From an uncultured Methanobrevibacter sp. (lineage in GTDB: Archaea > Methanobacteriota > Methanobacteria > Methanobacteriales > Methanobacteriaceae), in assembly GCF_902764455.1 (NCBI RefSeq), contig NZ_CACWVY010000001.1, forward strand, positions 1 to 64,000: a DNA stretch of 64,000 bases. Direction: 5' to 3'. The notes beneath the pieces were generated by a model. The model searched no databases. It was given only the letters and a program-made list of their open reading frames with translations, and was not told the DNA's origin. The position numbers and the translations under genes are program-made. Shown here in pieces: positions 1 through 64,000 of the stretch; the stretch's first letter is position 1, and each line of letters opens with the position of its first letter.

Positions 1-199
1 AAACTAAAGAAGGAATTCTGACATTTTTAGACTTCCAAATGCAAAATTGGACTCAAAATCACATAAAAATTAAATAAGCCTATAAAATTTTACAGACTCG
101 AATAAAATAATAATATTTAAATAATAATAAAACAAAATTAATAAACGATATGAATTAAATTACATATCTAAATCGGAAATCAATCACCCTTTTTATAAT

Positions 200-256
200 C
201 TTAAAAAAAGTTATAAAAAAGTTCTAAATTCGGGAAGTGGAAAAACACTACTTCCC
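200..256 (-). terminator. Hairpin plus T-rich terminator after dphB
   Basis: An inverted repeat GGGAAGT (232-238) / ACTTCCC (250-256) lies just beyond the dphB stop. Read on the minus strand, the hairpin is followed by two runs of T at about 200-222. This is the form of a terminator for the minus-strand gene. The rest of bases 1-199 is AT-rich and I see no gene in it. Confidence 0.5.
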
Positions 257-272
257 CACTCTCCCTTTCAAA

Positions 273-1070
273 TTAAACATCATCAAGAATACTTGAGTCT
301 GCTCCAGCAATTTCTACCAGATATTCAGCTTCTACAATGTGAAGTTTTGAAGGAATTATAATACAGTGTAAAGGACCTCCAAAATCAAAATCAATCAATT
401 TGCTAATTTTTCCGGCTCTGACACAAACATTTTTTGAACCAACACGGGCAATACCCATAGCCAAAGTGTCCTCATCTATCAATCCCTCACGGTCAAGGTC
501 ATTTTTAATGTTTAAAAGATATTCCAAACCCTGATTGACAGTCATGTAACGGTCTTTGTGGGCCTGGATGTCTAGTAAAACCAGAGTATGCAAATCCATT
601 TTAAGATTTTCTTCAATGGCTTCATATGGTGATTTCGGATAAAAGTTATAATCCGGAAACGGAATGGTTGTAACTTTACCGAACTTGTATCCCTGAAGAC
701 CTGAAATGGCTGGTGCTGAGGATAAAATTGAAGAACCGTGAATAACTTCAAATTCTATGCCTTTTTTGGAACACTGAACTAAAAAATCACTGTGAGTTGT
801 TGCAATCAGAGGATCTCCTCCAGTAACTAAAGCTACATTCTGGGTTTTTGCCTCTTCAATAAATTTATGTTCCTCTTCAACCTCGTTTCTAACCAAAACT
901 TCAATTTCCTTACCTATCAGTTCCTCGATTGTATCGAAACTGGAACCGAATAATCTTGAAGTGAAAAATTCGGCATATATCTTATCTACATTTTTTAAAC
1001 ATTCCAATCCTTTAAGGGATATGTCTTTCTCATCAAATAATCCTAAACCCACTAAATAAAACATATACAT
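273..1070 (-). CDS. dphB: Diphthine synthase (DphB)
   Basis: SAM-dependent methyltransferase that methylates the modified histidine of elongation factor 2 during diphthamide synthesis in the cytoplasm. The 265-residue protein has the tetrapyrrole-methylase fold signatures: LVGLGL near residue 6 and GGDPL at 84-88, the usual SAM-binding loop, and the length is typical of archaeal DphB. The start is either residue 1 or Met3 (position 1064), because the family usually begins with MFYLVGLG. No Shine-Dalgarno is visible and only 29 bp separate it from the divergent methyltransferase gene, so the transcript may be nearly leaderless. Identification rests on overall similarity to the family as I know it and is strong. 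Confidence 0.95.
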   Translation of the reverse strand: MYMFYLVGLGLFDEKDISLKGLECLKNVDKIYAEFFTSRLFGSSFDTIEELIGKEIEVLVRNEVEEEHKFIEEAKTQNVALVTGGDPLIATTHSDFLVQCSKKGIEFEVIHGSSILSSAPAISGLQGYKFGKVTTIPFPDYNFYPKSPYEAIEENLKMDLHTLVLLDIQAHKDRYMTVNQGLEYLLNIKNDLDREGLIDEDTLAMGIARVGSKNVCVRAGKISKLIDFDFGGPLHCIIIPSKLHIVEAEYLVEIAGADSSILDDV

Positions 1071-1099
1071 TATATAATAATTTAAACATAATAAATGTT
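1071..1099. promoter_or_regulatory. Very short divergent promoter between dphB and trm5
   Basis: Only 29 bp separate the two start codons. The interval is entirely AT (TATATAATAATTTAAACATAA-like) with no ribosome binding site on either side, so both genes probably have leaderless or near-leaderless transcripts, and core promoter elements for one gene must lie within or close to the other. Confidence 0.4.
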
Positions 1100-2104
1100 A
1101 TGAAATGCGTAAAAGTTCCATTAAAACAAATTAATGATACCCGTTTAAAATTAATGGCCGACGGTCAGATGAATATGGATTACAGGATAAAAACATCCGA
1201 CGGATTTGGATACATTCCTGTAAACAGCGAAATCGAAGGCCATGAAATTGTAGACATTGAACTGGAACCAATGAAAAAAGTCGCCCACAATTTTTCAGAG
1301 CTGCTTGAAGGCGAATTAAGCCACGAAGAAATTGAGAATCTGAAAACCTCCTTTGATACAATTGGAAATATCGTGATTTTGGAAATTCCTGACAATTTAT
1401 ATGATAAAAGGCAGATGATTGGTGAAGCAGCACTCAAATTTACAGGTAAACAGGCCATCTACATGAAAAAAAGTGCAATTAAAGGAACAATACGCATTAG
1501 AGATCTGGAATTTTTAGCAGGAACAGACGATTCAGTTACAATTCACAAGGAACATGGAGTTCGCCTAAAGCTTGATGTCCGTGAAGTTTATTTTTCACCT
1601 AGGCTTGCAACCGAAAGAATACGCATAAGCAACAGTGTATCTGACGGCGAAAGGATTTTAGATATGTTCTGTGGAATCGGACCGTTTCCAATTTTAATAG
1701 CTAAAAACCATAATGTCGACATTGCTGCAGTTGACATTAATGAAGCTGCAATAAAATATCTGAATGAAAATATTGAACTTAACAAACTAAAAGGAAACGT
1801 TAAATCATATTGCGGAGACATAAGAGATGTTAGCGAGTCATTTAACTGCAAGTTTGACAGAATACTTATGAACCTTCCGGGCCTTGCATATACTTTCCTT
1901 GACGTTGCCGTGAATCTGATTGAAGAAGGAGGAATAATCAACTATTATGAGTTTTCAGATTCATACGAACAGGGAATAAACAGGTTAAGGCATGCTGCAG
2001 CCCAAATCGGAAAGGATGTTGAAATCATAAACACCCGCAAAGTGAAGTCAACAGCACCGGGAGAATGGCATGTAGCTATTGATGGAAAGGTCATATCAAA
2101 ATGA
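1100..2104 (+). CDS. tRNA (guanine-37 N1) methyltransferase family, Trm5-like
   Basis: Class I SAM-dependent methyltransferase of the Trm5/Tyw2 group, which modifies G37 next to the anticodon of tRNAs. In this 334-residue protein the SAM motif I, DMFCGIGPF, lies at about 188-196, the acidic motif II (VDIN) at 211-214, and the catalytic-type NLPGLA at 258-263. The NLP motif with a preceding FSPR (166-169) is typical of Trm5 rather than of small-molecule methyltransferases. Archaea carry several paralogues (Trm5a, b, c), and I cannot say which this is, although the compact N-terminal part suggests a Trm5b type. It is transcribed divergently from dphB, another translation-modification gene. Confidence 0.88.
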   Translation: MKCVKVPLKQINDTRLKLMADGQMNMDYRIKTSDGFGYIPVNSEIEGHEIVDIELEPMKKVAHNFSELLEGELSHEEIENLKTSFDTIGNIVILEIPDNLYDKRQMIGEAALKFTGKQAIYMKKSAIKGTIRIRDLEFLAGTDDSVTIHKEHGVRLKLDVREVYFSPRLATERIRISNSVSDGERILDMFCGIGPFPILIAKNHNVDIAAVDINEAAIKYLNENIELNKLKGNVKSYCGDIRDVSESFNCKFDRILMNLPGLAYTFLDVAVNLIEEGGIINYYEFSDSYEQGINRLRHAAAQIGKDVEIINTRKVKSTAPGEWHVAIDGKVISK

Positions 2105-2282
2105 TTTTAAAATTGAAACTATCAAAATTATAAAAGCAACTTTACATTAACAGTGAGCAATTGCAGTTAACAGTTAAACGAAAAACAAGGATATATATCA
2201 AGCACTAAAAAACAGAAGTTCAAATAAAAAAAAGTTAAATTAATGTAAAAAAAAATAAAAAAAAGAGAAAGGCATTCAAAAT

Positions 2283-2609
2283 TTAGAACTGGATTCTATT
2301 ACCTGTCCATAAATCATCATCATTGAATGCATCAGCTTTCTTCTGGTCTTCCATGTATTTATTTATATCTCTGTATACTTTTACTCTAAAGATATCAGGA
2401 TAAGCTATGTATAACATATCCCCATTAGCGCTTGTTTCTTTAACGTAGGTTTCTTCAAATTCAATAATGCAGTCAGTTTCCTTATTAAAATGATGAACCT
2501 CATTGGCACATAATATTTTGAAATGTACAAAATCGCCTTTCAATAATTCCTTTACTAAATCCTTAATCAAAGGGGGATAATCTGTTGATTTATTACTTTT
2601 AACTTCCAT
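2283..2609 (-). CDS. Hypothetical protein, 108 aa
   Basis: I do not recognise this protein. It is 108 residues, soluble, acidic and rich in Lys, Asp and Glu, with no transmembrane segment or cysteine motif. The middle (about residues 25-85) alternates hydrophobic and polar residues in a way that suggests a small beta-rich domain, and the C-terminus (DDDLWTGNRIQF) is highly charged. A GAGGAGAAAAT ribosome binding site precedes the ATG, and it stands alone between an AT-rich gap of about 180 bp downstream and about 220 bp upstream. It is probably a genuine gene, given the good start signal and codon use like its neighbours. Confidence 0.7.
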   Translation of the reverse strand: MEVKSNKSTDYPPLIKDLVKELLKGDFVHFKILCANEVHHFNKETDCIIEFEETYVKETSANGDMLYIAYPDIFRVKVYRDINKYMEDQKKADAFNDDDLWTGNRIQF

Positions 2610-2828
2610 ATTTTCTCCTCACCATTATCAACAAGTTTCAAATCTCTAAGTATTACAATATTTTTGTAAATTTCATCAAAAATAAACTCAATACTTTAAT
2701 TTATTTTGATGGGTATTAGTAGAAATTATCTCAAATGTTATTTAATAATTTTAATTTTTATTGTTTAAATACTTAACATATAATCAAATTTCAATTAATA
2801 AAAAAAATTAAAGGTAAAGAATTATCAT

Positions 2829-3758
2829 CTAAATCGGGTCAATAATTCCTTTTTCTGTTATGATACCTGTAATCAGTTCCTTTGGAGTTATATCAAATGC
2901 AGGATTAATGACTTCAGTGCCTTCAGGACAGATTCTTGCACCTCCATAATACCTTACTTCATCACCGTCACGCTCTTCAATAACTGTATCATAGATATTG
3001 ATTTCATTGTCAAATGTTGAATAAGGTGCAGCTACATAAAATGGAATATCATGGTGTTTTGCAGCAAGAGCTACCATAAATGATCCTACCTTGTTTACAA
3101 CACCGCCTTTTGCTATTCTGTCAGCACCGATTACAACCTTATCAATCTTTCCTTGAGACATTAAAAATCCTGATGCAACATCAGGAATCAATTTAACTGG
3201 AATGTTTTCCTGCTGCATTTCCCAAACACTCAGGCTTGCACCCTGCCCGCGCGGACGGGTCTCGTCACAGATTACATTGATGTTTTTGCCAGCATCCCTT
3301 GCAGCCCTAAATACTCCAAGTGCAGTTCCATAATCAACACAGGCTAATGCTCCTGCATTACAATGAGTCAAAACAGTATCCCCATCATCAATTATCTCAG
3401 AACCATATTTTCCTATAGCTCTATTTGTAGCCATGTCTTCCCCATACATTTTTAGTGCTTCTGCAAGTGCATCATCACTGCCCAATACCCTGTCAACTGC
3501 CCAAAACAGATTAACCGCTGTCGGTCTTGCCGCTTTAATTTCTACAGCTGCTTTATCCAAGTCAACACCGTTAATGTCAGCCAGTGCCATTCCAAAAGCA
3601 GCTGCCACTCCAATAGCAGGAGCTCCTCGAACAGTCATATTTTTAATTGCAACAATAACATCCTGATAGTTATCACAATAAACATAAGTCAACTCATCAG
3701 GAAGTTTTCTTTGATCAATAAGTTTTAATTTGTTATCTTCCCATTCAAGTGTTTTCAT
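2829..3758 (-). CDS. mtnA: MtnA-family aldose-phosphate isomerase (S-methyl-5-thioribose-1-phosphate isomerase)
   Basis: Member of the eIF2B-alpha/MtnA isomerase family, which converts ribose-1-phosphate-type sugars into ribulose phosphates. The usual MtnA substrate is 5-methylthioribose 1-phosphate, from recycling of the methylthioadenosine made when SAM donates aminopropyl groups. In the 309 residues the substrate-loop GAPAIG is at 45-50, the catalytic cysteine is C133 in THCNAG, and the catalytic aspartate is D213 in GADRI. In many archaea the same family acts on 5-deoxyribose or ribose phosphates, so the exact substrate is uncertain. A nicotianamine-synthase-like gene elsewhere in this window (58327-59148) would produce methylthioadenosine, which makes salvage plausible. 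Confidence 0.85.
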   Translation of the reverse strand: MKTLEWEDNKLKLIDQRKLPDELTYVYCDNYQDVIVAIKNMTVRGAPAIGVAAAFGMALADINGVDLDKAAVEIKAARPTAVNLFWAVDRVLGSDDALAEALKMYGEDMATNRAIGKYGSEIIDDGDTVLTHCNAGALACVDYGTALGVFRAARDAGKNINVICDETRPRGQGASLSVWEMQQENIPVKLIPDVASGFLMSQGKIDKVVIGADRIAKGGVVNKVGSFMVALAAKHHDIPFYVAAPYSTFDNEINIYDTVIEERDGDEVRYYGGARICPEGTEVINPAFDITPKELITGIITEKGIIDPI

Positions 3759-3786
3759 TTTAACACCTTAAAAAAAATAAAATAAG

Positions 3787-3859
3787 AAAAAAAGCATAAT
3801 TAAGTGTTAGTTTCTAATTTTGTTTAATGCTTGAGCATCGTTTATAACTATGCTTTTTT
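3787..3859 (-). other. Structured intergenic segment with nested inverted repeats
   Basis: An 11-bp inverted repeat (AAAAAAGCATA at 3788-3798, TATGCTTTTTT at 3849-3859) encloses two small hairpins: TTAG/CTAA near 3808-3820, and ATGCT/AGCAT at 3827-3838. It lies downstream of the pyrophosphatase gene. Read on the minus strand it ends in a run of T, so it may be a terminator with a complex stem. A small structured RNA is the other possibility. Confidence 0.4.
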
Positions 3860-3983
3860 ATAAAATATCCTAAAAAGGATTTGATTAGAGACGTATTAAA
3901 AATACATCTTATATATTATTTATCAAGTTATCATTTATAAGTTTTTATATGAAATTGAAAAAAGCAATGCAAAATGTAATACT

Positions 3984-4904
3984 TTAAGCATTTTCAGTCA
4001 TAATAGGCACTACTTGTTTTTTACGTGAAACAACACCTTCAAGCAATGCAGTATTATCTTCCAATTTCACACCGTATGCTTTTTCAACAAGTCCTGCATC
4101 TTTTCCAAGGACAATTACCTGAGAGTTGCTGTTAACAATATCAGTTATTAAAAGCATGAACAAGTCCAAATCTTCATCTTCAATGATTTTATTAATTCCA
4201 GCTTCCAAATCCTCTTTCATTGCCATTACATCAGAAATATCTGCAGTATTAACCTGATTTACAATGGATTTAACATCTTTAAAGTCGATCTGTTTTGCAT
4301 CCAATGCCAATATTTCATCAATGGTGAAACTGCTTAAATCAGTTCCAGCCTTAAGCATATCCAAACCGTATTCCTCATAGTTAATTTCAGCGATTTTTGC
4401 AAGTTCCTCAACAGCTTTCTTATCATCATCAGTTGTTGTAGGAGATTTTAAAAGTAAAGTGTCTGAAATAATAGCAGACAACATTAATGTTGCTATTTCT
4501 TTAGTAATTTCAACACCGTTTTCTTTATATAATTTGCATAAGATAGTTTCAGTACATCCAACAGGTTCAAACCTTAAAAATAAAGGATATGAAGTTTCCA
4601 GAGCCAATTTATGATGGTCAACGACTTTTAAAATATTTGCATTTTCCAAATTGTCAACAGATTCTGCCGGAGAGTTGTGATCGACTAAAATAACATCGGC
4701 ACCATCTTCAACATCCTCCAAAAGTTCAGGTGCATCAATGTCTAAATAATTTAAAATAAATTCTGTTTCTTTATTAATGTTACCTAATCTGTAAGCCTGA
4801 GCTTCAGAGTTTCCTAATTCTTTTTCCAAGTTAGTCATTACCAAACTTGAAGTAATACTATCACTATCCGGACTTTTATGTCCAAAAACATAAGTTTTAA
4901 CCAT
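3984..4904 (-). CDS. ppaC: Manganese-dependent inorganic pyrophosphatase (family II)
   Basis: Hydrolyses pyrophosphate to phosphate, pulling biosynthetic reactions forward in the cytoplasm. It is a DHH-superfamily enzyme: the metal ligands are visible in HKSPDSD (9-15), DHN (75-77) and DHH (96-98). The C-terminal active-site loop SRKKQ is at 293-297. The length of 306 residues matches family II enzymes, which have two domains with the active site between them. It stands alone, with a 224-bp gap to mtnA downstream. The start is the first ATG, followed by MVKTYVFGHK as in relatives. Confidence 0.96.
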   Translation of the reverse strand: MVKTYVFGHKSPDSDSITSSLVMTNLEKELGNSEAQAYRLGNINKETEFILNYLDIDAPELLEDVEDGADVILVDHNSPAESVDNLENANILKVVDHHKLALETSYPLFLRFEPVGCTETILCKLYKENGVEITKEIATLMLSAIISDTLLLKSPTTTDDDKKAVEELAKIAEINYEEYGLDMLKAGTDLSSFTIDEILALDAKQIDFKDVKSIVNQVNTADISDVMAMKEDLEAGINKIIEDEDLDLFMLLITDIVNSNSQVIVLGKDAGLVEKAYGVKLEDNTALLEGVVSRKKQVVPIMTENA

Positions 4905-5051
4905 ATTATCGATTCCTTAAAAAAATTAATATTAATAACACTTAATAATATCTTTTTCATCTTATTTAATATTGCCATTGCAAAAAAAATCAGTAAACTC
5001 TCAAAAGAAACATATTTTGAAAAATTTAATAGTAAAAATAAAAAAAAGTAT

Positions 5052-5918
5052 TTAGTAATGACTTTGTGGAGTCATTCCCAAATGATGATCTTCGCTTTTC
5101 TTACCAGGTATTCCATAAGCATCTGCTCTGCATTGAGTACATGCTCTAAATACAGGTATAATCTCTTCAACTTGTTCTCTGACACTTTCCATCATGGAAC
5201 AGTCAGGACGTGAATAATGTTTCATCTTAGCTAAAGGAATTAACGGCAAGATATTCATTAAAGAAGCACCGCGTTTTTTAACTTCCTTTGCAATCTCAAC
5301 GATATGTTCATCATTCAATCCCGGAATTAAAACGGAATTAACTTTTACAACCATGCCATTGGCTGCTGCTTTTTCAACACCATCCAATTGATTTTTGATT
5401 AGAATATTGACTGCATCATAGCCTTTATAGATTTTTCCCTCGTATTTAATGAAAGAATAAATATCAACAGCAATGTCCGGATCGATTGCATTTATTGTTA
5501 CAGTAACAGAATTTACTCCAAGTTCTGCAAGTTTATCTGCATATTTTGGAAGTAAAAGCCCATTAGTACTCATACATTTAATTAAATCAGGCTGCTCTTT
5601 TGCTAATTTTTCAAAAAATTCAAAAGTTTCTTCGTTAGCAAGAGAATCACCAGGACCTGCAACACCTACAACTGAAATAGGACCTTCTGCAGTTACATCA
5701 TTAACATGTTTTATTGCGGCATCAGCATCCATAACACAGCTTGCAACACCCGGCCTGTCTTCTTCATTGTTAATATCTCTTGTACAGAAGTTACAAAAGA
5801 TATTACATTTTGGTGCAACAGGCACATGTGCTCTTCCTACTTTATCATGCATTTTTTCATTAAAACATGGATGTGCTTTTGTTATGTGTGCGAATCTTGA
5901 ACCTTTATGCTCAGCCAT
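5052..5918 (-). CDS. nifB: NifB-type radical SAM protein (FeS-carbide cluster synthase)
   Basis: NifB fuses two [4Fe-4S] units with a SAM-derived carbide to give the [8Fe-9S-C] L-cluster. From the ATG at 5918 the protein has 288 residues. HPCF at 16-19 and a C-terminal CTQC (260-263) carry the extra cluster ligands, and the radical SAM CX3CX2C is C38, C42 and C45. There is no C-terminal NifX domain, as in other archaeal NifB. A longer open frame starts at 5969, but 5918 is preceded by GGAAGTGAT and matches the family N-terminus. The gene lies 71 bp after mmp17 with its own TATA box. No nitrogenase structural genes are in the window, so a role in the methyl-coenzyme M reductase activation complex, which contains L-type clusters, is the best reading. 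Confidence 0.93.
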   Translation of the reverse strand: MAEHKGSRFAHITKAHPCFNEKMHDKVGRAHVPVAPKCNIFCNFCTRDINNEEDRPGVASCVMDADAAIKHVNDVTAEGPISVVGVAGPGDSLANEETFEFFEKLAKEQPDLIKCMSTNGLLLPKYADKLAELGVNSVTVTINAIDPDIAVDIYSFIKYEGKIYKGYDAVNILIKNQLDGVEKAAANGMVVKVNSVLIPGLNDEHIVEIAKEVKKRGASLMNILPLIPLAKMKHYSRPDCSMMESVREQVEEIIPVFRACTQCRADAYGIPGKKSEDHHLGMTPQSHY

Positions 5919-5960
5919 ACTATCACTTCCCTTCATATAACATCTGTTAATTTGTATTGA

Positions 5961-5985
5961 TACGAACAATTATATAAACTTTTCT
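5961..5985 (-). promoter_or_regulatory. nifB TATA promoter
   Basis: On the minus strand GAAAAGTTTATATAATTG contains a purine-rich BRE-like stretch followed by TTTATATA (plus-strand 5971-5978). It is about 55 bp before the nifB ATG, giving a predicted leader of roughly 25-30 nt that includes the ribosome binding site. This suggests nifB can be transcribed independently of the mmp genes upstream. Confidence 0.55.
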
Positions 5986-5989
5986 ATAT

Positions 5990-6544
5990 TTATCCGTTTA
6001 ATTCAGATATATATTCATTAGCTTTTTCTATCCATGCATCCTTGATTAACTCATCAGTAGCCACTACAGTTACAATATCTTCAGTGGACATGTCTTTAAT
6101 GATTTTAAAACCTTCAGGCAATATTCTAAATATTGCATCGTAAATTCTCCTTTGTAAATTGGAATGAGGATCATCAATAACAATGGTTTTCAAATCTACA
6201 TGGTCGCCTGCAATTTCGAGCTGATACCTGTTCGGCTGATAAATTTCATCTCTTGAAAATCTTCTCCACAACTGTTTTAAAATGTTCGGGAGATAATTTT
6301 CGTTATCAACAATAATACGAGTAATATCATCTTCTTTAACATAGCTAAGATTAGCAACATCTTCAAATGTAACCACACTTGAAGTTTTCTTCATTTTAAT
6401 AGCTAAGACAAATACAGGATCATCAGGATTTACATAAGCTCTCAAATCATCAACGGCAGCTCCCAAAACCAAATCCTGAAATATCTGCTTGATGATGATT
6501 TCATAAACTTCTGCACCTCTTTCATCATAGCATTCAACTAACAT
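5990..6544 (-). CDS. Methanogenesis marker protein 17 (Mmp17)
   Basis: Mmp17 is conserved in methanogens and is a component of the complex (with McrC, Mmp3, Mmp7 and the A2 ATPase) that reductively activates the nickel of F430 in methyl-coenzyme M reductase. This copy has 184 residues, the normal size, with no signal peptide or membrane segment. Recognition rests on the overall sequence, including the N-terminal VECYDERGAEVYE and the central WRRFSRDEIYQPNRY. It is the fifth gene of a minus-strand series, 18 bp after mmp15, with AAGGGTTGAT as ribosome binding site. Confidence 0.9.
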   Translation of the reverse strand: MLVECYDERGAEVYEIIIKQIFQDLVLGAAVDDLRAYVNPDDPVFVLAIKMKKTSSVVTFEDVANLSYVKEDDITRIIVDNENYLPNILKQLWRRFSRDEIYQPNRYQLEIAGDHVDLKTIVIDDPHSNLQRRIYDAIFRILPEGFKIIKDMSTEDIVTVVATDELIKDAWIEKANEYISELNG

Positions 6545-6562
6545 TTTATCAACCCTTAATAA

Positions 6563-7804
6563 TTATTTGTCATCTTGTCTGTGTCCCATTCCTGATACTA
6601 AAAGAGCTGCTCCTACAGCACCGATATGTTGAGAATATTCAGGAACAATAACTTCAATTCCACCTAAAGTTTCACTTACCGCTTCAACAAGACCTGAAAT
6701 TAAACTTGTTCCTCCAACTTGGATTAAAGGTTCACGAATATCAATTTCCTGAAGTTGCTGTTCATAAACCTGTTCAGATACTGAATGACATGCTGCAGCT
6801 GCTACATCAGCTTTGGAACCTCCTGCCGCAAGGGTGGTAACAAGATCCTGAATACCAAATACGATACAATATGAATTCAACATTGCTTTTCTCCAGTCAC
6901 CCTGAACTGCCAAAGGACCCAATTCAGTAATGTCAACATCCAGCCTACGGGAAGTCATGTCCAAAAATCTTCCAGATGCTCCTGCACAGATACCACCCAT
7001 GGTAAAGTTATCCGGAATACCGTTATTTACAGTAATTACCTTGTTATCCATACCTCCGATATCCAATACAGTAGCTTCACCTTTCTGACAGTCTGCAAGA
7101 TATACTGCACCTTTTGCATTAACTGACAATTCTTCTTGAATAAGTTCAGCCTTGAATTCCTGACCCATGGTAAATCTACCGTAACCTGTGGTTCCAATAC
7201 CATCAAGGTCATCCCAGTCATAATCTGTTTGTCCGAATGCTTCTGCAGCGGCTGTTTTTGCAGATTCAATGATGTCTTTGGTGGATGTCCAACCGGTACC
7301 GATAACCTCATTGTTTTCCATGAGCACTGCTTTTGTAGTTGTTGAACCTGAGTCAAGACCAAGAGTAAGACCTTCTTGTTTTTCACGAGCAAGAATGCTT
7401 CTACGAGTTACAGTAGTAGCCAATGCTTCCATACGGATGAATAGTTCATCAGCTTTTGTTCTTTCAGTGAATGAGTAAGTAACTACTGGAATACGAGTAT
7501 TATTCTGGATAAAACGTCTGACTTCATTTCTGACCAATGCTGCTTCTGCACATCTAAAACAGGTTGCAATAAATACTGCATCAGGTTTGGACCTGCCTTC
7601 AACAATAGCCATAGCTCTTGCAATCATTAATTTTAAGCTTGAACTTTGAGCTGAAAATCCGAATTTTTCATATGATTCATCAATATAATCCAAATCGATT
7701 TCAGGAAGAACAATTTCTGCACCAAACTTATTTGCTGCCTTTTCAATTTCCTTTTGAATTCCACTATATTCAGTTCCACATGAAACTAAAGCAATTTTAA
7801 CCAT
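6563..7804 (-). CDS. Methanogenesis marker protein 15 (Mmp15), HgdC/BadF-type ATPase
   Basis: A 413-residue methanogen marker with an N-terminal domain of about 140 residues (cysteines in ATCFRC, 80-85) joined to an ASKHA ATPase of the BadF/HgdC activator family. The ATPase has phosphate loop 1 DSGSTTTKA at 151-159, phosphate loop 2 LDIGG at 247-251 and an adenosine-type GGTS at 364-367. C273 ([11 protein letters not shown]) and C313 (NSYCIVFG) sit where HgdC-type activators bind the [4Fe-4S] cluster at the dimer interface. In those relatives ATP hydrolysis drives a low-potential electron onto a partner. Its exact role in methanogens is not established. A GGAGG site lies 7 nt before the ATG and it follows mmp5 by 2 bp. 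Confidence 0.92.
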
Positions 7805-7806
7805 TC

Positions 7807-8262
7807 TTATTCCTCCTCAGTAGTTTCTTCAAGGGAATCTACAAATTCGTTAATTTCATTTACCATAACATATGTTTCATCTTGATTAGTAGGATAATTA
7901 AGTTCCAATACAGGAATACCTTTATTTCTAAGTAAAAATATAGATAATTCGTTAGTCCTGGCACAACCGATACATCCAAATCCGTAAGGAGCACCATCAA
8001 CAACAATTGCTGCTTCAGCTTCATCTATAATCGGTCCGATAATAGCCATTCTTCCACGAACCCCTGACGGAACCTCAATAGCTGCATATTTAAGTCCTTT
8101 AATCGGATCTTCTTCAGTAATGTTCATTGGAGGAGAATCAATCTCCGGATCTTTAATCTTCTGCCTAATTTGTTTTTGTAAAACTAAAGGAGTGTGACCT
8201 TTCCTTTCAAGTAAATCTGCCAAAATTAATGAATTTGGAGGATAAACTGCAATTTTAACCAT
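7807..8262 (-). CDS. Methanogenesis marker protein 5 (Mmp5)
   Basis: Methanogen marker family of unassigned biochemical role. The protein has about 151 residues from the ATG at 8262. That start is preferred over the upstream ATG at 8274 because GGGTGA precedes it at normal spacing and relatives begin [14 protein letters not shown] motif at 97-100, followed by [15 protein letters not shown], suggests metal or iron-sulfur binding. It sits between mmp6 (13 bp) and mmp15 (2 bp), so it is almost certainly cotranscribed with them. A function linked to methyl-coenzyme M reductase activation or cofactor handling is inferred from this company only. Confidence 0.88.
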
Positions 8263-8275
8263 ATTTTCACCCATA

Positions 8276-8743
8276 TTATTTATTTTCTAAACATTCATCC
8301 ATAATTTTTTTAAATTCGTCAACATCAACCGGTTTTTTCTCTTCAAGCTCAACCTCTTTAGGATTTTCCAAAGCTTCAGAAACAAAACCGAGTATACGGT
8401 ATTCCTTTTCCATTTGGTGGAATCCTTCCCTAGGACCAAATCTATGACCTCTGCATCTTCTAGGATCACCAGGAGCAAAACCTCTTTCCTTTGTGAAAAT
8501 GTGGTTTGGATCGAGTTTTCTTATCTCTTCAATAGCTTTATAGACATCTTCACTTTTTCCACTTATCATAGACCCATAACAAGTGTTCTTTATTGTAAGA
8601 GGCAAACCAAGCATATGAAATTCACTTACAATCTCCTGTTCACTTACATGAGCTCCAGGCCCAATAAATATCATACGAGTAATTACATCCGGGTCCCAAT
8701 CTTCCTTACCCAAATCAGGACTCATTGTTAGATTCTGTGACAT
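8276..8743 (-). CDS. Methanogenesis marker protein 6 (Mmp6)
   Basis: A 155-residue methanogen marker of unknown biochemical role, recognised by the [16 protein letters not shown] segment near residue 23 and the basic [16 protein letters not shown] near 90. There is one conserved-looking cysteine in each half and no membrane segment. The start overlaps the end of mmp3 by 29 bp, with GAAGGAG ribosome binding site 9-10 nt before the ATG, indicating translational coupling within the mmp3-6-5-15-17 series. Confidence 0.88.
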
Positions 8744-10262
8744 ATACTACAACTCCTTCTTTTAATTCTTCAAGAGCATCATAATCTGAAACAATATCAC
8801 CAATAATATTAGTCGCTTCAAAATTTTCTGCAGTAGGACCAAATTCAAAATTGTCTTCGAATCTGATACCTATTAAACCTGCACTTTTTGAAGCCATGTT
8901 TGTAATACCGATTTGACCTCTTATAACCTTATCGACAGGATTATTTTCAGGGATTAAACCTTTAGCTGATTTCTTATCCCCTTCAAACATAACAATATGC
9001 ATTCCAGGTACTGCAAAATGGACTTTTATTTTTCCTACAGGATTTTCTAAAAGACCAGATAAGCGTTTGAAATATTTAACAGACCTTGGTGCATCATCTG
9101 AAAACTTAATTTTACATAAATCATCTTCACTGATAGCTTTAGTGATTACACTGCCCTCTTTTAGGATATCTATTGTATGTTTCGGATTTTGTTCGACGAT
9201 TATTGCATCATCATCAATGATTCCATCAATCAAATGCTCAATACCTGCAGCAGACAATAATTCTGTAGCTTCTTTTTGAGTTTTGTTCAATAACATCAGC
9301 CTTTGTCTTTCGGATTTGACAGTTATGAAATCGTTTTCCTTTGCAATATCGATGATTTCCATACCGTTTATAATTTTTCCAACAGTAGTATGGTTCGGAG
9401 TTAAAACCCTATTTTCACGATATACGAAGAGTTTTCCGACACCAACACCATTATTTCTGACAGTGATTGTTCCCCTGAGTCTTTGGGTAGTATCCTCTTT
9501 AGGTTTTTCAATACCTTCCAAGTCATAAAAACCTATGAAAGATTCACTATCATAAGAAACTTTGATTCTGCCGTCTTTAATCAGTGAAAATAAATGTTCC
9601 ACACAGACAGGAGATTCCTCATCAATATCAAAAGATATGTAGGTATACAACTCATTTCCTTCTTCCAATATTGTATTTAAATCAGATACTGAAGCGCTAT
9701 CGGTAGTTGTACTTCTTTCTATAATCGGCTCAACACCTGTTACACTGTCATCATCTGTGAGGTTTTCCAATGTTTTTTTACCTCCAATGACACGAGCAAA
9801 AATACCCTTGTTATATGGCGGCACACTGTAAACATTAGTGGTATTTTCCTTAAGCATTATTAAATGAGTAGACTCATTACTAAAACTGGATAAACTTAAA
9901 ACAACATCTCCTTCATAATATTTGTATTCTTCAGAAGTCGGTTCCAAATCAGTTACAACAGGACCAACAGCCACTTCAGTTGGAGTGGACCATCTGATAT
10001 TCAAGTCAACAAAATCTTCATATTGACTTTTCCATACGTCAACCAAAGGTTTTGCTTCATCAGATTCATCCAATTGAATGATTATAGAACCCTTATTTGT
10101 TTTAATTTTATACTTGCTTATATTTTTCTCAAGTTCCTTTTTTCCCTTAATCAAACAAACAATACTACCAGGAGTATATGGCGCATTAGTTTCATCAATC
10201 ACATCCTGAATTGAGGAACCTTCTGCCACATTCATTTCTTCTCCATTAATTTTAATTAACAT
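8715..10262 (-). CDS. Methanogenesis marker protein 3 (Mmp3)
   Basis: First gene of the marker operon. Mmp3 is part of the ATP-dependent methyl-coenzyme M reductase activation complex. The 515-residue protein opens with a ThiS/ubiquitin-like stretch (residues 1-60), continues into the central region typical of this family, and ends with cyclophilin-like segments around GKIKVHFAVPGMHIVMFEG. AGGAG precedes the ATG, and the upstream gap holds divergent TATA-like sequences shared with a nuclease gene. It is full length and intact. I saw no clear cluster-binding cysteine set, so any cluster it holds would be liganded together with partners. Confidence 0.9.
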   Translation of the reverse strand: MLIKINGEEMNVAEGSSIQDVIDETNAPYTPGSIVCLIKGKKELEKNISKYKIKTNKGSIIIQLDESDEAKPLVDVWKSQYEDFVDLNIRWSTPTEVAVGPVVTDLEPTSEEYKYYEGDVVLSLSSFSNESTHLIMLKENTTNVYSVPPYNKGIFARVIGGKKTLENLTDDDSVTGVEPIIERSTTTDSASVSDLNTILEEGNELYTYISFDIDEESPVCVEHLFSLIKDGRIKVSYDSESFIGFYDLEGIEKPKEDTTQRLRGTITVRNNGVGVGKLFVYRENRVLTPNHTTVGKIINGMEIIDIAKENDFITVKSERQRLMLLNKTQKEATELLSAAGIEHLIDGIIDDDAIIVEQNPKHTIDILKEGSVITKAISEDDLCKIKFSDDAPRSVKYFKRLSGLLENPVGKIKVHFAVPGMHIVMFEGDKKSAKGLIPENNPVDKVIRGQIGITNMASKSAGLIGIRFEDNFEFGPTAENFEATNIIGDIVSDYDALEELKEGVVVYVTESNNES

Positions 10263-10388
10263 ACAATCTCCTAATAAGAATTTTTAATATTATATATTTA
10301 TTATCTTTTTATATATTAAAATTATTTATTTGATTTCAAAAAGTTTATTTACACACAGTGCTAACAATATTACAAGGAGGAAAAATAA
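10263..10388. promoter_or_regulatory. Divergent promoter region, mmp3 operon / nuclease
   Basis: The 126-bp gap is AT-rich, with TATA-like stretches in both orientations (TTTATATATTAAA around 10308-10320 on the plus strand, TATATAATATTA-type on the minus strand). AGGAG lies before mmp3, and a strong AAGGAGG lies 7-8 nt before the nuclease ATG. I see no clear operator palindrome. Confidence 0.45.
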
Positions 10389-11126
10389 ATGACCATTACA
10401 AAAAAACATGTTTTTTCTTTAGTGATAATATTCGTTTTGGCCCTTGGAGCTATTTCAATAGCCAGTGCTTATACAGGAACCGGTTTTTCACACAGCATTC
10501 CAAGTTCCAAATACTATGACATGTCTGCATCAGACATTCTAAGTCAATATTCCGACAGCGAGTGTCACGTTGAAGAAAGTGCGGTTTGTACTAATGTGGT
10601 TGATGGAGACACAATTTATTTAGATAATGGTAAGAAGGTTCGTTTTGTCGGTGTAAACACTCCCGAAAGAGGTGTTGAGGGCTACATTACCTCCAAGAAT
10701 TTCGTTCAGAAACTATGTCTGAACAAGGAAGTCGGACTGGACATCGACGATAGAAAACACAATGACAAATACGGACGTACATTGGCTGTCGTTATTGTTG
10801 ATGGAAAAAACGTTAATGAAATGCTTTTAAAAGAAGGGCTTGCAGAAATTATGTACATGCCTCCAAGTGAATTTTACCCTTATGACTGGGCTGGAAGCAA
10901 TACCCATGTAGCCGACACACACAGTTCATCATCTTCATCAAGCAATTCTTCAAGCGATACGTCATCAGCTTCCGGAAATTATGTTGGAAATTCAAACAGC
11001 GGAAAATTCCACATTTCAAGCTGCGGAAGTGTGAGCAAAATGTCTGAAGGCAACAAAGTATTTTTCTCAAGCAGGGATGAAGCGATAAATCAGGGATACG
11101 TACCCTGCAAAATATGCAATCCCTAA
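10389..11126 (+). CDS. Secreted thermonuclease-like (SNase) protein
   Basis: A 245-residue extracellular nuclease. Residues 1-27 form a signal peptide (KK, long hydrophobic core, then ASA-Y). The staphylococcal-nuclease domain spans about 65-160: VDGDT at 71-75 and candidate catalytic residues R85, E93 (VNTPE) and R130 (KYGRTLA). A Ser-rich linker (178-195) leads to a C-terminal metal-binding-like HisxxxCys...CysxxCys segment (H208, C212, C240, C243), also found at the end of bacterial SNase proteins. It probably degrades DNA or RNA outside the cell. The bacterial-type architecture suggests acquisition from gut bacteria. A strong AAGGAGG site precedes the ATG, and a T-run follows the stop. 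Confidence 0.9.
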   Translation: MTITKKHVFSLVIIFVLALGAISIASAYTGTGFSHSIPSSKYYDMSASDILSQYSDSECHVEESAVCTNVVDGDTIYLDNGKKVRFVGVNTPERGVEGYITSKNFVQKLCLNKEVGLDIDDRKHNDKYGRTLAVVIVDGKNVNEMLLKEGLAEIMYMPPSEFYPYDWAGSNTHVADTHSSSSSSSNSSSDTSSASGNYVGNSNSGKFHISSCGSVSKMSEGNKVFFSSRDEAINQGYVPCKICNP

Positions 11127-11143
11127 TCTTTTCTTTTTTTTAA
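11127..11143 (+). terminator. T-rich terminator after the nuclease gene
   Basis: Immediately after the nuclease stop codon there is TCTTTTCTTTTTTTTAATTT, a typical archaeal U-rich terminator. It overlaps the end of the convergent DUF4013 gene by a few bases. Confidence 0.55.
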
Positions 11144-11931
11144 TTTAAATATTTTAACTGCTGGACTTCCCTATTTAATTTGTCCAAATTGCCTTCTCTT
11201 ACAGCAATATTTGAATATAACAATCCTAATGAGTAGTTAGCTATACTTTCCAGTGTTGGAATGATAACACAGAAGTAAATTAAAAATCCAACATATGGAA
11301 TTGACATTACCAATGATGAAATAGCTGAAACGACAACCATACATATCACCATAAGAATTAGCCATTTAATAATGTTTTTTAAACCAATATTTTTAATATC
11401 CAAAACAACTTTATGCATCTTTAATGCTTCAGACAGACTGTTCAAATAAGCAAGTCTAGCCTTTGCGAAGAATAATAAGAACTCAAATAAGAGATATATG
11501 ACTAAAATTATAATAAAAGTTAAACCCAGAGTCAGCAGAAATTCTATAACCTTTAAGTTTTTAAGAAGATCAATGCTTGAAACTCCCAATGTAGAAAGAG
11601 CAATAAAAAAAACCAAAGCAGGAACAATCATATATACAATTCTCAATACCCATAAACGAAGACTGTTATAGACATTCCTTGTAAAACTTATGGACGGGAA
11701 CATGGAGGATTCATTCAACCCGAAATCAATCATTGAAAACATATATCCAGGTGCAATCAGAATGAATAAAAAGAATGCAAATACTCCAATAATAGTAACA
11801 TATCTGTTGTCAAATATTATTCCAATTGGTATAATAGCCGATAAAATAAATATAATAAATAGAATAGGCAGTTTTTTAATATTTCTAAAAGGATATCTGA
11901 ATGAATTTGATATTATTTTGCCTACGTCCAT
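11140..11931 (-). CDS. DUF4013 family membrane protein
   Basis: A 263-residue integral membrane protein of the DUF4013 family, common in Methanobrevibacter and related archaea and of unknown function. After an amphipathic N-terminus (SFRYPFRNIKKLP) there are hydrophobic segments at about 23-40, 48-68, 93-120, 132-155 and 190-235, giving around five or six membrane helices. The C-terminal 20 residues are charged and probably cytoplasmic. It lies 12 bp downstream of mmp2 and may be cotranscribed with it. No transport or enzymatic motif is visible. Confidence 0.8.
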   Translation of the reverse strand: MDVGKIISNSFRYPFRNIKKLPILFIIFILSAIIPIGIIFDNRYVTIIGVFAFFLFILIAPGYMFSMIDFGLNESSMFPSISFTRNVYNSLRLWVLRIVYMIVPALVFFIALSTLGVSSIDLLKNLKVIEFLLTLGLTFIIILVIYLLFEFLLFFAKARLAYLNSLSEALKMHKVVLDIKNIGLKNIIKWLILMVICMVVVSAISSLVMSIPYVGFLIYFCVIIPTLESIANYSLGLLYSNIAVREGNLDKLNREVQQLKYLN

Positions 11932-11943
11932 AAAATCACATCA

Positions 11944-12918
11944 TTATTTAAATATGAATACAGGATTAATATTCTGGTTAAATACTTCTGCCTGCTGGTC
12001 TTTGTAATTTAATATCATATTGTCGGAGTCAGTTACCTCACCAACCACTTCTGCTTCAATAGAATATTTCGCCAAATATTGTTTAATGAAATCACATTTA
12101 TCCTCTTCAGCAGTGAATACAAATCCTGAACCAGGATAAGAGCGAAGCCAATCCACCCATTCAACACTTTCATTTCTTGGAATGTCTTCAAGATTAACGA
12201 CTGCACCCTTGTGTGATGTTTCAAGAAGCATTTCAAGAGTTCCAAGAATTCCAGGATTTGAAATGTCCTTTCCGGATTTAATATAATCATTTTCAGCAAG
12301 GTATTGGACTGCAGTAATCTGGTCTCGAACCAGCTGTGCATCCTTATCGTAAGTGGTATCCCAGTTCAGAGCGAACATTTCATGAGGCTTGCCGTCAAGA
12401 TCTATTGCCACTATTACTTTATCGCCAACTTCAGCTCCAAAACTTGTTATGATTTTGTCTTTTTGCGCAATACCTGCAATAGCTACACCCAACGAGTCGA
12501 CTTCACCATCAGGATGCAGGTGGCCTCCCACCATAGGAACACCGAACTTAAGACATCCGTCTTTAATTCCATTCAATAAATCTTCATAAATCTCATCATT
12601 GCTTATTGACATTATGTTTACCATTGCAAGAGGTTTTCCGCCCATTGCAGCTATATCATTAACATTTACAAGTACAGAACAGTATCCTGCCCAATACGGA
12701 TTTACATTCATGATATCGCCCCAAATTCCATCTGCGGCAATTAACAATACCTGATTGTTTCCTATGTCAATAGCTGAAGCATCATCTCCTATATCAATGA
12801 CAACATCTCCTGAAACATTATAAGATTCCTTTAAAAGAGATATTACATTATCAATGGAGCTTTTACGTGACACTCCTTTAAATTCTTGAATTTCCTTAAC
12901 GAGATTTTTAAAATTCAA
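11944..12918 (-). CDS. Methanogenesis marker protein 2 (Mmp2), AIR-synthase-like
   Basis: A 324-residue methanogen marker of the PurM/SelD/HypE/ThiL superfamily of ATP-binding enzymes. The superfamily signatures are clear: GDDASAI at 44-50, [12 protein letters not shown] at 85-96 and GGHLHPD at 131-137 (GGxTxPD in relatives). Family members activate a substrate by phosphorylation or dehydrate an amide with ATP. The substrate of Mmp2 is not established. It is full length, with an N-terminal extension before the AIRS domain as in orthologues. It is followed by a membrane protein gene and preceded by a DUF2117 gene 17 bp away, so the three plus nob1 look like one operon. Confidence 0.9.
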
Positions 12919-12935
12919 AGATTACACTCCCTATC

Positions 12936-14051
12936 TTAATTAATATAATTAACTTTGTATTTGCAATTAATATTATTTATTATTTCTATGATTTTATCCT
13001 TAACTTCTTCAGTATCTGAGAAGCTGCATGAAACCTGTTTGTCGCCAAACATTATCCTTTTAATATCTTGACCGCAGATGTCATCAAAACCACTTTCAAC
13101 TTCAAAGATGATAGAATTTTTAACCTTGAATCCGTCTTCCACAACCTTGTCCAAATCCCCATCAGTTATTCCAATTATAGGTATATCAAATCTATACAGA
13201 ATGTCAGAAGATATCAAAGTTGTATCATCACCTACAGTAATAACCAAACTGGAATCCCGGAATCGATAAACATCTTCACCAGCATGGTCCAGAAATGTCA
13301 CTTTAAAATTATCTGGTTTATCTTTTGAAATAACACGTGGAGTTACCTTTGCATGCCTTAAAAGTCCTGTTTTAATAATTGCACTATCAAGATCCACCTC
13401 ACCCAGTTTTTCAAGACCGTGCTGCTTGAGCTCACCCCCCATTATATCGACAATGTGATTGTCCTTTGAAATCAGCGTGAGTCTATCTGAATTTGTCTTT
13501 CCTATAACAACACTGTTGACCATTATATTTTCACCAGGACTTACCCCATGAACCACTCTCTGATTAACACCTGCATTATCCTGTCTGATGTGGGCATCAT
13601 AAACTTCTTCAGGTTTTACAACAGTCAAATTCAGCCTTCGAGACAGTTCTTTAACTAGGTCACAATCATTATTCCACGGGATAATGCTTCCGTCGTCTTC
13701 ACCCGGCCGTTCTATTTGAATTATTGGAGCATCATTATCATCAATCTTTTCAACATAATGATTATAAACCTTATAACCAAAAACCTGGCCAGTAACATCT
13801 GATTTTCCATAGTTAAGCAAAAAGATTACATCAACATTATCATCATGAAATATTTTCAAAGAATCGCTTGGAACCAATTTGCGGGAAATGTCAATAATAT
13901 CCTCCAAACTGGCATCAATAACAGCAGTTCGACCCATTGTTCCACCAAGCCTTACTGAAATTTCACCATATTCCCCAAGGAGATTAATTAACTTTAATGC
14001 ATAGCCTGAATCGATAATATTCGGACCGTGAACTACAATACCTATTCTCAT
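12936..14051 (-). CDS. DUF2117 family protein
   Basis: A 371-residue soluble protein found in methanogens, of unknown function. The N-terminal MRIGIVVHGPNIIDSG looks like a Rossmann-type beta-alpha start. The middle has GPNIIDSG-like and RPGEDDGSIIPW segments, and the C-terminal third (VITVGDDTTLISSDI and IIGITDGDLDKV) contains two further nucleotide-type loops with aspartates. Its stop side lies next to mmp2 and its start overlaps the end of nob1 by 4 bp (ATGA), so it is translationally coupled to nob1. A link to methanogenesis is suggested by the neighbouring mmp2 and by its distribution, but no reaction can be assigned. Confidence 0.8.
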   Translation of the reverse strand: MRIGIVVHGPNIIDSGYALKLINLLGEYGEISVRLGGTMGRTAVIDASLEDIIDISRKLVPSDSLKIFHDDNVDVIFLLNYGKSDVTGQVFGYKVYNHYVEKIDDNDAPIIQIERPGEDDGSIIPWNNDCDLVKELSRRLNLTVVKPEEVYDAHIRQDNAGVNQRVVHGVSPGENIMVNSVVIGKTNSDRLTLISKDNHIVDIMGGELKQHGLEKLGEVDLDSAIIKTGLLRHAKVTPRVISKDKPDNFKVTFLDHAGEDVYRFRDSSLVITVGDDTTLISSDILYRFDIPIIGITDGDLDKVVEDGFKVKNSIIFEVESGFDDICGQDIKRIMFGDKQVSCSFSDTEEVKDKIIEIINNINCKYKVNYIN

Positions 14052-14554
14052 TTATTCACCTTGATTCTTTTTTTGAATATTTTTGATCCACAAATCTCAC
14101 AATCATCAAAAGGATAATCCTCATCAAATTCCTTTTTACAACCTTCACATACCTTTTTCCAATTATAAATTCCTTTAATTCCTTCAGTTATAACACCTGA
14201 AAAAGGAATGCCCATTATTTTTAAGGTATTCTGAATAGTATAATCATCAGTAATGACTTTGACATTCTTGCCTTCATGGGACAATTTATATGCAAGTGCA
14301 ATTAATTTCTTATCAGGTAAGGATAACCTTAAAATATCACCACTTTCATATATAATATCATTCACACACCTAATATACTTTTTATTCACATCAGATATAA
14401 CCAGTAATCCTTCGGCTATAGCCGAATCCAATTTTAAACGTGACTCGAAATCCTTGATTTCGGCTGTAATTTCAGAAACCGTGTAATTTTCATTAGAAGT
14501 TAATTGAAAACCATTAATGAATGCAGATGCATCTAATACGTAACATGTTTTCAT
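14048..14554 (-). CDS. nob1: Nob1-type PIN endonuclease with zinc ribbon
   Basis: Archaeal Nob1 cleaves the 3' end of precursor 16S rRNA during small-subunit maturation. In 168 residues the PIN domain acidic residues are visible: D8 in LDASAFI, glutamates around 28-32 and D103/D104 in TDDYTIQN. They are followed by a zinc ribbon with C136, C139, C152 and C155. The size and order match archaeal Nob1. It is the first gene of a minus-strand set with DUF2117 and mmp2. The promoter region upstream (14555-14622) is AT-rich, next to the phased repeat. Confidence 0.92.
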   Translation of the reverse strand: MKTCYVLDASAFINGFQLTSNENYTVSEITAEIKDFESRLKLDSAIAEGLLVISDVNKKYIRCVNDIIYESGDILRLSLPDKKLIALAYKLSHEGKNVKVITDDYTIQNTLKIMGIPFSGVITEGIKGIYNWKKVCEGCKKEFDEDYPFDDCEICGSKIFKKRIKVNK

Positions 14555-14622
14555 GCTTGATATTATAATTTTATAAATTAATAAATCTTAGCCATGAAAA
14601 AAATATTGAGTGCAACCTGATA

Positions 14623-14730
14623 TGGACATGATTGGGACAAGATAGGTAAAAGTTTGGGACAAGTCTGGGAGAAGATTGGAATAACCTTGGAAAAGCTTTG
14701 GAATAAGTTATGGAGAAGTTTGGAACAATC
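14623..14730 (+). repeat. Helically phased TGG repeat upstream of a regulator gene
   Basis: Ten units beginning TGG or TAGG start at 14623, 14633, 14643, 14655, 14666, 14677, 14688, 14699, 14711 and 14721, spaced 10-12 bp (mean about 10.9), with a loose consensus TGGgAnAAGnt. The spacing puts every unit on the same face of the helix. The array ends just before a TATA-like TTTAAATA (14739-14746) and about 90 bp before the start of the first FilR1-type regulator. It is likely a cooperative protein-binding array or a curved-DNA element. Confidence 0.75.
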
Positions 14731-14821
14731 TATTTAACTTTAAATAGCAAAATGACTTATTACAGAAAAATTCTAGGAAAATTTCAAGAATTTTTATGAA
14801 TAAAAAAAATGGAGGAAAAAA

Positions 14822-15613
14822 ATGTATCCACAAAATGAAATCAATAATGATATAAAATTTCTTGCAAAATCAGAAATTCGTTTGAAAATCCTTAATGAAT
14901 TGAATATTTGCCCAGACAATGTTCGTGGAATTGTTAAAAGAACAAAACTTGCATACAGTACTGTTTCAAGCAATATTAATAAGTTAGAGGAGAAGAAATA
15001 TATTGGAAAAGTTAAAAAGAGATACCACTTAAATCCAATGGCTAAAATCTATTTTAACACCCTGATGGAATTTAAAAGAAGTGTTGAGATAATCAACAAC
15101 TTCAATGCATTCTGGTATATGCACAATCTAAATCAGCTGAGCATGGATTCCATGCAGAACATTACCGATTTGAAAGATTCCAAACTGATTGAAACAACCC
15201 CTCTTGACATTTATAAAACTCACAATACCATAAAAAAACAATTGGTAGAATCCAAAGAGGTTAAAGCAATATTTCCTTATCTTCATCCGGAGTATCCCGA
15301 ATTGATTGAAAATATTTTAAAAAACGGAGGCACAATAGAATTGATTGTTCCGAAAAACATCCTAAAAGCAATGATGGCTCCAGTTAATGAACAGCTGAAA
15401 AAGGATGCAATAAAAAACGGCAAATTGAAACTTCATTCAGTGACAGATGAGATATATTTATATTTAACCATCTGTGATGAAAAAATGAGCCTGGGCTTAT
15501 TTAAAAATGATGACAGTTTCGATCAGAACAGAATTCTGATTTCAGATGATAAAAAGTCATATGAATGGGCTGAAGAACTCTTCAATCATGTGAAACACGA
15601 GGTGATACAATGA
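14822..15613 (+). CDS. Winged-helix regulator with FilR1-type C-terminal domain (first copy)
   Basis: A 263-residue transcription factor. Residues 10-75 form a winged helix-turn-helix (recognition helix around RTKLAYSTVSSNINKLEEK), and residues 130-260 resemble the FilR1/DUF1724 ligand-binding domain of archaeal regulators. The first known member responds to carboxyl-acyl homoserine lactones in Methanosaeta (FilR1), but the family is broad. GGAGGAAAAA precedes the ATG. It overlaps the next, paralogous gene by 4 bp (ATGA). The phased TGG array directly upstream may be its own binding site, which would make it autoregulatory; this is inference. Confidence 0.82.
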   Translation: MYPQNEINNDIKFLAKSEIRLKILNELNICPDNVRGIVKRTKLAYSTVSSNINKLEEKKYIGKVKKRYHLNPMAKIYFNTLMEFKRSVEIINNFNAFWYMHNLNQLSMDSMQNITDLKDSKLIETTPLDIYKTHNTIKKQLVESKEVKAIFPYLHPEYPELIENILKNGGTIELIVPKNILKAMMAPVNEQLKKDAIKNGKLKLHSVTDEIYLYLTICDEKMSLGLFKNDDSFDQNRILISDDKKSYEWAEELFNHVKHEVIQ

Positions 15614-16404
15614 AACACGAAAGCAAACAGGAACTAACACGAGAATACAGGGATATCAAATACATCCTAACATCCAGTATGCGTGCTAAATTACTATTAG
15701 CACTATACGAAATTCCTAAAAATTTAGAGGAATTAAGAAAAGACCTATCCAAACCATCAGCAACCATATTGCATGGGCTTAAAGAACTGGAGACGATAAA
15801 CCTTGTCAGAAAAGCTCAAAAATGTTATGAATTAACATCAAACGGCTATTTATTGACAACCAATATGGTAAAGTTAATCGAAAACTGGTATGCTTTAAGC
15901 AAATGCGAGTCCTTCTGGGACAATCATGATTTATCTGACATTCCAGAGGACTCTATGAAAAAAATTTACCTGTTAAAAGATGCAAAATATATAAATTCCA
16001 CCACAAGCGATTTATCCATTGCATTTAACAAATACATTAACTTACTTTCACAATCTAGCGAAATACGAATGATTCTGCCAATATACTCAGAAAATCATTT
16101 TAAGCATATAATTGACCTTTTAAATTCAGGTAAATTAGAAAAATTGGAAATGATTGTTAGTGATGAGATTTATAATTCAATTGAAAACAATGAATTATTC
16201 AAAAAGGAGTTACTTGAAAACAAAAAAGTAAATCCGATTATCACTAACAGGACCATGAAAATATTTTTAACCCATTCTGAAGAATTTATGTCATTGACAT
16301 TATTTTTTAAGGACGGGCATTATGATGATTCCCAAATTCTAATTGCACAAGATGCCAATGCAAAAAAATGGGCTTCATCATTGTGGAAATATTATATTGA
16401 ATAA
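15610..16404 (+). CDS. Winged-helix regulator with FilR1-type C-terminal domain (second copy)
   Basis: A 264-residue paralogue of the preceding gene with the same layout: winged helix at about 15-80 (KPSATILHGLKELETINLV) and a FilR1-like domain at about 130-262. Shared segments include FN-KYI/INL, the Ser-rich stretch before the (I/M)xLP motif, and the C-terminal SLxLFxxD(G/D)xxD(D/Q)xxxLI. The two overlap by ATGA and were probably produced by tandem duplication followed by strong divergence. They may act as a heterodimer. The next gene follows after 20 bp. Confidence 0.8.
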   Translation: MKHESKQELTREYRDIKYILTSSMRAKLLLALYEIPKNLEELRKDLSKPSATILHGLKELETINLVRKAQKCYELTSNGYLLTTNMVKLIENWYALSKCESFWDNHDLSDIPEDSMKKIYLLKDAKYINSTTSDLSIAFNKYINLLSQSSEIRMILPIYSENHFKHIIDLLNSGKLEKLEMIVSDEIYNSIENNELFKKELLENKKVNPIITNRTMKIFLTHSEEFMSLTLFFKDGHYDDSQILIAQDANAKKWASSLWKYYIE

Positions 16405-16424
16405 AGATAAAGGTGATATTTTAT

Positions 16425-16715
16425 ATGAAAGATAAAGAACTATACAACCTTTTAATCGGAAGACCCGGTGGGAAAAACACAATGCGTATTTTAGATGCAA
16501 TTATATTAAAGCCTCAAAATGCAAATCAGCTTTCAAAAGCACTGTGCCTCGATTACAAAACAATTGTCCACCATATGAAAATAATTTGCAACCATCAATA
16601 CGCCACTAAAGAAAAATTCGAAAAGTATAACTATTTTCATCCAAGCGATAAATTAATTAAAAACCTGGATGAATATAAAATTATCAAAGAACAATTTTAT
16701 GAAAAAAAACAATAA
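16425..16715 (+). CDS. Small winged-helix protein (ArsR/MarR-like)
   Basis: About 96 residues with a single winged helix-turn-helix: GGKNTMRILDAIILKPQNANQLSKAL... then a recognition helix around DYKTIVHHMKII and a wing around ATKEKFEKYNYF. It has no effector domain. The ATG at 16425 is chosen rather than a GTG at 16413, because AGGTGAT lies directly before it and the GTG is inside that site. It is the third consecutive DNA-binding protein in this operon and is followed after 10 bp by the MoaB-like gene. Confidence 0.8.
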   Translation: MKDKELYNLLIGRPGGKNTMRILDAIILKPQNANQLSKALCLDYKTIVHHMKIICNHQYATKEKFEKYNYFHPSDKLIKNLDEYKIIKEQFYEKKQ

Positions 16716-16725
16716 GAGGCATACA

Positions 16726-17232
16726 ATGAAAAGTGAAACATCAACAGAACATCAAAAAGAAGCATCTGCAGACATTAGCTGCGGAATAATAACTCTCAGT
16801 GATAGTAGAAAGTCAGAAAAATTAGATTTATCTGGAAAATACATTGCTGGAGAAATTGAATCTAGATATACCTTAAAATCTAGAAGCTTGATTCCTGATG
16901 AAAAAGACGATTTGATCAATTCTATCGAAACAATGATTGAGGATGAAACTGATGTTATTATAACCAACGGTGGAACCGGTCTTGCACCAAGAGACATCAC
17001 TGTTGAAACTGTTGAATCACTTTTCGAAAAAAAACTGGACGGGTTTGGTGAAATTTTTAGAGCCGTGTCATATGAAGAAATAGGTTCAGCTGCTCTACTT
17101 TCCAGAGCAACTGCGGGGATTTATAAAAAAACACTTATAATATCAATGCCCGGCTCACCTAATGCTGTTAAAACTGCATTGAGGATAATAATTGATGAAC
17201 TTCCCCATATTGTCCATCATGTGAAAAAATAA
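16726..17232 (+). CDS. MoaB/MogA-family molybdopterin biosynthesis protein
   Basis: Member of the MoaB/MogA family, which adenylylates molybdopterin before metal insertion to form the molybdenum or tungsten cofactor used by formylmethanofuran and formate dehydrogenases. The 168 residues from the ATG at 16726 contain TLSDSR at 23-28, the nucleotide-binding NGGTGLAPRD at 81-90 and SMPGSP near 145, all typical. The longer frame starting at 16669 overlaps the previous gene and lacks a ribosome binding site, whereas AGAGG precedes 16726. It is the last gene of the regulator operon and converges on pyrE across a T-rich gap. Confidence 0.9.
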   Translation: MKSETSTEHQKEASADISCGIITLSDSRKSEKLDLSGKYIAGEIESRYTLKSRSLIPDEKDDLINSIETMIEDETDVIITNGGTGLAPRDITVETVESLFEKKLDGFGEIFRAVSYEEIGSAALLSRATAGIYKKTLIISMPGSPNAVKTALRIIIDELPHIVHHVKK

Positions 17233-17259
17233 AATTATTTTTTTTCTTTTTTTCTTTTT
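17233..17259 (+). terminator. T-rich terminator between convergent moaB-like gene and pyrE
   Basis: The 27-bp gap contains three consecutive T runs (ATTTTTTTTC, TTTTTTTC, TTTTTTT), a strong archaeal U-tract terminator for the plus-strand operon. Confidence 0.7.
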
Positions 17260-17787
17260 TTAATCAAAGAATTCGTTAACAGTTATTAATGGCTCTAGTT
17301 TTATTCCTGCTTTTTCAAATTCTTCGATAGCTCCTTCTTGTCTGTCTACAACAACAAAAGCCCTTGTTACATTACCTCCATTATCCTGAATAGCTCTGAT
17401 TGCTTTTAATAATGATCCTCCTGTGGTTGAAACGTCTTCAACAACAATGACATTATCATTTTGGTTCAGTACACCTTCAATGAGTTTGGATGTGCCGTAA
17501 CCTTTCTTTTCTTTTCTAATCATCAATAACGGCAATCCTGATTCAAGAGAAACTGCAGTAGCTATTGGAACTGCACCTAAAGCAGGCCCTGCAACCTTAT
17601 CTATTTCATCATCTTTGATTTTATCAGTGATTAGTTTAGAAATAGTTGATAAAATTTCCGGCTCTGTAATGGCCTTTTTCATGTTAATGTAATAATTGCT
17701 TTTCTTTCCGGAAGACAAAGTAAAGTCGCCTTCAAGAAATACTTCATTTTTCTTCAATAAATCGATTAAATATTCTTTGGATATCAT
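17260..17787 (-). CDS. pyrE: Orotate phosphoribosyltransferase
   Basis: Converts orotate and PRPP into orotidine monophosphate in pyrimidine synthesis. The 175 residues show [14 protein letters not shown] (22-35), the PRPP-binding [11 protein letters not shown] at 115-125, and the flexible loop around [11 protein letters not shown] (91-101). Length and motifs match archaeal PyrE. The ATG overlaps the stop of the upstream PRC-barrel gene by one base, so the two are translated from one message. Confidence 0.96.
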
Positions 17788-18017
17788 TAAATATCATCTA
17801 CCCCTTTAAGTATAATTTTATCGCCAATTACTTTGACAAGTTCTATAGGAACGACATCTTCGCTTGATTTTATCTGTTGGGAAAATCCTGATTTTTTAAC
17901 AATCAAATCAGTTACTTCATAAGTATCTTTATCCATAACAACATCTATGACTTTTCCTGCAATCTGAATATCAGCATCCAGAACTTCCTTTCCACATAAT
18001 TCATTTTTTATCCTCAT
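17787..18017 (-). CDS. PRC-barrel domain protein
   Basis: A 76-residue protein consisting of a single PRC-barrel: [35 protein letters not shown]-type pattern followed by a Ser-rich turn and the closing strand [20 protein letters not shown]-barrels occur in RNA-processing and photosynthetic proteins. Small archaeal ones of this kind have no assigned function. AAGGTGACATA precedes the ATG. It is coupled to pyrE by a one-base overlap. Confidence 0.85.
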
Positions 18018-18149
18018 TATGTCACCTTATCAATATATTGTACAATCAATTTTAAATAGATTACCTTATTTAGAATAAATATTGCAATAAACAAAAAAAA
18101 GTATTAAATAAAAACAATATAGTAACATCATTGAATTTAAGGTGAATGC

Positions 18150-19403
18150 ATGCAAGAAGAATATTTAACGGTATCCCAGATTAATTCTTACATCAACAGA
18201 AAGATGAAAATGGATGCCAATTTAAAAAACATTTACATTAAAGGAGAAATTTCCAATTTTAAGACTTACTCCAGCGGACACAGTTATTTCACTTTAAAGG
18301 ATGAAGCCTCCCAAATTCCTGCCGTGATGTTCAAAGGCAGAAAGAGATTTTTAAACTTTGAGCCTAAAGACGGAGACAAGGTAATTGTCAAAGGTAAAAT
18401 CGAAGTCTATGAACGGGACGGGAAATATCAGTTATATGCTGCATCCATTACTAAAGATGGAATTGGAATTTTATATGAAAAATTTGAAAAACTGAAAACA
18501 GAACTCAATGAAGCAGGATATTTCGATGAACAGCACAAAAAGGACATTCCAAAATATCCTAAAAGAATTGGAGTCGTTACATCTCCAACCGGAGCTGCAA
18601 TAAGAGATATCATCACTACAATCAAACGAAGATATCCTATTTGTGAGATTTTAGTATTTCCAACAATGGTTCAGGGTGAACAGGCCTCAGGACAAATTGT
18701 CAGACAGATTAAAAATGCTCAAAGTTATGACATTGACACACTGATTGTTGGACGTGGAGGAGGAAGTATCGAGGACTTATGGTCATTTAATGAAAAGGAA
18801 GTGGCATTTGAGATATACAACTGCAAAATACCTGTAATCAGTGCAGTAGGCCATGAAATTGATTTTACCATATCCGATTTTGTTGCAGACTTGAGAGCAG
18901 CTACACCAACAGCAGCTGCTGAGATTGCAGTGCCAGAATTGTCTAAAATTAAAGATAATGTAGACCAGTTATCCAAAAGATTAAACAAAAGTGTTAATGA
19001 CAAAATAACATTGAATAAAACCAAACTGGAGAATATTTCTCAAAAAAATATTTTTAAAAATCCCGAAAGCATATACGAAATCAAAGGAATGACTCTTGAC
19101 AATTTAGTCAACAAATTGAGCTTCAGCTCAAAAAACATTATTTCACAAAATAAAAATAAATTGTTCAAGCTTGAAAACGCTCCAATTTTGAAAAATCCTA
19201 AAGAGCTTACTAGAACAAAACAGGACGCACTCCTTAAAAACATCAACAAATTAGAAGTATTAAATCCCCTTTTGACATTAAAAAGAGGTTATACCATTGC
19301 CAAATCCGGCAATAAGGTGCTGTCTTCATCCAAGGATGTTAAAACAGGAGATGAAATTGATATTGAATTTGATGACGGAACAGTAAACACAAAGGTGATA
19401 TAG
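18150..19403 (+). CDS. xseA: Exodeoxyribonuclease VII large subunit
   Basis: Catalytic subunit of the single-strand-specific DNA exonuclease VII used in repair. In 417 residues the N-terminal OB-fold runs about 5-100 (YLTVSQINSYI start, then the GHSYFTLKDE strand). The catalytic domain begins near KRIGVVTSPTGAA (139-150), with the signature GRGGGSIEDLW at 201-211 and GHEID at 234-238. A helical region (255-360) precedes the short C-terminal domain that starts with LKRGYTI. AAGGTGAATGC precedes the ATG. ExoVII is a bacterial enzyme seldom found in archaea, so transfer from bacteria is likely, but base composition matches the neighbours. Confidence 0.95.
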   Translation: MQEEYLTVSQINSYINRKMKMDANLKNIYIKGEISNFKTYSSGHSYFTLKDEASQIPAVMFKGRKRFLNFEPKDGDKVIVKGKIEVYERDGKYQLYAASITKDGIGILYEKFEKLKTELNEAGYFDEQHKKDIPKYPKRIGVVTSPTGAAIRDIITTIKRRYPICEILVFPTMVQGEQASGQIVRQIKNAQSYDIDTLIVGRGGGSIEDLWSFNEKEVAFEIYNCKIPVISAVGHEIDFTISDFVADLRAATPTAAAEIAVPELSKIKDNVDQLSKRLNKSVNDKITLNKTKLENISQKNIFKNPESIYEIKGMTLDNLVNKLSFSSKNIISQNKNKLFKLENAPILKNPKELTRTKQDALLKNINKLEVLNPLLTLKRGYTIAKSGNKVLSSSKDVKTGDEIDIEFDDGTVNTKVI

Positions 19404-19622
19404 ATGCAAGATTTAAGTTTTGAAGAAAGTTTAGAAAAATTAGAAGAAATTGTTAACAAATTAGAAAACGGAGATGTCCCATTAGATGATGCAATTGATG
19501 AATTTAACAAAGCCATGCAACTTGTTAATGTCTGCAACAAAAAACTGGAAGCAGCAGAAGAATCAATTGCTAAAATCGTTAAAGAAAACGGAGAACTTGC
19601 TGAATTTAACACTAACGAATAA
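19404..19622 (+). CDS. xseB: Exodeoxyribonuclease VII small subunit
   Basis: A 72-residue coiled-coil subunit that wraps around XseA. The hallmark LSFEESLEKLEEIVNKLENG is at 3-22 (the family signature is FEExxxxLExIVxxLExG), then LDDAIDEFNKAM. It begins directly after the xseA stop codon, so the two are translationally coupled as in bacteria. Its last 11 bases overlap the end of the convergent cbiZ gene. Confidence 0.95.
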   Translation: MQDLSFEESLEKLEEIVNKLENGDVPLDDAIDEFNKAMQLVNVCNKKLEAAEESIAKIVKENGELAEFNTNE

Positions 19623-20616
19623 AATAGTTAATCCAGTATTCCAATAGCGTTTTTATTGGATAACTATTACATTTTTCTTTTATTTCAACTGCCAGATAAT
19701 AGGCATCCTCTTTTTTGATTAAATTACAGTGAACTTCATCAAAGAGATTTAAAATGCTTGTTGTAATGGCCACATTATCCTGTTTTTTCATATCTTTTTG
19801 AAGTTCAGCAATAAATTCTTTTTTATCATAATCTAAATTCTTATAAAACTCATTAATGTCCAAATTATAACGATTTAACCTTGACAATACGTTTGACTGT
19901 GATTTATTTGATATCCAGACCTGTTTTTTAATGGCTTTTTTAACCGATTCAATAATGCATTGTCCAATTAATTCACCGAATTTGGAATGTTTTCCAGCAT
20001 TTGTCAATGTTATTTCAGATTCAGTATTTGAAAAAACGGCCAGTCCATCAGTTCCAGTTCCTGTTGCATAGAAATTTGAGTATTGTGAGGGAATCTTTAA
20101 ATCGCTTAAAGCAACCGTCTTTGCTTCGGTGGCACACATGAATGCTTCAAGCAGTGTCTCATAATCCAAATTGACATTTGTTAAAATAATTGTATTTATT
20201 GTACCGAATTTTCCGTTCTCCTCATAATATGATGAAGGATCACCCGCTCTTGAAGCATTGGTTCTGACTCCTGCAGTGGTAATAGCTACAACTTCAATAT
20301 TTTTAAATATACGGCAAACAATGCTCGTATTTTTCATTTCCGCTAAAGTAATCAGACCTGTTGAATAATCAGAATCCATATTTAATGTTCCACACAGCCG
20401 GATTAGATAATCATTGACATCATGGTCTTCAAGATAGTCAATATTTTCCTGTGAGAGATGATGGTTAAATACGCTTTTATATTCACTGGAAAATCCGCCG
20501 TTAAGCTTGGATGTGGAAATTCCATTACGTTTAACATTGAAATTAACAAAAATAGTATCCTTCAGATAAAAAACTTCATCGTCAAGTGATGTGTTAAAAA
20601 TAAGTCTGTGTTTCAT
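19612..20616 (-). CDS. cbiZ: Adenosylcobinamide amidohydrolase (CbiZ)
   Basis: Removes the aminopropanol side chain of adenosylcobinamide to give adenosylcobyric acid, allowing salvage of incomplete corrinoids for cobamide synthesis. The CbiZ core is seen in TAGVRTNASRAGDPSSYYEE (about 114-133) and in TDGLAVFS with the following GKHSKFGELIG. The 334 residues exceed the core: about 60-100 extra C-terminal residues are Lys/Asn-rich and may be a separate helical extension. Methanogens need cobamides for the Mtr methyltransferase. Its end overlaps the convergent xseB by 11 bp. Confidence 0.87.
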   Translation of the reverse strand: MKHRLIFNTSLDDEVFYLKDTIFVNFNVKRNGISTSKLNGGFSSEYKSVFNHHLSQENIDYLEDHDVNDYLIRLCGTLNMDSDYSTGLITLAEMKNTSIVCRIFKNIEVVAITTAGVRTNASRAGDPSSYYEENGKFGTINTIILTNVNLDYETLLEAFMCATEAKTVALSDLKIPSQYSNFYATGTGTDGLAVFSNTESEITLTNAGKHSKFGELIGQCIIESVKKAIKKQVWISNKSQSNVLSRLNRYNLDINEFYKNLDYDKKEFIAELQKDMKKQDNVAITTSILNLFDEVHCNLIKKEDAYYLAVEIKEKCNSYPIKTLLEYWINYFIR

Positions 20617-20659
20617 AAAAAATAAAAAAAGAAAAGAAATTATAAAAATTTCTTTGTAT

Positions 20660-22249
20660 CTACATCATTGGAGGCATTCCGCCCATTGCGGAAGGATCCA
20701 TACCCATATCTTCAGGGCCTTTGGTTGATGCGATTACATCATCGATTCTTAAAATCATTTCAGCTGCTTCAGATGCAGATTGGATAGCTTGTTTTTTGAC
20801 ACGTTTAGGTTCAATTACACCAGCTTCTTTCAATACATCTAATCCCATGTAGAATGAGTCTTCTTGTGCAGCTCTTAAATCTACTAAGGAGTCGATGCTG
20901 TCTAAACCTGCGTTTTCAGCTAAGGTTTTTGGTACGATTTCTAAAGCTTCTGCAAATGCGTTTACAGCTAATTGTTCTCTTCCAGAAATAGATTCTGCAT
21001 AATCTTTGAGTTTTTTAGCCATTGCAATTTCAGGAGCTCCTCCACCAGCAACAACTTTGTCATCTTCTACGGTAGCTGCTACTACACCAATTGCATCTTC
21101 AATTGCTCTTACAATTTCGTCTACAATGTGTTTGGTACTTCCTCTTACAAATAAGGTTACAGATTTAGCTCCGCTACATTCTTCTACGAAGATCATGTCT
21201 TCACCGGAGATTTTTCTTTCTTCTACAAGACCAGCATCTCCTAAGTCTTCAGCAGTTAAATCATCTAAGTTTGTAATTACGTTAGCACCAGTAGCTCTGG
21301 ATAATTTTTCAATATCAGATTTTTTAACTCTTCTTACAGCTAAAACACCAGCTTTAGATAAGTAGTGTTGTGCTAAGTCGTCGATACCTTTTTGTGCGAA
21401 TAATACGTTTGCACCAGCACCAACTACTTTGTCTACCATATCTTTAACCATTTTTTCTTCTTGTTCGATGAAAGCTTGCATTTGAGCAGGATCGGTAATA
21501 GTGATTTCTGCATCCATTTCAGTTTCTTTAACTTCTAATGGGGTGTTGATTAATGCAATTTTTGCACCGTTGATTTCAGATGGCATGCCTGGGTGTACTC
21601 TTTCTTTGTCTACAATTACACCTTCAACTAAGTTGGATTCTTCAACAACAGCTCCATCTTTTTTCTCAATTTTAATGTTGTCAATGTCAACACCGTCTTC
21701 ATCTGCTACAGCTTCAACAGCATCTACGATTAATTTTGCTAATGGTTCACGTGCTGCTTCAGTTCCTTTACCAGTCATAGCAGTCATAGCTACTTTTAAT
21801 AATACTTCGGAATCAACATCTTCGATTGCAATTTCATCTAAGATTTCTTGTGCTTTTTCTGCTGCTTTTCTGTATCCCATAGCTATGATTGTTGGGTGGA
21901 TGTCAGAGTCAAGTAAAGTTTCGGATTTTTTTAATAATTCTCCAGCAATAATTACTGCAGTAGTAGTTCCGTCTCCAACTTCATCTTCTTGGGTTTTTGC
22001 AACTTCTACGAGCATTTTTGCTGCAGGATGTTCAATATCCATTTCTTTTAAGATTGTAACACCGTCGTTGGTTACAACAATATCACCAAGTCCGTCAACT
22101 AACATTTTGTCCATTCCTTTAGGACCTAAAGTAGTTCTTACAGTTTCAGCTAATACTTTACCAGCTAAAATGTTATTTCTTTGTGCATCTCTACCGACAG
22201 ACCTGTTAGTACCTTCAGGTAAAATAAAAATTGGTTGTCCTTGTGCCAT
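20660..22249 (-). CDS. thsA: Thermosome subunit (group II chaperonin)
   Basis: Subunit of the double-ring ATP-driven protein-folding chamber. The 529 residues include LGPKGMD (41-47), the ATPase GDGTTT (92-97), and a Gly/Met-rich C-terminus ending GGMPPMM, all typical of archaeal thermosomes. AGGTGATTATTT lies before the ATG. Codon use is strongly biased toward the AT-rich favoured codons, as expected for an abundant protein. The promoter about 113 bp upstream has a TATA box flanked by a 7-5-7 palindrome, a likely heat-response element. This is the only chaperonin gene in the window. Confidence 0.97.
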
Positions 22250-22668
22250 AAATAATCACCTTTTTTTAATTTTATAAATAATTAGATCAGTTAAATTATC
22301 AACATGAGAAAATAAGTTATAGTGTTGACAAAACCTTTCTACATAATACATGAGTTTAAGGTTATATAAATACTTTACGGTATAAAGTAAATTAAAGTAA
22401 GAAAAAGATTATGAAAAAATCATACCTAAAAATTACCTATGATTAAATGCCACAATACTTGCAGTTGCATACCATAATATTAACATTAATAATTATGTCT
22501 ATCAAAATTAATGCAGGTTAATGTGAATAAATGAAATGAGTACCTTAAAAAAATATAATGTTATGCCGACATGTAGATACGACAGTATAAAAAATAGAAA
22601 ATGTAGAAAAATGAGATTAAAAATCTCATTGATTACTAGAAATCCAACCCCAATTAAAGGAATTCTAA
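22250..22668. other. Intergenic region between thsA and the coiled-coil gene (419 bp)
   Basis: The part nearest thsA holds its ribosome binding site, leader, TATA box and palindrome (see the entry at 22362-22389). The remainder, about 22400-22668, is AT-rich. A short inverted repeat near 22613-22628 (GAGATTAAAAATCTC) may end the coiled-coil gene's transcript. I see no further gene or RNA. Confidence 0.5.
22362..22389 (-). promoter_or_regulatory. thsA promoter with 7-5-7 palindromic operator
   Basis: On the minus strand TACTTTA-TACCG-TAAAGTA (plus-strand 22371-22389) is a perfect inverted repeat with 7-bp arms and a 5-bp spacer. It abuts the TATA box TTTATATAA (22362-22370), and so occupies the BRE region where a regulator would affect TBP/TFB binding. 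Archaeal heat-shock repressors (Phr, HSR1) bind palindromes at such positions upstream of chaperone genes, but their known sequences differ. Confidence 0.6.
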
Positions 22669-24201
22669 TTATCTACGTTTTTGCTTTTTCTCCAACCTGA
22701 AAGGAGGAGTCTTTTCAACAGTATCAAAAGCTTCTTGTTCTTCTTGAAGTTCATTAAAGAAAGTATTGATTTCTTCTAGTCTTTTGATTTTATCATTTTT
22801 CCTGTTCAATTCACCTTGAAGTTTGAGATATTCTTCACGGGAAATAGTTTGCTCTTTCAAATACTTGAGCTCATTATCTCTGGTATTGATTTCACTTTCA
22901 AGCTGATTTTTCAAAGACAGGTAATCTTCATGAGGAACAGTGCTCTCTTTTAAATATTTAAGTTGATTATTCTTGGTATTGATTTCACTTTCAAGCTGAT
23001 TTTTCAATGACAAGAAATCTTCACGAGGAACAGTCTGTTCTTTTAAGTATCTAAGCTCATTGTCCTTAGTGGAAATTTCATTTTCCAATTGTCTTTGAAG
23101 AGAAACAAACTCATCACGAGGGACAGTTTTTTCTTTCAAATACTCAATCTGACTATCCTTAGATTCCAACTCAGACTCCAACTGATTTCGAAGAGAAACA
23201 AACTCATCACGAGGGACAGTTTTTTCTTTCAAATACTCAATCTGACTATCCTTAGATTCCAACTCAGATTCCAATTGAGTTTGAAGGGAAACAAATTCAT
23301 CACGAGGGACAGTTTTTTCTTTCAAATACTCAATTTCACTATCTTTTGATGCCAATTCAGATTCCAATTGAGTTTGAAGATTTGTATATTGATCTTTAGG
23401 AATAGTGCTTTCTTTAAGAACTTTGATTTGATTATCCAAATTAACCATTTCAGTTTCAAATTGTGACTGAAGGTCATGATAATCTTCTTTAGGGATAGTT
23501 TGTTCTTTTAAATTATCTATTTCACAGTTCAATTCATTGATTTTTGAATCAAATTCAGACTGCATATCAATATATTCTTGCTTAGGAATGGTTTGTTCTT
23601 TTAAAATGACCATCTGGTCATCTTTTTTAGACAGTTCATTTTCTTTTAGTGTAATTTCACTATTTTTGAGCTCAAGCTCCTTTTCAAGTTCCATGATTTT
23701 AGTTTTGGACTCAACGTTATTCTCCAACTTGATAACCTTGATTTTGTATTCATCAATGGTTCTTGAAAGTGAGTTGATTTGAGCTTCTTTTTCAGCTACA
23801 CTTTTGAATGATTCATTTAACCTTTCATTAACATCGGCCAACTCTTTTTTCTTGTAGTCTCTTAACTGTTCAGCAAAATATTCCTTAATCTCATCAAGAG
23901 AATTGTTAACATAATCAAGTTCGTAAATTCTGTCTTCCTGATTTTTTATTAAGCTATCCTTTTCTTCGAGTTGTTTTTTCAAAAGGTTAATTTCATCTTC
24001 TGCCTTGAACTTTATTACAGAAACTTCTCGTTCTTTCTCTACAATATCTTTTTCGAGTTCTTTAATCCTTTGTGGAGTATTATCATTAGCTTTTTCCACT
24101 TCAAGTTCAGTTAAATCAAATTTTAACTTATTAAGCTCTAATAGGCAAGACCGAATTAAAGATTGTAGTGTATCTTTTTCAGCATCAATTCCTATTTCCA
24201 T
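22669..24201 (-). CDS. Long coiled-coil protein with 31-residue repeats
   Basis: A 510-residue protein that is almost entirely coiled coil. Residues 1-195 are an irregular heptad region. About 200-475 holds nine tandem repeats of 31 residues, each beginning KE(K/Q/S)T(V/I)P(R/K), then DEF/EDY..L..QLESE and ending with xLKYL/IEYL. The Pro before the basic residue should break or kink the helix once per repeat. The Lys/Arg-rich C-terminus ends KKQKRR. There is no signal peptide or membrane segment. At DNA level the central units are nearly identical (93-bp period, around 23101-23380), which suggests recent expansion. Function unknown; a structural or DNA-associated role is possible. Confidence 0.85.
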   Translation of the reverse strand: MEIGIDAEKDTLQSLIRSCLLELNKLKFDLTELEVEKANDNTPQRIKELEKDIVEKEREVSVIKFKAEDEINLLKKQLEEKDSLIKNQEDRIYELDYVNNSLDEIKEYFAEQLRDYKKKELADVNERLNESFKSVAEKEAQINSLSRTIDEYKIKVIKLENNVESKTKIMELEKELELKNSEITLKENELSKKDDQMVILKEQTIPKQEYIDMQSEFDSKINELNCEIDNLKEQTIPKEDYHDLQSQFETEMVNLDNQIKVLKESTIPKDQYTNLQTQLESELASKDSEIEYLKEKTVPRDEFVSLQTQLESELESKDSQIEYLKEKTVPRDEFVSLRNQLESELESKDSQIEYLKEKTVPRDEFVSLQRQLENEISTKDNELRYLKEQTVPREDFLSLKNQLESEINTKNNQLKYLKESTVPHEDYLSLKNQLESEINTRDNELKYLKEQTISREEYLKLQGELNRKNDKIKRLEEINTFFNELQEEQEAFDTVEKTPPFRLEKKQKRR

Positions 24202-24431
24202 TCTATCCCTTAGTTTAAATTTTATCCCTATATCAATTTCAAATAATTAAATATTTATGAATTTGAAAATTTCGATATAATGTACAATATAATTCCTTGC
24301 TATAAAATATTTATTTTATACTATTTAAATTAAACCCTTACAATAACCTAAAATTAAAAATAAAAACAAATAGAAAAAAGATAGAAAAAACAAAAAATTT
24401 TAAAAAAAATAGAAAAAATAAATTGATAAAA

Positions 24432-25481
24432 TTAAAGTATTTTATCATTAATTAATTCAGCATTTAATATTGATGCTCCAGCCGCACCACGAATAGTATT
24501 ATGCCCAACAAGAACATATTTAAAACTATTATCAAATACTACATCTTTTCTTAATCTACCAACAGTAACAGCCATACCATTACCGGCATTTCTGTCCATT
24601 CTTGGTTGAGGTCTGTTATCTTCTTCTTTGACAATGACTGGATTTTCAGGAGCTGAGAATAAATTTAGTTCTTGTGGCAATGCTTTGAAGTTTGCCATTT
24701 TACTTTTTACATCAGCAATGTCAAAGTCCTCATCACACTCAATAAATACTGCTTCAGTATGACCATCAATAACAGGTACCCTATGACATGATGCACTTAA
24801 TTTGAAATCTGCATTAACTACATCGCTACCATCGAAAGAACCCAACAGATAGAGGGATTCGCTTTCCATTTTTTCTTCTTCGCCTCCAATGAAAGGAACA
24901 AGATTATCGACAATAGCCATTGATGGAACTCCATTATAACCTGCACCGGATACTGCTTGCATTGTTGATACCCTAACTGCATTAACATTGAAATTATCCA
25001 CAATAGGTTTTAATGATAAAGCCAAAGCAATAGTTGAACAATTCGGATTGGTAACAATGAATCCGTCCCAGTCATTTTCCTTTTGCTGAGCATCAATCAT
25101 GTCTAAGCATTCCGGATTGACTTCAGGAATTACCAAAGGAATATTTTTTTTCATCCTATGTGCACTAGCATTACTTGCAACAACATAATCTTTTGCGAAA
25201 GCCTTTTCGACTTTTGCTGCAAATTCTGTAGGAAGAGATGAAAATACAATATCAACATCATTATCCATTTTTTCAGGATCAGTTTCAACGACTTTAATGT
25301 CTTTGACAGAATCTGGCATTTCATTATCTAAATACCAGGTAGTAGCATCCTCATATCTTTTTCCAGCTGATCTGGAAGAAGCTGCTAAAGCTGTAACTTC
25401 AAAATCAGGATGATTTTCAAGTAACTGAATAAATCTTTGACCGACCATACCGGTTGCGCCCAATACACCAACATTTACCAT
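24432..25481 (-). CDS. asd: Aspartate-semialdehyde dehydrogenase
   Basis: Reduces aspartyl phosphate to aspartate semialdehyde, the branch point to lysine, threonine and methionine. In 349 residues the NADP-binding GATGMVGQRF is at 8-17, the catalytic cysteine is C148 in NPNCST, and the active-site base region is SCHRVPVIDGHTEAVF. It is of the archaeal/fungal type. It follows dapB by 8 bp and is the last gene of the lysC-dapA-dapB-asd operon. Confidence 0.97.
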   Translation of the reverse strand: MVNVGVLGATGMVGQRFIQLLENHPDFEVTALAASSRSAGKRYEDATTWYLDNEMPDSVKDIKVVETDPEKMDNDVDIVFSSLPTEFAAKVEKAFAKDYVVASNASAHRMKKNIPLVIPEVNPECLDMIDAQQKENDWDGFIVTNPNCSTIALALSLKPIVDNFNVNAVRVSTMQAVSGAGYNGVPSMAIVDNLVPFIGGEEEKMESESLYLLGSFDGSDVVNADFKLSASCHRVPVIDGHTEAVFIECDEDFDIADVKSKMANFKALPQELNLFSAPENPVIVKEEDNRPQPRMDRNAGNGMAVTVGRLRKDVVFDNSFKYVLVGHNTIRGAAGASILNAELINDKIL

Positions 25482-25489
25482 TTTTTCAC

Positions 25490-26311
25490 CTAATCCAATC
25501 CTAAAACATCATTCATACTGCTGACAATTCCTTTTTCAGCTTGAGGAATATATCTGATAGCCCTGATTACACCTGCAATAAATACTTCTCTTGTATGAGC
25601 CTGATGTTTGACTTCTATTCTTTCACCATCACCCACAAACATTACAGTGTGGTCTCCGACAATATCTCCACCCCGAATTGCATGGATACCAATTTCTTCA
25701 GGAGTTCTTTTTCCGACTAATCCTTTTCTTCCGTAGACTCCAACTTCTTCAGGATCACGTTCCAATGATTCAGCTATAACTTCAAATGCAGTCACAGCAG
25801 TTCCAGATGGAGCGTCCTGTTTCTGATTGTGGTGAGCTTCAATAATTTCAATATCAAAATCATATAAAAGTGGGGCTAATTTCTTTAAAGTGTTAAAGAA
25901 CACGTTAACTCCAATTGCCATATTGGAAGAAATTACTGCAGGAACATTGTTCTTTTTAACATTTTCAATGTTTGACTGCATCTGTTCATCTGTGAATCCT
26001 GTTGTTCCCACAACAACACCCACACCACAGGAAGTAGCTACTTCAATTGCGTTTGCAGCTGCAGGAGCAATAGTGAAATCAACCAATACTTCTGCACCGG
26101 AAGACTTTAATGTTTCTTCAAGTTTTTCAGCACCTACAATTTCAACACCAAGTTCTCCAATTCCAGCCTGAAGACCAACGTCTTTACCTGCCAATGGAGT
26201 ATTTGGTATTTCAATAGCTGCAACAACTTCCATATCTTCTTGTTCAGTTATTTTTTTTACAATACCGGAGCCCATTCTTCCAGCTGCTCCAGTAACTGCG
26301 ACTTTAATCAT
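25490..26311 (-). CDS. dapB: 4-hydroxy-tetrahydrodipicolinate reductase
   Basis: Second committed enzyme of lysine synthesis. The 273 residues include the dinucleotide-binding GAAGRMG at 8-14, GTTGFT near 102-107, and the catalytic EAHHNQKQDAPSGTA at 158-172 (H160/H161, K164). The length is normal. It is 12 bp downstream of dapA. Confidence 0.97.
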   Translation of the reverse strand: MIKVAVTGAAGRMGSGIVKKITEQEDMEVVAAIEIPNTPLAGKDVGLQAGIGELGVEIVGAEKLEETLKSSGAEVLVDFTIAPAAANAIEVATSCGVGVVVGTTGFTDEQMQSNIENVKKNNVPAVISSNMAIGVNVFFNTLKKLAPLLYDFDIEIIEAHHNQKQDAPSGTAVTAFEVIAESLERDPEEVGVYGRKGLVGKRTPEEIGIHAIRGGDIVGDHTVMFVGDGERIEVKHQAHTREVFIAGVIRAIRYIPQAEKGIVSSMNDVLGLD

Positions 26312-26323
26312 AATAATACCTAC

Positions 26324-27217
26324 TTAAATTAAATTTGAATCTTTTAATGCTTTTTTAAGAACTTCTAAATTCTCTTCTTTCATCTCACACAAAGGCTGTC
26401 TGAAAGGTCCTGCAGGAAGTCCCATTAAATTCATTGCAGTTTTAACAGGAACCGGATTGCTTTCAATGAAAAGAGCTCTTATCAAATCAAGCATTTCATA
26501 GTGAAGTTCAAATGCTCTTGTATAATCATCATTCAATATGCTGTTTACCATTAAAACCATTCTTTTAGCATCGATATTTGCAGATGCACTGATAACACCA
26601 GTTCCTCCTACAGCCATGATAGGCAAAGTAAGTGAATCTTCACCGGAAAGAATGTTCAAGTCATCTTCAAGACCTTCACGAGTAAGAGCCCTGTAAATGT
26701 CAGATATTTTATCAACACTACCGCTAGCTTCTTTAAGAGCGTCAACACCCTCAATTTTTGCCAATTCAACTGCAGTTTCTACAGCAATGTCGCTTCCTGT
26801 ACGTGACGGTACATTATAAGCAATAATTGGAATATCACATTTTTCCGCAATTGTTGCATAATGATTCACAAGCGCGTGTTGCTGAGGTTTATTATAATAT
26901 GGAGTAATCAGTAATGCTCCATCTGCACCTGCATCAGCGGCAAATTCTGTAAGAGATAATGCCTCTGAAGTAGAATTACTTCCAGTTCCGGCAATAGTTT
27001 CAACTCTTCCGTCAGCTTCATCAATCAAAATCTCAATGATTTTTTTATGTTCCTCATGGTCAATTGTAGCAGACTCACCAGTAGTTCCCGCACCAACTAA
27101 ACCGTCAACACCCTGATCGATTAAATAGTTGATGTTTGATCTAAAACCTTCCTCATCAATTTGTTTGTTATCATCAAAAGGAGTTACCATTGCAACATAT
27201 GTTCCTTCAAATTTCAT
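26324..27217 (-). CDS. dapA: 4-hydroxy-tetrahydrodipicolinate synthase
   Basis: Condenses pyruvate with aspartate semialdehyde. The 297-residue protein is a (beta/alpha)8 aldolase with GTTGE at 45-49, catalytic Y134 (AYNVPSRTG) and the Schiff-base lysine K162 (ALKEASG). Its start overlaps the end of lysC by 4 bp (ATGA), so it is coupled to aspartate kinase. Confidence 0.97.
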
Positions 27218-28434
27218 CCTAAAACCTCGTTAACTAATTTATGTGCTTTTTCACCGTCTTTCCATTCAACAAACAGCACTACAGCTGTTTGAGATGAAGT
27301 GATTTCAACAATATTAATATTATTTTGTCTAAGCGGTTCTGTAATGCTGGAAATAATTCCAGGGGTTTCAATAATATCCGGGCTGACCAATGTAATCATT
27401 GCAGTATCAGCACCAAGAGATAATGAGCTTAAAGCATCGGCTTCAACAACCAAATTATGTAAAATATGATAAGCTTGTTCAGAATCCTTTTTGCTTACAA
27501 ATGTAGTAATTGAATTTTGACCTGCGGAGATTCCAAAAATGTTTATATTATTTTTAGCAAGACAAGAGGTAATGTCTGCTAAAAGCCCAACTTTTCTAAG
27601 CATAGCCTCACCTACAAGAACTATGAGTGAAATAGGTTCGTGATAAACAGATACTGATTTTAAAATATCTCCTTCAAAAGGACCGGTAATTCGGGTACCT
27701 TTTGAGTCCAAATCACCTTCTTTAAAATTAATAATCTTTGCACTTATTAATGGATCTTTATATTTCAATGCGTGAGGATGCAATACCTGTGCACCATGAG
27801 TAGCCAAATCCCTCATTTCTTCAACACTGATTTCATCAAGCAATTCAGCTTCCTCAATTTTATTAGGGTCAGTAGACATTACACCATCAACATCAGTAAC
27901 AATGACAACTTCATTTGCATTTAAACAATGTCCAATTAAAAATGCAGATATATCACTTCCTCCTCTTCCGAGGGTTGTGATTTCACCGCTAGGGCCTTTT
28001 CCTAAAAATCCGCAAATGACCGGAATTATTCCCTGATTTAAAAGATTTTCAATACCTACAATTTTTTTGTTTGTGGTGCCAAAATCAATTTTAGCTTCAA
28101 GAGAATTTGAATCAGTCATTATTGGCCACATATCATTATAAGGGTCAATAAATTCAGATTTTACGCCTAAAGATTCAATAGTTGCTGAGAATACTCTAGC
28201 ACTAGTCAATTCACCCATAGCCATAATTTCTGCCTTTTGTTTATCAGTCAATCCTTCACCGATTGCTTCATTGGATAAACCAATCAAATCATCTGTTGTC
28301 TTATTTACTGCAGAAACTACAACTACAACACGATTGCCTTTCATATACTCATTTACTACGGACTGCGCCGCCTTTTTAATCCGTGAACCATTTCCAACAG
28401 AGGTTCCACCAAATTTTGCTACTATCAAATCCAT
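27214..28434 (-). CDS. lysC: Aspartate kinase
   Basis: Phosphorylates aspartate at the head of the aspartate family pathway. From the ATG at 28434 the 406 residues show KFGGTS at 7-12, the kinase domain to about 260, and two C-terminal ACT domains (about 262-405) that normally sense lysine or threonine. The upstream GTG at 28443 lies within the AGGTG ribosome binding site and is rejected as start. It is the first gene of the four-gene operon with dapA, dapB and asd. Confidence 0.96.
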
Positions 28435-28661
28435 TAAATTCACCTATTTCAATAAGATAATTTTTAAATTTCATATTTTTGAGTAAACAAAAATATTAAT
28501 ATATATTTATATCTAATCATATTAATAAACTTTTAAATAAAATATCATGAAAAAAGTGACTAAAAACAAAAAATTAATTGGTAAAACAATATACAAAATA
28601 GAAAATATTCAAATTAAAAATAAAAATTATAAAAAAGTAGTAAAAAAAATATGAAAAAAGC

Positions 28662-28859
28662 TTAATCTCTGGTTTGTTCTAACCTAACAAGCCTTGTAAC
28701 ATATCCTGCGATTTTATTTCTTAAATGTTTAGTACTTACGGTAGAGTATTCTTGTACTAATTTTTTGTTTTCTTCAAAATCAGTAGTAAAAACTCCTTGG
28801 TGAGTTTCAATAAGTTCTTTAGCTAAACGTTTAACAAATGAAGTTCTAATATTGCCCAT
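28662..28859 (-). CDS. rps17e: Small ribosomal subunit protein S17e
   Basis: An archaeal/eukaryotic ribosomal protein of about 65 residues starting [17 protein letters not shown]. The upstream codons MLMG are in frame, but the conserved N-terminus and the overlap geometry favour the ATG at 28859. This places the start within the chorismate mutase stop region (one-base overlap), so it is coupled to that gene, as seen in other Methanobacteriales. Sequence is of normal length. Confidence 0.95.
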
Positions 28860-29188
28860 TAACATTCCTCCTTTAAAATTTTATTCTGCTCATTCTTATT
28901 TAATATAGTTAGCATGTCTATAATTTGATTAATAATATCAACATCAAGACCTTTTTGCTCAGATAACGTTTCTATTTTCCTATGAATTTCCTCTTCTCTA
29001 CTTTTATCAAAGATTGGCATACCAAGATATTTTTTAGCAACAGCAATATCCTTTGCAATAGAAGTTCTCTGAGAAATTAAATCAAATAATTCATTATCAA
29101 TTTCATCAATACGAATTCTTGATTTTTTGAGAAGATCTTCAGCCTCTTGCTTATTTTTAAAAGATATTTTTTCTTGTTCACTTTTCAA
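28859..29188 (-). CDS. Chorismate mutase (AroQ type)
   Basis: Rearranges chorismate to prephenate for phenylalanine and tyrosine synthesis. The 109-residue protein is all helical, with the AroQ pattern [18 protein letters not shown] (about 24-41, catalytic Arg first), [12 protein letters not shown] (48-59; Lys) and the DKSREEEI helix (61-68). An N-terminal 15-20 residues are charged and not conserved. It is followed by S17e and lies 115 bp from the shikimate kinase gene upstream. Confidence 0.9.
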
Positions 29189-29303
29189 AAAATCACCAAA
29201 TTGATAATAATGATAATAATATAATTTATTACAATCCTAGTATATAAACTATATGTTTATTCCCACTTTATTTTTTTGATTGAATTAAAAATTAAAATTA
29301 ATC

Positions 29304-30170
29304 TCATATAAATTGACAACCTTCGTTGTCAACATGAGTTTCCAAAACATTACCCTCATATCTGCTCCAGGCATCCTTAACATCATCGATTGACTCATCA
29401 CTGACAACGGCAACAAATGAGGAACCAGTACCGGATAATCCTGAAGCAATTGCACCTGCTTCCAAGGCATCAACGGCAATTGTTGAGTCAAAACCCAATG
29501 TTGCACAATATAAAAGTCCATTTAAATTAATTGCCTTGAAATAATCCCTTTGCTTTGCAAATCCGAATGCGGTTTCAACAAGCGGAGCAAGTAGTTTCAT
29601 CCTTTCAGGATTGGAATCACCAGATTTTGAAAAGAAATTAGGCATATAAACCAAAATAGGACAGTCCTCCATTTCCTCTTTTATAATAAATTCCCTATTT
29701 TTATTATCTGTTACAACAACACCTCCAAAGTATGATGCTGTTGCATCATCAAATGAACCGGTAATTGTAACTCCCGCATCCAGTGATGCGTCAATTGCCA
29801 TGTTGATTATTTCCAAATCATCGAGAGGTTTTAAATTAAATTCCTCACTGACGATTGAAGAGACTGCCTTTACAATAGCATTTGATGAAGCGCTACTACT
29901 TGAAAGGCCTGATGCCATCGGTAAACTAGATTCTGTTTTTAAATCGACTCCAAATTCATCAACGTTAATGTCATAATGATTGAAAACCTTTTTTACACAT
30001 AATTCCATTAAAGTGTTGTCTGCCCCAACATCATTGAAACAGGTTATTTGACTATCAGCGGATTTTGCATGGCATTTAATGTCGAGACCAATTCCAAATG
30101 CAGAACCGAAACCTGTTGCAATTGCATTGATTATTGTTGCAGAACCAGGTGACCTTACTGTTTTTTTCAT
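29304..30170 (-). CDS. Archaeal (GHMP-type) shikimate kinase
   Basis: Phosphorylates shikimate with ATP in aromatic amino-acid synthesis, using a fold unrelated to bacterial AroK. GHMP kinase signatures are clear in 288 residues: PGSATIINAIATGFGSAFGI at 8-27 and the ATP loop PMASGLSSSSA at 84-94, with a C-terminal GLSGTGSSFVAV motif near 250. Its start overlaps the end of the glycosyltransferase gene by 4 bp. The pathway context (chorismate mutase downstream) supports the call. Confidence 0.93.
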   Translation of the reverse strand: MKKTVRSPGSATIINAIATGFGSAFGIGLDIKCHAKSADSQITCFNDVGADNTLMELCVKKVFNHYDINVDEFGVDLKTESSLPMASGLSSSSASSNAIVKAVSSIVSEEFNLKPLDDLEIINMAIDASLDAGVTITGSFDDATASYFGGVVVTDNKNREFIIKEEMEDCPILVYMPNFFSKSGDSNPERMKLLAPLVETAFGFAKQRDYFKAINLNGLLYCATLGFDSTIAVDALEAGAIASGLSGTGSSFVAVVSDESIDDVKDAWSRYEGNVLETHVDNEGCQFI

Positions 30171-31252
30171 TGTTTTACCTCATCATATGGAATATCAACT
30201 TTTGAAAATTTCATAGCTCTTTCTCTTGCATTAGAAGATAATTCTAATCTGAACTGATTATCATTAACTATTTTATCAATTGCACCTGCGATGGATGATA
30301 CTTTATTCGGATTGACTAATAAACCCACATCATCAGTAATTATCTCAATGATTCCCCCAACATTACTTCCAATTACGGGTTTACCGCAGGATAACGCTTC
30401 AATCAAAACAAGACCAAAACTTTCAGAAAATGAAGGCAAGACCAAAACATCACAGCTTGGAATGATTTTATCAACATCATCCCTCGAACCTGTGAAAATC
30501 ACATCACGAATGTTTTCATCTTCAGCTTTTTGCTTAAGTTTTTTAAACAGCGGCCCATCACCAACAATAACCAGATAATAATCACTGTTTGCAATTTTTT
30601 TGGCTTCTAACAATGATTCGACATTTTTCCTCTTGATGATATTTCCAACAAACAAAACAATCGGCTTGTCAATCAAATTGTTTTCAATTTTAAATGAATT
30701 GTTTCTGTGGAAGGAAAACTTTTCAACATCAACGGAATTCCAGGACAACCTGGTTTTTTGTGAAATACCGTTTACGCCTGTTGCAATGATTTCATGCCTT
30801 AATGCATTGCTTACTGCAAGAACGCAATCAGCACGTTTTAATACATTTTTAATAGTGGAACGCATTAACGGTTGCTTTTTATAAACTTCAAACATATCGG
30901 AACCATGTGCAGTAACATATGTCTTTATACCTCTCTTGTTTCCAACTTCAACAGCAGCAGCACCTGCCGGAAACAGATAATGACCATGAATAATATCTAT
31001 ATCCTCTTTATCCAAGAGATTTTCCAATGCCTTTTTTGCATTCTTTTTAAACATCAATCCTCTAACACCCGGAATATTAAGACCCTTTGTTCCAATCACA
31101 TGAATCCCGTCAATATCCTGAATATCCTTATGAGGATATGTTATAACATATACTTCATGTCCCTGCTTTACAAGTTCTTTTGATAAAGTGTGTATATGAA
31201 CACCGACACCACCTACATGCGGTGGAAATTGACCAACCATTGCAATTTTCAT
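30167..31252 (-). CDS. Glycosyltransferase family 4 (GT-B) protein
   Basis: Transfers a sugar from a nucleotide donor, probably to a cell-surface glycan or glycolipid. In 361 residues the acceptor-side GGVGVHIHTLS lies at 14-24, and the donor-site pattern is SFSESFGLVLIEALSCGKPVIGSNVGG (around 275-301, with the conserved E-x7-E). The GT4 relatives make many products, so the substrate cannot be named. GTGGAG precedes the ATG, and a 7-6-7 inverted repeat (31272-31291) lies just upstream. Confidence 0.9.
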   Translation of the reverse strand: MKIAMVGQFPPHVGGVGVHIHTLSKELVKQGHEVYVITYPHKDIQDIDGIHVIGTKGLNIPGVRGLMFKKNAKKALENLLDKEDIDIIHGHYLFPAGAAAVEVGNKRGIKTYVTAHGSDMFEVYKKQPLMRSTIKNVLKRADCVLAVSNALRHEIIATGVNGISQKTRLSWNSVDVEKFSFHRNNSFKIENNLIDKPIVLFVGNIIKRKNVESLLEAKKIANSDYYLVIVGDGPLFKKLKQKAEDENIRDVIFTGSRDDVDKIIPSCDVLVLPSFSESFGLVLIEALSCGKPVIGSNVGGIIEIITDDVGLLVNPNKVSSIAGAIDKIVNDNQFRLELSSNARERAMKFSKVDIPYDEVKQ

Positions 31253-31858
31253 AAAAATAAAACTCCACTAATTTCTAATATTATTTAGAAAAGTTATTGT
31301 TTAAATAAATATGCAAAATCAGTGAAAATCAATGATAAAAAAAGTCAAATTTGAATATTCTCTTTTTATAAAAAAATATCCCTACTAACATTAAAATAAT
31401 TCAATTTTGTTTCCCGATGAATGTTTACTTTAAATGTAATTCTCCTGTAAAATCCAATTATTAAAATATTATATAACATTAACTATTAGGATTGTAATTA
31501 AACAGTTTCCATCTTAGAAAATTTTAAAAATGATTTATTTCAAAGTTTAAGGTCGAATTTAATTTTAAAAACATTAATGGTAATGTTAAATCCTGTTTAA
31601 CAAGTGTTAGTAATGAAAATATCATGATCCCTTGTTCGGAGGTCAATTGGACGCTGGATTAGAAAATGAAAAATGTTCACAGTAAATTGTCTACAGTATA
31701 GAAGATTCAATGCTTAACCAAGTTACAATTTTGAGAATATGAAATGATTGACCCAATAATTATGGGGTCAAAAAGGAATCATTTTTATATTAAAAAAAAG
31801 ATATGATAATAAGTTAAACTCAAAACAGTACATCAATTACTTTTTGAGATATTCTTTT
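31253..31858. other. Intergenic region upstream of GT4 and before tRNA-Leu (606 bp)
   Basis: This is the largest non-coding stretch. It contains a TTTCTAA/TTAGAAA inverted repeat at 31272-31291 and a TATA-like TTTATTTAAAC for the GT4 gene. A TTGACCC/GGGTCAA hairpin (31748-31771) lies about 90 bp before tRNA-Leu. The middle part (about 31560-31740) is slightly less AT-rich than its surroundings and could hold an untranslated RNA, but I see no open reading frame or recognisable element. Confidence 0.4.
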
Positions 31859-31942
31859 AGATGTGTGTCCGAGTGGTCAAAGGAGTAAGATTCAGGGTCT
31901 TATGCATTAGTTGCTTCATGGGTTCAAATCCCATCACATCTA
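31859..31942 (+). tRNA. tRNA-Leu (anticodon CAG)
   Basis: The acceptor stem pairs AGATGTG (31859-31865) with CACATCT (31935-31941), followed by discriminator A. The anticodon stem TAAGA/TCTTA encloses loop TTCAGGG, giving anticodon CAG (reads CUG). A long variable arm typical of class II tRNA follows, and the T-arm is ATGGG-TTCAAAT-CCCAT. CCA is not encoded. No intron is seen. Confidence 0.96.
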
Positions 31943-32296
31943 TTTTTTGTTTTTTAACTTTTTTTAAGAGGGAAAATGACCTTAAAGAAATTATCATCGT
32001 TTAACTTCTGTTTTAATCGAGTAAATACGTATTTTTCACAAATATGAAATAATACTGCATGAATATGGAAATTAAGCACCAACTTCAATAGAAACATGAT
32101 ATAATTAATCAGGTTTGGTTGATTTATCCAACTACCATATATTTATTATTCAGATTTGAAAAAACACGAATTCACTTTCAAAATATTTACACATCTAAAC
32201 ATACCTATTATTTCACGAATCGATTTGAACTTCTATTTAAAACATGATCTTATTAATTAATTCCAATAGAAATTTAATATACTAAAGGAGGAAATT
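31943..32296. other. Intergenic region between tRNA-Leu and acetolactate decarboxylase (354 bp)
   Basis: It begins with T-runs (31943-31969) that terminate the tRNA-Leu transcript. Further on, the 9-mer AAACATGAT occurs at 32092-32100 and again at 32240-32248, each followed by an ATTAAT-rich stretch. TTCTATT (32231-32237) and AATAGAA (32265-32271) form an inverted repeat near the predicted promoter of the decarboxylase gene. No gene is seen. Confidence 0.4.
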
Positions 32297-33106
32297 ATGA
32301 TGAATAAAAAAATAGTTTTTGCATTGATTGTAATTGGCCTGCTTGCTGTTTCAGCAGTCAGCGCTCAAAATTCATTATTTTTAAACAATAATAATGATGA
32401 TGATTCAATGTATCAAGTCTCTTTAATGCAGGCTTTCATGCATGGAGAATATAATGGAGTAATCACCGTAGGCGATTTAAAATCACATGGTGACATTGGT
32501 CTTGGAACATTTGAAGGAGTAAACGGTGAGATGATAGTTTTAGACGGTGTTGTTTATCAGGCAGCAGCTGATGGAAGCATTAATGTCATGGCAGATAATG
32601 AAACCATACCATTCGCTACAATCACCAAATTTGATGAAGACGGAAAAATAGATACTATAACCGCCAAGGACTTTAACGATTTAACAAGTCAACTGGACAA
32701 GACCATTGAAAAATATGGTACAAACAACATGTATGTAATCAAAATAAAAGGTGATTTTTCAAACATTACAGTTAGAAGTGTTGAAAAACAAGAAAAACCA
32801 TATAAAGAATTCACTGAAGTTGCAACTGTAGACCAAAAAGTATTCAACCACACTGACCAAACCGGAACAGTTGTGGCAGTATACTTCCCAGAATACATGA
32901 AGGAACTTAACATGCACGGCTGGCACCTTCATTTCCTGTCTGATGATAAGACAAAAGGAGGTCATGTCCTAGGATTCAATAATCTTAAAGGATCAGGTCA
33001 AATTGATGAAATCCATGAATTCAACATGATACTTCCAACCGATGACACATTTGCAAAAATGAATTTCACAGAAAACATGACCAGTAAAATCAATAGTGTA
33101 GAATAA
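32297..33106 (+). CDS. Secreted alpha-acetolactate decarboxylase
   Basis: Converts acetolactate to acetoin and CO2. Of the 269 residues, 1-23 form a signal peptide (MNKK, hydrophobic core, VSA-Q), so the enzyme is exported. The enzyme body has the family HGDIGLGTFEGVNGEM (64-79), the VRSVE region with R160, and the zinc ligands H210, H212 (HGWHLHF) and H223 (GGHVLGF). AAAGGAGG precedes the ATG. The gene ends in a bacterial-style hairpin terminator. Intracellular acetolactate is a valine/leucine intermediate, so a secreted enzyme would act on acetolactate from neighbouring organisms. Bacterial origin is likely. It stands alone, with no acetolactate synthase nearby. Confidence 0.92.
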   Translation: MMNKKIVFALIVIGLLAVSAVSAQNSLFLNNNNDDDSMYQVSLMQAFMHGEYNGVITVGDLKSHGDIGLGTFEGVNGEMIVLDGVVYQAAADGSINVMADNETIPFATITKFDEDGKIDTITAKDFNDLTSQLDKTIEKYGTNNMYVIKIKGDFSNITVRSVEKQEKPYKEFTEVATVDQKVFNHTDQTGTVVAVYFPEYMKELNMHGWHLHFLSDDKTKGGHVLGFNNLKGSGQIDEIHEFNMILPTDDTFAKMNFTENMTSKINSVE

Positions 33107-33141
33107 CTCTCAATAGAGTTATTCCATTTTTTATTTTTTTA
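33102..33141 (+). terminator. Intrinsic-type terminator of the acetolactate decarboxylase gene
   Basis: A perfect 9-bp stem AATAACTCT (33102-33110) / AGAGTTATT (33115-33123) with loop CAAT overlaps the stop codon and is followed by CCATTTTTTATTTTTTTAT. This has the form of a bacterial factor-independent terminator. Confidence 0.75.
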
Positions 33142-33216
33142 TAGTTTAAAATATGCTTAAAGCCAAATTTACAATTATAGAAAAACACATATATCCGTCA
33201 ATACATTAATTTAGTT

Positions 33217-33684
33217 ATGAAAGCAACAAAATTACTTGAAGAGATTAAAGAAAACTTAAAAGATTATCCAATTGAATATCTTAGAAACAAAGTAACAGAC
33301 GAGAGATACAAAGATCCTCTAACAAAACAGCTTGCCAAATATAATACAGAAGCATGGGATGAAATTTTCTCCTTAAATATCACTGAAGACTATGAAATTA
33401 AAGAGGGAATTGTCGAAAATATTAAAAAAGACATAGATTTTTATTTTGATACATATGCTGGCGGCGATGAGGAAACAAGAGAATTTACAAAATACATTTC
33501 ACTTTATTTAGTATTGCTGGCTAAAAGGCCGTTACATCCTGTCGGAGAAAATCCTGCAAAAGACCAAGTATTTTTAGAAAATGGAGAATATAAATGTAAA
33601 ACCAGAATTATGAGTATCAGGGATGAAAATTCATTATGCAGATATTGTATCTGTAAAAATGCAGGATACTCATTTGGATTTTAG
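33217..33684 (+). CDS. DUF2115 (UPF0305) family protein
   Basis: A 155-residue soluble protein of the DUF2115 family, found mainly in methanogens and of unknown function. It is mostly helical, with a C-terminal CRYCICKNAGYSFGF motif (three cysteines in CxxCxC) that suggests metal or iron-sulfur binding. Hydrophobic segments are not long enough for membrane insertion. It stands alone with an ATATATCCG-type promoter region upstream. No ribosome binding site is evident, so it may be leaderless. Confidence 0.85.
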   Translation: MKATKLLEEIKENLKDYPIEYLRNKVTDERYKDPLTKQLAKYNTEAWDEIFSLNITEDYEIKEGIVENIKKDIDFYFDTYAGGDEETREFTKYISLYLVLLAKRPLHPVGENPAKDQVFLENGEYKCKTRIMSIRDENSLCRYCICKNAGYSFGF

Positions 33685-33842
33685 TTTTAAATAGTATGAC
33701 TATTTTCAACTGTTTTTATTCTCTTCAACTTTGTTAAAATACTATATACTATTTTTTAATGACATACAATTTGGCGGGAAAAATCCCTCTTTCAAATTTA
33801 AATAAATAATTTTGGAAAAAACTATAAAAAAAGATAGACACA

Positions 33843-34931
33843 CTACTTATCAGTGTTGAGTTGCATATTGCTATTAAGATAATTTCCTTCCATATCAACT
33901 AAAATGACATTCAAATCCAAATCAAAACGCTGCATACATCTTTCATGAATGGCGGAGGCTATACTGTTTGAAACTTCAACTGAAAGACCAATATCATCTA
34001 GAATATCCATCATATCATCGGTTGTTTTGGAATCATACAGCTTTTGAAGCGACTCCCTGTCAGCTCCACAAAGGGCTGCATGTGTAACCATTATTTCACG
34101 TCTTCCATCTGCAACGGCATGTTTTGTATCAAATATTCCTCCTGCAACCTTAATCAGCTTTCCCATGTGTCCGAAATAGGTGAACTTTTTAACACCTCTT
34201 TTTTCAGCTTCTTCAAACATGAAACCTACAAAATTTCCTGTCTGGATGATTTGTTCCTTATCTATGTCCAATTTTTTTAAGGCAAGTTTTTCACCGATAT
34301 TTCCAGGAACAAAAATCAGATCGTTAATCTTAGAGGCAAGTGCAACATCAATCTGAGTTACTATGGAATTTTTATATGCATCACTGGACATGGATCTTGC
34401 AATTCCAGTGGTTCCCAAAACGGAGATGCCACCAACAATACCCAATTTAGGATTCATTGTTTTACGGGCAATTTCTACACCTTCAGGAATGGAAATGGTG
34501 ACTTTAGCCACTTTACCTTCCGGAACCTTTTCCTCGAGATTTCTAATAATCATGCGTCTCGGAACAGGGTTTATTGCATATTCACCAACAGGTATCTGAA
34601 GACCGGGTTTTGTAATCTTCCCAACACCTTCTCCACCAGTAATTATCACATTGGACTCCTCATCTGACTTGTCCAACAGTTCAACAGTTGAAAAAATTTC
34701 CAGATTAACAGTAACGTCAGGGTCATTATAAGGATTTTTATGAGCGCATGCCTGTGCTTTAAAAGAAGATAACATCTTACACTCATCAATTATAATGTCC
34801 AATGTTTTTTTGGGAGTGTGAACTTTAACACATGCAATATCTGCAGAGTCAAGGATTGCATCCAGCGCCGCAAGAGAACAAGCTGTTGCAATAGTACCTG
34901 TCGTGACCCCAGTATAATTATTTTCAGTCAT
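33843..34931 (-). CDS. cbiD: Cobalt-precorrin-5B (C1)-methyltransferase (CbiD)
   Basis: Catalyses C1 methylation in anaerobic corrin-ring synthesis. The 362-residue protein has the CbiD start GVTTGTIATACSLAAL (8-23), the GGEGVGKITKPGLQIPVGEYAINPVPR region (about 99-125), and GTTGI later. Cobamides are needed for the Mtr methyl transfer of methanogenesis. A small thioredoxin-like gene lies 24 bp upstream. CbiZ in this window serves the salvage branch of the same pathway. Confidence 0.95.
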   Translation of the reverse strand: MTENNYTGVTTGTIATACSLAALDAILDSADIACVKVHTPKKTLDIIIDECKMLSSFKAQACAHKNPYNDPDVTVNLEIFSTVELLDKSDEESNVIITGGEGVGKITKPGLQIPVGEYAINPVPRRMIIRNLEEKVPEGKVAKVTISIPEGVEIARKTMNPKLGIVGGISVLGTTGIARSMSSDAYKNSIVTQIDVALASKINDLIFVPGNIGEKLALKKLDIDKEQIIQTGNFVGFMFEEAEKRGVKKFTYFGHMGKLIKVAGGIFDTKHAVADGRREIMVTHAALCGADRESLQKLYDSKTTDDMMDILDDIGLSVEVSNSIASAIHERCMQRFDLDLNVILVDMEGNYLNSNMQLNTDK

Positions 34932-34955
34932 TTTAAAAATAAAAAAAGAGAGAAT

Positions 34956-35219
34956 CTATAATAAAGATTCTAATTTTCCAATAAGTTCGTCATCGGTTGG
35001 TGCACCAACAAAAGCAACATCGCCGTCAATGACAATTGTAGGAACTGCCATGATTTGGTAATTGATTGCTCTTTCTCTGATTTCATTACTTTCATCTATT
35101 TTTAATACTTCCACATCAATAGCATCACCTAATTTGTCTTTAGCGTTTTGAGCAGCATCTATTGCTGCAGGACAATGAGGGCATGAATTGGTTGAAAATA
35201 CTTCTACTTTGATTGCCAT
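34956..35219 (-). CDS. Thioredoxin/glutaredoxin-like protein
   Basis: An 87-residue protein of the small archaeal thioredoxin/glutaredoxin group, acting in thiol-disulfide exchange. The CPHC active site is at C13 and C16, and the cis-proline loop is AVPTIV near 58-63. It is one domain with no signal peptide, so cytoplasmic. It precedes cbiD by 24 bp and may be cotranscribed. Confidence 0.93.
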   Translation of the reverse strand: MAIKVEVFSTNSCPHCPAAIDAAQNAKDKLGDAIDVEVLKIDESNEIRERAINYQIMAVPTIVIDGDVAFVGAPTDDELIGKLESLL

Positions 35220-35348
35220 TTAAAAATCTCCTTAATTTTAATTTAAGAATATTTTATAATTTAGTAATATATAATTGTTACCCAAAATATTATTTATCAA
35301 ATGCTCTCTCTGGAAATATTTATTATATACTAAAAAAATAACATTTAA

Positions 35349-37427
35349 ATGATTAAAATGGAAAGCTTACCAAACGAAATTAAAGAAATAATTAACAGCA
35401 CATATCCCTACATCAAAGACTTCAATCCTGCACAAAAAGCAGTTATTGAATCCGGCTATCTGGATGATGACTCAAATTACATTATTTCAATACCAACAGC
35501 AAGTGGAAAAACAGTGCTTGGAATCCTCCCTGCCCTTAAAACAATTTTAAACGGAGGAAAAGCTGTTTATGCAGCGCCTCTCCTTTCAATACAAAACGAA
35601 AAGGTAAAGGAATTCAAGGCATTTGAAGAGCATGGAATAAGCGTCGGCAAACATCCAAGCAGTTCTGATTTGTCAGTGATGGTTTTTGAATCATTTGATG
35701 CTCTTACACGTTTTTCCTGGGATAACCTGCGTGACGTGGACACTCTAATAATTGACGAATTTCACATGATTGGAGAATTTACAAGAGGCCCAACACTTGA
35801 ATCTGCAATAACACGTGCAAAAATCATCAATCCGTCAATGCGAATAATAGCTCTTTCTGCAACTTTAAGAAACATTGAGGAAATTGAAGGCTGGCTTGAA
35901 GGGACTTGTGTGGAACATGACTACAGACCTGTGCCGTTGAACAAAGAAGTTTTGGATGCAGAGATGTTCAATACGAAAAACAAAAATGATGTTATCGTAA
36001 AGGTAATTGAAAAGGCAATCAAAGACAAATCACAGGCTCTTGCATTTGTATCAACAAGAAGATTTACTGAAAGCCTTGCAACTTATGTTTCAGGTAAAAT
36101 CAATAAAAAAATAAATGTGGAGCAGAGAAAAAGATTTAAGGAAGTTGCAGAGAAATTACTTGAAGTTCCAAAAAGGAAAGGCTCACTTCCAACAACAACC
36201 TGCGTCAAGCTTGCAGAAGCCGCTGAAAAGGGAGTTGCATTTCACCATGCGGGATTGTTCAATGAGCAAAAAGAGATTATCGAGGATGAATTTAGAAAGG
36301 GAAATATTCTTATGATAACCGCAACTCCAAGTTTAATGTATGGAGTTAATTTGCCGTCAAAAACAGTTATAATTAGAGACCATACCCGATGGACCAGCAA
36401 CGGCCCTCAACCGATTCCTGTCTTTGATTATGAACAGATGTCCGGAAGAGCAGGAAGGCCTCAATATGATGATGTCGGATACTCATATCTTGTTGCAAAA
36501 ACAATGGATGAAGCTCAAAACCTACAGGAATTTTATATTGAAGGGGAAATCGAATTAACCAACTCCAAACTGATTGATAATAAAGATGCAATATACAGGC
36601 AAATCATTGCACAGATTGCATCCACTCTTTCAAAGAATCTGGAAGACCTGACTGACTTTTTTGGAAAAACACTCTACGGATATCAGATGAGTAACAATCC
36701 TTCAATGGCATTGTTTGCAGAAGACAGTTTAAGATTTGAACTTGAAAGCGCACTGGAATTCCTGCTTCACAACGGAATTATCAGAGCCACACCGGAAGGC
36801 CTTAAAACAACAGATTTCGGAAATCTTATAGCCAAATCAAATTATTCTGTTGAAACTGCAGTTAAAATAAAAGAATACATTTCCCACATCAACGAAATCA
36901 ATGTTGAGGAATTCATATATGCTCTGTCTGAAACTCCGGATTTACCTCTGATATCATTTAAGGGAAGAAAATCAAAAGATCCAGTTCGGGACAAACTGTC
37001 TGAAGTTGGACTCTTTGCAGTTGACATCGGAAATCCCGAAGCTACAACAGTTTCCCTAATCGAATGGGTTAATGAGAGAAATGAATTTGAAATCGAAAAT
37101 AAATACAATGTTTATTCTGCATCAACCCGGCGCTCAGCCTATGAGGCATCAAGACTCGTCAGATTTGCCAAAAATACCTCAGAAGTCCTTGGAAATTATT
37201 CCAACCTTAAGGACTTTGACATATTGTCTGCAAGATTGTACTACGGAGTAAAAGAAGATATTATACCTCTGGTTGTCGGTGTAAAAAGACTCGGCAGAAA
37301 AAGAGCTAGAAATATTGTCAAAATTTTCGGTAACGATTTAAGTGGAGTTTCAAAAAAAGAGCTGGAGCAAATTGAAGGTATAGGGCCTAAACTTGCTGAA
37401 AAAATTAGATTGTTTGTTGAAAATTAA
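35349..37427 (+). CDS. hel308: Hel308-type Ski2-like DNA helicase
   Basis: A superfamily 2 helicase that unwinds stalled-fork lagging strands in archaea. In 692 residues: a Q-motif-like FNPAQKAVIESG (25-36), Walker A TASGKT (50-55), DEFH (136-139), SATLRN (motif III) near 175, and GRAGRPQYD (motif VI) near 365. A winged helix and ratchet domain follow. The C-terminus has a helix-hairpin-helix (IEGIGPKLAEKI). The start may be ATG at 35349 or 35358. No Shine-Dalgarno is visible. Confidence 0.93.
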   Translation: MIKMESLPNEIKEIINSTYPYIKDFNPAQKAVIESGYLDDDSNYIISIPTASGKTVLGILPALKTILNGGKAVYAAPLLSIQNEKVKEFKAFEEHGISVGKHPSSSDLSVMVFESFDALTRFSWDNLRDVDTLIIDEFHMIGEFTRGPTLESAITRAKIINPSMRIIALSATLRNIEEIEGWLEGTCVEHDYRPVPLNKEVLDAEMFNTKNKNDVIVKVIEKAIKDKSQALAFVSTRRFTESLATYVSGKINKKINVEQRKRFKEVAEKLLEVPKRKGSLPTTTCVKLAEAAEKGVAFHHAGLFNEQKEIIEDEFRKGNILMITATPSLMYGVNLPSKTVIIRDHTRWTSNGPQPIPVFDYEQMSGRAGRPQYDDVGYSYLVAKTMDEAQNLQEFYIEGEIELTNSKLIDNKDAIYRQIIAQIASTLSKNLEDLTDFFGKTLYGYQMSNNPSMALFAEDSLRFELESALEFLLHNGIIRATPEGLKTTDFGNLIAKSNYSVETAVKIKEYISHINEINVEEFIYALSETPDLPLISFKGRKSKDPVRDKLSEVGLFAVDIGNPEATTVSLIEWVNERNEFEIENKYNVYSASTRRSAYEASRLVRFAKNTSEVLGNYSNLKDFDILSARLYYGVKEDIIPLVVGVKRLGRKRARNIVKIFGNDLSGVSKKELEQIEGIGPKLAEKIRLFVEN

Positions 37428-37444
37428 AAAAAATGGAGGTAGAA

Positions 37445-37744
37445 TTAACCTCCTCCTTCAGCAACACTGGAATCCATTTGAATGTTTTCCATTTTTTCTG
37501 CTTTTTCTTTTAATGCCTCGATATCCAGTTCATTATTGCCGTCATCATCAAATCTTTTCTTCAAGTCTTTTTCATCGAGCAATTCAACCAAATCTGAGCG
37601 ATACCACAAATCAGTTTTATCGATTTTGACCCAATCAACACCATCAGTGGTTTTAATCTTTAAAACCTTGCCGATTGTGCCTGTATCAACATATCTGACA
37701 TGAGAATCAAGAGTAATCTCTTTATCTCTTGCATCAAAAGCCAT
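37445..37744 (-). CDS. DUF2098 family protein
   Basis: A 99-residue protein of the DUF2098 family, known from methanogens and without assigned function. The N-terminal half (SHVRYVDTGTIGKVLKIK...WVKIDKTDLWYR) looks like a small SH3-like barrel. The C-terminal half is a charged helix ending in GGG. It follows a PRC-barrel gene by 17 bp and converges on hel308. Confidence 0.85.
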   Translation of the reverse strand: MAFDARDKEITLDSHVRYVDTGTIGKVLKIKTTDGVDWVKIDKTDLWYRSDLVELLDEKDLKKRFDDDGNNELDIEALKEKAEKMENIQMDSSVAEGGG

Positions 37745-37761
37745 AAAAATTACCTTTTTGT

Positions 37762-38037
37762 TTATTCGTCGTCTTCAACTTCAATAGTAGCTTCAACAGT
37801 TTCAGCTTTATCTTCTTCTTTAGGAATTTCTTTGTTTAAGATAACGTATGCACCGATGGTTGCAATATCTTCAAAATTAATTTCAATTTCATCTTTGGAG
37901 AAGATATTTTTTTGTAAAGTTAAAGTAATAGTGCCAATTGCACCAGTTTCAGGGTCGAAATCAATGTCGCCTACTCTTCCAACTTCATATGCATTTTTAT
38001 CTAAAACGGTTGAACCTAAAAATTCTTTAATTTTCAT
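37762..38037 (-). CDS. PRC-barrel domain protein
   Basis: A 91-residue single PRC-barrel: MKIKEFLGSTVLDKNAYEVG then GDIDFDPETGAIGTITL, with a closing strand around DIATIGAYVILN. An acidic C-terminal tail (KAETVEATIEVEDDE) follows. It is a paralogue in fold of the PRC gene next to pyrE. It sits 17 bp before DUF2098. Small archaeal PRC proteins are of unknown function, with RNA-binding or scaffold roles proposed for relatives. Confidence 0.87.
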   Translation of the reverse strand: MKIKEFLGSTVLDKNAYEVGRVGDIDFDPETGAIGTITLTLQKNIFSKDEIEINFEDIATIGAYVILNKEIPKEEDKAETVEATIEVEDDE

Positions 38038-38138
38038 TTTTTCACCTTAAAATTTTATTGTTATATAATAATATAAATCATTAAGTATTTAAATAAAACT
38101 AATATATAAAATTAACTATTAATTGAATGGTGAAAAAT

Positions 38139-39803
38139 ATGGAAAAAGCATGTCGAATAATCATTAACAATATCATTGATGGAGAAATATCCACTCGACG
38201 TGAACTTGAAGTTAAAAAAAGGCAACTCTGCCGTGATTTAAAACTGTCAAAATTCATGAGCAATGCAGACATTTTAAGATATGCAAAACCTGAAGAAAAG
38301 GAGATGGTCTCAGGAATCCTAAAGAAAAAACCGACTAGAACAATGTCAGGCGTTGCAATTGTGGCTGTAATGTGCCATCCCCACAAATGCCCTCATGGAC
38401 GATGTTTCTATTGTCCTGAAAGTGAAATAGCACCTCCAAGTTACACAGGAGAAGAGCCTGCAGCACTCAGGGGAAGAATGTATGAATTTCACCCTTACAT
38501 CCAATGCTTCAATAGATTAAAACAGCTAAAACAAATCGGACATCCGATTGATAAAGTGGAACTGATTATCATGGGAGGAACATTTCCTTCAAGAGATTTG
38601 TGCTATCAGGAATGGTTTGTCTCACAATGCCTGAAAGCGATGACAGATTTTGGACTGATTATTAAAAACAAGCCTGACAATTTTGAATATAATCTGAATA
38701 CTGAAGAAATCAGAAGCTTTGAAGATGGAGTTTTGAAGACATACCCTCCAAACGACTATGTTTTGATAAGTGATGTTCAAAGGGCTAATGAAAGCTCCAA
38801 GGTAAGATGTGTAGGAATGACCTTTGAAACACGTCCGGACTACTGCAAAAAAGATCACATTAACAGAATGCTTGACTTTGGAGTTACCAGGGTGGAGCTC
38901 GGTGTTCAGACATTATCCGATGAGCTCTACGAAAAAATCAAGAGAGGTCATAAAATAGCAGATGTCATTGAAGCAAATCAGCTTTTAAGAGATTCTGCCG
39001 TTAAAGTGGCCATGCACATGATGCCTGGACTTTTTGTAGATGAAAAACAGGATTTAAAAATGTTCAAACAGCTCTTCAGTGACGACAACTTCAAACCAGA
39101 CATGCTTAAAATCTATCCCTGCCTCGTTACAAAGGGAAGTGAACTGTATGATTTATGGGCGGAAGGAAAATACAGTCCTTATACCGATGAGCAGGCTGTT
39201 GAACTGATTGTTAAAATAAAGGAAATCCTTCCAAAATGGGTCAGGACAATGAGAATTCAAAGAGATATTCCTTCAACACTGATTGAGGCAGGAGTTAAAA
39301 AATCCAATCTGGGCGAGCTTGTCTACAACAGACTGGATGAAGAGCACATCAGCTGTAAATGTATAAGATGCCGTGAAATCGGTCACAAAAAGACCTCAAG
39401 AGAATATAAACTGGACGAGTTTGAATTATTCAATGAAAAATATATGGCATGTGAAGGTGAAGAAAACTTTTTGTCCATCGAAGATGTTAATGAAGAAAGC
39501 ATTGCAGGATTTTTAAGACTGCGTTTCCCATCTGAAAATCATTTCAGAGAGGAAATAACCGATAAAACTTCCCTTGTACGTGAGCTGCACGTCTATGGAA
39601 ATATGATAAAAATAGGTGGCAAAAATCCTAAAATCGGCCAGCACACAGGATTCGGTGAAAAACTTCTTAAAGAAGCTGAAAACATCTCCATTGATAAAGG
39701 ATACGAAGAAGTAGCTATAATAAGCGGAATTGGTTCGAGAAACTATTACCGTAAATTCGGATATGAAAAAGTAGGCCCATACATGAAGAAAAGGATAGCC
39801 TAA
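38139..39803 (+). CDS. elp3: Elp3 tRNA uridine-34 modification enzyme
   Basis: Archaeal Elp3 makes the 5-carboxymethyl side chain on wobble uridine, using acetyl-CoA and radical SAM chemistry. From the ATG at 38139 (GGTGA just before it) the protein has about 554 residues. The radical SAM cysteines are C79, C89 and C92. The C-terminal acetyltransferase domain has a GxGxKLL-type acetyl-CoA loop ([12 protein letters not shown]) and ends [11 protein letters not shown]. An upstream in-frame ATG at 38127 is less likely because it overlaps the ribosome binding site. Confidence 0.96.
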
Positions 39804-39854
39804 ATGTTTATATACTTGTTCGTATAAATACTAACTAATTAAGAGAGTGGTAAT

Positions 39855-40592
39855 ATGGTTACACACAACATAAGAAATTCAAAAGATTTAGCAGGTTATA
39901 TTAACTATACTAATTTAAACAATATGATTAGCGAAAGTGAAATGAGAGAATTTTTAGAAAAAGCAAAAGGAATGAACTTTAATTCTGTAATTGTCTCTCC
40001 CACATATGTTCCATTAGCTAAAGAAATGTTAAAAGACACTAATGTAAAAATAGGAAGTGTAGTTGGATTTCCTTTAGGTTTTGAAAATACCGAAACCAAA
40101 ATTGCAGAAGCAACTTCACTTGTTGAAAACGGAGCAGATGAAATAGACGTGGTTATCAATTTGAGCTATCTTAAAAATGAAAACTACGATCTGCTCGAAA
40201 ATGAAATAACTCAGATTAAAGAAGCAATCGGAGATAAAGTATTGAAAGTTATTATTGAAACAAAAGTGCTTGAAGATTATCAAAAGGCAAATGCATCCAA
40301 ACTTGCACAGAAAGCGGGTGCGGATTTCATCAAAACCTCAACAGGATTTGTATCTCCAAATCATATCTACGAGAATGTTAATGACATTAATATCTTCCTG
40401 AAACATGCACCAAAAATCAAAATTGAAATTTCAGGAGGAATAACCGACTATAAAAATGCAAATCAAATCATTACTGCAGGAGCAGATAAAATTGGAAGCG
40501 ATTACGGTTATGAAATCGTCAAAAGATACAAAGACTTAAGAGAAAACACACAAGTAACACCAAAACCTATCACATTAACCAAAAAAGATTAA
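39855..40592 (+). CDS. deoC: Deoxyribose-phosphate aldolase
   Basis: Cleaves 2-deoxyribose 5-phosphate to acetaldehyde and glyceraldehyde 3-phosphate during deoxynucleoside catabolism. The (beta/alpha)8 protein of 245 residues has D98 (EIDVVIN), the proton-relay KVIIET (131-136) and the Schiff-base lysine K160 in FIKTSTGF. A TATA-like TTTATATA lies about 45 bp upstream. It stands alone after elp3, with its own promoter, and ends at a 10-bp hairpin. Confidence 0.95.
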   Translation: MVTHNIRNSKDLAGYINYTNLNNMISESEMREFLEKAKGMNFNSVIVSPTYVPLAKEMLKDTNVKIGSVVGFPLGFENTETKIAEATSLVENGADEIDVVINLSYLKNENYDLLENEITQIKEAIGDKVLKVIIETKVLEDYQKANASKLAQKAGADFIKTSTGFVSPNHIYENVNDINIFLKHAPKIKIEISGGITDYKNANQIITAGADKIGSDYGYEIVKRYKDLRENTQVTPKPITLTKKD

Positions 40593-40610
40593 ATGATACA
40601 ATCATTTAAT
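40588..40610 (+). terminator. Hairpin at the end of deoC
   Basis: A perfect 10-bp inverted repeat, ATTAAATGAT (40588-40597) and ATCATTTAAT (40601-40610), with loop ACA begins inside the deoC stop codon. There is no T-run directly after it, so termination strength is uncertain. Confidence 0.4.
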
Positions 40611-40706
40611 CAAAACCATCACATTTAAATTAATTATACTCCTTTTAAAAAAAAACGATAATATTGTCATGTAATGAAAAAAATATTTAAAAATAATAAA
40701 AGGGAA

Positions 40707-40779
40707 TGCCATGTGCCGGACTTGAACCAGCGACATCTAGATCTTCAGTCTAGCGTTCTCCCATCTGAACTAACATGGC
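40707..40779 (-). tRNA. tRNA-Phe (anticodon GAA)
   Basis: Read on the minus strand, the acceptor GCCATGT pairs with ACATGGC, the D-arm is GTTCAGATGGGAGAAC, the anticodon stem CTAGA/TCTAG encloses loop CTGAAGA (anticodon GAA), and the T-arm is GCTGG-TTCAAGT-CCGGC. The discriminator is A, CCA is not encoded and there is no intron. Total 73 nt. Confidence 0.96.
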
Positions 40780-40782
40780 ATA

Positions 40783-40854
40783 TGGACCGAACGAGATTCG
40801 AACTCGTGATCTCCTCCACGTCAAAGAGGAATCATACCCCTAGACCACCGGTCC
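40783..40854 (-). tRNA. tRNA-Val (anticodon GAC)
   Basis: On the minus strand, acceptor GGACCGG pairs with TCGGTCC (one G-T), the anticodon stem CCTCT/GGAGG encloses loop TTGACGT (anticodon GAC), and the T-arm is ACGAG-TTCGAAT-CTCGT. The discriminator is A, and there is no intron or encoded CCA. It is 3 bp upstream of tRNA-Phe, so the two share a transcript. Confidence 0.95.
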
Positions 40855-40883
40855 TATACAACATAATTATATTTAAAACAAGT

Positions 40884-40893
40884 ACTATATAAA
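40884..40893 (-). promoter_or_regulatory. TATA box of the tRNA-Val/tRNA-Phe transcript
   Basis: Minus-strand TTTATATAGT lies 30 bp before the first base of tRNA-Val, with a purine-rich AAGAAAAG before it as BRE. Spacing is normal for archaeal tRNA promoters. Confidence 0.65.
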
Positions 40894-41021
40894 CTTTTCT
40901 TAATTGACAGACCCAGTGTTAAAAAAAGGGCAAATTTTAAAAATAAAAAAAATTGACCAAAGAAATGGCCAATAGATTTTATTCTAAAAAAGCTTTCCAT
41001 GAAAATAAACAATTAGTAAAT

Positions 41022-41222
41022 CTATTTGATTGCTAATTTGATATCTTCTGCTTTTACAGTTTTTCTACCAGCGTGGCGTGCGAAATTAACAGCTTTTTGT
41101 GCGATTTCGTCACCTTTTTCTTCTAATGCTTCAGCTAATGCAATTTTTGCATCGTCACTAATTCTTTGTGCGCCAGCATTTTTTAAGATACGACCAACTG
41201 GTGCGATTGGTAATTCACTCAT
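41022..41222 (-). CDS. Archaeal histone (HMf family)
   Basis: A 66-residue histone fold that packages DNA as dimers and extended oligomers. It starts [20 protein letters not shown] and has the [14 protein letters not shown]-terminal helix; the acidic and basic DNA-contact residues of HMfB are present. AGGTG lies before the ATG. It has no C-terminal tail. It is a single-gene transcript between tRNA genes and a methylthiotransferase gene. Confidence 0.97.
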
Positions 41223-41421
41223 TATTACACCTCCAATTAAAAGGTAGTATAAAATAGTATATAAAGGTATCGGTAAAAATGACTAATAATCGTCCATATT
41301 ATAACATTTAAGTTATTCATATATGCTTTTGAAATTAAAATAAATATAATATCATTATATAAAATTAAAGCATAAAAATTAGGTAAAAATATGAAAATAA
41401 GAAATAAAATAAAAAATAAAA

Positions 41422-42702
41422 TTATTTTTCAACCAGTTCACTTTTAAGATATGTGGCAGTTGCATCAGTTATTTTAACCTTAACAAATGAACCTAACTCA
41501 ACATCATCAACAATTACTGGAATATATGAATTTGTTTTGGCAATAAATCCGCCTTTAGAACCTTTTTCAACAACCAAAACATTTTGAATGCTTCCAACCA
41601 GCTGCACATTTTCATCAGCAGTAATCTGTGATTTAATTTCAGATAAAAATTTTGATCTTTTCTTCATGACTTCAGGCGGAACTTCTTGAAGTGAAGAGGA
41701 TATTGCACCTTTCCTGTGCTGATATTTTGAAAGATGTATCAGACTCGGTTTGATTTTTTCAAGCAAATCAACTGTCAAATCAAAATCTTCATCGCTTTCT
41801 GTCGGATAGCCTACAATAATGTCTGTAGCCAAGGTTATATCTGGAATTTCACTCTTGAATTTTGATACAATATCCATATACTGCTCAACAGTGTGACCTC
41901 TTCTCATGTCGGATAAGACCTTGTCACTTCCTGATTGTATAGGTAAATGAATAAAATCATATACCTTCGGATGTTTGATTGCATCAATTATTTCATCAAC
42001 ATCATTTAAAATGTTTTTAGGGTGCATCATTCCAACACGAACACGGAAATCTCCTTCTAAATTAGCGACTTCTTTAATTAAATCAGATAGTTTTTCACCA
42101 CTATCACGGCCAAAAGCTGCAGTGTCCTGGGCAGTGAGCTGGATTTCACAGGCACCATTTTCAATAGCTTTCCTGGCTTCACCGACAATATCGGAAATTG
42201 GATAGCTATTTAATGGCCCTCTTGCAAAACGGGTACAGCAAAATGTACATGCGCCAAGACAACCTTCACAGATTTGAATTATATGAATCAAACCATCTTC
42301 AACAAATTTTGGAACACCAACTTTACTTTCCTTTGAAAATCCGCTTTCACGAATTACATCTCCGCAATATGTTGCATTGACGATTTCTGCAGATTTGTTC
42401 AGCTGATGAGGACCAATCCATGAGCAGTTCGGTCCGATTTTTTCAAGCTTTTCAGGGTCAATTTCAACCATACATCCTCCGACGATGATTTTTTTGTCTG
42501 GAAAGTTCTTTTGAAGCTGCTGAATCTTGTAGACTACCTTGTTTTCGGTAGGCAATTTAACATAACATGTGTTTATAATAATTACATCCGCATCTTCGAT
42601 ATTGTCAATAATATCAATTTCATTTTCTTTTAAAACACCTGCAATAATCTGTGAATCGGCCTGATTAAATGTGCATCCGTAAGTTTCAATATATACTTTC
42701 AT
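41422..42702 (-). CDS. tRNA t6A37 methylthiotransferase (archaeal MtaB/CDKAL1-like)
   Basis: A radical SAM methylthiotransferase that converts t6A37 to ms2t6A37 in tRNAs reading ANN codons. The protein has 426 residues from the ATG at 42702. The N-terminal cluster ligands are C10 (YGC), C46 (NTCYVK) and C77 (GGCM). The radical SAM triad C148, C152, C155 is in CEGCLGACTFC. The C-terminal TRAM domain is about 370-426. The start is 15 bp inside the end of the upstream zinc-finger gene, so the two are coupled. Confidence 0.93.
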   Translation of the reverse strand: MKVYIETYGCTFNQADSQIIAGVLKENEIDIIDNIEDADVIIINTCYVKLPTENKVVYKIQQLQKNFPDKKIIVGGCMVEIDPEKLEKIGPNCSWIGPHQLNKSAEIVNATYCGDVIRESGFSKESKVGVPKFVEDGLIHIIQICEGCLGACTFCCTRFARGPLNSYPISDIVGEARKAIENGACEIQLTAQDTAAFGRDSGEKLSDLIKEVANLEGDFRVRVGMMHPKNILNDVDEIIDAIKHPKVYDFIHLPIQSGSDKVLSDMRRGHTVEQYMDIVSKFKSEIPDITLATDIIVGYPTESDEDFDLTVDLLEKIKPSLIHLSKYQHRKGAISSSLQEVPPEVMKKRSKFLSEIKSQITADENVQLVGSIQNVLVVEKGSKGGFIAKTNSYIPVIVDDVELGSFVKVKITDATATYLKSELVEK

Positions 42703-43330
42703 GCTTTTTACCACTGTGCTTTTTGAAGATGTCCTTGGTCAGGTCATAATCATAGTTGTTGAATTTAACCGGTTTTGAATAAACCCTTTTAATCACATTA
42801 GCTTTTGCAAATCCTGAAGTGAGTTTTCTCTCCTGGGTCTTAATGACATGAACTTTAACTATATGATTATCTATTTTGACTATATCTCCAGGAGCTATTT
42901 CAAAATCCCTTTCCAAATCAACTTTATAGGAGTCAACTTCACCATGTAGATCTACTGAAAATCCTATACGTGCAGGAATTTCAATTGAAGAAGCCCATAT
43001 TGTGTCAACATCTTCAAGTTTTGCCTTGTTTAATCTTTTGTCTTTTATTTCAATACTGGTAACTTCAACCTGACCGAATTCAGAAAGCAAAACATCACCT
43101 GTTTTTAACTCATCACTTGGTGACAAATCAATAGTTGTTTTGTGAGACTTGTCCTGTTCTGAAATGATTACTCTGTATGGTCTAGGTTTCTTATATGAAA
43201 ATGCATCCTTAAAAACATGACCGCATTCTTCACATTTAAGCAGATACTCTTCTGTAATTTTCTTCTTTGATGATTTCTGTTTCGAGTTTAAAATTTCTAT
43301 ATCATCGCTACCGCAAATTGGACAATCCAT
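42686..43330 (-). CDS. HVO_0476-type zinc-finger protein
   Basis: A 214-residue archaeal protein with an N-terminal four-cysteine zinc finger (C3, C6, C33, C36) followed by a beta-rich region (about 55-175) that resembles translation or RNA-binding proteins. Its function is unknown; related archaeal zinc-finger proteins are annotated only by family. It precedes the methylthiotransferase gene with a short overlap and follows the hacB/leuD gene by 24 bp. Confidence 0.78.
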   Translation of the reverse strand: MDCPICGSDDIEILNSKQKSSKKKITEEYLLKCEECGHVFKDAFSYKKPRPYRVIISEQDKSHKTTIDLSPSDELKTGDVLLSEFGQVEVTSIEIKDKRLNKAKLEDVDTIWASSIEIPARIGFSVDLHGEVDSYKVDLERDFEIAPGDIVKIDNHIVKVHVIKTQERKLTSGFAKANVIKRVYSKPVKFNNYDYDLTKDIFKKHSGKKHESIY

Positions 43331-43354
43331 TTTAATACCTCATAATCGTAATGT

Positions 43355-43840
43355 TTATTCTTTTTCGTTTAAGTAGTGGTTTACTAATCCACCATCTTCC
43401 AAAATATTTAACATGAACTCTTTAAATGGTTCAAATGTAGTTGATTCACCGTTTGTCTCATTTATTAAGGTTCCTTTTGATAAGTCTATACTTATAATAT
43501 CTCCGTCTTCCGCTTTAATGTCTGATACAATAACAGGAAGTCCTATATTGATTGCATTCCTATAAAAAATCCTTGCAAATGATTTGGCAATTATCGCATC
43601 AACACCTGCAGTTTTGATAGCTACAGGGGCCTGTTCTCTTGAAGAGCCACAGCCGAAATTTTCATCGGCCACAATGATATCCCCCTTCTGGACATTTTTT
43701 GTAAAGTCAGGACGTTCGCCTTCAAGGACATGATCTGCCAAATCCTGAGGATTGAATGTTCTTAAATATCTTCCAGGGATAATTACATCAGTATCAATAT
43801 TTTCCCCAAAAGTCCATGTTTTTCCTTTGATAATATCCAT
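43355..43840 (-). CDS. Homoaconitase / isopropylmalate dehydratase small subunit
   Basis: Swivel-domain subunit of an aconitase-type hydro-lyase, working with a separate large subunit not in this window. The 161 residues include the loop YLRT at 25-28 and GCGSSREQAP at 63-72. In Methanocaldococcus, the YLRT loop marks homoaconitase (HacB, which leads to 2-oxosuberate for coenzyme B), while isopropylmalate isomerase differs at the third position. That points to HacB, though I cannot verify it without the partner. It is followed by the zinc-finger gene 24 bp downstream. Confidence 0.85.
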   Translation of the reverse strand: MDIIKGKTWTFGENIDTDVIIPGRYLRTFNPQDLADHVLEGERPDFTKNVQKGDIIVADENFGCGSSREQAPVAIKTAGVDAIIAKSFARIFYRNAINIGLPVIVSDIKAEDGDIISIDLSKGTLINETNGESTTFEPFKEFMLNILEDGGLVNHYLNEKE

Positions 43841-43879
43841 TTATATCACTAATAAGAATGAATTGAATTATAAAAAAAT

Positions 43880-43907
43880 GTTAAAAGTATTTGGGAGGCC
43901 CAAATAC
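43880..43907 (-). terminator. Hairpin terminator after tes
   Basis: GTATTTGGG (43887-43895) and CCCAAATAC (43899-43907) form a perfect 9-bp stem with a 3-nt loop, 32 bp past the tes stop. On the minus strand it is followed by TTTTAACATTTTTTTAT, the form of a factor-independent terminator. Confidence 0.65.
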
Positions 43908-43938
43908 AAAATAAGTTTTTGGTGATTTGAAAATTAAA

Positions 43939-45441
43939 TTATTTATTTCTTAAAGGTTGTGCAAACTGCTGTTCCACACTCTGACGGTACTTAGAATTCA
44001 TGGTACAGAACGGTATGATTCTGCCGTCAGGAGTTGCATAATGGATAACACATTTTTTAACTCTGTCAATATCAAAATTAAATGGATCCATAAAGTGCAT
44101 GCATGAAATAAGCATTGCATCTTTGGAGAAATCTCCTAATGATTCATAATCTCCTTTAATAAATACGTTAAGCAGGATTTTAATAATATCGAGCTCTTCA
44201 GGAGTTCTGCTTGGATGAACCATTTTAGTAAGGTTTCCTGTTAATCCAGCTAAAACCCTCTTATGAGAACCGAATTTACCTTTTTCAAGTTTTATGTTAT
44301 ATTCCCTCAATTTGTTAACCAGATCTTCAACATCAATGAAATCAGTAATCGGAATCAGTTTGTCCTTGCCGTCACCTTCTGTTTTTTGTCTAAACACATA
44401 AGTTGCAATTCCACAATGCTGGTGGCAGTTTAAAGTTACTTTTGGAGTTTCTTCACCATCTAAACGAGAAATAAGTTCCGCAATAGGTTCAATAAATGAT
44501 GGAGGATAGAATGAAGATACAGGAACTTCACCGTCACTTTCATCTTCAATGATTTGAACAAAATCAGGAATAGTAATCCTTTGTTCTTCAACTTCATCTG
44601 AAGGAGTTCTTCCGGCAAATGATACAGGCTGGAAGTTAACACCGTATATAATGTCATTATTATCAAATGCGAACTTGATAATATCGCCCACCTGGTGGTC
44701 GTTGATTCCCTTAATCAATGTTGGAACCAATACAACACCTAAACCTGCTTTTCTACAGTTTTCAATAGCATCCAGTTTAAATTGAAGTAAATCTTTGCCT
44801 CTGTTGTTGATGTACGGTTCAGGAGTTACACCATCAAATGCCAAATAAATGGTATTACAGCCAGCTTCTTTTAACTGTTTAGCCAATTCTTCTTTCCGGG
44901 CTAATCTTAAACCATTGGTAGCTATTTGAACATGAGTAAAACCTTCTTCTTTTGCCATTTCAACAAGTTCGACAATGTCCTTTCTGACAGTAGGTTCACC
45001 GCCAGCATATTGAATAGCAAGACATGGATGAGGTTTCAAATCCCTTAAGTTTTTAAGCATTTGCCTTATTTCATCCTGTGAAGGTTCATATTTATATCCG
45101 GCAGCTGCAGCATTAGCAAAACAAACCGGACACCTTAAATTACACCTGTTAGTCACATCAATTAATCCCAAAACAGTTGAAGTTTCATGTTTTGAACATA
45201 ATCCGCAGTTGTCAGGACAGCTTGTAAAATCATCAACAGAAGGATTCTCAACCGAAGTAATTGATGGAGTAAAACTATCAGCCCTATTATATAATTCTTC
45301 ATTTCCCCAGTAAGTATTTTTGAACTCTCCATGCTCATCACAAGTCTTTTTAATGAAAACTTTACCATCTTCACTGAAAACTTCAGCATCAAGAGTCTTT
45401 CCACACTCAGGGCATAAACTTTTTGTATCTTTAATTTTCAA
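43939..45441 (-). CDS. tes: Tetraether lipid synthase (Tes), radical SAM
   Basis: Joins the phytanyl chains of two archaeol lipids to form the membrane-spanning tetraether GDGT. The 500-residue protein has an N-terminal rubredoxin-like part (C10, C13, C34), an auxiliary cluster set (C75, C79, C82), and the radical SAM triad C100, C104, C107 in CNLRCPVC. The GGEPTVRKD SAM loop is near 146. The family was once considered a methanopterin methylase; the Methanocaldococcus homologue was later shown to be the tetraether synthase. It is transcribed divergently from carS, another lipid gene. Confidence 0.88.
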   Translation of the reverse strand: MKIKDTKSLCPECGKTLDAEVFSEDGKVFIKKTCDEHGEFKNTYWGNEELYNRADSFTPSITSVENPSVDDFTSCPDNCGLCSKHETSTVLGLIDVTNRCNLRCPVCFANAAAAGYKYEPSQDEIRQMLKNLRDLKPHPCLAIQYAGGEPTVRKDIVELVEMAKEEGFTHVQIATNGLRLARKEELAKQLKEAGCNTIYLAFDGVTPEPYINNRGKDLLQFKLDAIENCRKAGLGVVLVPTLIKGINDHQVGDIIKFAFDNNDIIYGVNFQPVSFAGRTPSDEVEEQRITIPDFVQIIEDESDGEVPVSSFYPPSFIEPIAELISRLDGEETPKVTLNCHQHCGIATYVFRQKTEGDGKDKLIPITDFIDVEDLVNKLREYNIKLEKGKFGSHKRVLAGLTGNLTKMVHPSRTPEELDIIKILLNVFIKGDYESLGDFSKDAMLISCMHFMDPFNFDIDRVKKCVIHYATPDGRIIPFCTMNSKYRQSVEQQFAQPLRNK

Positions 45442-45587
45442 TCAAATCACCCTCTACTAACAATGTTAAATCATTAGTACAAACTTACATAATATTATAT
45501 ATTTAACTTAATGTAATATTTAAACTTAATTAATATATATTAGTTAAGATATATTATCATATAACAAAAATTTTAACGAGAGATTAA
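45442..45587. promoter_or_regulatory. Divergent promoter between tes and carS
   Basis: The 146-bp gap contains TATA-like stretches in both orientations (TTAATATATATTAG around 45529-45542, and TATAATATTATGT-type on the other strand). CGAGAG precedes the carS ATG. No operator is obvious. Confidence 0.4.
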
Positions 45588-46148
45588 ATGGATATTCAAA
45601 TGATTCTTTTCATATGTGTGACAACACTTTACTTCCTGCTGCCGGCATATTTTTCAAATGGAGGTGGACTGCTTTTCGGAGGAGGATTGCCTGTGGATAT
45701 GGGAAAATCAGACAGCAAGGGAGTTCGCTGGATAGGTGACGGAGTAACCTGGAGAGGTTTAGTTGGAGGAACAGCAATAGGAATTTTTACAGGAATCATT
45801 CAAGGATTATTTGGCCCATATATTATTTCTAATTTTGGAGAATTTATAACAACACCAATAATTACAAACGTTCCGGAAGGAATAATAGTCGGATTTTTAC
45901 TTGGTTTCGGTGCGCTTTTAGGTGATGCATTAGGCAGTTTCATAAAAAGAAGAATAGGAATTGGAAGAGGAAAACCTGCACCTATTTTAGATCAGCTTGA
46001 CTTTTTAATAGTTGCTCTGATACTGGTTTCACTTGTTGTTAAACTGGACTGGCTATTTATTGCACTGGCAATCATATTGACATTAGTCATTCATTTACTG
46101 GCCAATACAGGCGCATATTTGCTTGGCTTAAAAGACGTGTGGTATTAG
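45588..46148 (+). CDS. carS: CDP-archaeol synthase (CarS)
   Basis: Membrane cytidylyltransferase that activates digeranylgeranylglyceryl phosphate with CTP, the step before polar head group attachment. In 186 residues there are about five membrane helices (N-terminal 5-22, then 58-78, 95-115, 138-152 and 157-178). A cytoplasmic loop after the first helix has GGGLPVDMGKSDSKGVRWIGDG-type residues, and another conserved loop is RIGIGRGKPAPILDQLDFL. Size and loops match CarS. It is divergent from tes. Confidence 0.94.
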   Translation: MDIQMILFICVTTLYFLLPAYFSNGGGLLFGGGLPVDMGKSDSKGVRWIGDGVTWRGLVGGTAIGIFTGIIQGLFGPYIISNFGEFITTPIITNVPEGIIVGFLLGFGALLGDALGSFIKRRIGIGRGKPAPILDQLDFLIVALILVSLVVKLDWLFIALAIILTLVIHLLANTGAYLLGLKDVWY

Positions 46149-46182
46149 CTAAAAAAAAAATAGTTTTGAGTGTAAAACACTC
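46149..46182 (-). terminator. Hairpin terminator after mfnF
   Basis: GAGTGT (46168-46173) and ACACTC (46177-46182) form a 6-bp stem directly beyond the mfnF stop. On the minus strand a run of ten T (46151-46160 as A on plus) follows. It also separates the convergent carS gene. Confidence 0.6.
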
Positions 46183-47205
46183 TTAAATCATATACTTGTT
46201 CATCATTACGGCAGTTCCAACAGCAGGTGCGACAACGCACTCTTCATCTGTTAAGATATCTCCCATGGATTTAACTTCAAGGCCTAAAAGTTCTGCGGCA
46301 GGCCCATCCAAAATGTCCTTGCCCAGACCGGTTGTGACAATTAGATTCAATCCCTGGGTTTCAACAACCTGCTTTAAACCGTCTGCAATCTGTTCAATCT
46401 GTTTTTTATGTATGAATTTTGACATCTCAACAATATCATCCATTGACAGCATTTCCAAATCAGCACATACTACACGGGCAATTCTTTTGGCACAGTCAAT
46501 TTTGGATTTACCTTCACCGTCAAATGTGTCACAGACATAATCTTCTGGGTTAATCAGGTCCAATACAGTATAAACATCTGCAGTTTGTGCAAACAGTTCA
46601 GATGCTACCCTGTATTCTTTTCCATTCAGTTCAACTTTATCCAAAAAGCTTGCAAGATTTGTTCTTAAAGTTCCAGTGTATACCAATTCACCTGTAGCTG
46701 ACCTGTCAAAGTCTGATTTTCCAATGGCACATTCATTTCCGTCTTTGATTGGTATAATATCTGTTGTGGTACTTCCTGTGTCAATGAAAATACAGTCATT
46801 AGAGATTAATGTTGCAATTTGAGCAGTTGCAATCCAATTGGCAGCAGCTGCCTTAAGTGGAGTTTTTTCAATTTCATCCTTTGAAAGCATCCCTTCCACT
46901 CCAACATATGCAATAAGACAGTCAAATGTTTTTTCGCATTTATCAACCACGTCCAGGACTCCATCTTTTTTGGTGTCATATGCGTCAACGAGTTCCGCAG
47001 TCATGGAAATTCCAACTGCATCAATTTCACTAATCGGGCAGATGTTTTCAATAAGCTCCATTAAAACACGTGACAAGTCATCATTATTGCTCCACATAGG
47101 AAGATATGCAAAATCAACTTCAATATTCTTGATTTCATCATCTTCAAAGTCAATGACTGCAAGGTCTGTATTTGCACCGCCAATATCAAATCCGGCTACT
47201 TTCAT
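46183..47205 (-). CDS. mfnF: Methanofuran biosynthesis enzyme MfnF
   Basis: Joins the furan unit (F1-PP) to gamma-glutamyltyramine in synthesis of the methanofuran core. The 340-residue protein is of the ASKHA fold: phosphate loop FDIGGANTDLAV (5-16), a second IDTGSTTTDIIP near 140, and a TTGLGKDILDG adenosine-type loop near the end. The ATG at 47205 is chosen because GGAG lies before it; the longer frame from 47286 overlaps mfnD. It lies next to the mfnD stop (one base between), so they are translated together. Confidence 0.93.
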   Translation of the reverse strand: MKVAGFDIGGANTDLAVIDFEDDEIKNIEVDFAYLPMWSNNDDLSRVLMELIENICPISEIDAVGISMTAELVDAYDTKKDGVLDVVDKCEKTFDCLIAYVGVEGMLSKDEIEKTPLKAAAANWIATAQIATLISNDCIFIDTGSTTTDIIPIKDGNECAIGKSDFDRSATGELVYTGTLRTNLASFLDKVELNGKEYRVASELFAQTADVYTVLDLINPEDYVCDTFDGEGKSKIDCAKRIARVVCADLEMLSMDDIVEMSKFIHKKQIEQIADGLKQVVETQGLNLIVTTGLGKDILDGPAAELLGLEVKSMGDILTDEECVVAPAVGTAVMMNKYMI

Positions 47206-47206
47206 A

Positions 47207-48295
47207 TTAAATTCTCCTGATTTCCAGATTATCTCCGGATTTTTTGAATTCAACTTCACCATCGAGAGACATGTCAATATCATCAATTGCTATTTCGCCA
47301 TCAATCAACTCAACAATTGTTTTACCAATATTAAAGCAGGCAATTTCTTTTAAGCCCACATAAGGAGTTGTAAATCTTGAATTGACCTCCAAAAGATATA
47401 CTGAGTAAACATCTTTTTCATCAGCATTGATAATAAGGTCAACACCCACAAAGCCTTTAAGGCCTTCCATTGATTCGACAGCCTTTTTAGCTATTTCAAA
47501 GGCCTCATCTTTGTATTTATTTTCAAATGGCAGTTTTCCACCTAAATATGTTCCCTTATCATCTTTAAGTTCAACAAACTGTTCATTTAAGCTTATCGGA
47601 ACGGCAGTTTTACCGTCAGATATTAAACTTACACTGACATCAGTTCCTTCAATAAATTCCTGTACAATTACCCTTGAGCCGGGAACGAAAATCTTATCCA
47701 AATCCAGTGTTAAATCATCAATATCCTCAATTACCACAATATCTTCACAGTCAACACCTATCAATGGCTTTATAATAATTTTCAATTTTGTTAAAGGGTC
47801 TTCCGCCTGCCATTTTTCGTAGAGATGTTCAATTGCTCTTTTCCAGTATCCTTTTGGATCTATCTTGAATCTGAATGTTCTAGGCTGTGGAACCACATCA
47901 TAAAGGGCCTCGTAGGATTCTGATTTGTCAGATGATTTAAAACATGCCTCTGAAGAGGAAGTGTATGTTTTTACATTATTTTCTTCGAGGATTTTAGTAA
48001 TGTTGTAGAGGTTGTTGTTGTTTTCAGCGGAGATAAAAATAGCTTTGCTGAACTGAGATGCATTATCTGCCAGCCAATCAACAATATCGCCTTCAATAAG
48101 GATTGGATTTACATTATCAAAATCTTTTATAACATTTTCATATGATTTGTTTAATACCACATCTTTTTTAAAATCTTTTAAATCATCTAAAAGTGCAAAT
48201 ATCAATGCTTCTGCTTCAGAAATTATACATTTATCCTTTTCACCGGAAGCAGTGAAATATTCAAACACCAAAATTGAATCATTTTCGTTTGTCAT
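47207..48295 (-). CDS. mfnD: Tyramine-L-glutamate ligase MfnD (ATP-grasp)
   Basis: Ligates tyramine to glutamate with ATP in methanofuran synthesis. The 362 residues contain the ATP-grasp patterns: [15 protein letters not shown] (about 172-186), [12 protein letters not shown] (about 219-230) and [22 protein letters not shown] (near the Mg-binding Glu/Asn). It is between wecB, with which it overlaps by 17 bp, and mfnF, one base downstream, so three genes appear to be one message. Confidence 0.92.
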
Positions 48296-49601
48296 AAGTA
48301 ATCATCATTCCTTTTAAGTTCATATCATCAGTAGGGAATCTCATTTTCACACCGTCATGGACCATGTGGACCAGAGCGTTTTCAGACTGTTCAAATTCAC
48401 TGACAGTAATATCTGCGTCAATTTGTGTCATTTCTCTTGTAAATGAGTCCATTATATCTTCTGGAGCAGTGATGTTCAGTTTACCTTCATGGTAGTATTT
48501 TTCTATTGCATCAACAGTTTTTACTGCAGCATCACCATCACCATACGGATTTACTGCATTTTTCATTTTGTCTGCAAATTCTTTATCATTCAATATCCTA
48601 TTTGCATTTTCCAAAATGGCCTCTTTATTAGCTCCCACAAGGATGTTTCCTCCTGCAGCAACTGTTTCTGGCCTTTCGGTATTGTATCTTAATGTCAATG
48701 CAGGAACATCAAGAGTTATTGCCTCTTCCTGCAGACCTCCAGAATCTGTAAGTATCAATACGGATTTTGAAGTTAAAAGCAGGAAATCCAAATATCCTAT
48801 TGGTTTAACAATGTGAACATGACTTAAACTGTTTAACTCTTCAAACAGGCCAAATTTTTCAAGAGTATTTTTAGTTCTTGGATGAATCGGAAAGATAATA
48901 TCCACATCGGTTAATTCCTTTAAGGCATCTATAATATTTGTCACCCTTTCTTTTATATCAACATTTTCAGCTCTGTGCATTGTTAAAGTTAAAATGTTAT
49001 CCATACCATCAATGTCAAGTTCTTTAAGAGATTCCTCTCCAAATCCTCGTTTTTTAGCAATCTCCAGATGCCTGAAACATGCATCAACTACAGTGTTTCC
49101 AGTTATAAACAGATTTTTTCTTGAAAATCCTTCAGCCAAAAGGTTAATTGCAGACTCTTCAGTTGGAATATAATACATTACAGAGCATACATCAGCAACT
49201 CTTCTGTTAATCTCTTCAGGCATAGTCAAATCAAATGACCTGAGACCTGCTTCAACATGACCTACCGCAATGTGCAATTTGGCACTGACCAGTGCGCCTG
49301 CAAGAACAGCATTGGTATCTCCCTGAACAAGGACAATATCTGGCTTTTCTTTTAGCAATATTTTTTCGATGCCGCTCATCATCAGTCCGGTTTGCTTAGC
49401 GTGAGTTCCTGATCCAACATGAATATTATAATCAGGAGCAGGAATTTCCAAATCCCTGAAAAAGTTATCTGACATTTCCTTATCATAATGCTGACCCGTG
49501 TGCAAAACAACATGATTAATGTTTCTTTTATTGATTTCAGCTATAATGGGAGCCATCTTAATAATTTCTGGCCTGGTCCCTAAAATTGTCGCTATCTTCA
49601 T
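48279..49601 (-). CDS. wecB: UDP-N-acetylglucosamine 2-epimerase with C-terminal extension
   Basis: Interconverts UDP-GlcNAc and UDP-ManNAc for surface polysaccharides or glycoproteins. Motifs: [10 protein letters not shown] (9-18), VQGDTN (91-96), HVEAGLR (114-120), EEINRR (129-134) and DSGGLQEEA (about 287-295). The usual protein has about 370 residues; this one has 440, with a tail of about 60-70 residues at the C-terminus (rich in Asp/Met: [13 protein letters not shown]...) not part of the epimerase fold. It overlaps mfnD by 17 bp. Confidence 0.92.
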
Positions 49602-49646
49602 AAGAATCCCCCGATTAATTAATTATTTAAAATTTTAAGAAAAGAA

Positions 49647-49967
49647 TTAATGTGCAATGTAATTGCCTATTAAAAACGAAGCTATTACAATTCCAAACGC
49701 AGTACAAACAGTTAAAATACCCACATTTAGTAGGAATGCTTCAACTAAAGCATTAATAGGAAGTTTATTATTATGCTTATCTTTTGATACAAATACATCA
49801 ATTATAAGAGGCATCGTCAGTATAAAAGCCACTACAATAATAACTGGAACGGCAACAAACCATAAATCAGAACTATTATGATTTAAACCAAGGTAAAATC
49901 CCAAGACAAAACCTATAAATATAGTTAATATTGTAAGTTTATCGAAAATTTGATATACTCTACCCAT
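49647..49967 (-). CDS. Small membrane protein, 106 aa
   Basis: I do not recognise this protein. It has three predicted membrane helices (about 12-30, 37-58 and 76-103), joined by short loops, with a charged segment SKDKHNNKLP at 61-70. There is no signal or transport motif. It lies 45 bp upstream of wecB and 30 bp downstream of truA, so it is probably cotranscribed with one of them. Codon use resembles its neighbours. Confidence 0.7.
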   Translation of the reverse strand: MGRVYQIFDKLTILTIFIGFVLGFYLGLNHNSSDLWFVAVPVIIVVAFILTMPLIIDVFVSKDKHNNKLPINALVEAFLLNVGILTVCTAFGIVIASFLIGNYIAH

Positions 49968-49997
49968 AATATGACCCTTTTTAATTTTATTATTTAA

Positions 49998-50867
49998 TTA
50001 ATATATTTGATGCAAGTCATTTAAACTTTTTATCATTGATTCACGAATTGCATATCTTTTTTGAAGATTATCTAATGCGTCGACCAAATCACGTCTGAAT
50101 CTCTCACAGGCATAATCATCATATCTGAATTTAATGCCATCATACTGAATGTCCATCAAAATAAGATATTCTGCATCCATAACTTTAATATAAGCTCTTG
50201 GCTCATCTTCAGAGGGATTCAATAATTTTTCCACTTCATCAAGAGTCATCCTGTCAAGTGCAACATCAACAAAAACCCTCATCATTTTACGCACCATATT
50301 CCATAAAAAAGATTCTCCATAAATATCAACAAAAATCGGACATAATGTATCATGAAGATTTGGAAATTCCCTTTTGTGATAATCGTCAAGACTGACTTTT
50401 GTGATTTTAATATCATCTATTGTTCGGGTAGTTGTTTTTTGAAATCTTTTTGTAAAATTAGTGAAGTTATGTGTTCCCTTAAAAATTTCAGCACATTCCT
50501 GAAGTTTATCAATGTCCAAGTCCCTAAACAACATGTACCTGTATTGCCTCATCTGAGCATATCTTGGTTTAAATGCATATCTTACAGGAGCGCTTGCAAG
50601 AATTTGAATATCATCGGGCAGAGAATTGTTGATTTCATTAACCCTTACTTCCTTTTCAGACTGAAAACTGATAACATTACCCAGGCTGTGAACTCCAGCA
50701 TCAGTTCTTCCGGCAATTCGGAATCTGGATTTTTTCAAATCATCAATGTAATCTAATTTTCTTAAATGATAAATTAATTCCTCTTCGACTGTTCTTAAAT
50801 CAGGCTGTCTTTGAAAGCCATGAAAATTTGTTCCTATATAACCTATTTTAAGCGCTGTTCTTTTCAT
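49998..50867 (-). CDS. truA: tRNA pseudouridine(38-40) synthase
   Basis: Isomerises uridines 38-40 of the tRNA anticodon stem. In 289 residues the catalytic aspartate is D56 in GRTDAGVH, and the C-terminal half has the NMVRKMMR helix. Normal length for archaeal TruA. The gene is followed by the membrane protein gene. Confidence 0.95.
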   Translation of the reverse strand: MKRTALKIGYIGTNFHGFQRQPDLRTVEEELIYHLRKLDYIDDLKKSRFRIAGRTDAGVHSLGNVISFQSEKEVRVNEINNSLPDDIQILASAPVRYAFKPRYAQMRQYRYMLFRDLDIDKLQECAEIFKGTHNFTNFTKRFQKTTTRTIDDIKITKVSLDDYHKREFPNLHDTLCPIFVDIYGESFLWNMVRKMMRVFVDVALDRMTLDEVEKLLNPSEDEPRAYIKVMDAEYLILMDIQYDGIKFRYDDYACERFRRDLVDALDNLQKRYAIRESMIKSLNDLHQIY

Positions 50868-50922
50868 TATTAATAATATATGATTCTATATAAAATAAGT
50901 TTTTAGAAAAAAATAAGGAGAA

Positions 50923-51429
50923 TTATTTTAAATTTTTAACCATGTGAGTTGTCTCATCATAGTCATCTTCCTCAACAGTAATTTCATAACCTACAGATTT
51001 CCAGAAAGGAAGTCCTGATTCAAGATATCTGTGAGTATGCAAATATATCCTGCAATAACCAGTATTTCCTGCAAAATCCTCTACACAACGAACAAGCATC
51101 CTTGCAAGACCATTCCTCCTGTAATCCTTATCAACCATCAATCTCCAGATACTTGCAGTATCCTCTTTTGAGTAAATACCTTTGAAAAATTCAAAATCCT
51201 TATCATATGGCCTAATAGCAACAGTAGCAACAATTTTTTCACCGTCGAAAGCAACAAATAAATTACTGTTAGCAGGAGCAATATAATACTCAGTTAAACC
51301 GAATATATCATAATGAAACCTAGGTTTTGGTCCGATATGATATTCAAGGTTAATCTGATTAAATAAAAAATCTTTTACTGAGTTAATTTCTGATTCATCA
51401 TCTTTGATTTCTCTAATTTCTATGTCCAT
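50923..51429 (-). CDS. GNAT acetyltransferase (first copy)
   Basis: A 168-residue GNAT-fold N-acetyltransferase. The acetyl-CoA binding helix is RRNGLARMLVRCVEDFA (about 108-124; Q/RxxGxG/A pattern), followed by IYLHTHRY and FWKSVGYE. It lies 53 bp after permease C of the ABC operon, with no terminator between, so it is likely the last gene of that operon. A paralogue (56019-56579) is controlled by the same operator. The substrate is unknown; chemical modification of a small molecule handled by the transporter is one possibility. Confidence 0.85.
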   Translation of the reverse strand: MDIEIREIKDDESEINSVKDFLFNQINLEYHIGPKPRFHYDIFGLTEYYIAPANSNLFVAFDGEKIVATVAIRPYDKDFEFFKGIYSKEDTASIWRLMVDKDYRRNGLARMLVRCVEDFAGNTGYCRIYLHTHRYLESGLPFWKSVGYEITVEEDDYDETTHMVKNLK

Positions 51430-51482
51430 AATATCACAAATTTTTTAAAAAAAAAAATAACAAGAGAATAGTTAAATTTCCC

Positions 51483-52337
51483 TTATTCTTGAGCAGTTTC
51501 AGGATTAAGCAATTTTTCAACATTTTCCCCGATTAAATCAAATAACAATACGACAAGCAATAAAGATACACCAGGGTAAAATGCTAACCACCAATAACCT
51601 GAAGACAAATAATGCATAGATTCTGACAATATAACACCAATTGCAGGCTCATGAGGAGGTAATCCAAATCCTAAAAATGTGATTGCCGCTTCATGCATGA
51701 TTGCATGAGGAAACATTAATATTACTCCAACAATAATTTGAGATACAATTAAAGGCAATATGTGTTTAATTGCAATCCATGCTCTGGATTTCCCAAGATT
51801 TTCAGCCAGATGAACATATTCTTTAGTTTTAATTTCTTTTACTTCAGATCTTAAAACCCTTGCAAGGGGAGTCCAGTGAGTTAAACCTACACCCATAATA
51901 ACCCCATATACTCCACCGCCAAACATGACTGAAACAAGAATAATTAAAAGAATATGTGGAATTGAACCGAATAAATCAATAATACCTGCAACAAACTCGT
52001 CAGCAACCCTATTAAAACTTGAAAATAATCCTAAGATTATTGAAATAACAGTACTTACTGCTGATGCAATAAAACCTACCATAATACTTAATCCAAGTCC
52101 TGCGATTGTACGCTGAAACATGTCTCTTCCCATCCAGTCAGTACCGAACAAGTGTTGTAAGGAAGGCATCTGATTGGCGCTTGCAAAATTTGATGGAATA
52201 TCCTTTATAAAATATCCTGAAATGAAAATAGATACAATAACTATTACTGATATTGCTATAACAACGAGAGTTTTTGTCCTGAGATTTGCAGAATATAAAA
52301 ACCATTGTCTTTTATCATCCTTTTGCTTTTTAATCAC
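51483..52337 (-). CDS. ABC transporter permease C (nickel/peptide type)
   Basis: Second permease of a DppC/NikC-type importer in the plasma membrane. The 285 residues have an N-terminal helix (about 19-41), then the conserved HLFGTDWMGRDMFQRT extracellular segment, four further helices, and the EAA-type loop HLAENLGKSRAWIAIKHILP that contacts the ATPase. The GTG at 52337 is the likely start, with AAGGAG 10 nt before; an ATG at 52391 lies inside permease B. It overlaps permease B by 8 bp, and the paralogue at 62313-63164 aligns throughout. Confidence 0.92.
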   Translation of the reverse strand: MIKKQKDDKRQWFLYSANLRTKTLVVIAISVIVIVSIFISGYFIKDIPSNFASANQMPSLQHLFGTDWMGRDMFQRTIAGLGLSIMVGFIASAVSTVISIILGLFSSFNRVADEFVAGIIDLFGSIPHILLIILVSVMFGGGVYGVIMGVGLTHWTPLARVLRSEVKEIKTKEYVHLAENLGKSRAWIAIKHILPLIVSQIIVGVILMFPHAIMHEAAITFLGFGLPPHEPAIGVILSESMHYLSSGYWWLAFYPGVSLLLVVLLFDLIGENVEKLLNPETAQE

Positions 52338-53319
52338 TGAACTCACTCTCCTTGATTCTAGGATCAATAAAGTAATAAGAGATATCTGCAAGCAAGTTAC
52401 CTATAAATACAAATACTGCACTAAAAATAACAATTCCTAAAAATAGGGGCACATCACTTTGAAGACCTGCCGCAACTGCCGTTTGACCAATTCCAGGATA
52501 GGAAAATACCTGTTCAACAAGTACTGCACCTCCAAACAATTCACTGAATGACAAGAATTGTAATGTAATTGCAGGTAGTAATATATTTCTAATTCCATGA
52601 TTTTTAACTAAATCCCAACCTTTTTCACCTCTGGATTTTGCAAACAATACATAATCAGAAGATAAAACTTGAATTAATTCATTACGAGTGTACATTGCAA
52701 TAGGTGCAAGACCAACTAAACTCAATGTTAATGTAGGAAGGATAAGTCTTGTTACCCACTCCATAAATGTTGCATCCGTACTTTTAACACCAATTGGCAC
52801 ACCAAATCCAATTGGGAACCATCCTAAATAAACTGAAAATACCATTAAAATAAGCATTCCAACCCAAAATGAGGGAGCAGATTGAATTGCATAACAATAA
52901 ACTTTAACCGCTTTATCAATCCAGGATCCTTTGTTTTTACCTGCCAATACTCCTAAAATAAATCCAAAAACACCACTCAGTACCCATGAAATTGCCATCA
53001 ATACTACAGAAGCAGTGAATTTTTCAAAAATAACATCCATAACAGGAGCACGGTATATTAATGAAGTTCCTAAATTACCTTGAATTAAATCCAAAAGCCA
53101 GTGATATATTTTTGTAGTCAGTGGAACATTAGTCCCGAAATATTGTTCTAAGATTTGTCTTTGTGCTTCAGATACTGCAGCACCTTTTAAATAAGCACTA
53201 ACTGGATCAATAGGGGATAAATCTAATAACACAAAACTAAAAATTGCAACTGCAATCATTAATATTATGAAACGTACTAATTTAAAACCAAAATATTTTG
53301 CCAATTTTTGTTTATTCAA
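52330..53319 (-). CDS. ABC transporter permease B (nickel/peptide type)
   Basis: First permease of a DppB/NikB-type importer. About 329 residues from a TTG at 53319, which has AAGGGGGTT before it and gives the usual N-terminus (L/MNKQKLAKYFGFKLVR, then a hydrophobic helix). The longer frame from 53400 overlaps the binding-protein gene. The EAA-type loop is AKSRGEKGWDLVKNHGIRN, and the C-terminus IGQTAVAAGLQSDVPL is conserved in both copies. It is coupled to permease C. Confidence 0.92.
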   Translation of the reverse strand: MNKQKLAKYFGFKLVRFIILMIAVAIFSFVLLDLSPIDPVSAYLKGAAVSEAQRQILEQYFGTNVPLTTKIYHWLLDLIQGNLGTSLIYRAPVMDVIFEKFTASVVLMAISWVLSGVFGFILGVLAGKNKGSWIDKAVKVYCYAIQSAPSFWVGMLILMVFSVYLGWFPIGFGVPIGVKSTDATFMEWVTRLILPTLTLSLVGLAPIAMYTRNELIQVLSSDYVLFAKSRGEKGWDLVKNHGIRNILLPAITLQFLSFSELFGGAVLVEQVFSYPGIGQTAVAAGLQSDVPLFLGIVIFSAVFVFIGNLLADISYYFIDPRIKESEFSD

Positions 53320-53368
53320 AAAAATAACCCCCTTAAATTTAAAAAAAATAAAAAAAAGGAAAAAATGT

Positions 53369-54988
53369 TTAAGCTGTGGAGTTGGCTCTAGTCCAATCAC
53401 AGATATTAATTAAAACATCGTTTCCTAAACCGTCAGGTTGTTGGCCAATATCAATTCCATCTTTGATGAAATAATTGTAGTCATAGTTTACAAGCCATGC
53501 AAATGGAGCATCTCCAGCAGGACCCCAACCTCCGCTGTTTACAAGAGCGGATTGTGACCATAAGGTATTAGAAGCATTCAAGTCAGTTGAATGCATTGCG
53601 TCTTCCATCAATTTATCGGAATCTGAATTGTTGTATAAACCAGGGTTCATATAGAATTCATCAGCATCTTTACTGTGGTATTGCTGATAGATTGATTTAT
53701 ATGGGTCAGGAGAAGTTTGTTGCATTAATGCAGCAGAGCTGTACATGTTTGCATAAATAGTATCCCAGTCTGCACCTTTAAGATTTACTTCAATTCCTAT
53801 TTCTTTTGCTTGTTCTGCAAATACAGTTGCTAAAGATTGCCTGTCAAGATAATCTGGTGGATAGTATAAATCGAATGATGCTTTTGTACCATTTTTCTCT
53901 ACAATTCCGTCACCGTCAGTGTCTTTCCATCCGCCATCGCTCAAGATTTTTTTCGCTCCACTTACATTTGCATCATGAACTTTTGCAGCATCGTTAGCAT
54001 AGTCTCTTGTATCTACACTGGTATATTCAGGACTTGCATGACCTGAAAAGATTTCATCACACATTGCTTGACGATTAACACCAACATTTAATGCTTCTCT
54101 TATTGATTTATCAGCAGTTACATTGTTACCAATTTTCCAACCACTTTCATTAGTCACTTTACCAGTATCTTCAAGGTAAGGGAAAGATACACCTTGTGCT
54201 CTACCAGCAGACTTTTCAACAAATTGATATCCGTCAACGGTTTGGTTTAATGCAGAAGTTGCAACAGGCACTACATCAACTTGACCAGATTTAGCGAGTT
54301 CTAACCATGTAGATTCTTCAGGGAATAATAATGTAATTTGAGTAAAGTAAGGTTTTTCACCATAGTAATTGTCATTTACTTTGAATATTGCTTGTTGACC
54401 TTTATCCCAGTGGTCTAATACATAAGGTCCAGTACCGATAGGGTGTTCACCATAAGTATTATTGTCATATTCTTCAGGAACAATACCAACATATCTTAAA
54501 TCATAAATAAATGTTGACCTAGGTTCAACTAAACTAAATTCAACGCAAGTATCATTTTTAGCAGTTGCATTTGCAAGATTAGTTAAATCCAAATCTGTTT
54601 CTGTTTCTTTTGCTTTATTAAATGTAAATGCAACATCTTTTGCATTGAATGAAGAATTATCTGAGAATTTAACATCGTTTCTTAAATTTACAGTCCAAGT
54701 TTTACCATCGCTACTGATTGAATAATCTGTAGCTAAATCTGGAACAATAGTTCCATTTTTATCAGTTTTAAATAAACAACTTTGTACTAATGGATTATAA
54801 TTTTGGTGTCCACATCCCCAACCTGTAAGCGGGTTAAAACCTGATTTAGGTTCTTTGATGTTACTGTGTGCCGCCACAGTTAAATGGGTAGGATCACTAT
54901 CCTTTGAACCCCCCATAAATGCAAAAGCAGCGACAACAATAATTACAAGTGCTATAACACCACATATAATCATCATCTTTTTATCCAT
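53369..54988 (-). CDS. ABC transporter solute-binding protein (family 5, nickel/peptide type)
   Basis: Extracellular receptor of the transporter. From the ATG at 54988 (GGTGA before it; 55000 is an alternative) it has about 539 residues. A membrane anchor is at 4-25, not a lipobox cysteine. The family-5 fold follows, with TGYGCG-like GWGCGHQNYNPL, the family motif VNLRNDVKFSDNS.FNAKDVAFT and HPIGTGPYVL. NikA, CntA and dipeptide receptors all belong to this family, so the sequence does not identify the ligand. The nicotianamine-synthase-like gene in the same regulon makes a metal-chelate ligand plausible. Confidence 0.92.
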   Translation of the reverse strand: MDKKMMIICGVIALVIIVVAAFAFMGGSKDSDPTHLTVAAHSNIKEPKSGFNPLTGWGCGHQNYNPLVQSCLFKTDKNGTIVPDLATDYSISSDGKTWTVNLRNDVKFSDNSSFNAKDVAFTFNKAKETETDLDLTNLANATAKNDTCVEFSLVEPRSTFIYDLRYVGIVPEEYDNNTYGEHPIGTGPYVLDHWDKGQQAIFKVNDNYYGEKPYFTQITLLFPEESTWLELAKSGQVDVVPVATSALNQTVDGYQFVEKSAGRAQGVSFPYLEDTGKVTNESGWKIGNNVTADKSIREALNVGVNRQAMCDEIFSGHASPEYTSVDTRDYANDAAKVHDANVSGAKKILSDGGWKDTDGDGIVEKNGTKASFDLYYPPDYLDRQSLATVFAEQAKEIGIEVNLKGADWDTIYANMYSSAALMQQTSPDPYKSIYQQYHSKDADEFYMNPGLYNNSDSDKLMEDAMHSTDLNASNTLWSQSALVNSGGWGPAGDAPFAWLVNYDYNYFIKDGIDIGQQPDGLGNDVLINICDWTRANSTA

Positions 54989-55331
54989 AACTTTCACCAT
55001 TTTAAATAAATAGAAAACATATTAAAATAAAAGTATTACTTTTCATCTAAAAATTACCTAATTAGTAATACTTTTCATAATTATTTTAATATTAATATTA
55101 TTATATACAAAATAAATATAAAAAAGTATTTATTACTTTTAAAATTCGCTTGATTATTGTTTTACTTTTAAAATCTAATTAAAAAAATGAATAATAACAT
55201 GTGATATTGGAAACAAAATTTGACAGCATACAAAAGTTTAAATTAAAATTTTAAAGAATAAAGAACTGTGAATAGAATCAAAAGTAATACCTTCCTTAAA
55301 TTTAAATAACATTACCTTCAAATATTCGGCC
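54989..55331. other. Regulatory region upstream of the ABC binding-protein operon (343 bp)
   Basis: It holds the 12-23-12 operator (55029-55075), a TATA-like TGTATATAATAAT on the minus strand around 55098-55110, an imperfect palindrome AAAAGTATTTATTACTTTT (55123-55141), and a single half-site AGTAATAC (55283-55290) near the plus-strand Fe-S gene. The rest, about 55145-55275, is AT-rich with no gene. Confidence 0.6.
55029..55075. promoter_or_regulatory. 12-23-12 inverted-repeat operator, site 1
   Basis: Perfect inverted repeat: AAAAGTATTACT (55029-55040) and AGTAATACTTTT (55064-55075), separated by 23 bp. It lies 41 bp before the binding-protein start and just downstream of a TATA-like sequence, where bound repressor would block transcription. 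The same arms and the same spacing occur at 56595-56641. Confidence 0.85.
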
Positions 55332-56024
55332 ATGACCCTATCTCTTAAACTTAAAAAATATCTAATAAAAAACGGTGCAACACAGGTAGGTTATGCAGAC
55401 ATTACTGATTTTACGCCCCAACCTAAATTAAAAATAGGAGTTGTTTTCTATATAGCTTACCCGAAAGAGATTATAAGAACTATGAAAAATGCACCCTCCC
55501 CAGAGTATCTTGAAGAATTAATTAGTTTAAATACAAGATTAGATGCTCTTGGAATGAAATGCGAAGAATTTTTAATAGATAATGGGCATAATGCATATGC
55601 ACAAACAAAAAAAAGACTGGGAACTGATTTTGGAGAATTTAATTCATTTGAACTGCCCCATAAAACAATAGCTACACGTGCAGGTCTAGGATGGATTGGA
55701 AAATCAGCATTGTTTACAACAAAAAATTACGGATCAGCTCTTAGATTATCCTCCGTTTTGACAGATGCCCCTCTAGAAATTGGAAAACCAATACTTAAAT
55801 CAAAATGCGGCAAATGCATGGAATGCAGAGACGCATGCCTTGGTGGAGCAATAAGCGGAAGAGAATGGAACTACAAATTAAACAGAAATGACTTTTACGA
55901 TGATAAAAAATGTGAAAAATATGCTCTGAAAGTTTCAGAAGAAAATTTAGGAAAACCAGATACCGTATGTGGAAAATGCATATTCGCATGCCCACATACT
56001 CAAAAATATATCAAAAAATTATAA
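55332..56024 (+). CDS. QueG-related iron-sulfur protein
   Basis: A 230-residue relative of epoxyqueuosine reductase. AGLGWIGKSAL (117-127) is the family signature, and two ferredoxin-like cysteine sets follow: C159, C162, C165, C169, and C213, C216, C220 with C194. It is shorter than bacterial QueG (about 350) and lacks the HEAT-repeat C-terminus. Archaea do not make queuosine, so it probably acts in another reductive step. A half-site AGTAATAC lies about 45 bp before the ATG, suggesting membership of the same regulon. Its end overlaps that of the convergent GNAT gene by 6 bp. Confidence 0.82.
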   Translation: MTLSLKLKKYLIKNGATQVGYADITDFTPQPKLKIGVVFYIAYPKEIIRTMKNAPSPEYLEELISLNTRLDALGMKCEEFLIDNGHNAYAQTKKRLGTDFGEFNSFELPHKTIATRAGLGWIGKSALFTTKNYGSALRLSSVLTDAPLEIGKPILKSKCGKCMECRDACLGGAISGREWNYKLNRNDFYDDKKCEKYALKVSEENLGKPDTVCGKCIFACPHTQKYIKKL

Positions 56025-56579
56025 TTTTACGGCATGTGAAAAATCAATAGCTGAAGGATTGATATCTAAAGAGTGTATTTTTTTATCCATATGAACGGTT
56101 TCAAGCTCATCATTAGAATCCAAAGCCACAACAAACCCCATTTTTGTCCAATACTCCAATGCACCAGGTAATGTTTTATGAGTATGCAAATAGATATCAT
56201 CATATCCTGTTTCATTTGCAAAATTCTCAGCAATGCTAAACAGTTTAGAAGCCAGACCACAACGGCGACACCTTCTGTCTACAAATAATCTCCATATACT
56301 TGAAGTAGTATCTTTTGAATACAAATGTCTGAATTCCGGAAAGTCTTTATCATAAGCTCTTATACCAATTGTTCCTATTATTTCACCTGTTTCAGTATAT
56401 GCGACAAAAAAGTTATTTCTTTTTGGAAAAATATAATATTCTTCCATGTTTACAATATCCTGATGCCATTCTGGAACATAATCATATCCGAATTCCTGTT
56501 TTATCATGAAAAATAAAAATTTTTGAACATTACTAATTTCTTCAGGATTATCACTTAACTCTTTAATAGTGACCTTCAT
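56019..56579 (-). CDS. GNAT acetyltransferase (second copy)
   Basis: About 186 residues from the ATG at 56579; the longer frame from 56615 would run into the operator. It is a paralogue of the GNAT at 50923-51429: shared stretches include SIWRLFVD, GLASKLFSIAENFA (acetyl-CoA binding), DIYLHTH and the tail of YW/FWxxMGF. It has an extra 25-residue C-terminus. AATGGTG precedes the ATG, and the 12-23-12 operator starts 16 bp upstream. The substrate is unknown. Confidence 0.84.
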   Translation of the reverse strand: MKVTIKELSDNPEEISNVQKFLFFMIKQEFGYDYVPEWHQDIVNMEEYYIFPKRNNFFVAYTETGEIIGTIGIRAYDKDFPEFRHLYSKDTTSSIWRLFVDRRCRRCGLASKLFSIAENFANETGYDDIYLHTHKTLPGALEYWTKMGFVVALDSNDELETVHMDKKIHSLDINPSAIDFSHAVKL

Positions 56580-56594
56580 AAAAACACCATTATA

Positions 56595-56641
56595 AAAAGT
56601 ATTACTATTATGCATTAATTTATGTTATTAGTAATACTTTT
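56595..56641. promoter_or_regulatory. 12-23-12 inverted-repeat operator, site 2
   Basis: AAAAGTATTACT (56595-56606) and AGTAATACTTTT (56630-56641) with a 23-bp spacer, identical in arms and spacing to site 1. It lies between the divergent GNAT gene and the ATPase/synthase operon, 85 bp before the latter's ATG. It can therefore control both. Confidence 0.85.
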
Positions 56642-56725
56642 TTAATTATTTTGAATAACTTTAATATTAATAAAGTACAAATTAATATTTAAAAGTTATC
56701 ATTTGAAAGTCCGAAAGGTGATTTA

Positions 56726-57685
56726 ATGGAAAAATTATTAGATGTAGAAAATGTTTCAATTTCATTTATACAATATACGAAGGGATTAAATCAAAGGAAT
56801 TTAAAAGTAATTACCGATTTGACCTTAGATATATCCGAAGGCGAAATTTTAGCAGTTTTAGGTTCTAGTGGTTCAGGAAAAAGTTTACTTGCACATGCAA
56901 TATTTGGAATACTTCCTGAAAATGCAAGACAAAATGGAAAAATAAAATACAAAGGAAAAGAATTATCACAAGAAGACAAAGAAGAGCTTAGAGGTAGTGA
57001 AATTGCATTAATTCCACAATCAGTAAATTTCCTCGATCCATTAATGAAAATTTCAGACCAAGCAATAGGTCTTACTGAAAACGATGATGAGAAAAAAGAA
57101 AAGAAAATAAAACAACGAGAAATCTTTGAACATTATAACCTCGGCCCTGAAGTGGATGAAATGTATCCTTTCCAATTATCCGGAGGAATGGCCAGAAGAG
57201 TACTTGTTTCAACCGCACTACTATCCGACCCTAAACTTGTTGTTGCAGATGAACCAACACCAGGACTTGACGAAAAAACAGTAAAAGAAACATTAAATCA
57301 TTTCAAACATATGAAAGAAGACGGAGTGGGAGTTTTATTAATTACACACGACATACATGCAGCACTTGAAATCGCAGACAGGATTGGAATTTTCTATTCT
57401 GGCTTTGTAATCGAAATTGCAGAAAACAAAGACTTTTCAGGAGACGGTGAAAACTTGCTTCACCCATACACAAAAGCACTATACAAGGCACTTCCCGCCA
57501 ACGGATTTGAATTAATCAAAGGACATCAACCGTTACACGGAGAAATCTCAGAAGGATGCCCATATTATGACCGATGCGAAATGAGATTTGACAGATGCAA
57601 AAATGAAAGACCAGAACTAATTGATTTTGGAAAGAAAAAGATAAGATGCTTTAAATATGAAGAAGGTGTAAAAGATGAAACTTAA
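56726..57685 (+). CDS. ABC transporter ATP-binding protein D (nickel/peptide type)
   Basis: Drives the permease pair. In 319 residues: Walker A GSSGSGKS (46-53), signature LSGGM (151-155), Walker B LVVADEP (171-177), and the oligopeptide-family C-terminal cysteine pattern CPYYDRCEMRFDRC. GAAAGGTGATTTA precedes the ATG. It overlaps ATPase E by 11 bp. The binding protein and permeases are on the other strand about 1.7 kb away, so the transporter genes are split but share an operator. The closest paralogue in the window is 61353-62300. Confidence 0.93.
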   Translation: MEKLLDVENVSISFIQYTKGLNQRNLKVITDLTLDISEGEILAVLGSSGSGKSLLAHAIFGILPENARQNGKIKYKGKELSQEDKEELRGSEIALIPQSVNFLDPLMKISDQAIGLTENDDEKKEKKIKQREIFEHYNLGPEVDEMYPFQLSGGMARRVLVSTALLSDPKLVVADEPTPGLDEKTVKETLNHFKHMKEDGVGVLLITHDIHAALEIADRIGIFYSGFVIEIAENKDFSGDGENLLHPYTKALYKALPANGFELIKGHQPLHGEISEGCPYYDRCEMRFDRCKNERPELIDFGKKKIRCFKYEEGVKDET

Positions 57686-58289
57686 AGCAGAAAATATATC
57701 ATTCAAATATCCCTCCGCTAAAGAATATCTATTGAAAGACGTCAATCTTGAATTAGACAACAACAAGGTTATCGGTTTGATTGGAGATAGTGGAAGCGGA
57801 AAATCAACATTATGCAAAATATTATCAGGATATGTTACACAATACGAAGGAAGTGTAACATTTGATGGAAATCCTCTTCCTAAAAAAGGATTCAAACCAG
57901 TACAATTAATCTATCAGCACCCTGAAAAAGTAATGAATCCAAAATGGAAAATGAAACAGGTTTTAGAGGAATCATGGGACGTTCCGGATGATATTTTAAA
58001 GGAATTTGGTATTCAAAAATCTTGGCTTACAAGATTTCCGCAGGAATTGTCAGGAGGAGAACTTCAAAGGTTTTCCGTTGTAAGATCCCTAAATCCGAAT
58101 ACAAAATTTTTAATAGCTGATGAAATGACAACAATGCTTGATGCAATAACCCAAGTGCAGATTATTGATTCAGTATTGAAACTTGTAAAAGAAAGAAATA
58201 TGGGATTTTTACTTGTAAGCCACGATATGCCATTAGTTGAAACAATCTGCGATGAAAAAATCTATTTAAAAGACATTAATAACATATAA
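57675..58289 (+). CDS. ABC transporter ATP-binding protein E (nickel/peptide type)
   Basis: Second ATPase of the importer. The 204-residue length is short compared with about 260-330 in most DppF/NikE proteins, ending soon after the H-loop (LVSHDMP). Walker A GDSGSGKS (37-44), signature LSGGE (125-129) and Walker B FLIADE (145-150) are intact, so it should be functional; the C-terminal peptide-family domain is missing here and in its paralogue at 60752-61363. It overlaps ATPase D and is followed 37 bp later by the synthase. Confidence 0.93.
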   Translation: MKLKAENISFKYPSAKEYLLKDVNLELDNNKVIGLIGDSGSGKSTLCKILSGYVTQYEGSVTFDGNPLPKKGFKPVQLIYQHPEKVMNPKWKMKQVLEESWDVPDDILKEFGIQKSWLTRFPQELSGGELQRFSVVRSLNPNTKFLIADEMTTMLDAITQVQIIDSVLKLVKERNMGFLLVSHDMPLVETICDEKIYLKDINNI

Positions 58290-58326
58290 AATATACTGAA
58301 AATATTTTCAATATCAGGTGACAAAA

Positions 58327-59148
58327 ATGAGCTGTTATAAATATTGGGGAAAACTTGAAGAAATTGCAAATAAATTATCTTCATATGGAGATTTAGACAA
58401 ATACGGAAATTCAACACTGGACGACATCAATATAGACGAAATCATCGAAATATTAGATGACGTGGAAATCATTGCACATGACAAAACCATTGATTTTGAT
58501 TCTGCAAAACATATTTTAGATGATGAAAAAATGAATAAGGCATTGAAATTAATTAGAAAATTTTATGTTTACATTGGTGCAAGACTTGAAACTGAAAATG
58601 CCCTAAAAATTTTAGAATCAGATAATCCTAATGAAACCCTTGATTCATTTCATTTTTATGACAGATATATCGGCCTTGTTGAAAATGAAAGCAAATTAGC
58701 TAAATTCAATGAAGATAAAACATTTGTATTTTTAGGTTCAGGACCACTTCCATTAACTTTGATAATGTTTAATAAGGTATTCGGCTGCAAATGTATTGGA
58801 ATTGAACAGCAGGAAAATGTTGCAGAATTGTCAGTGAAAGTTTTAAAAAGACTTGGTCTTGAAAATGACATCAGAATTGTAGTGGGTGATGAAACAACAA
58901 TCAAAGATTTGGAATATGACATATTAATGATTGCTGCATTGGCAGAACCTAAAGACAGAGTTTTTGCAAATATCTGGGAATATGTTGATGAAAACACCCC
59001 TGTAATATATAGAACATACACAGGAATGAGAGCAATATTATATTCACCTGTTCTTGATAAGGACACAAGAGGATTCCATAAAGAAGTTATGATGCTGCCT
59101 TCCGGTAAAACCAACAACACTTCAGTTTTAATTAGAAAAATAGAATGA
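58327..59148 (+). CDS. Nicotianamine-synthase-family protein
   Basis: Transfers the aminopropyl group of SAM to an amino acid, giving metal chelators of the nicotianamine type. From the ATG at 58327 (AGGTGA before it; 58318 is a GTG inside that site) it has 273 residues. The family motif GSGPLPLT is at 137-144, with an acidic SAM-binding IGIE (157-160). The N-terminal MSCYKYW start, KHILDD (61-66), and the C-terminal YRTYTGMRAILY (228-239) and SGKTNNTSVL (259-268) match, from memory, the structurally known Methanothermobacter enzyme, which couples SAM to glutamate (thermonicotianamine). It ends the ATPase operon, which ties its product to the importer. Bacterial staphylopine systems have the same pairing. 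Confidence 0.9.
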   Translation: MSCYKYWGKLEEIANKLSSYGDLDKYGNSTLDDINIDEIIEILDDVEIIAHDKTIDFDSAKHILDDEKMNKALKLIRKFYVYIGARLETENALKILESDNPNETLDSFHFYDRYIGLVENESKLAKFNEDKTFVFLGSGPLPLTLIMFNKVFGCKCIGIEQQENVAELSVKVLKRLGLENDIRIVVGDETTIKDLEYDILMIAALAEPKDRVFANIWEYVDENTPVIYRTYTGMRAILYSPVLDKDTRGFHKEVMMLPSGKTNNTSVLIRKIE

Positions 59149-59163
59149 GATATATACCAAAAC

Positions 59164-59300
59164 AATTAATTCCTTGAAAATGAAAATTAAATAAATTTTA
59201 ATGAAAGAAGCATTAAGTTAAATGGAATATTAATCCTATTCCTTGAAAATAATTTAAGCTTTCTTTAATTAAAGTTATTGCAAATGAAAAGGAATTAATT
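59164..59300. repeat. Long imperfect inverted repeat between convergent genes
   Basis: Outer arms AATTAATTCCTT (59164-59175) and AAGGAATTAATT (59289-59300) enclose further pairing: AATGAAAGAAGC (about 59200-59211) with GCTTTCTTT (59258-59266) in imperfect form, and GGAATA (59224-59229) with TATTCC (59237-59242). It lies between the convergent synthase and MATE genes and may be a bidirectional terminator, a structured RNA or a small MITE-like element. Confidence 0.55.
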
Positions 59301-60656
59301 CATTAATTTTTTAATTTGCCAGTCAGCCCAGACCATAGTAATATTGTTTGAGACAATTTCACCCAGAACAATTCCCATCCATGCTCCCCATACACCATAG
59401 CCTAAAACTACACCCAATAAAACTGCAAAAAGTATTGTAAATCCTGTTTCTCTCATAATTGTCTGAAACATTGCAGTTAATCCTTTACCAATACCCTGGA
59501 AGACATATGTTGAGGCCACACCAACTGCCATTGTAGGATAGTAAATCACAATCCATGATAAAAAGCTTGTCAGCTCTGAAGCGATTCTGACACTGCTGCC
59601 GCTTGATGCAAATACCGATGCAACATCCCCTGCAAAGAAATTTGTTAAAAAGGCTACGACAAATGCAATGACAATTGATACTTTCATTGCATACCTGTGA
59701 ACAATTTGAATGTTTTTATAGTTTCGGGCACCGTAATTTGCTGCAATAACACTTATCAAAGCTGTCCCAATAGCTAAAAGAGGAGTTGTTCCAATAGTAA
59801 CTATCCTCCAGCCTGTTGAATATACCGCAACAGAATCAGTTGAACCTAAATATGCCAAAAGTGCCGAAAAAACTGCTGCAAAAAATGCATTGTTCAGAAG
59901 TTGAATACTTGCAGGAATTCCCACTTTTACAATATCTTTTGAAATATCCTTTTTAAAATGGAAATTAACCTTATTAGGCTTCAAATAGGTATCTTTTTTA
60001 ATATAAAACCAATATAACAATATCAAAATAACAAATATTGATGAAATTAGTGTTGCAATGGCCGCTCCTTTAACTCCCAAATTCAAAATGTAGATGAAAA
60101 CAGGATCTAAAATCATATTTAAAATAGCTGATGCAATCATTGCATACATTGGCCTTGTTGTATCACCTTCACCTCTAAAAATACCATACAAAGCATTTGA
60201 AAAGATTACAAAAACAGAACCTAAAATAATTATTATCCCATAATCTGTTGCATAGCCAATAGTTTGACCTGCACCCATAGCATTTAAAATAGGATTTAGA
60301 AAAACCAACAATAAAATAGTAATAATCAAGGAAACAATAACATTAATTAAAATAGAATGAACGGACGCATTATCTGCTTTCAGCTTATTGTTTTCACCAA
60401 GATATTTTGACAAAGCAAATGCGGCACCCGAACCCAGACCATTTCCAAAACCAACTAAAATCATGAATATTGGTGTGAAAAATCCAACACCCGCAAGTGC
60501 ATCAGCTCCAAGGCCAGATACCCAAAAAGCATCAATTAAATTATAAAAACTAGTTATAAGAAGTGAGATTATCAAAGGTATGGACATTGTTATTAATGCT
60601 CTTTTAGGATTTTGAAGCATTACATCCACATTATTTGTTGAAACATCACTTACCAT
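59295..60656 (-). CDS. MATE-family efflux transporter
   Basis: A 453-residue integral membrane protein with twelve predicted helices arranged as two similar halves, typical of the MATE/NorM family of cation-coupled exporters. N-terminal PKRALITMSIPLIISLLI and the FWVSGLGADALAGVGFFTPI motif are characteristic. Substrates of the family are small organic molecules. Its position between the nicotianamine-type synthase and a second importer makes export of the chelator attractive, but this is inference. No ribosome binding site is clear. The end lies within the long inverted repeat. Confidence 0.92.
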   Translation of the reverse strand: MVSDVSTNNVDVMLQNPKRALITMSIPLIISLLITSFYNLIDAFWVSGLGADALAGVGFFTPIFMILVGFGNGLGSGAAFALSKYLGENNKLKADNASVHSILINVIVSLIITILLLVFLNPILNAMGAGQTIGYATDYGIIIILGSVFVIFSNALYGIFRGEGDTTRPMYAMIASAILNMILDPVFIYILNLGVKGAAIATLISSIFVILILLYWFYIKKDTYLKPNKVNFHFKKDISKDIVKVGIPASIQLLNNAFFAAVFSALLAYLGSTDSVAVYSTGWRIVTIGTTPLLAIGTALISVIAANYGARNYKNIQIVHRYAMKVSIVIAFVVAFLTNFFAGDVASVFASSGSSVRIASELTSFLSWIVIYYPTMAVGVASTYVFQGIGKGLTAMFQTIMRETGFTILFAVLLGVVLGYGVWGAWMGIVLGEIVSNNITMVWADWQIKKLMN

Positions 60657-60751
60657 AATGTAATTATTAAAATTTTTTCAAATATAAAATTAGTTATTTA
60701 ACAAAAAAAAGAAAAAAAATTCTAAAATTAAATTATAAATACAATTCAATT

Positions 60752-61363
60752 TTAGAGATTATTTATATCCTTAAAAAGTAAAATATCATCACACAATACT
60801 TCCAATAGCTCTTCATCATGACTAACAGCCAATATACCAATATTATTAGCTTTACAATGACCTATAAGAGCTTCCCAAATTTGAACTTGAGTGACAGCGT
60901 CAAGCATGGTTGAAATCTCATCAGCAATGATAAATTTTGTTTTAGGATTAAGAGCCCTCAATATACTGAAACGCTGCAATTCCCCACCTGAAAGCTCACT
61001 GGGCCAACGTGTTAGCCAAGAATCCTTTAAACCGAAAGTGTCTTTTAAATCTTTAGAAGGAGTCCATGATTCATTCAATACCTTATCCATTTTCCACTTT
61101 GGATTCATGGTCTTTTCTGGATGTTGAAAAATTAATTGTACAGGATAGAAATCTTTATCAGGTATTTTTTTACCATCAAGAGTAACTTCACCTGAATAAT
61201 TACTGATATAACCAGACAGAATTTTGCATAATGTGGATTTACCACTACCGCTATCTCCGATTAAACCAATAATCTGATTACTATTAATAGATAATGAAAC
61301 ATCCTTCAATATTTGTCTTTTCTTATTATATGAAAAAGAAATATTATTCGCCTTAAGATCCAT
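60752..61363 (-). CDS. ABC transporter ATP-binding protein E, second importer
   Basis: Paralogue of 57675-58289, with the same short form (about 203 residues): Walker A GDSGSGKS, signature LSGGELQR, Walker B FIIADE, and the H-loop VSHDEE. GAGGGGGTT precedes the start codons at 61366/61363; the latter is preferred for spacing. It overlaps ATPase D (copy 2) by about 11 bp. Together with the next three genes it forms a second complete importer. Confidence 0.92.
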   Translation of the reverse strand: MDLKANNISFSYNKKRQILKDVSLSINSNQIIGLIGDSGSGKSTLCKILSGYISNYSGEVTLDGKKIPDKDFYPVQLIFQHPEKTMNPKWKMDKVLNESWTPSKDLKDTFGLKDSWLTRWPSELSGGELQRFSILRALNPKTKFIIADEISTMLDAVTQVQIWEALIGHCKANNIGILAVSHDEELLEVLCDDILLFKDINNL

Positions 61364-62300
61364 CATTAACCCCCTCAAAATTGAAACACCTAATCATCAC
61401 ACCGTCATGTTCTACTAATTTAGGTTTATTCTTTTCACATTTATCCATACGTATCGGACAATTTTCCCAATATGGACATCCTGAAACAGCATCTAGAGGC
61501 TGAACTCCTTCAGTTAATTTAAAACCGTTTCTTGGAAGAGAATTGATTAAAGCTTTAGTGTATGGATGCAATACATTATCAGCATTTTGGAAGTTTTCAA
61601 CCTTGTTGATTTCAATTACATAACCTGAATAAAATATAGCTATACGGTCTGCTGTTTTTAAAGCTACATCAATTTCATGAGTAATTAGCAATACCCCTTT
61701 GCCGTTTTCCTTCAGATTTTTAATATCTGTGATTGTCTCTTCAACACTTTTTTTATCAAGACCTGGTGTTGGTTCATCAGCAATCAACAGCTTAGGATCG
61801 CCAATTAATGCTGTAGACAACAATACCTTTCTGGCCATTCCACCAGACAATTCAAAAGGATATAAATCATCCACACTTTCATCCAAACCATATTTAGCGA
61901 ATATTTCTCTTTGCTTTATTTTTTTCTCATCATGTTCCTTTTCATCCTTGCATTCACCGATTGCCTGTTCTGATACTTTCATTAGAGGATCCAAGAAATT
62001 TACTGATTGAGGTATTAAACATATTTCTTTTCCCCTTAATTTTTCCTTCAACTCCTGATTTAAAACATTTCCCCCATATTTAATCTCACCGGTAACATGA
62101 GCATTGTAAGGCAAAATACCTAAGATTGAATGAGCTAAAAGACTTTTACCAGAACCACTTGAACCTAAAATGGCGACAATTTCGCCTTCAGCAACATCAA
62201 TTGTTAAATCAGATATTACCTTTAGGTCATGCCTGTTTAATCCCTGAACATACTGTGTGAAAGATATGGATAAATTATTTACTTCTAATAAATTTCTCAT
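61353..62300 (-). CDS. ABC transporter ATP-binding protein D, second importer
   Basis: A 315-residue paralogue of 56726-57685. N-terminal SISFTQYVQGLN, Walker A GSSGSGKS, signature LSGGMARK, Walker B LLIADEP, and the C-terminal CPYWENCPIRMDKC motif are all present. It is 12 bp downstream of permease C of the second importer. Being so similar in all domains, the two importers must stem from duplication of a whole transporter. Confidence 0.92.
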   Translation of the reverse strand: MRNLLEVNNLSISFTQYVQGLNRHDLKVISDLTIDVAEGEIVAILGSSGSGKSLLAHSILGILPYNAHVTGEIKYGGNVLNQELKEKLRGKEICLIPQSVNFLDPLMKVSEQAIGECKDEKEHDEKKIKQREIFAKYGLDESVDDLYPFELSGGMARKVLLSTALIGDPKLLIADEPTPGLDKKSVEETITDIKNLKENGKGVLLITHEIDVALKTADRIAIFYSGYVIEINKVENFQNADNVLHPYTKALINSLPRNGFKLTEGVQPLDAVSGCPYWENCPIRMDKCEKNKPKLVEHDGVMIRCFNFEGVNDGS

Positions 62301-62312
62301 AATATCACCAAT

Positions 62313-63164
62313 CTAGTTATTTGCCTGTGAAGGGTCAACCAGTCGTTTCAGATTATCTCCAATAATATCAAACAACAATACAACTATCAATAATGCAAGA
62401 CCTGGGAAGAATGCCAACCACCAAGCCCCCATTGCAAGATAAGTCATTGATTCAGACAAAATTATACCAATTGCAGGTTCATGCGGAGATAAACCGAACC
62501 CAAGGAATGTTACACTTGATTCGTGCATAATCGCATGAGGGAATACTAATAATGTTCCTACAAATATCTGGGACAATACCAACGGCAAAATGTGGTGTCT
62601 AGCAATCCATAATTTGCTTTTACCAAATCTTCTGGATAATGAAACATACTCGGAAGTGTTGATTTGCAATACTTCGGCTCTAAGCACCCGTGTCAAGTTT
62701 ACCCAATGGGTAAATGCCACCGCCATCATTACTCCAAAAGCACCTTTTCCCAATCCTATGGAAATCATCATTATTAATAGAATGTGAGGTATTGACGCAA
62801 ATAGATCAATTAACCATGATACAACCTCATCACAAAACTTGTTTGTACTTGCAACAAAAGCTAATATTGTAGCTATTATACTGGAAAGAATTGAAGCAGC
62901 CAATCCAATCATGATACTTAAACTTAAACCTTTCAATGTTCTAATGAACATGTCTCTGCCCATCCAATCAGTTCCAAAAGGATGTTCAAATGAAGGAGGC
63001 TTCATTTTTATGGCAAAGTCAGTAGGCAAATTGGCGTCAATCATCCAACCACTTATGAAAATGACTAATAAAACAAATCCAGTAAGCCCAATAGTCAAAA
63101 GAGTTTTTTGCCGTAAGTTTAGAGAACTGAATAATCCCCTGTTATACCAAGGAGTTTCACTCAT
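62313..63164 (-). CDS. ABC transporter permease C, second importer
   Basis: About 283 residues, start 63164 or 63167 (AAGGAG before). It has the conserved HPFGTDWMGRDMFIRT extracellular segment, about five or six helices, and the EAA-type loop SLSRRFGKSKLWIARHHILP. It aligns with permease C of the first importer throughout. The start overlaps the end of permease B by a few bases. Confidence 0.92.
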   Translation of the reverse strand: MSETPWYNRGLFSSLNLRQKTLLTIGLTGFVLLVIFISGWMIDANLPTDFAIKMKPPSFEHPFGTDWMGRDMFIRTLKGLSLSIMIGLAASILSSIIATILAFVASTNKFCDEVVSWLIDLFASIPHILLIMMISIGLGKGAFGVMMAVAFTHWVNLTRVLRAEVLQINTSEYVSLSRRFGKSKLWIARHHILPLVLSQIFVGTLLVFPHAIMHESSVTFLGFGLSPHEPAIGIILSESMTYLAMGAWWLAFFPGLALLIVVLLFDIIGDNLKRLVDPSQANN

Positions 63165-64000
63165 CATCCTCACTCCTTAATCTTGGGTCGACATATTGAT
63201 AAACCAAATCTGCGATGAAATTTCCCATAAATACAAAAATAGCACTGATAATAACAATACCCAACAATAAAGGAACATCTGACCTTAGTCCTGCAGCTAC
63301 TGTTGCCTGACCAATTCCAGGGTAAGCAAATACCTGTTCAACAAGGATTGTTCCCCCAAATAATTCATTGAATGACAGAAATTGAATTGTGATTGCCGGA
63401 AGTAAAATATTTCTTATTCCGTGATTTTTGATTATACCCCAGAAACTTTCACCTCTAGCTTGTGCAAACAGGAAATAATCGCTTCTTTTTACACTTATAA
63501 GCTTATCTCTTGTATACATAGTAAGAGAAGCAATTCCCACAACACTTAAAGTTATTGCAGGCAATATCAACCTATATAACCATTGCCAAAATGTCACCGT
63601 ATCAGACAGTTGCCCGATTGGAACCGAAAGTCCTATTGGGAACCATCCCAAATACACTGAAAAAACCATTAAAAATACTAATCCTATCCAAAAAGTTGGT
63701 GTGGACTGTAATATGTAACAGTAAGTTTTAATTGCTTTGTCTGCCCAACTGCCTTCCTTTGCACCGGCAATCACGCCTAAACCAAAACCTACAACTGCAG
63801 ATATCACCCATGAAACCACCATAAGTGTTAATGAAGCTGTGAATTTTTGTGCAATAACTTCAGTCACAGGAACCCTATAAATCAATGAAAAACCCATGCT
63901 TCCAGATGCCAATGTTTGAAGCCATCCCACAACTCTTTCTGCTAACGATAAATTTGTTCCCCAATATTCTCCAATAATGGCTAATTGTTCTTGACTGACA
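63157..64000 (-). CDS. ABC transporter permease B, second importer (partial)
   Basis: The gene runs off the window end. On the minus strand the open frame continues to base 64000, where it reads VSQEQLAIIGEYWGTN-type sequence, corresponding to the extracellular loop near residue 60 of the first importer's permease B (SEAQRQILEQYFGTN). About 280 residues are visible, with the EAA-type loop AQARGESFWGIIKNHGIRN and the C-terminus IGQATVAAGLRSDVPL. A binding-protein gene is expected beyond the window, as in the first importer. Confidence 0.9.
   Translation of the reverse strand, partial: VSQEQLAIIGEYWGTNLSLAERVVGWLQTLASGSMGFSLIYRVPVTEVIAQKFTASLTLMVVSWVISAVVGFGLGVIAGAKEGSWADKAIKTYCYILQSTPTFWIGLVFLMVFSVYLGWFPIGLSVPIGQLSDTVTFWQWLYRLILPAITLSVVGIASLTMYTRDKLISVKRSDYFLFAQARGESFWGIIKNHGIRNILLPAITIQFLSFNELFGGTILVEQVFAYPGIGQATVAAGLRSDVPLLLGIVIISAIFVFMGNFIADLVYQYVDPRLRSEDDE

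Follow-up and report, generated by a model that had tools for sequence, protein, structure and literature searches.

A methyl-coenzyme M reductase activation locus of Methanobrevibacter, with NifB as probable cluster supplier and Mmp15 as candidate archerase-type electron donor

Introduction

Nearly all biological methane is the product of methyl-coenzyme M reductase (MCR). How methanogens reduce the nickel of its coenzyme F430 is a long-standing question. The window analysed here, a stretch of 64,000 nucleotides from the genome of a gut-type Methanobrevibacter (98% complete), carries nifB beside a run of mmp genes, and so asks what a [8Fe-9S-C] cluster synthase does at such a locus and what its neighbours contribute to MCR activation.

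In the MCR activation complex, three clusters in McrC and Mmp7 form an electron wire to coenzyme F430; the ligands of these 8Fe clusters come from McrC and Mmp7, whilst Mmp17 abuts the outermost one, and Mmp3 and Mmp17 are structural subunits (PMC12176620). The purified complex, from which the physiological donor is absent, requires Ti(III) citrate, and its authors presume that further Mmps are needed; Mmp15, Mmp5 and Mmp6 failed to co-purify with McrC (PMC12176620). In the same work, Ramirez-Amador et al. (2025; PMC12176620) state that NifB is essential in methanogens, whether or not they have nitrogenase, and probably takes part in making these clusters, and describe the M. marburgensis gene cluster MTBMA c04360-c04410 as 'followed by nifB'. 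Both the link between NifB and MCR activation and the gene arrangement are therefore already published for a relative; added here are linkage counts across Methanobacteriales, Methanococcales and Halobacteriota. As a whole explanation, we consider it quite probable that the locus serves MCR activation, with NifB as cluster supplier and Mmp15 as an archerase-type electron donor.

Results and discussion

Organisation of the locus

The genes mmp3, mmp6, mmp5, mmp15, mmp17 and nifB lie in this order on the minus strand, and NCBIfam matches to every one of them bear out the initial annotation, which had placed nifB beside the five mmp genes. mmp3 and mmp6 overlap; the gaps that follow are 1 bp (mmp6/mmp5), 2 bp (mmp5/mmp15), 18 bp (mmp15/mmp17) and 71 bp (mmp17/nifB). 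The features, in window coordinates, are:

11944..12918, minus strand: mmp2 (SelD/PurM-like; TIGR03267, 7e-128)
8715..10262, minus strand: mmp3, MCR activation complex subunit (TIGR03268, E 3e-179; 3.9e-93 to chain J of cryo-EM structure 8s7v/8s7x/9h1l)
8276..8743, minus strand: mmp6 (DUF2102; TIGR03272, E 5e-46)
7807..8274, minus strand: mmp5 (DUF2112), alpha/beta protein (TIGR03271, E 8e-72)
6563..7804, minus strand: mmp15 (TIGR03286, E 4e-216; CoA_E_activ; PF01869; 1hux alignment)
5990..6544, minus strand: mmp17, activation complex subunit beside the outermost FeS cluster (TIGR03291, E 1e-50; 2.5e-20 to 8s7v chain G; PMC12176620)
5971..5984, minus strand: BRE/TATA element of nifB, GAAAAGTTTATATA (sequence comparison of mmp17-nifB gaps)
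5969-5952, minus strand: conserved TTGTTCGTATCAATACAA, right behind the nifB BRE/TATA element
5052..5918, minus strand: nifB, radical SAM synthase of [8Fe-9S-C] clusters, of the short form that has no NifX domain (TIGR01290, 3e-91; 5.6e-140 to 7bi7)
37445..37744, minus strand: DUF2098 protein, homologue of the small McrC-bound protein in the activation complex (PF09871; PMC12176620)

In relatives mmp2 adjoins mmp3 on the upstream side, and in part of the Halobacteriota it adjoins nifB; in the window mmp2 and mmp3 are kept apart by a nuclease gene and an ORF for a membrane protein. Mmp3 and Mmp17 are clear homologues of chains of the solved activation complex. Both had initially been named as components of the cluster-carrying complex; their place in it stands, with the refinement that McrC and Mmp7, rather than Mmp3 or Mmp17, hold the clusters, and that Mmp17 adjoins the outermost.

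The nifB start was corrected from the TTG at 5969 to the ATG at 5918, giving a protein of 288 aa with the length and residue numbering of Methanothermobacter NifB (7bi7). The motif TTTAWATA (at most one mismatch) occurs in 53 of 64 mmp17-nifB gaps, compared with 33 expected from shuffles, and 41 of the 53 matches are located 50-64 bp ahead of the nifB ATG; a TATA box belonging to nifB itself, as first suggested, is thus conserved above expectation. Such a separate promoter may reflect a need for clusters in other amounts, or at other times, than the subunits. The conserved stretch 3′ of the TATA box was also considered as a nifB-specific operator, which is unsupported, as the same element stands ahead of deoC at 39855.

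NifB and its client

The window NifB scores under the TIGR01290 cut-off, as do those of all 152 Methanobacteriota genomes, among them the genus whose NifB is structurally proven. The CxxxCxxC SAM-cluster motif is present (C38, C42 and C45; 144/144 sequences), and the K-cluster ligands of Methanothermobacter NifB (PMC9692996), C18, H31, C115, C260 and C263 in Mth numbering, relative to which the ligand alignment counts two additional N-terminal residues, are all kept. The protein has in common with Methanothermobacter thermautotrophicus NifB (7bi7, 7jma) its length of 288 residues, the complete set of K- and SAM-cluster ligands and the K1-loop Glu53. Unlike the latter, it lacks the loop cysteine between CxxxCxxC and RPG (C62 in MtNifB, C63 in MaNifB; window CTRDINNEEDRPGVASC), and has a cysteine approximately nine residues downstream, directly after RPG. 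This loop cysteine had once been termed strictly conserved; it is missing in 78 of 234 matches, and in 68 of these a cysteine stands immediately behind RPG. Because G018, a relative that has NifDKEN-type genes, shows the same change, we do not take it to break NifB function, and the window protein is predicted to synthesise [8Fe-9S-C] clusters.

A genome-wide PF00148 search for the NifD/K/E/N fold found no NifDKEN in the window genome (G000). Its one PF00148 protein matches at E 4e-20, compared with 1e-90 to 1e-134 for the NifDKEN-type matches of nif-bearing relatives, and is presumably CfbD; exactly one such protein is present in 96 of the 152 Methanobacteriota genomes. The absence of nitrogenase genes, originally noted for the locus, hence holds across the genome, and, as judged by this fold, there is no nifHDK cluster to account for nifB. 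Since there is no nitrogenase fold besides this weak CfbD-like protein, NifB needs another client. That NifB mainly serves an enzyme other than MCR activation, for example a nitrogenase-like reductase or an unknown 8Fe protein, might be argued from Methanosphaera-type genomes, in which a second nifB lies beside a NifH-like/nitrogenase-like gene set; however, with its single PF00148 match the window genome has no such set, and genomes that have one use a separate nifB copy for it and keep the mmp-linked nifB too, making this reading very improbable.

Conservation of the nifB-mmp linkage

mmp17 and nifB are adjacent on the same strand in 131 of 141 Methanobacteriales genomes, which is not explicable by chance. 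It could be gene order inherited without functional meaning, with nifB simply sitting where the mmp block gives way to housekeeping genes (mtnA, trm5, dph5): the arrangement nob1-DUF2117-mmp2 ... nifB-mtnA-trm5-dph5 is wholly syntenic across Methanobacteriales, where NifB is vertically inherited, and nifB has its own promoter. Yet the mmp17-nifB pair is kept in a Methanothermus-like genome (G001) in which the block is split and mmp3-6-5-15 lie elsewhere, it recurs tail-to-tail (convergent) in 12 of 31 Methanococcales loci, and nifB stands beside mmp2 again in 28 of 115 Halobacteriota loci (mmp15-nifB in one). We therefore consider inherited order without function improbable.

The adjacency, although prevalent in Methanobacteriales, is not general among methanogens. 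The five-gene mmp block keeps its order from Methanobrevibacter to Methanosarcina relatives; in Halobacteriota it is otherwise without nifB, and there nifB has no conserved MCR-related neighbour except mmp2, other neighbours including QueC/D/E-like genes (named from sequence by eye). NifB and Mmp15 occur together in 120 of 197 Halobacteriota genomes, with 4 and 11 genomes having one only. Four Halobacteriota genomes have Mmp15 and no NifB match; these are possibly incomplete. In Nezhaarchaeota, mmp3-mmp6-mmp17 form a block and mmp15 lies elsewhere, so the tie between Mmp15 and the complex subunits does not hold everywhere. The complete genome G128 (1,767,403 bp) seems to have lost nifB, mmp15 and mmp17 only because the region is masked as a run of N, and a 1990-residue frame at nifB of G119 is a masking artefact.

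The lack of nitrogenase, the intact K-cluster ligands, the repeated linkage to mmp genes and the co-occurrence with Mmp15 all support the original suggestion that NifB supplies the activation complex with clusters, which we regard as very likely. Through several distinct gene pairings the survey strengthens the published link between NifB and MCR activation; NifB is kept beside mmp genes in many gut methanogens that do not fix nitrogen.

Mmp15, Mmp5 and Mmp6

Mmp15 consists of an N-terminal domain (residues 1-145), with invariant C9, C82 and C85 and no Pfam match, and an archerase ATPase domain (146-403) containing C273 and C313. These two cysteines align with the [4Fe-4S] cysteines C127 and C166 of HgdC (E 6e-28), and are invariant in 37/37 sequences from three archaeal groups. 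In Foldseek the AF2 model (pLDDT 91) matches the HgdC and benzoyl-CoA reductase ATPases at TM 0.92-0.93; archerases fill all of the top ten places (TM 0.80-0.93, by target), and any kinase scores lower. As there is no dehydratase-type partner gene (HgdAB/BcrBC/DCCP) at the mmp15 locus, we term the protein archerase-type rather than an acyl-CoA dehydratase activase. To call the role of Mmp15 unknown, together with those of Mmp5 and Mmp6, was too weak, given its membership of the archerase (HgdC/BcrAD) ATPase family with cluster cysteines intact.

The CxxC of Mmp5 (C96, C99) is invariant in an alignment of 37, and its conserved start is probably the ATG at 8262; a fold search with its model (pLDDT 80) against the PDB gave no significant match. 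Both Mmp5 and the N-terminal domain of Mmp15 have a CxxC in an alpha/beta fold, but homology between them was rejected (hhalign probability 10%). Mmp6 has the invariant motifs TC.G and RG...D.RRCR (alignment of 35), and matches PDB sequences only weakly, to ribosomal protein uS9 (E 0.08). Mmp6 and Mmp5 are fused in one protein in L329, and probably act together.

Mmp15 had been put forward as a candidate for either cluster insertion or electron delivery. In an insertion machine, Mmp15 would spend ATP on placing NifB-made clusters in McrC/Mmp7, and Mmp5 and Mmp6 would be NifX/NafY-like carriers; carriers are required for NifB-made clusters in nitrogenase assembly, the genes lie between those of complex subunits and nifB, and Mmp5 has its invariant CxxC and Mmp15 three additional invariant cysteines. 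However, the ATPase domain of Mmp15 is specifically that of an archerase with redox-cluster ligands, not of a chaperone or insertase, Mmp5 and Mmp6 have no NifX-like domain, and most Halobacteriota have no nifB beside these genes; insertion is thus the unlikely half of the proposal. Because of the archerase family and the intact cluster cysteines we favour ATP-driven electron delivery, and, judging from sequence and model, put at about even the chance that Mmp15 is an archerase-type donor driving low-potential electrons into the cluster wire. A slightly more tentative proposal is that Mmp15 acts together with Mmp5 and Mmp6 as the physiological donor of MCR activation, driven by ATP; none of the papers searched makes this proposal.

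Proposed mechanism

In the outlined mechanism, NifB would make [8Fe-9S-C] (L-type) clusters for McrC and Mmp7. Where two Mmp15 subunits meet, C273 and C313 would hold a [4Fe-4S] cluster that accepts one electron from a ferredoxin. Mmp15 would dock close to Mmp17/Mmp7, with Mmp5 and Mmp6 as possible docking or relay partners, and by hydrolysing ATP would lower the potential of the electron far enough to make Ni(I). ATP would be spent twice, by A2 in opening the F430 site and by Mmp15 in energising the electron.

For the 'additional factors' the proposal puts forward one definite protein and specifies residues in it that can be mutated. If true, it would account for the Ti(III) citrate requirement of the purified complex: an archerase would feed a wire of nitrogenase-type clusters, two ATPases (A2 and Mmp15) cooperating to reach approximately -650 mV, and the low-potential chemistry of archerases would be united with that of nitrogenase-type clusters in one ancient machine. 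It would also offer a target in rumen and gut methanogens.

Comparison with known systems

Mmp15 shares with the archerases HgdC, HadI, BcrAD/BzdPQ/MbdPQ and DCCP-R the ASKHA ATPase fold, both [4Fe-4S] cysteines and the nucleotide motifs; it differs in its added N-terminal domain with three invariant cysteines, and in having no dehydratase or reductase partner gene adjoining. The M. maripaludis activation complex has homologous Mmp3 and Mmp17, although its genes are dispersed; there are no genes for McrC, Mmp7 and A2 in the mmp-nifB locus of the window. A close likeness is to M. marburgensis MTBMA c04360-c04410 (PMC12176620), whose genes are orthologous and identically ordered, and from which NifB was assigned the same role; in Methanothermobacter nitrogenase genes are present and a DUF2111 gene separates mmp6 from mmp5, whereas in the window mmp5 directly follows mmp6, nitrogenase is absent, and the nuclease and membrane-protein genes separate mmp2 from mmp3.

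The mmp–nifB locus and its promoter

Gene calls bear out the arrangement proposed in the initial annotation, with nifB behind mmp17; each gene is identified by one dedicated NCBIfam model, and Pfam agrees.

5052–10262, minus strand: genes for Mmp3, Mmp6, Mmp5, Mmp15, Mmp17 and NifB

The five mmp genes overlap or lie ≤18 bp apart; nifB follows 3′ of mmp17 after a 71 bp gap, with its ATG at 5918 preceded by the Shine–Dalgarno-like GGGAAGTGAT. The 288 aa NifB is full length against the structure-solved Methanothermobacter enzyme (5.6e-140), whilst Mmp3 matches chain J of the methyl-coenzyme M reductase (MCR) activation complex (8s7v) and Mmp17 its chain G. Between mmp2 and mmp3, which adjoin each other in most relatives, lie a gene whose secreted product resembles staphylococcal nuclease and has an Ada-type metal-binding domain, and an ORF for a membrane protein (10389–11126 and 11140–11931).

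The suggestion that nifB has its own TATA box is supported by the enrichment of TTTAWATA (≤1 mismatch), present in 53 of 64 mmp17–nifB gaps against 33 expected; 41 of the 53 elements begin 50–64 bp before the nifB ATG. A conserved stretch, TTTGTTCGTATcAATACAAA, follows the TATA element. It is unlikely to be a nifB operator, as it also precedes deoC (at 39855): the extended promoter element TATATANTTGTTCGTATNAATAC is common to nifB (5952–5976) and deoC (39809–39833). Because deoC has the identical element, the stretch looks, from sequence comparison, like a core-promoter feature.

Nitrogenase genes and NifB residues

The absence of nitrogenase genes, also claimed initially, holds genome-wide (2.75 Mb, 98% complete; NifB nearest to Methanobrevibacter): a PF00148 search returned a single weak protein (4e-20) and nothing NifDKEN-type, such matches in nif-bearing relatives scoring 1e-90 to 1e-134. 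We infer that this lone protein is CfbD of F430 synthesis. Exactly one PF00148 protein occurs in 96 of 152 Methanobacteriota genomes by our own count, and nearly all of these retain nifB.

The window NifB keeps the ligands C18, H31, C115, C260 and C263. It lacks the loop cysteine (residues 46–63), which is described as strictly conserved (PMC9692996). This cysteine is missing from 78 of 234 NifB matches, mainly in one clade (Methanobrevibacter, Methanosphaera and kin); 68 of the 78 have a cysteine just after RPG, compared with 9 of the 156 with a normal loop cysteine. The simplest reading is that the SAM-cluster plug has been relocated. Since one genome with NifDKEN-type genes (G018) has the same change, NifB function is probably retained. 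Separately from the mmp-linked nifB, Methanosphaera-type loci (L020 at 7168–12176, L049, L050) carry two nitrogenase-like subunits, a NifH-like gene and a second nifB.

Conservation of the nifB–mmp neighbourhood

Conservation of the adjacency stood in Methanobacteriota: among the matches listed, 141 genomes have both genes, and in 131 of these nifB shares the strand of mmp17 and lies ≤700 bp downstream of it. In the remainder the two are mostly on separate contigs, and nifB was probably relocated in one genus (G132–G136). It did not extend to the best 30 Halobacteriota loci, which keep the five-gene block in 30/30 but have no nifB behind it.

The wider order (nob1-DUF2117-mmp2-mmp3-mmp6-(DUF2111)-mmp5-mmp15-mmp17-nifB-mtnA-trm5-dph5) is syntenic, so the mmp17–nifB adjacency within it counts as one inherited event, and other layouts are stronger evidence. 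A Methanothermus-like genome of 1.24 Mb (G001) keeps mmp17–nifB as a pair, 3 bp apart, with mmp3-6-5-15 ~90 kb off; in Methanococcales, 12 of 31 loci have nifB and mmp17 side by side and convergent; and Halobacteriota have nifB then mmp2 in 28 of 115 loci and mmp15–nifB in one. Across 197 Halobacteriota genomes, which are related and hence not independent, NifB and Mmp15 occur together in 120, one only in 4 and 11, and neither in 62.

The SelD/HypE-like mmp2 directly follows nifB in L186–L188, L192, L193, L196, L198, L200, L204 and other Halobacteriota loci, and on account of this neighbourhood Mmp2 may have a part in supplying 8Fe clusters. In the Halobacteriota loci L328 and L329, nifB lies ~10 kb downstream of mmp3-mmp5-mmp15-mmp17 on the same strand.

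Mmp5, Mmp6 and Mmp15

Mmp5 has an invariant CxxC in the alignment and an alpha/beta fold in its predicted model; a fold search found no clear relative. Aligned Mmp6 proteins share one invariant cysteine, in TC.G, and an RRCR motif. The two probably work together, being fused in L329 (2969–3745, 259 aa; DUF2102 + DUF2112 in Pfam) and matched by both HMMs in one L328 frame (1563–2339). Methanosphaera-type genomes have a second, diverged Mmp5 between mmp6 and mmp5 (L008:8127–8768, L015:6269–6874).

Mmp15, besides its gene linkage, has an archerase-type fold and aligned cluster ligands. Residues 146–403 form a BcrAD/BadFG domain (Pfam); the N-terminal domain gave zero Pfam matches. The AlphaFold2 model (pLDDT 91) matches MbdQ, HgdC and HadI at target TM 0.89–0.93, and other ASKHA kinases at ≤0.7. 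C273 and C313 align (1hux) with C127 and C166, the two cysteines that bind the [4Fe-4S] cluster in HgdC. Neither C273 nor C313 varies among 37 Mmp15 proteins (Methanobacteriales, Halobacteriota and TACK archaea); C9, C82, C85 and C339 are likewise invariant, and the nucleotide-motif residues mostly so. Away from the block, many Halobacteriota genomes (e.g. G168, G178, G208, G299) have an additional Mmp15 paralogue (E about 1e-160).

Archerases, the HgdC/BcrAD ATPases, use ATP to bring electrons, one at a time, to a very low potential. The purified activation complex is slow and dependent on Ti(III) citrate (PMC12176620). Because the complex lacks such a step, Mmp15 may be the electron donor to MCR activation; it would bind a [4Fe-4S] cluster, form a dimer, dock near Mmp17/Mmp7 and pass electrons towards the complex.

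Relation to the described activation complex

The purified complex comprises McrC, Mmp7, Mmp17, Mmp3, A2 and DUF2098, and holds three [8Fe-9S-C]-like clusters with ligands from McrC and Mmp7, the outermost at the Mmp7–Mmp17 interface; the M. marburgensis genes MTBMA c04360–c04410 are followed by nifB, and NifB probably makes the clusters (PMC12176620). That paper cites NifB as essential also where a methanogen has no nitrogenase; Lie et al. 2022 (PMC8809328) likewise suggested that NifB of methanogens has another function. The mmp–nifB association is real and meaningful, and its central inference, that NifB supplies the MCR activation clusters, is already published in PMC12176620; to this we add counts of how far the association is conserved and where it is not, together with a specific role proposed for Mmp15 that can be put to the test.
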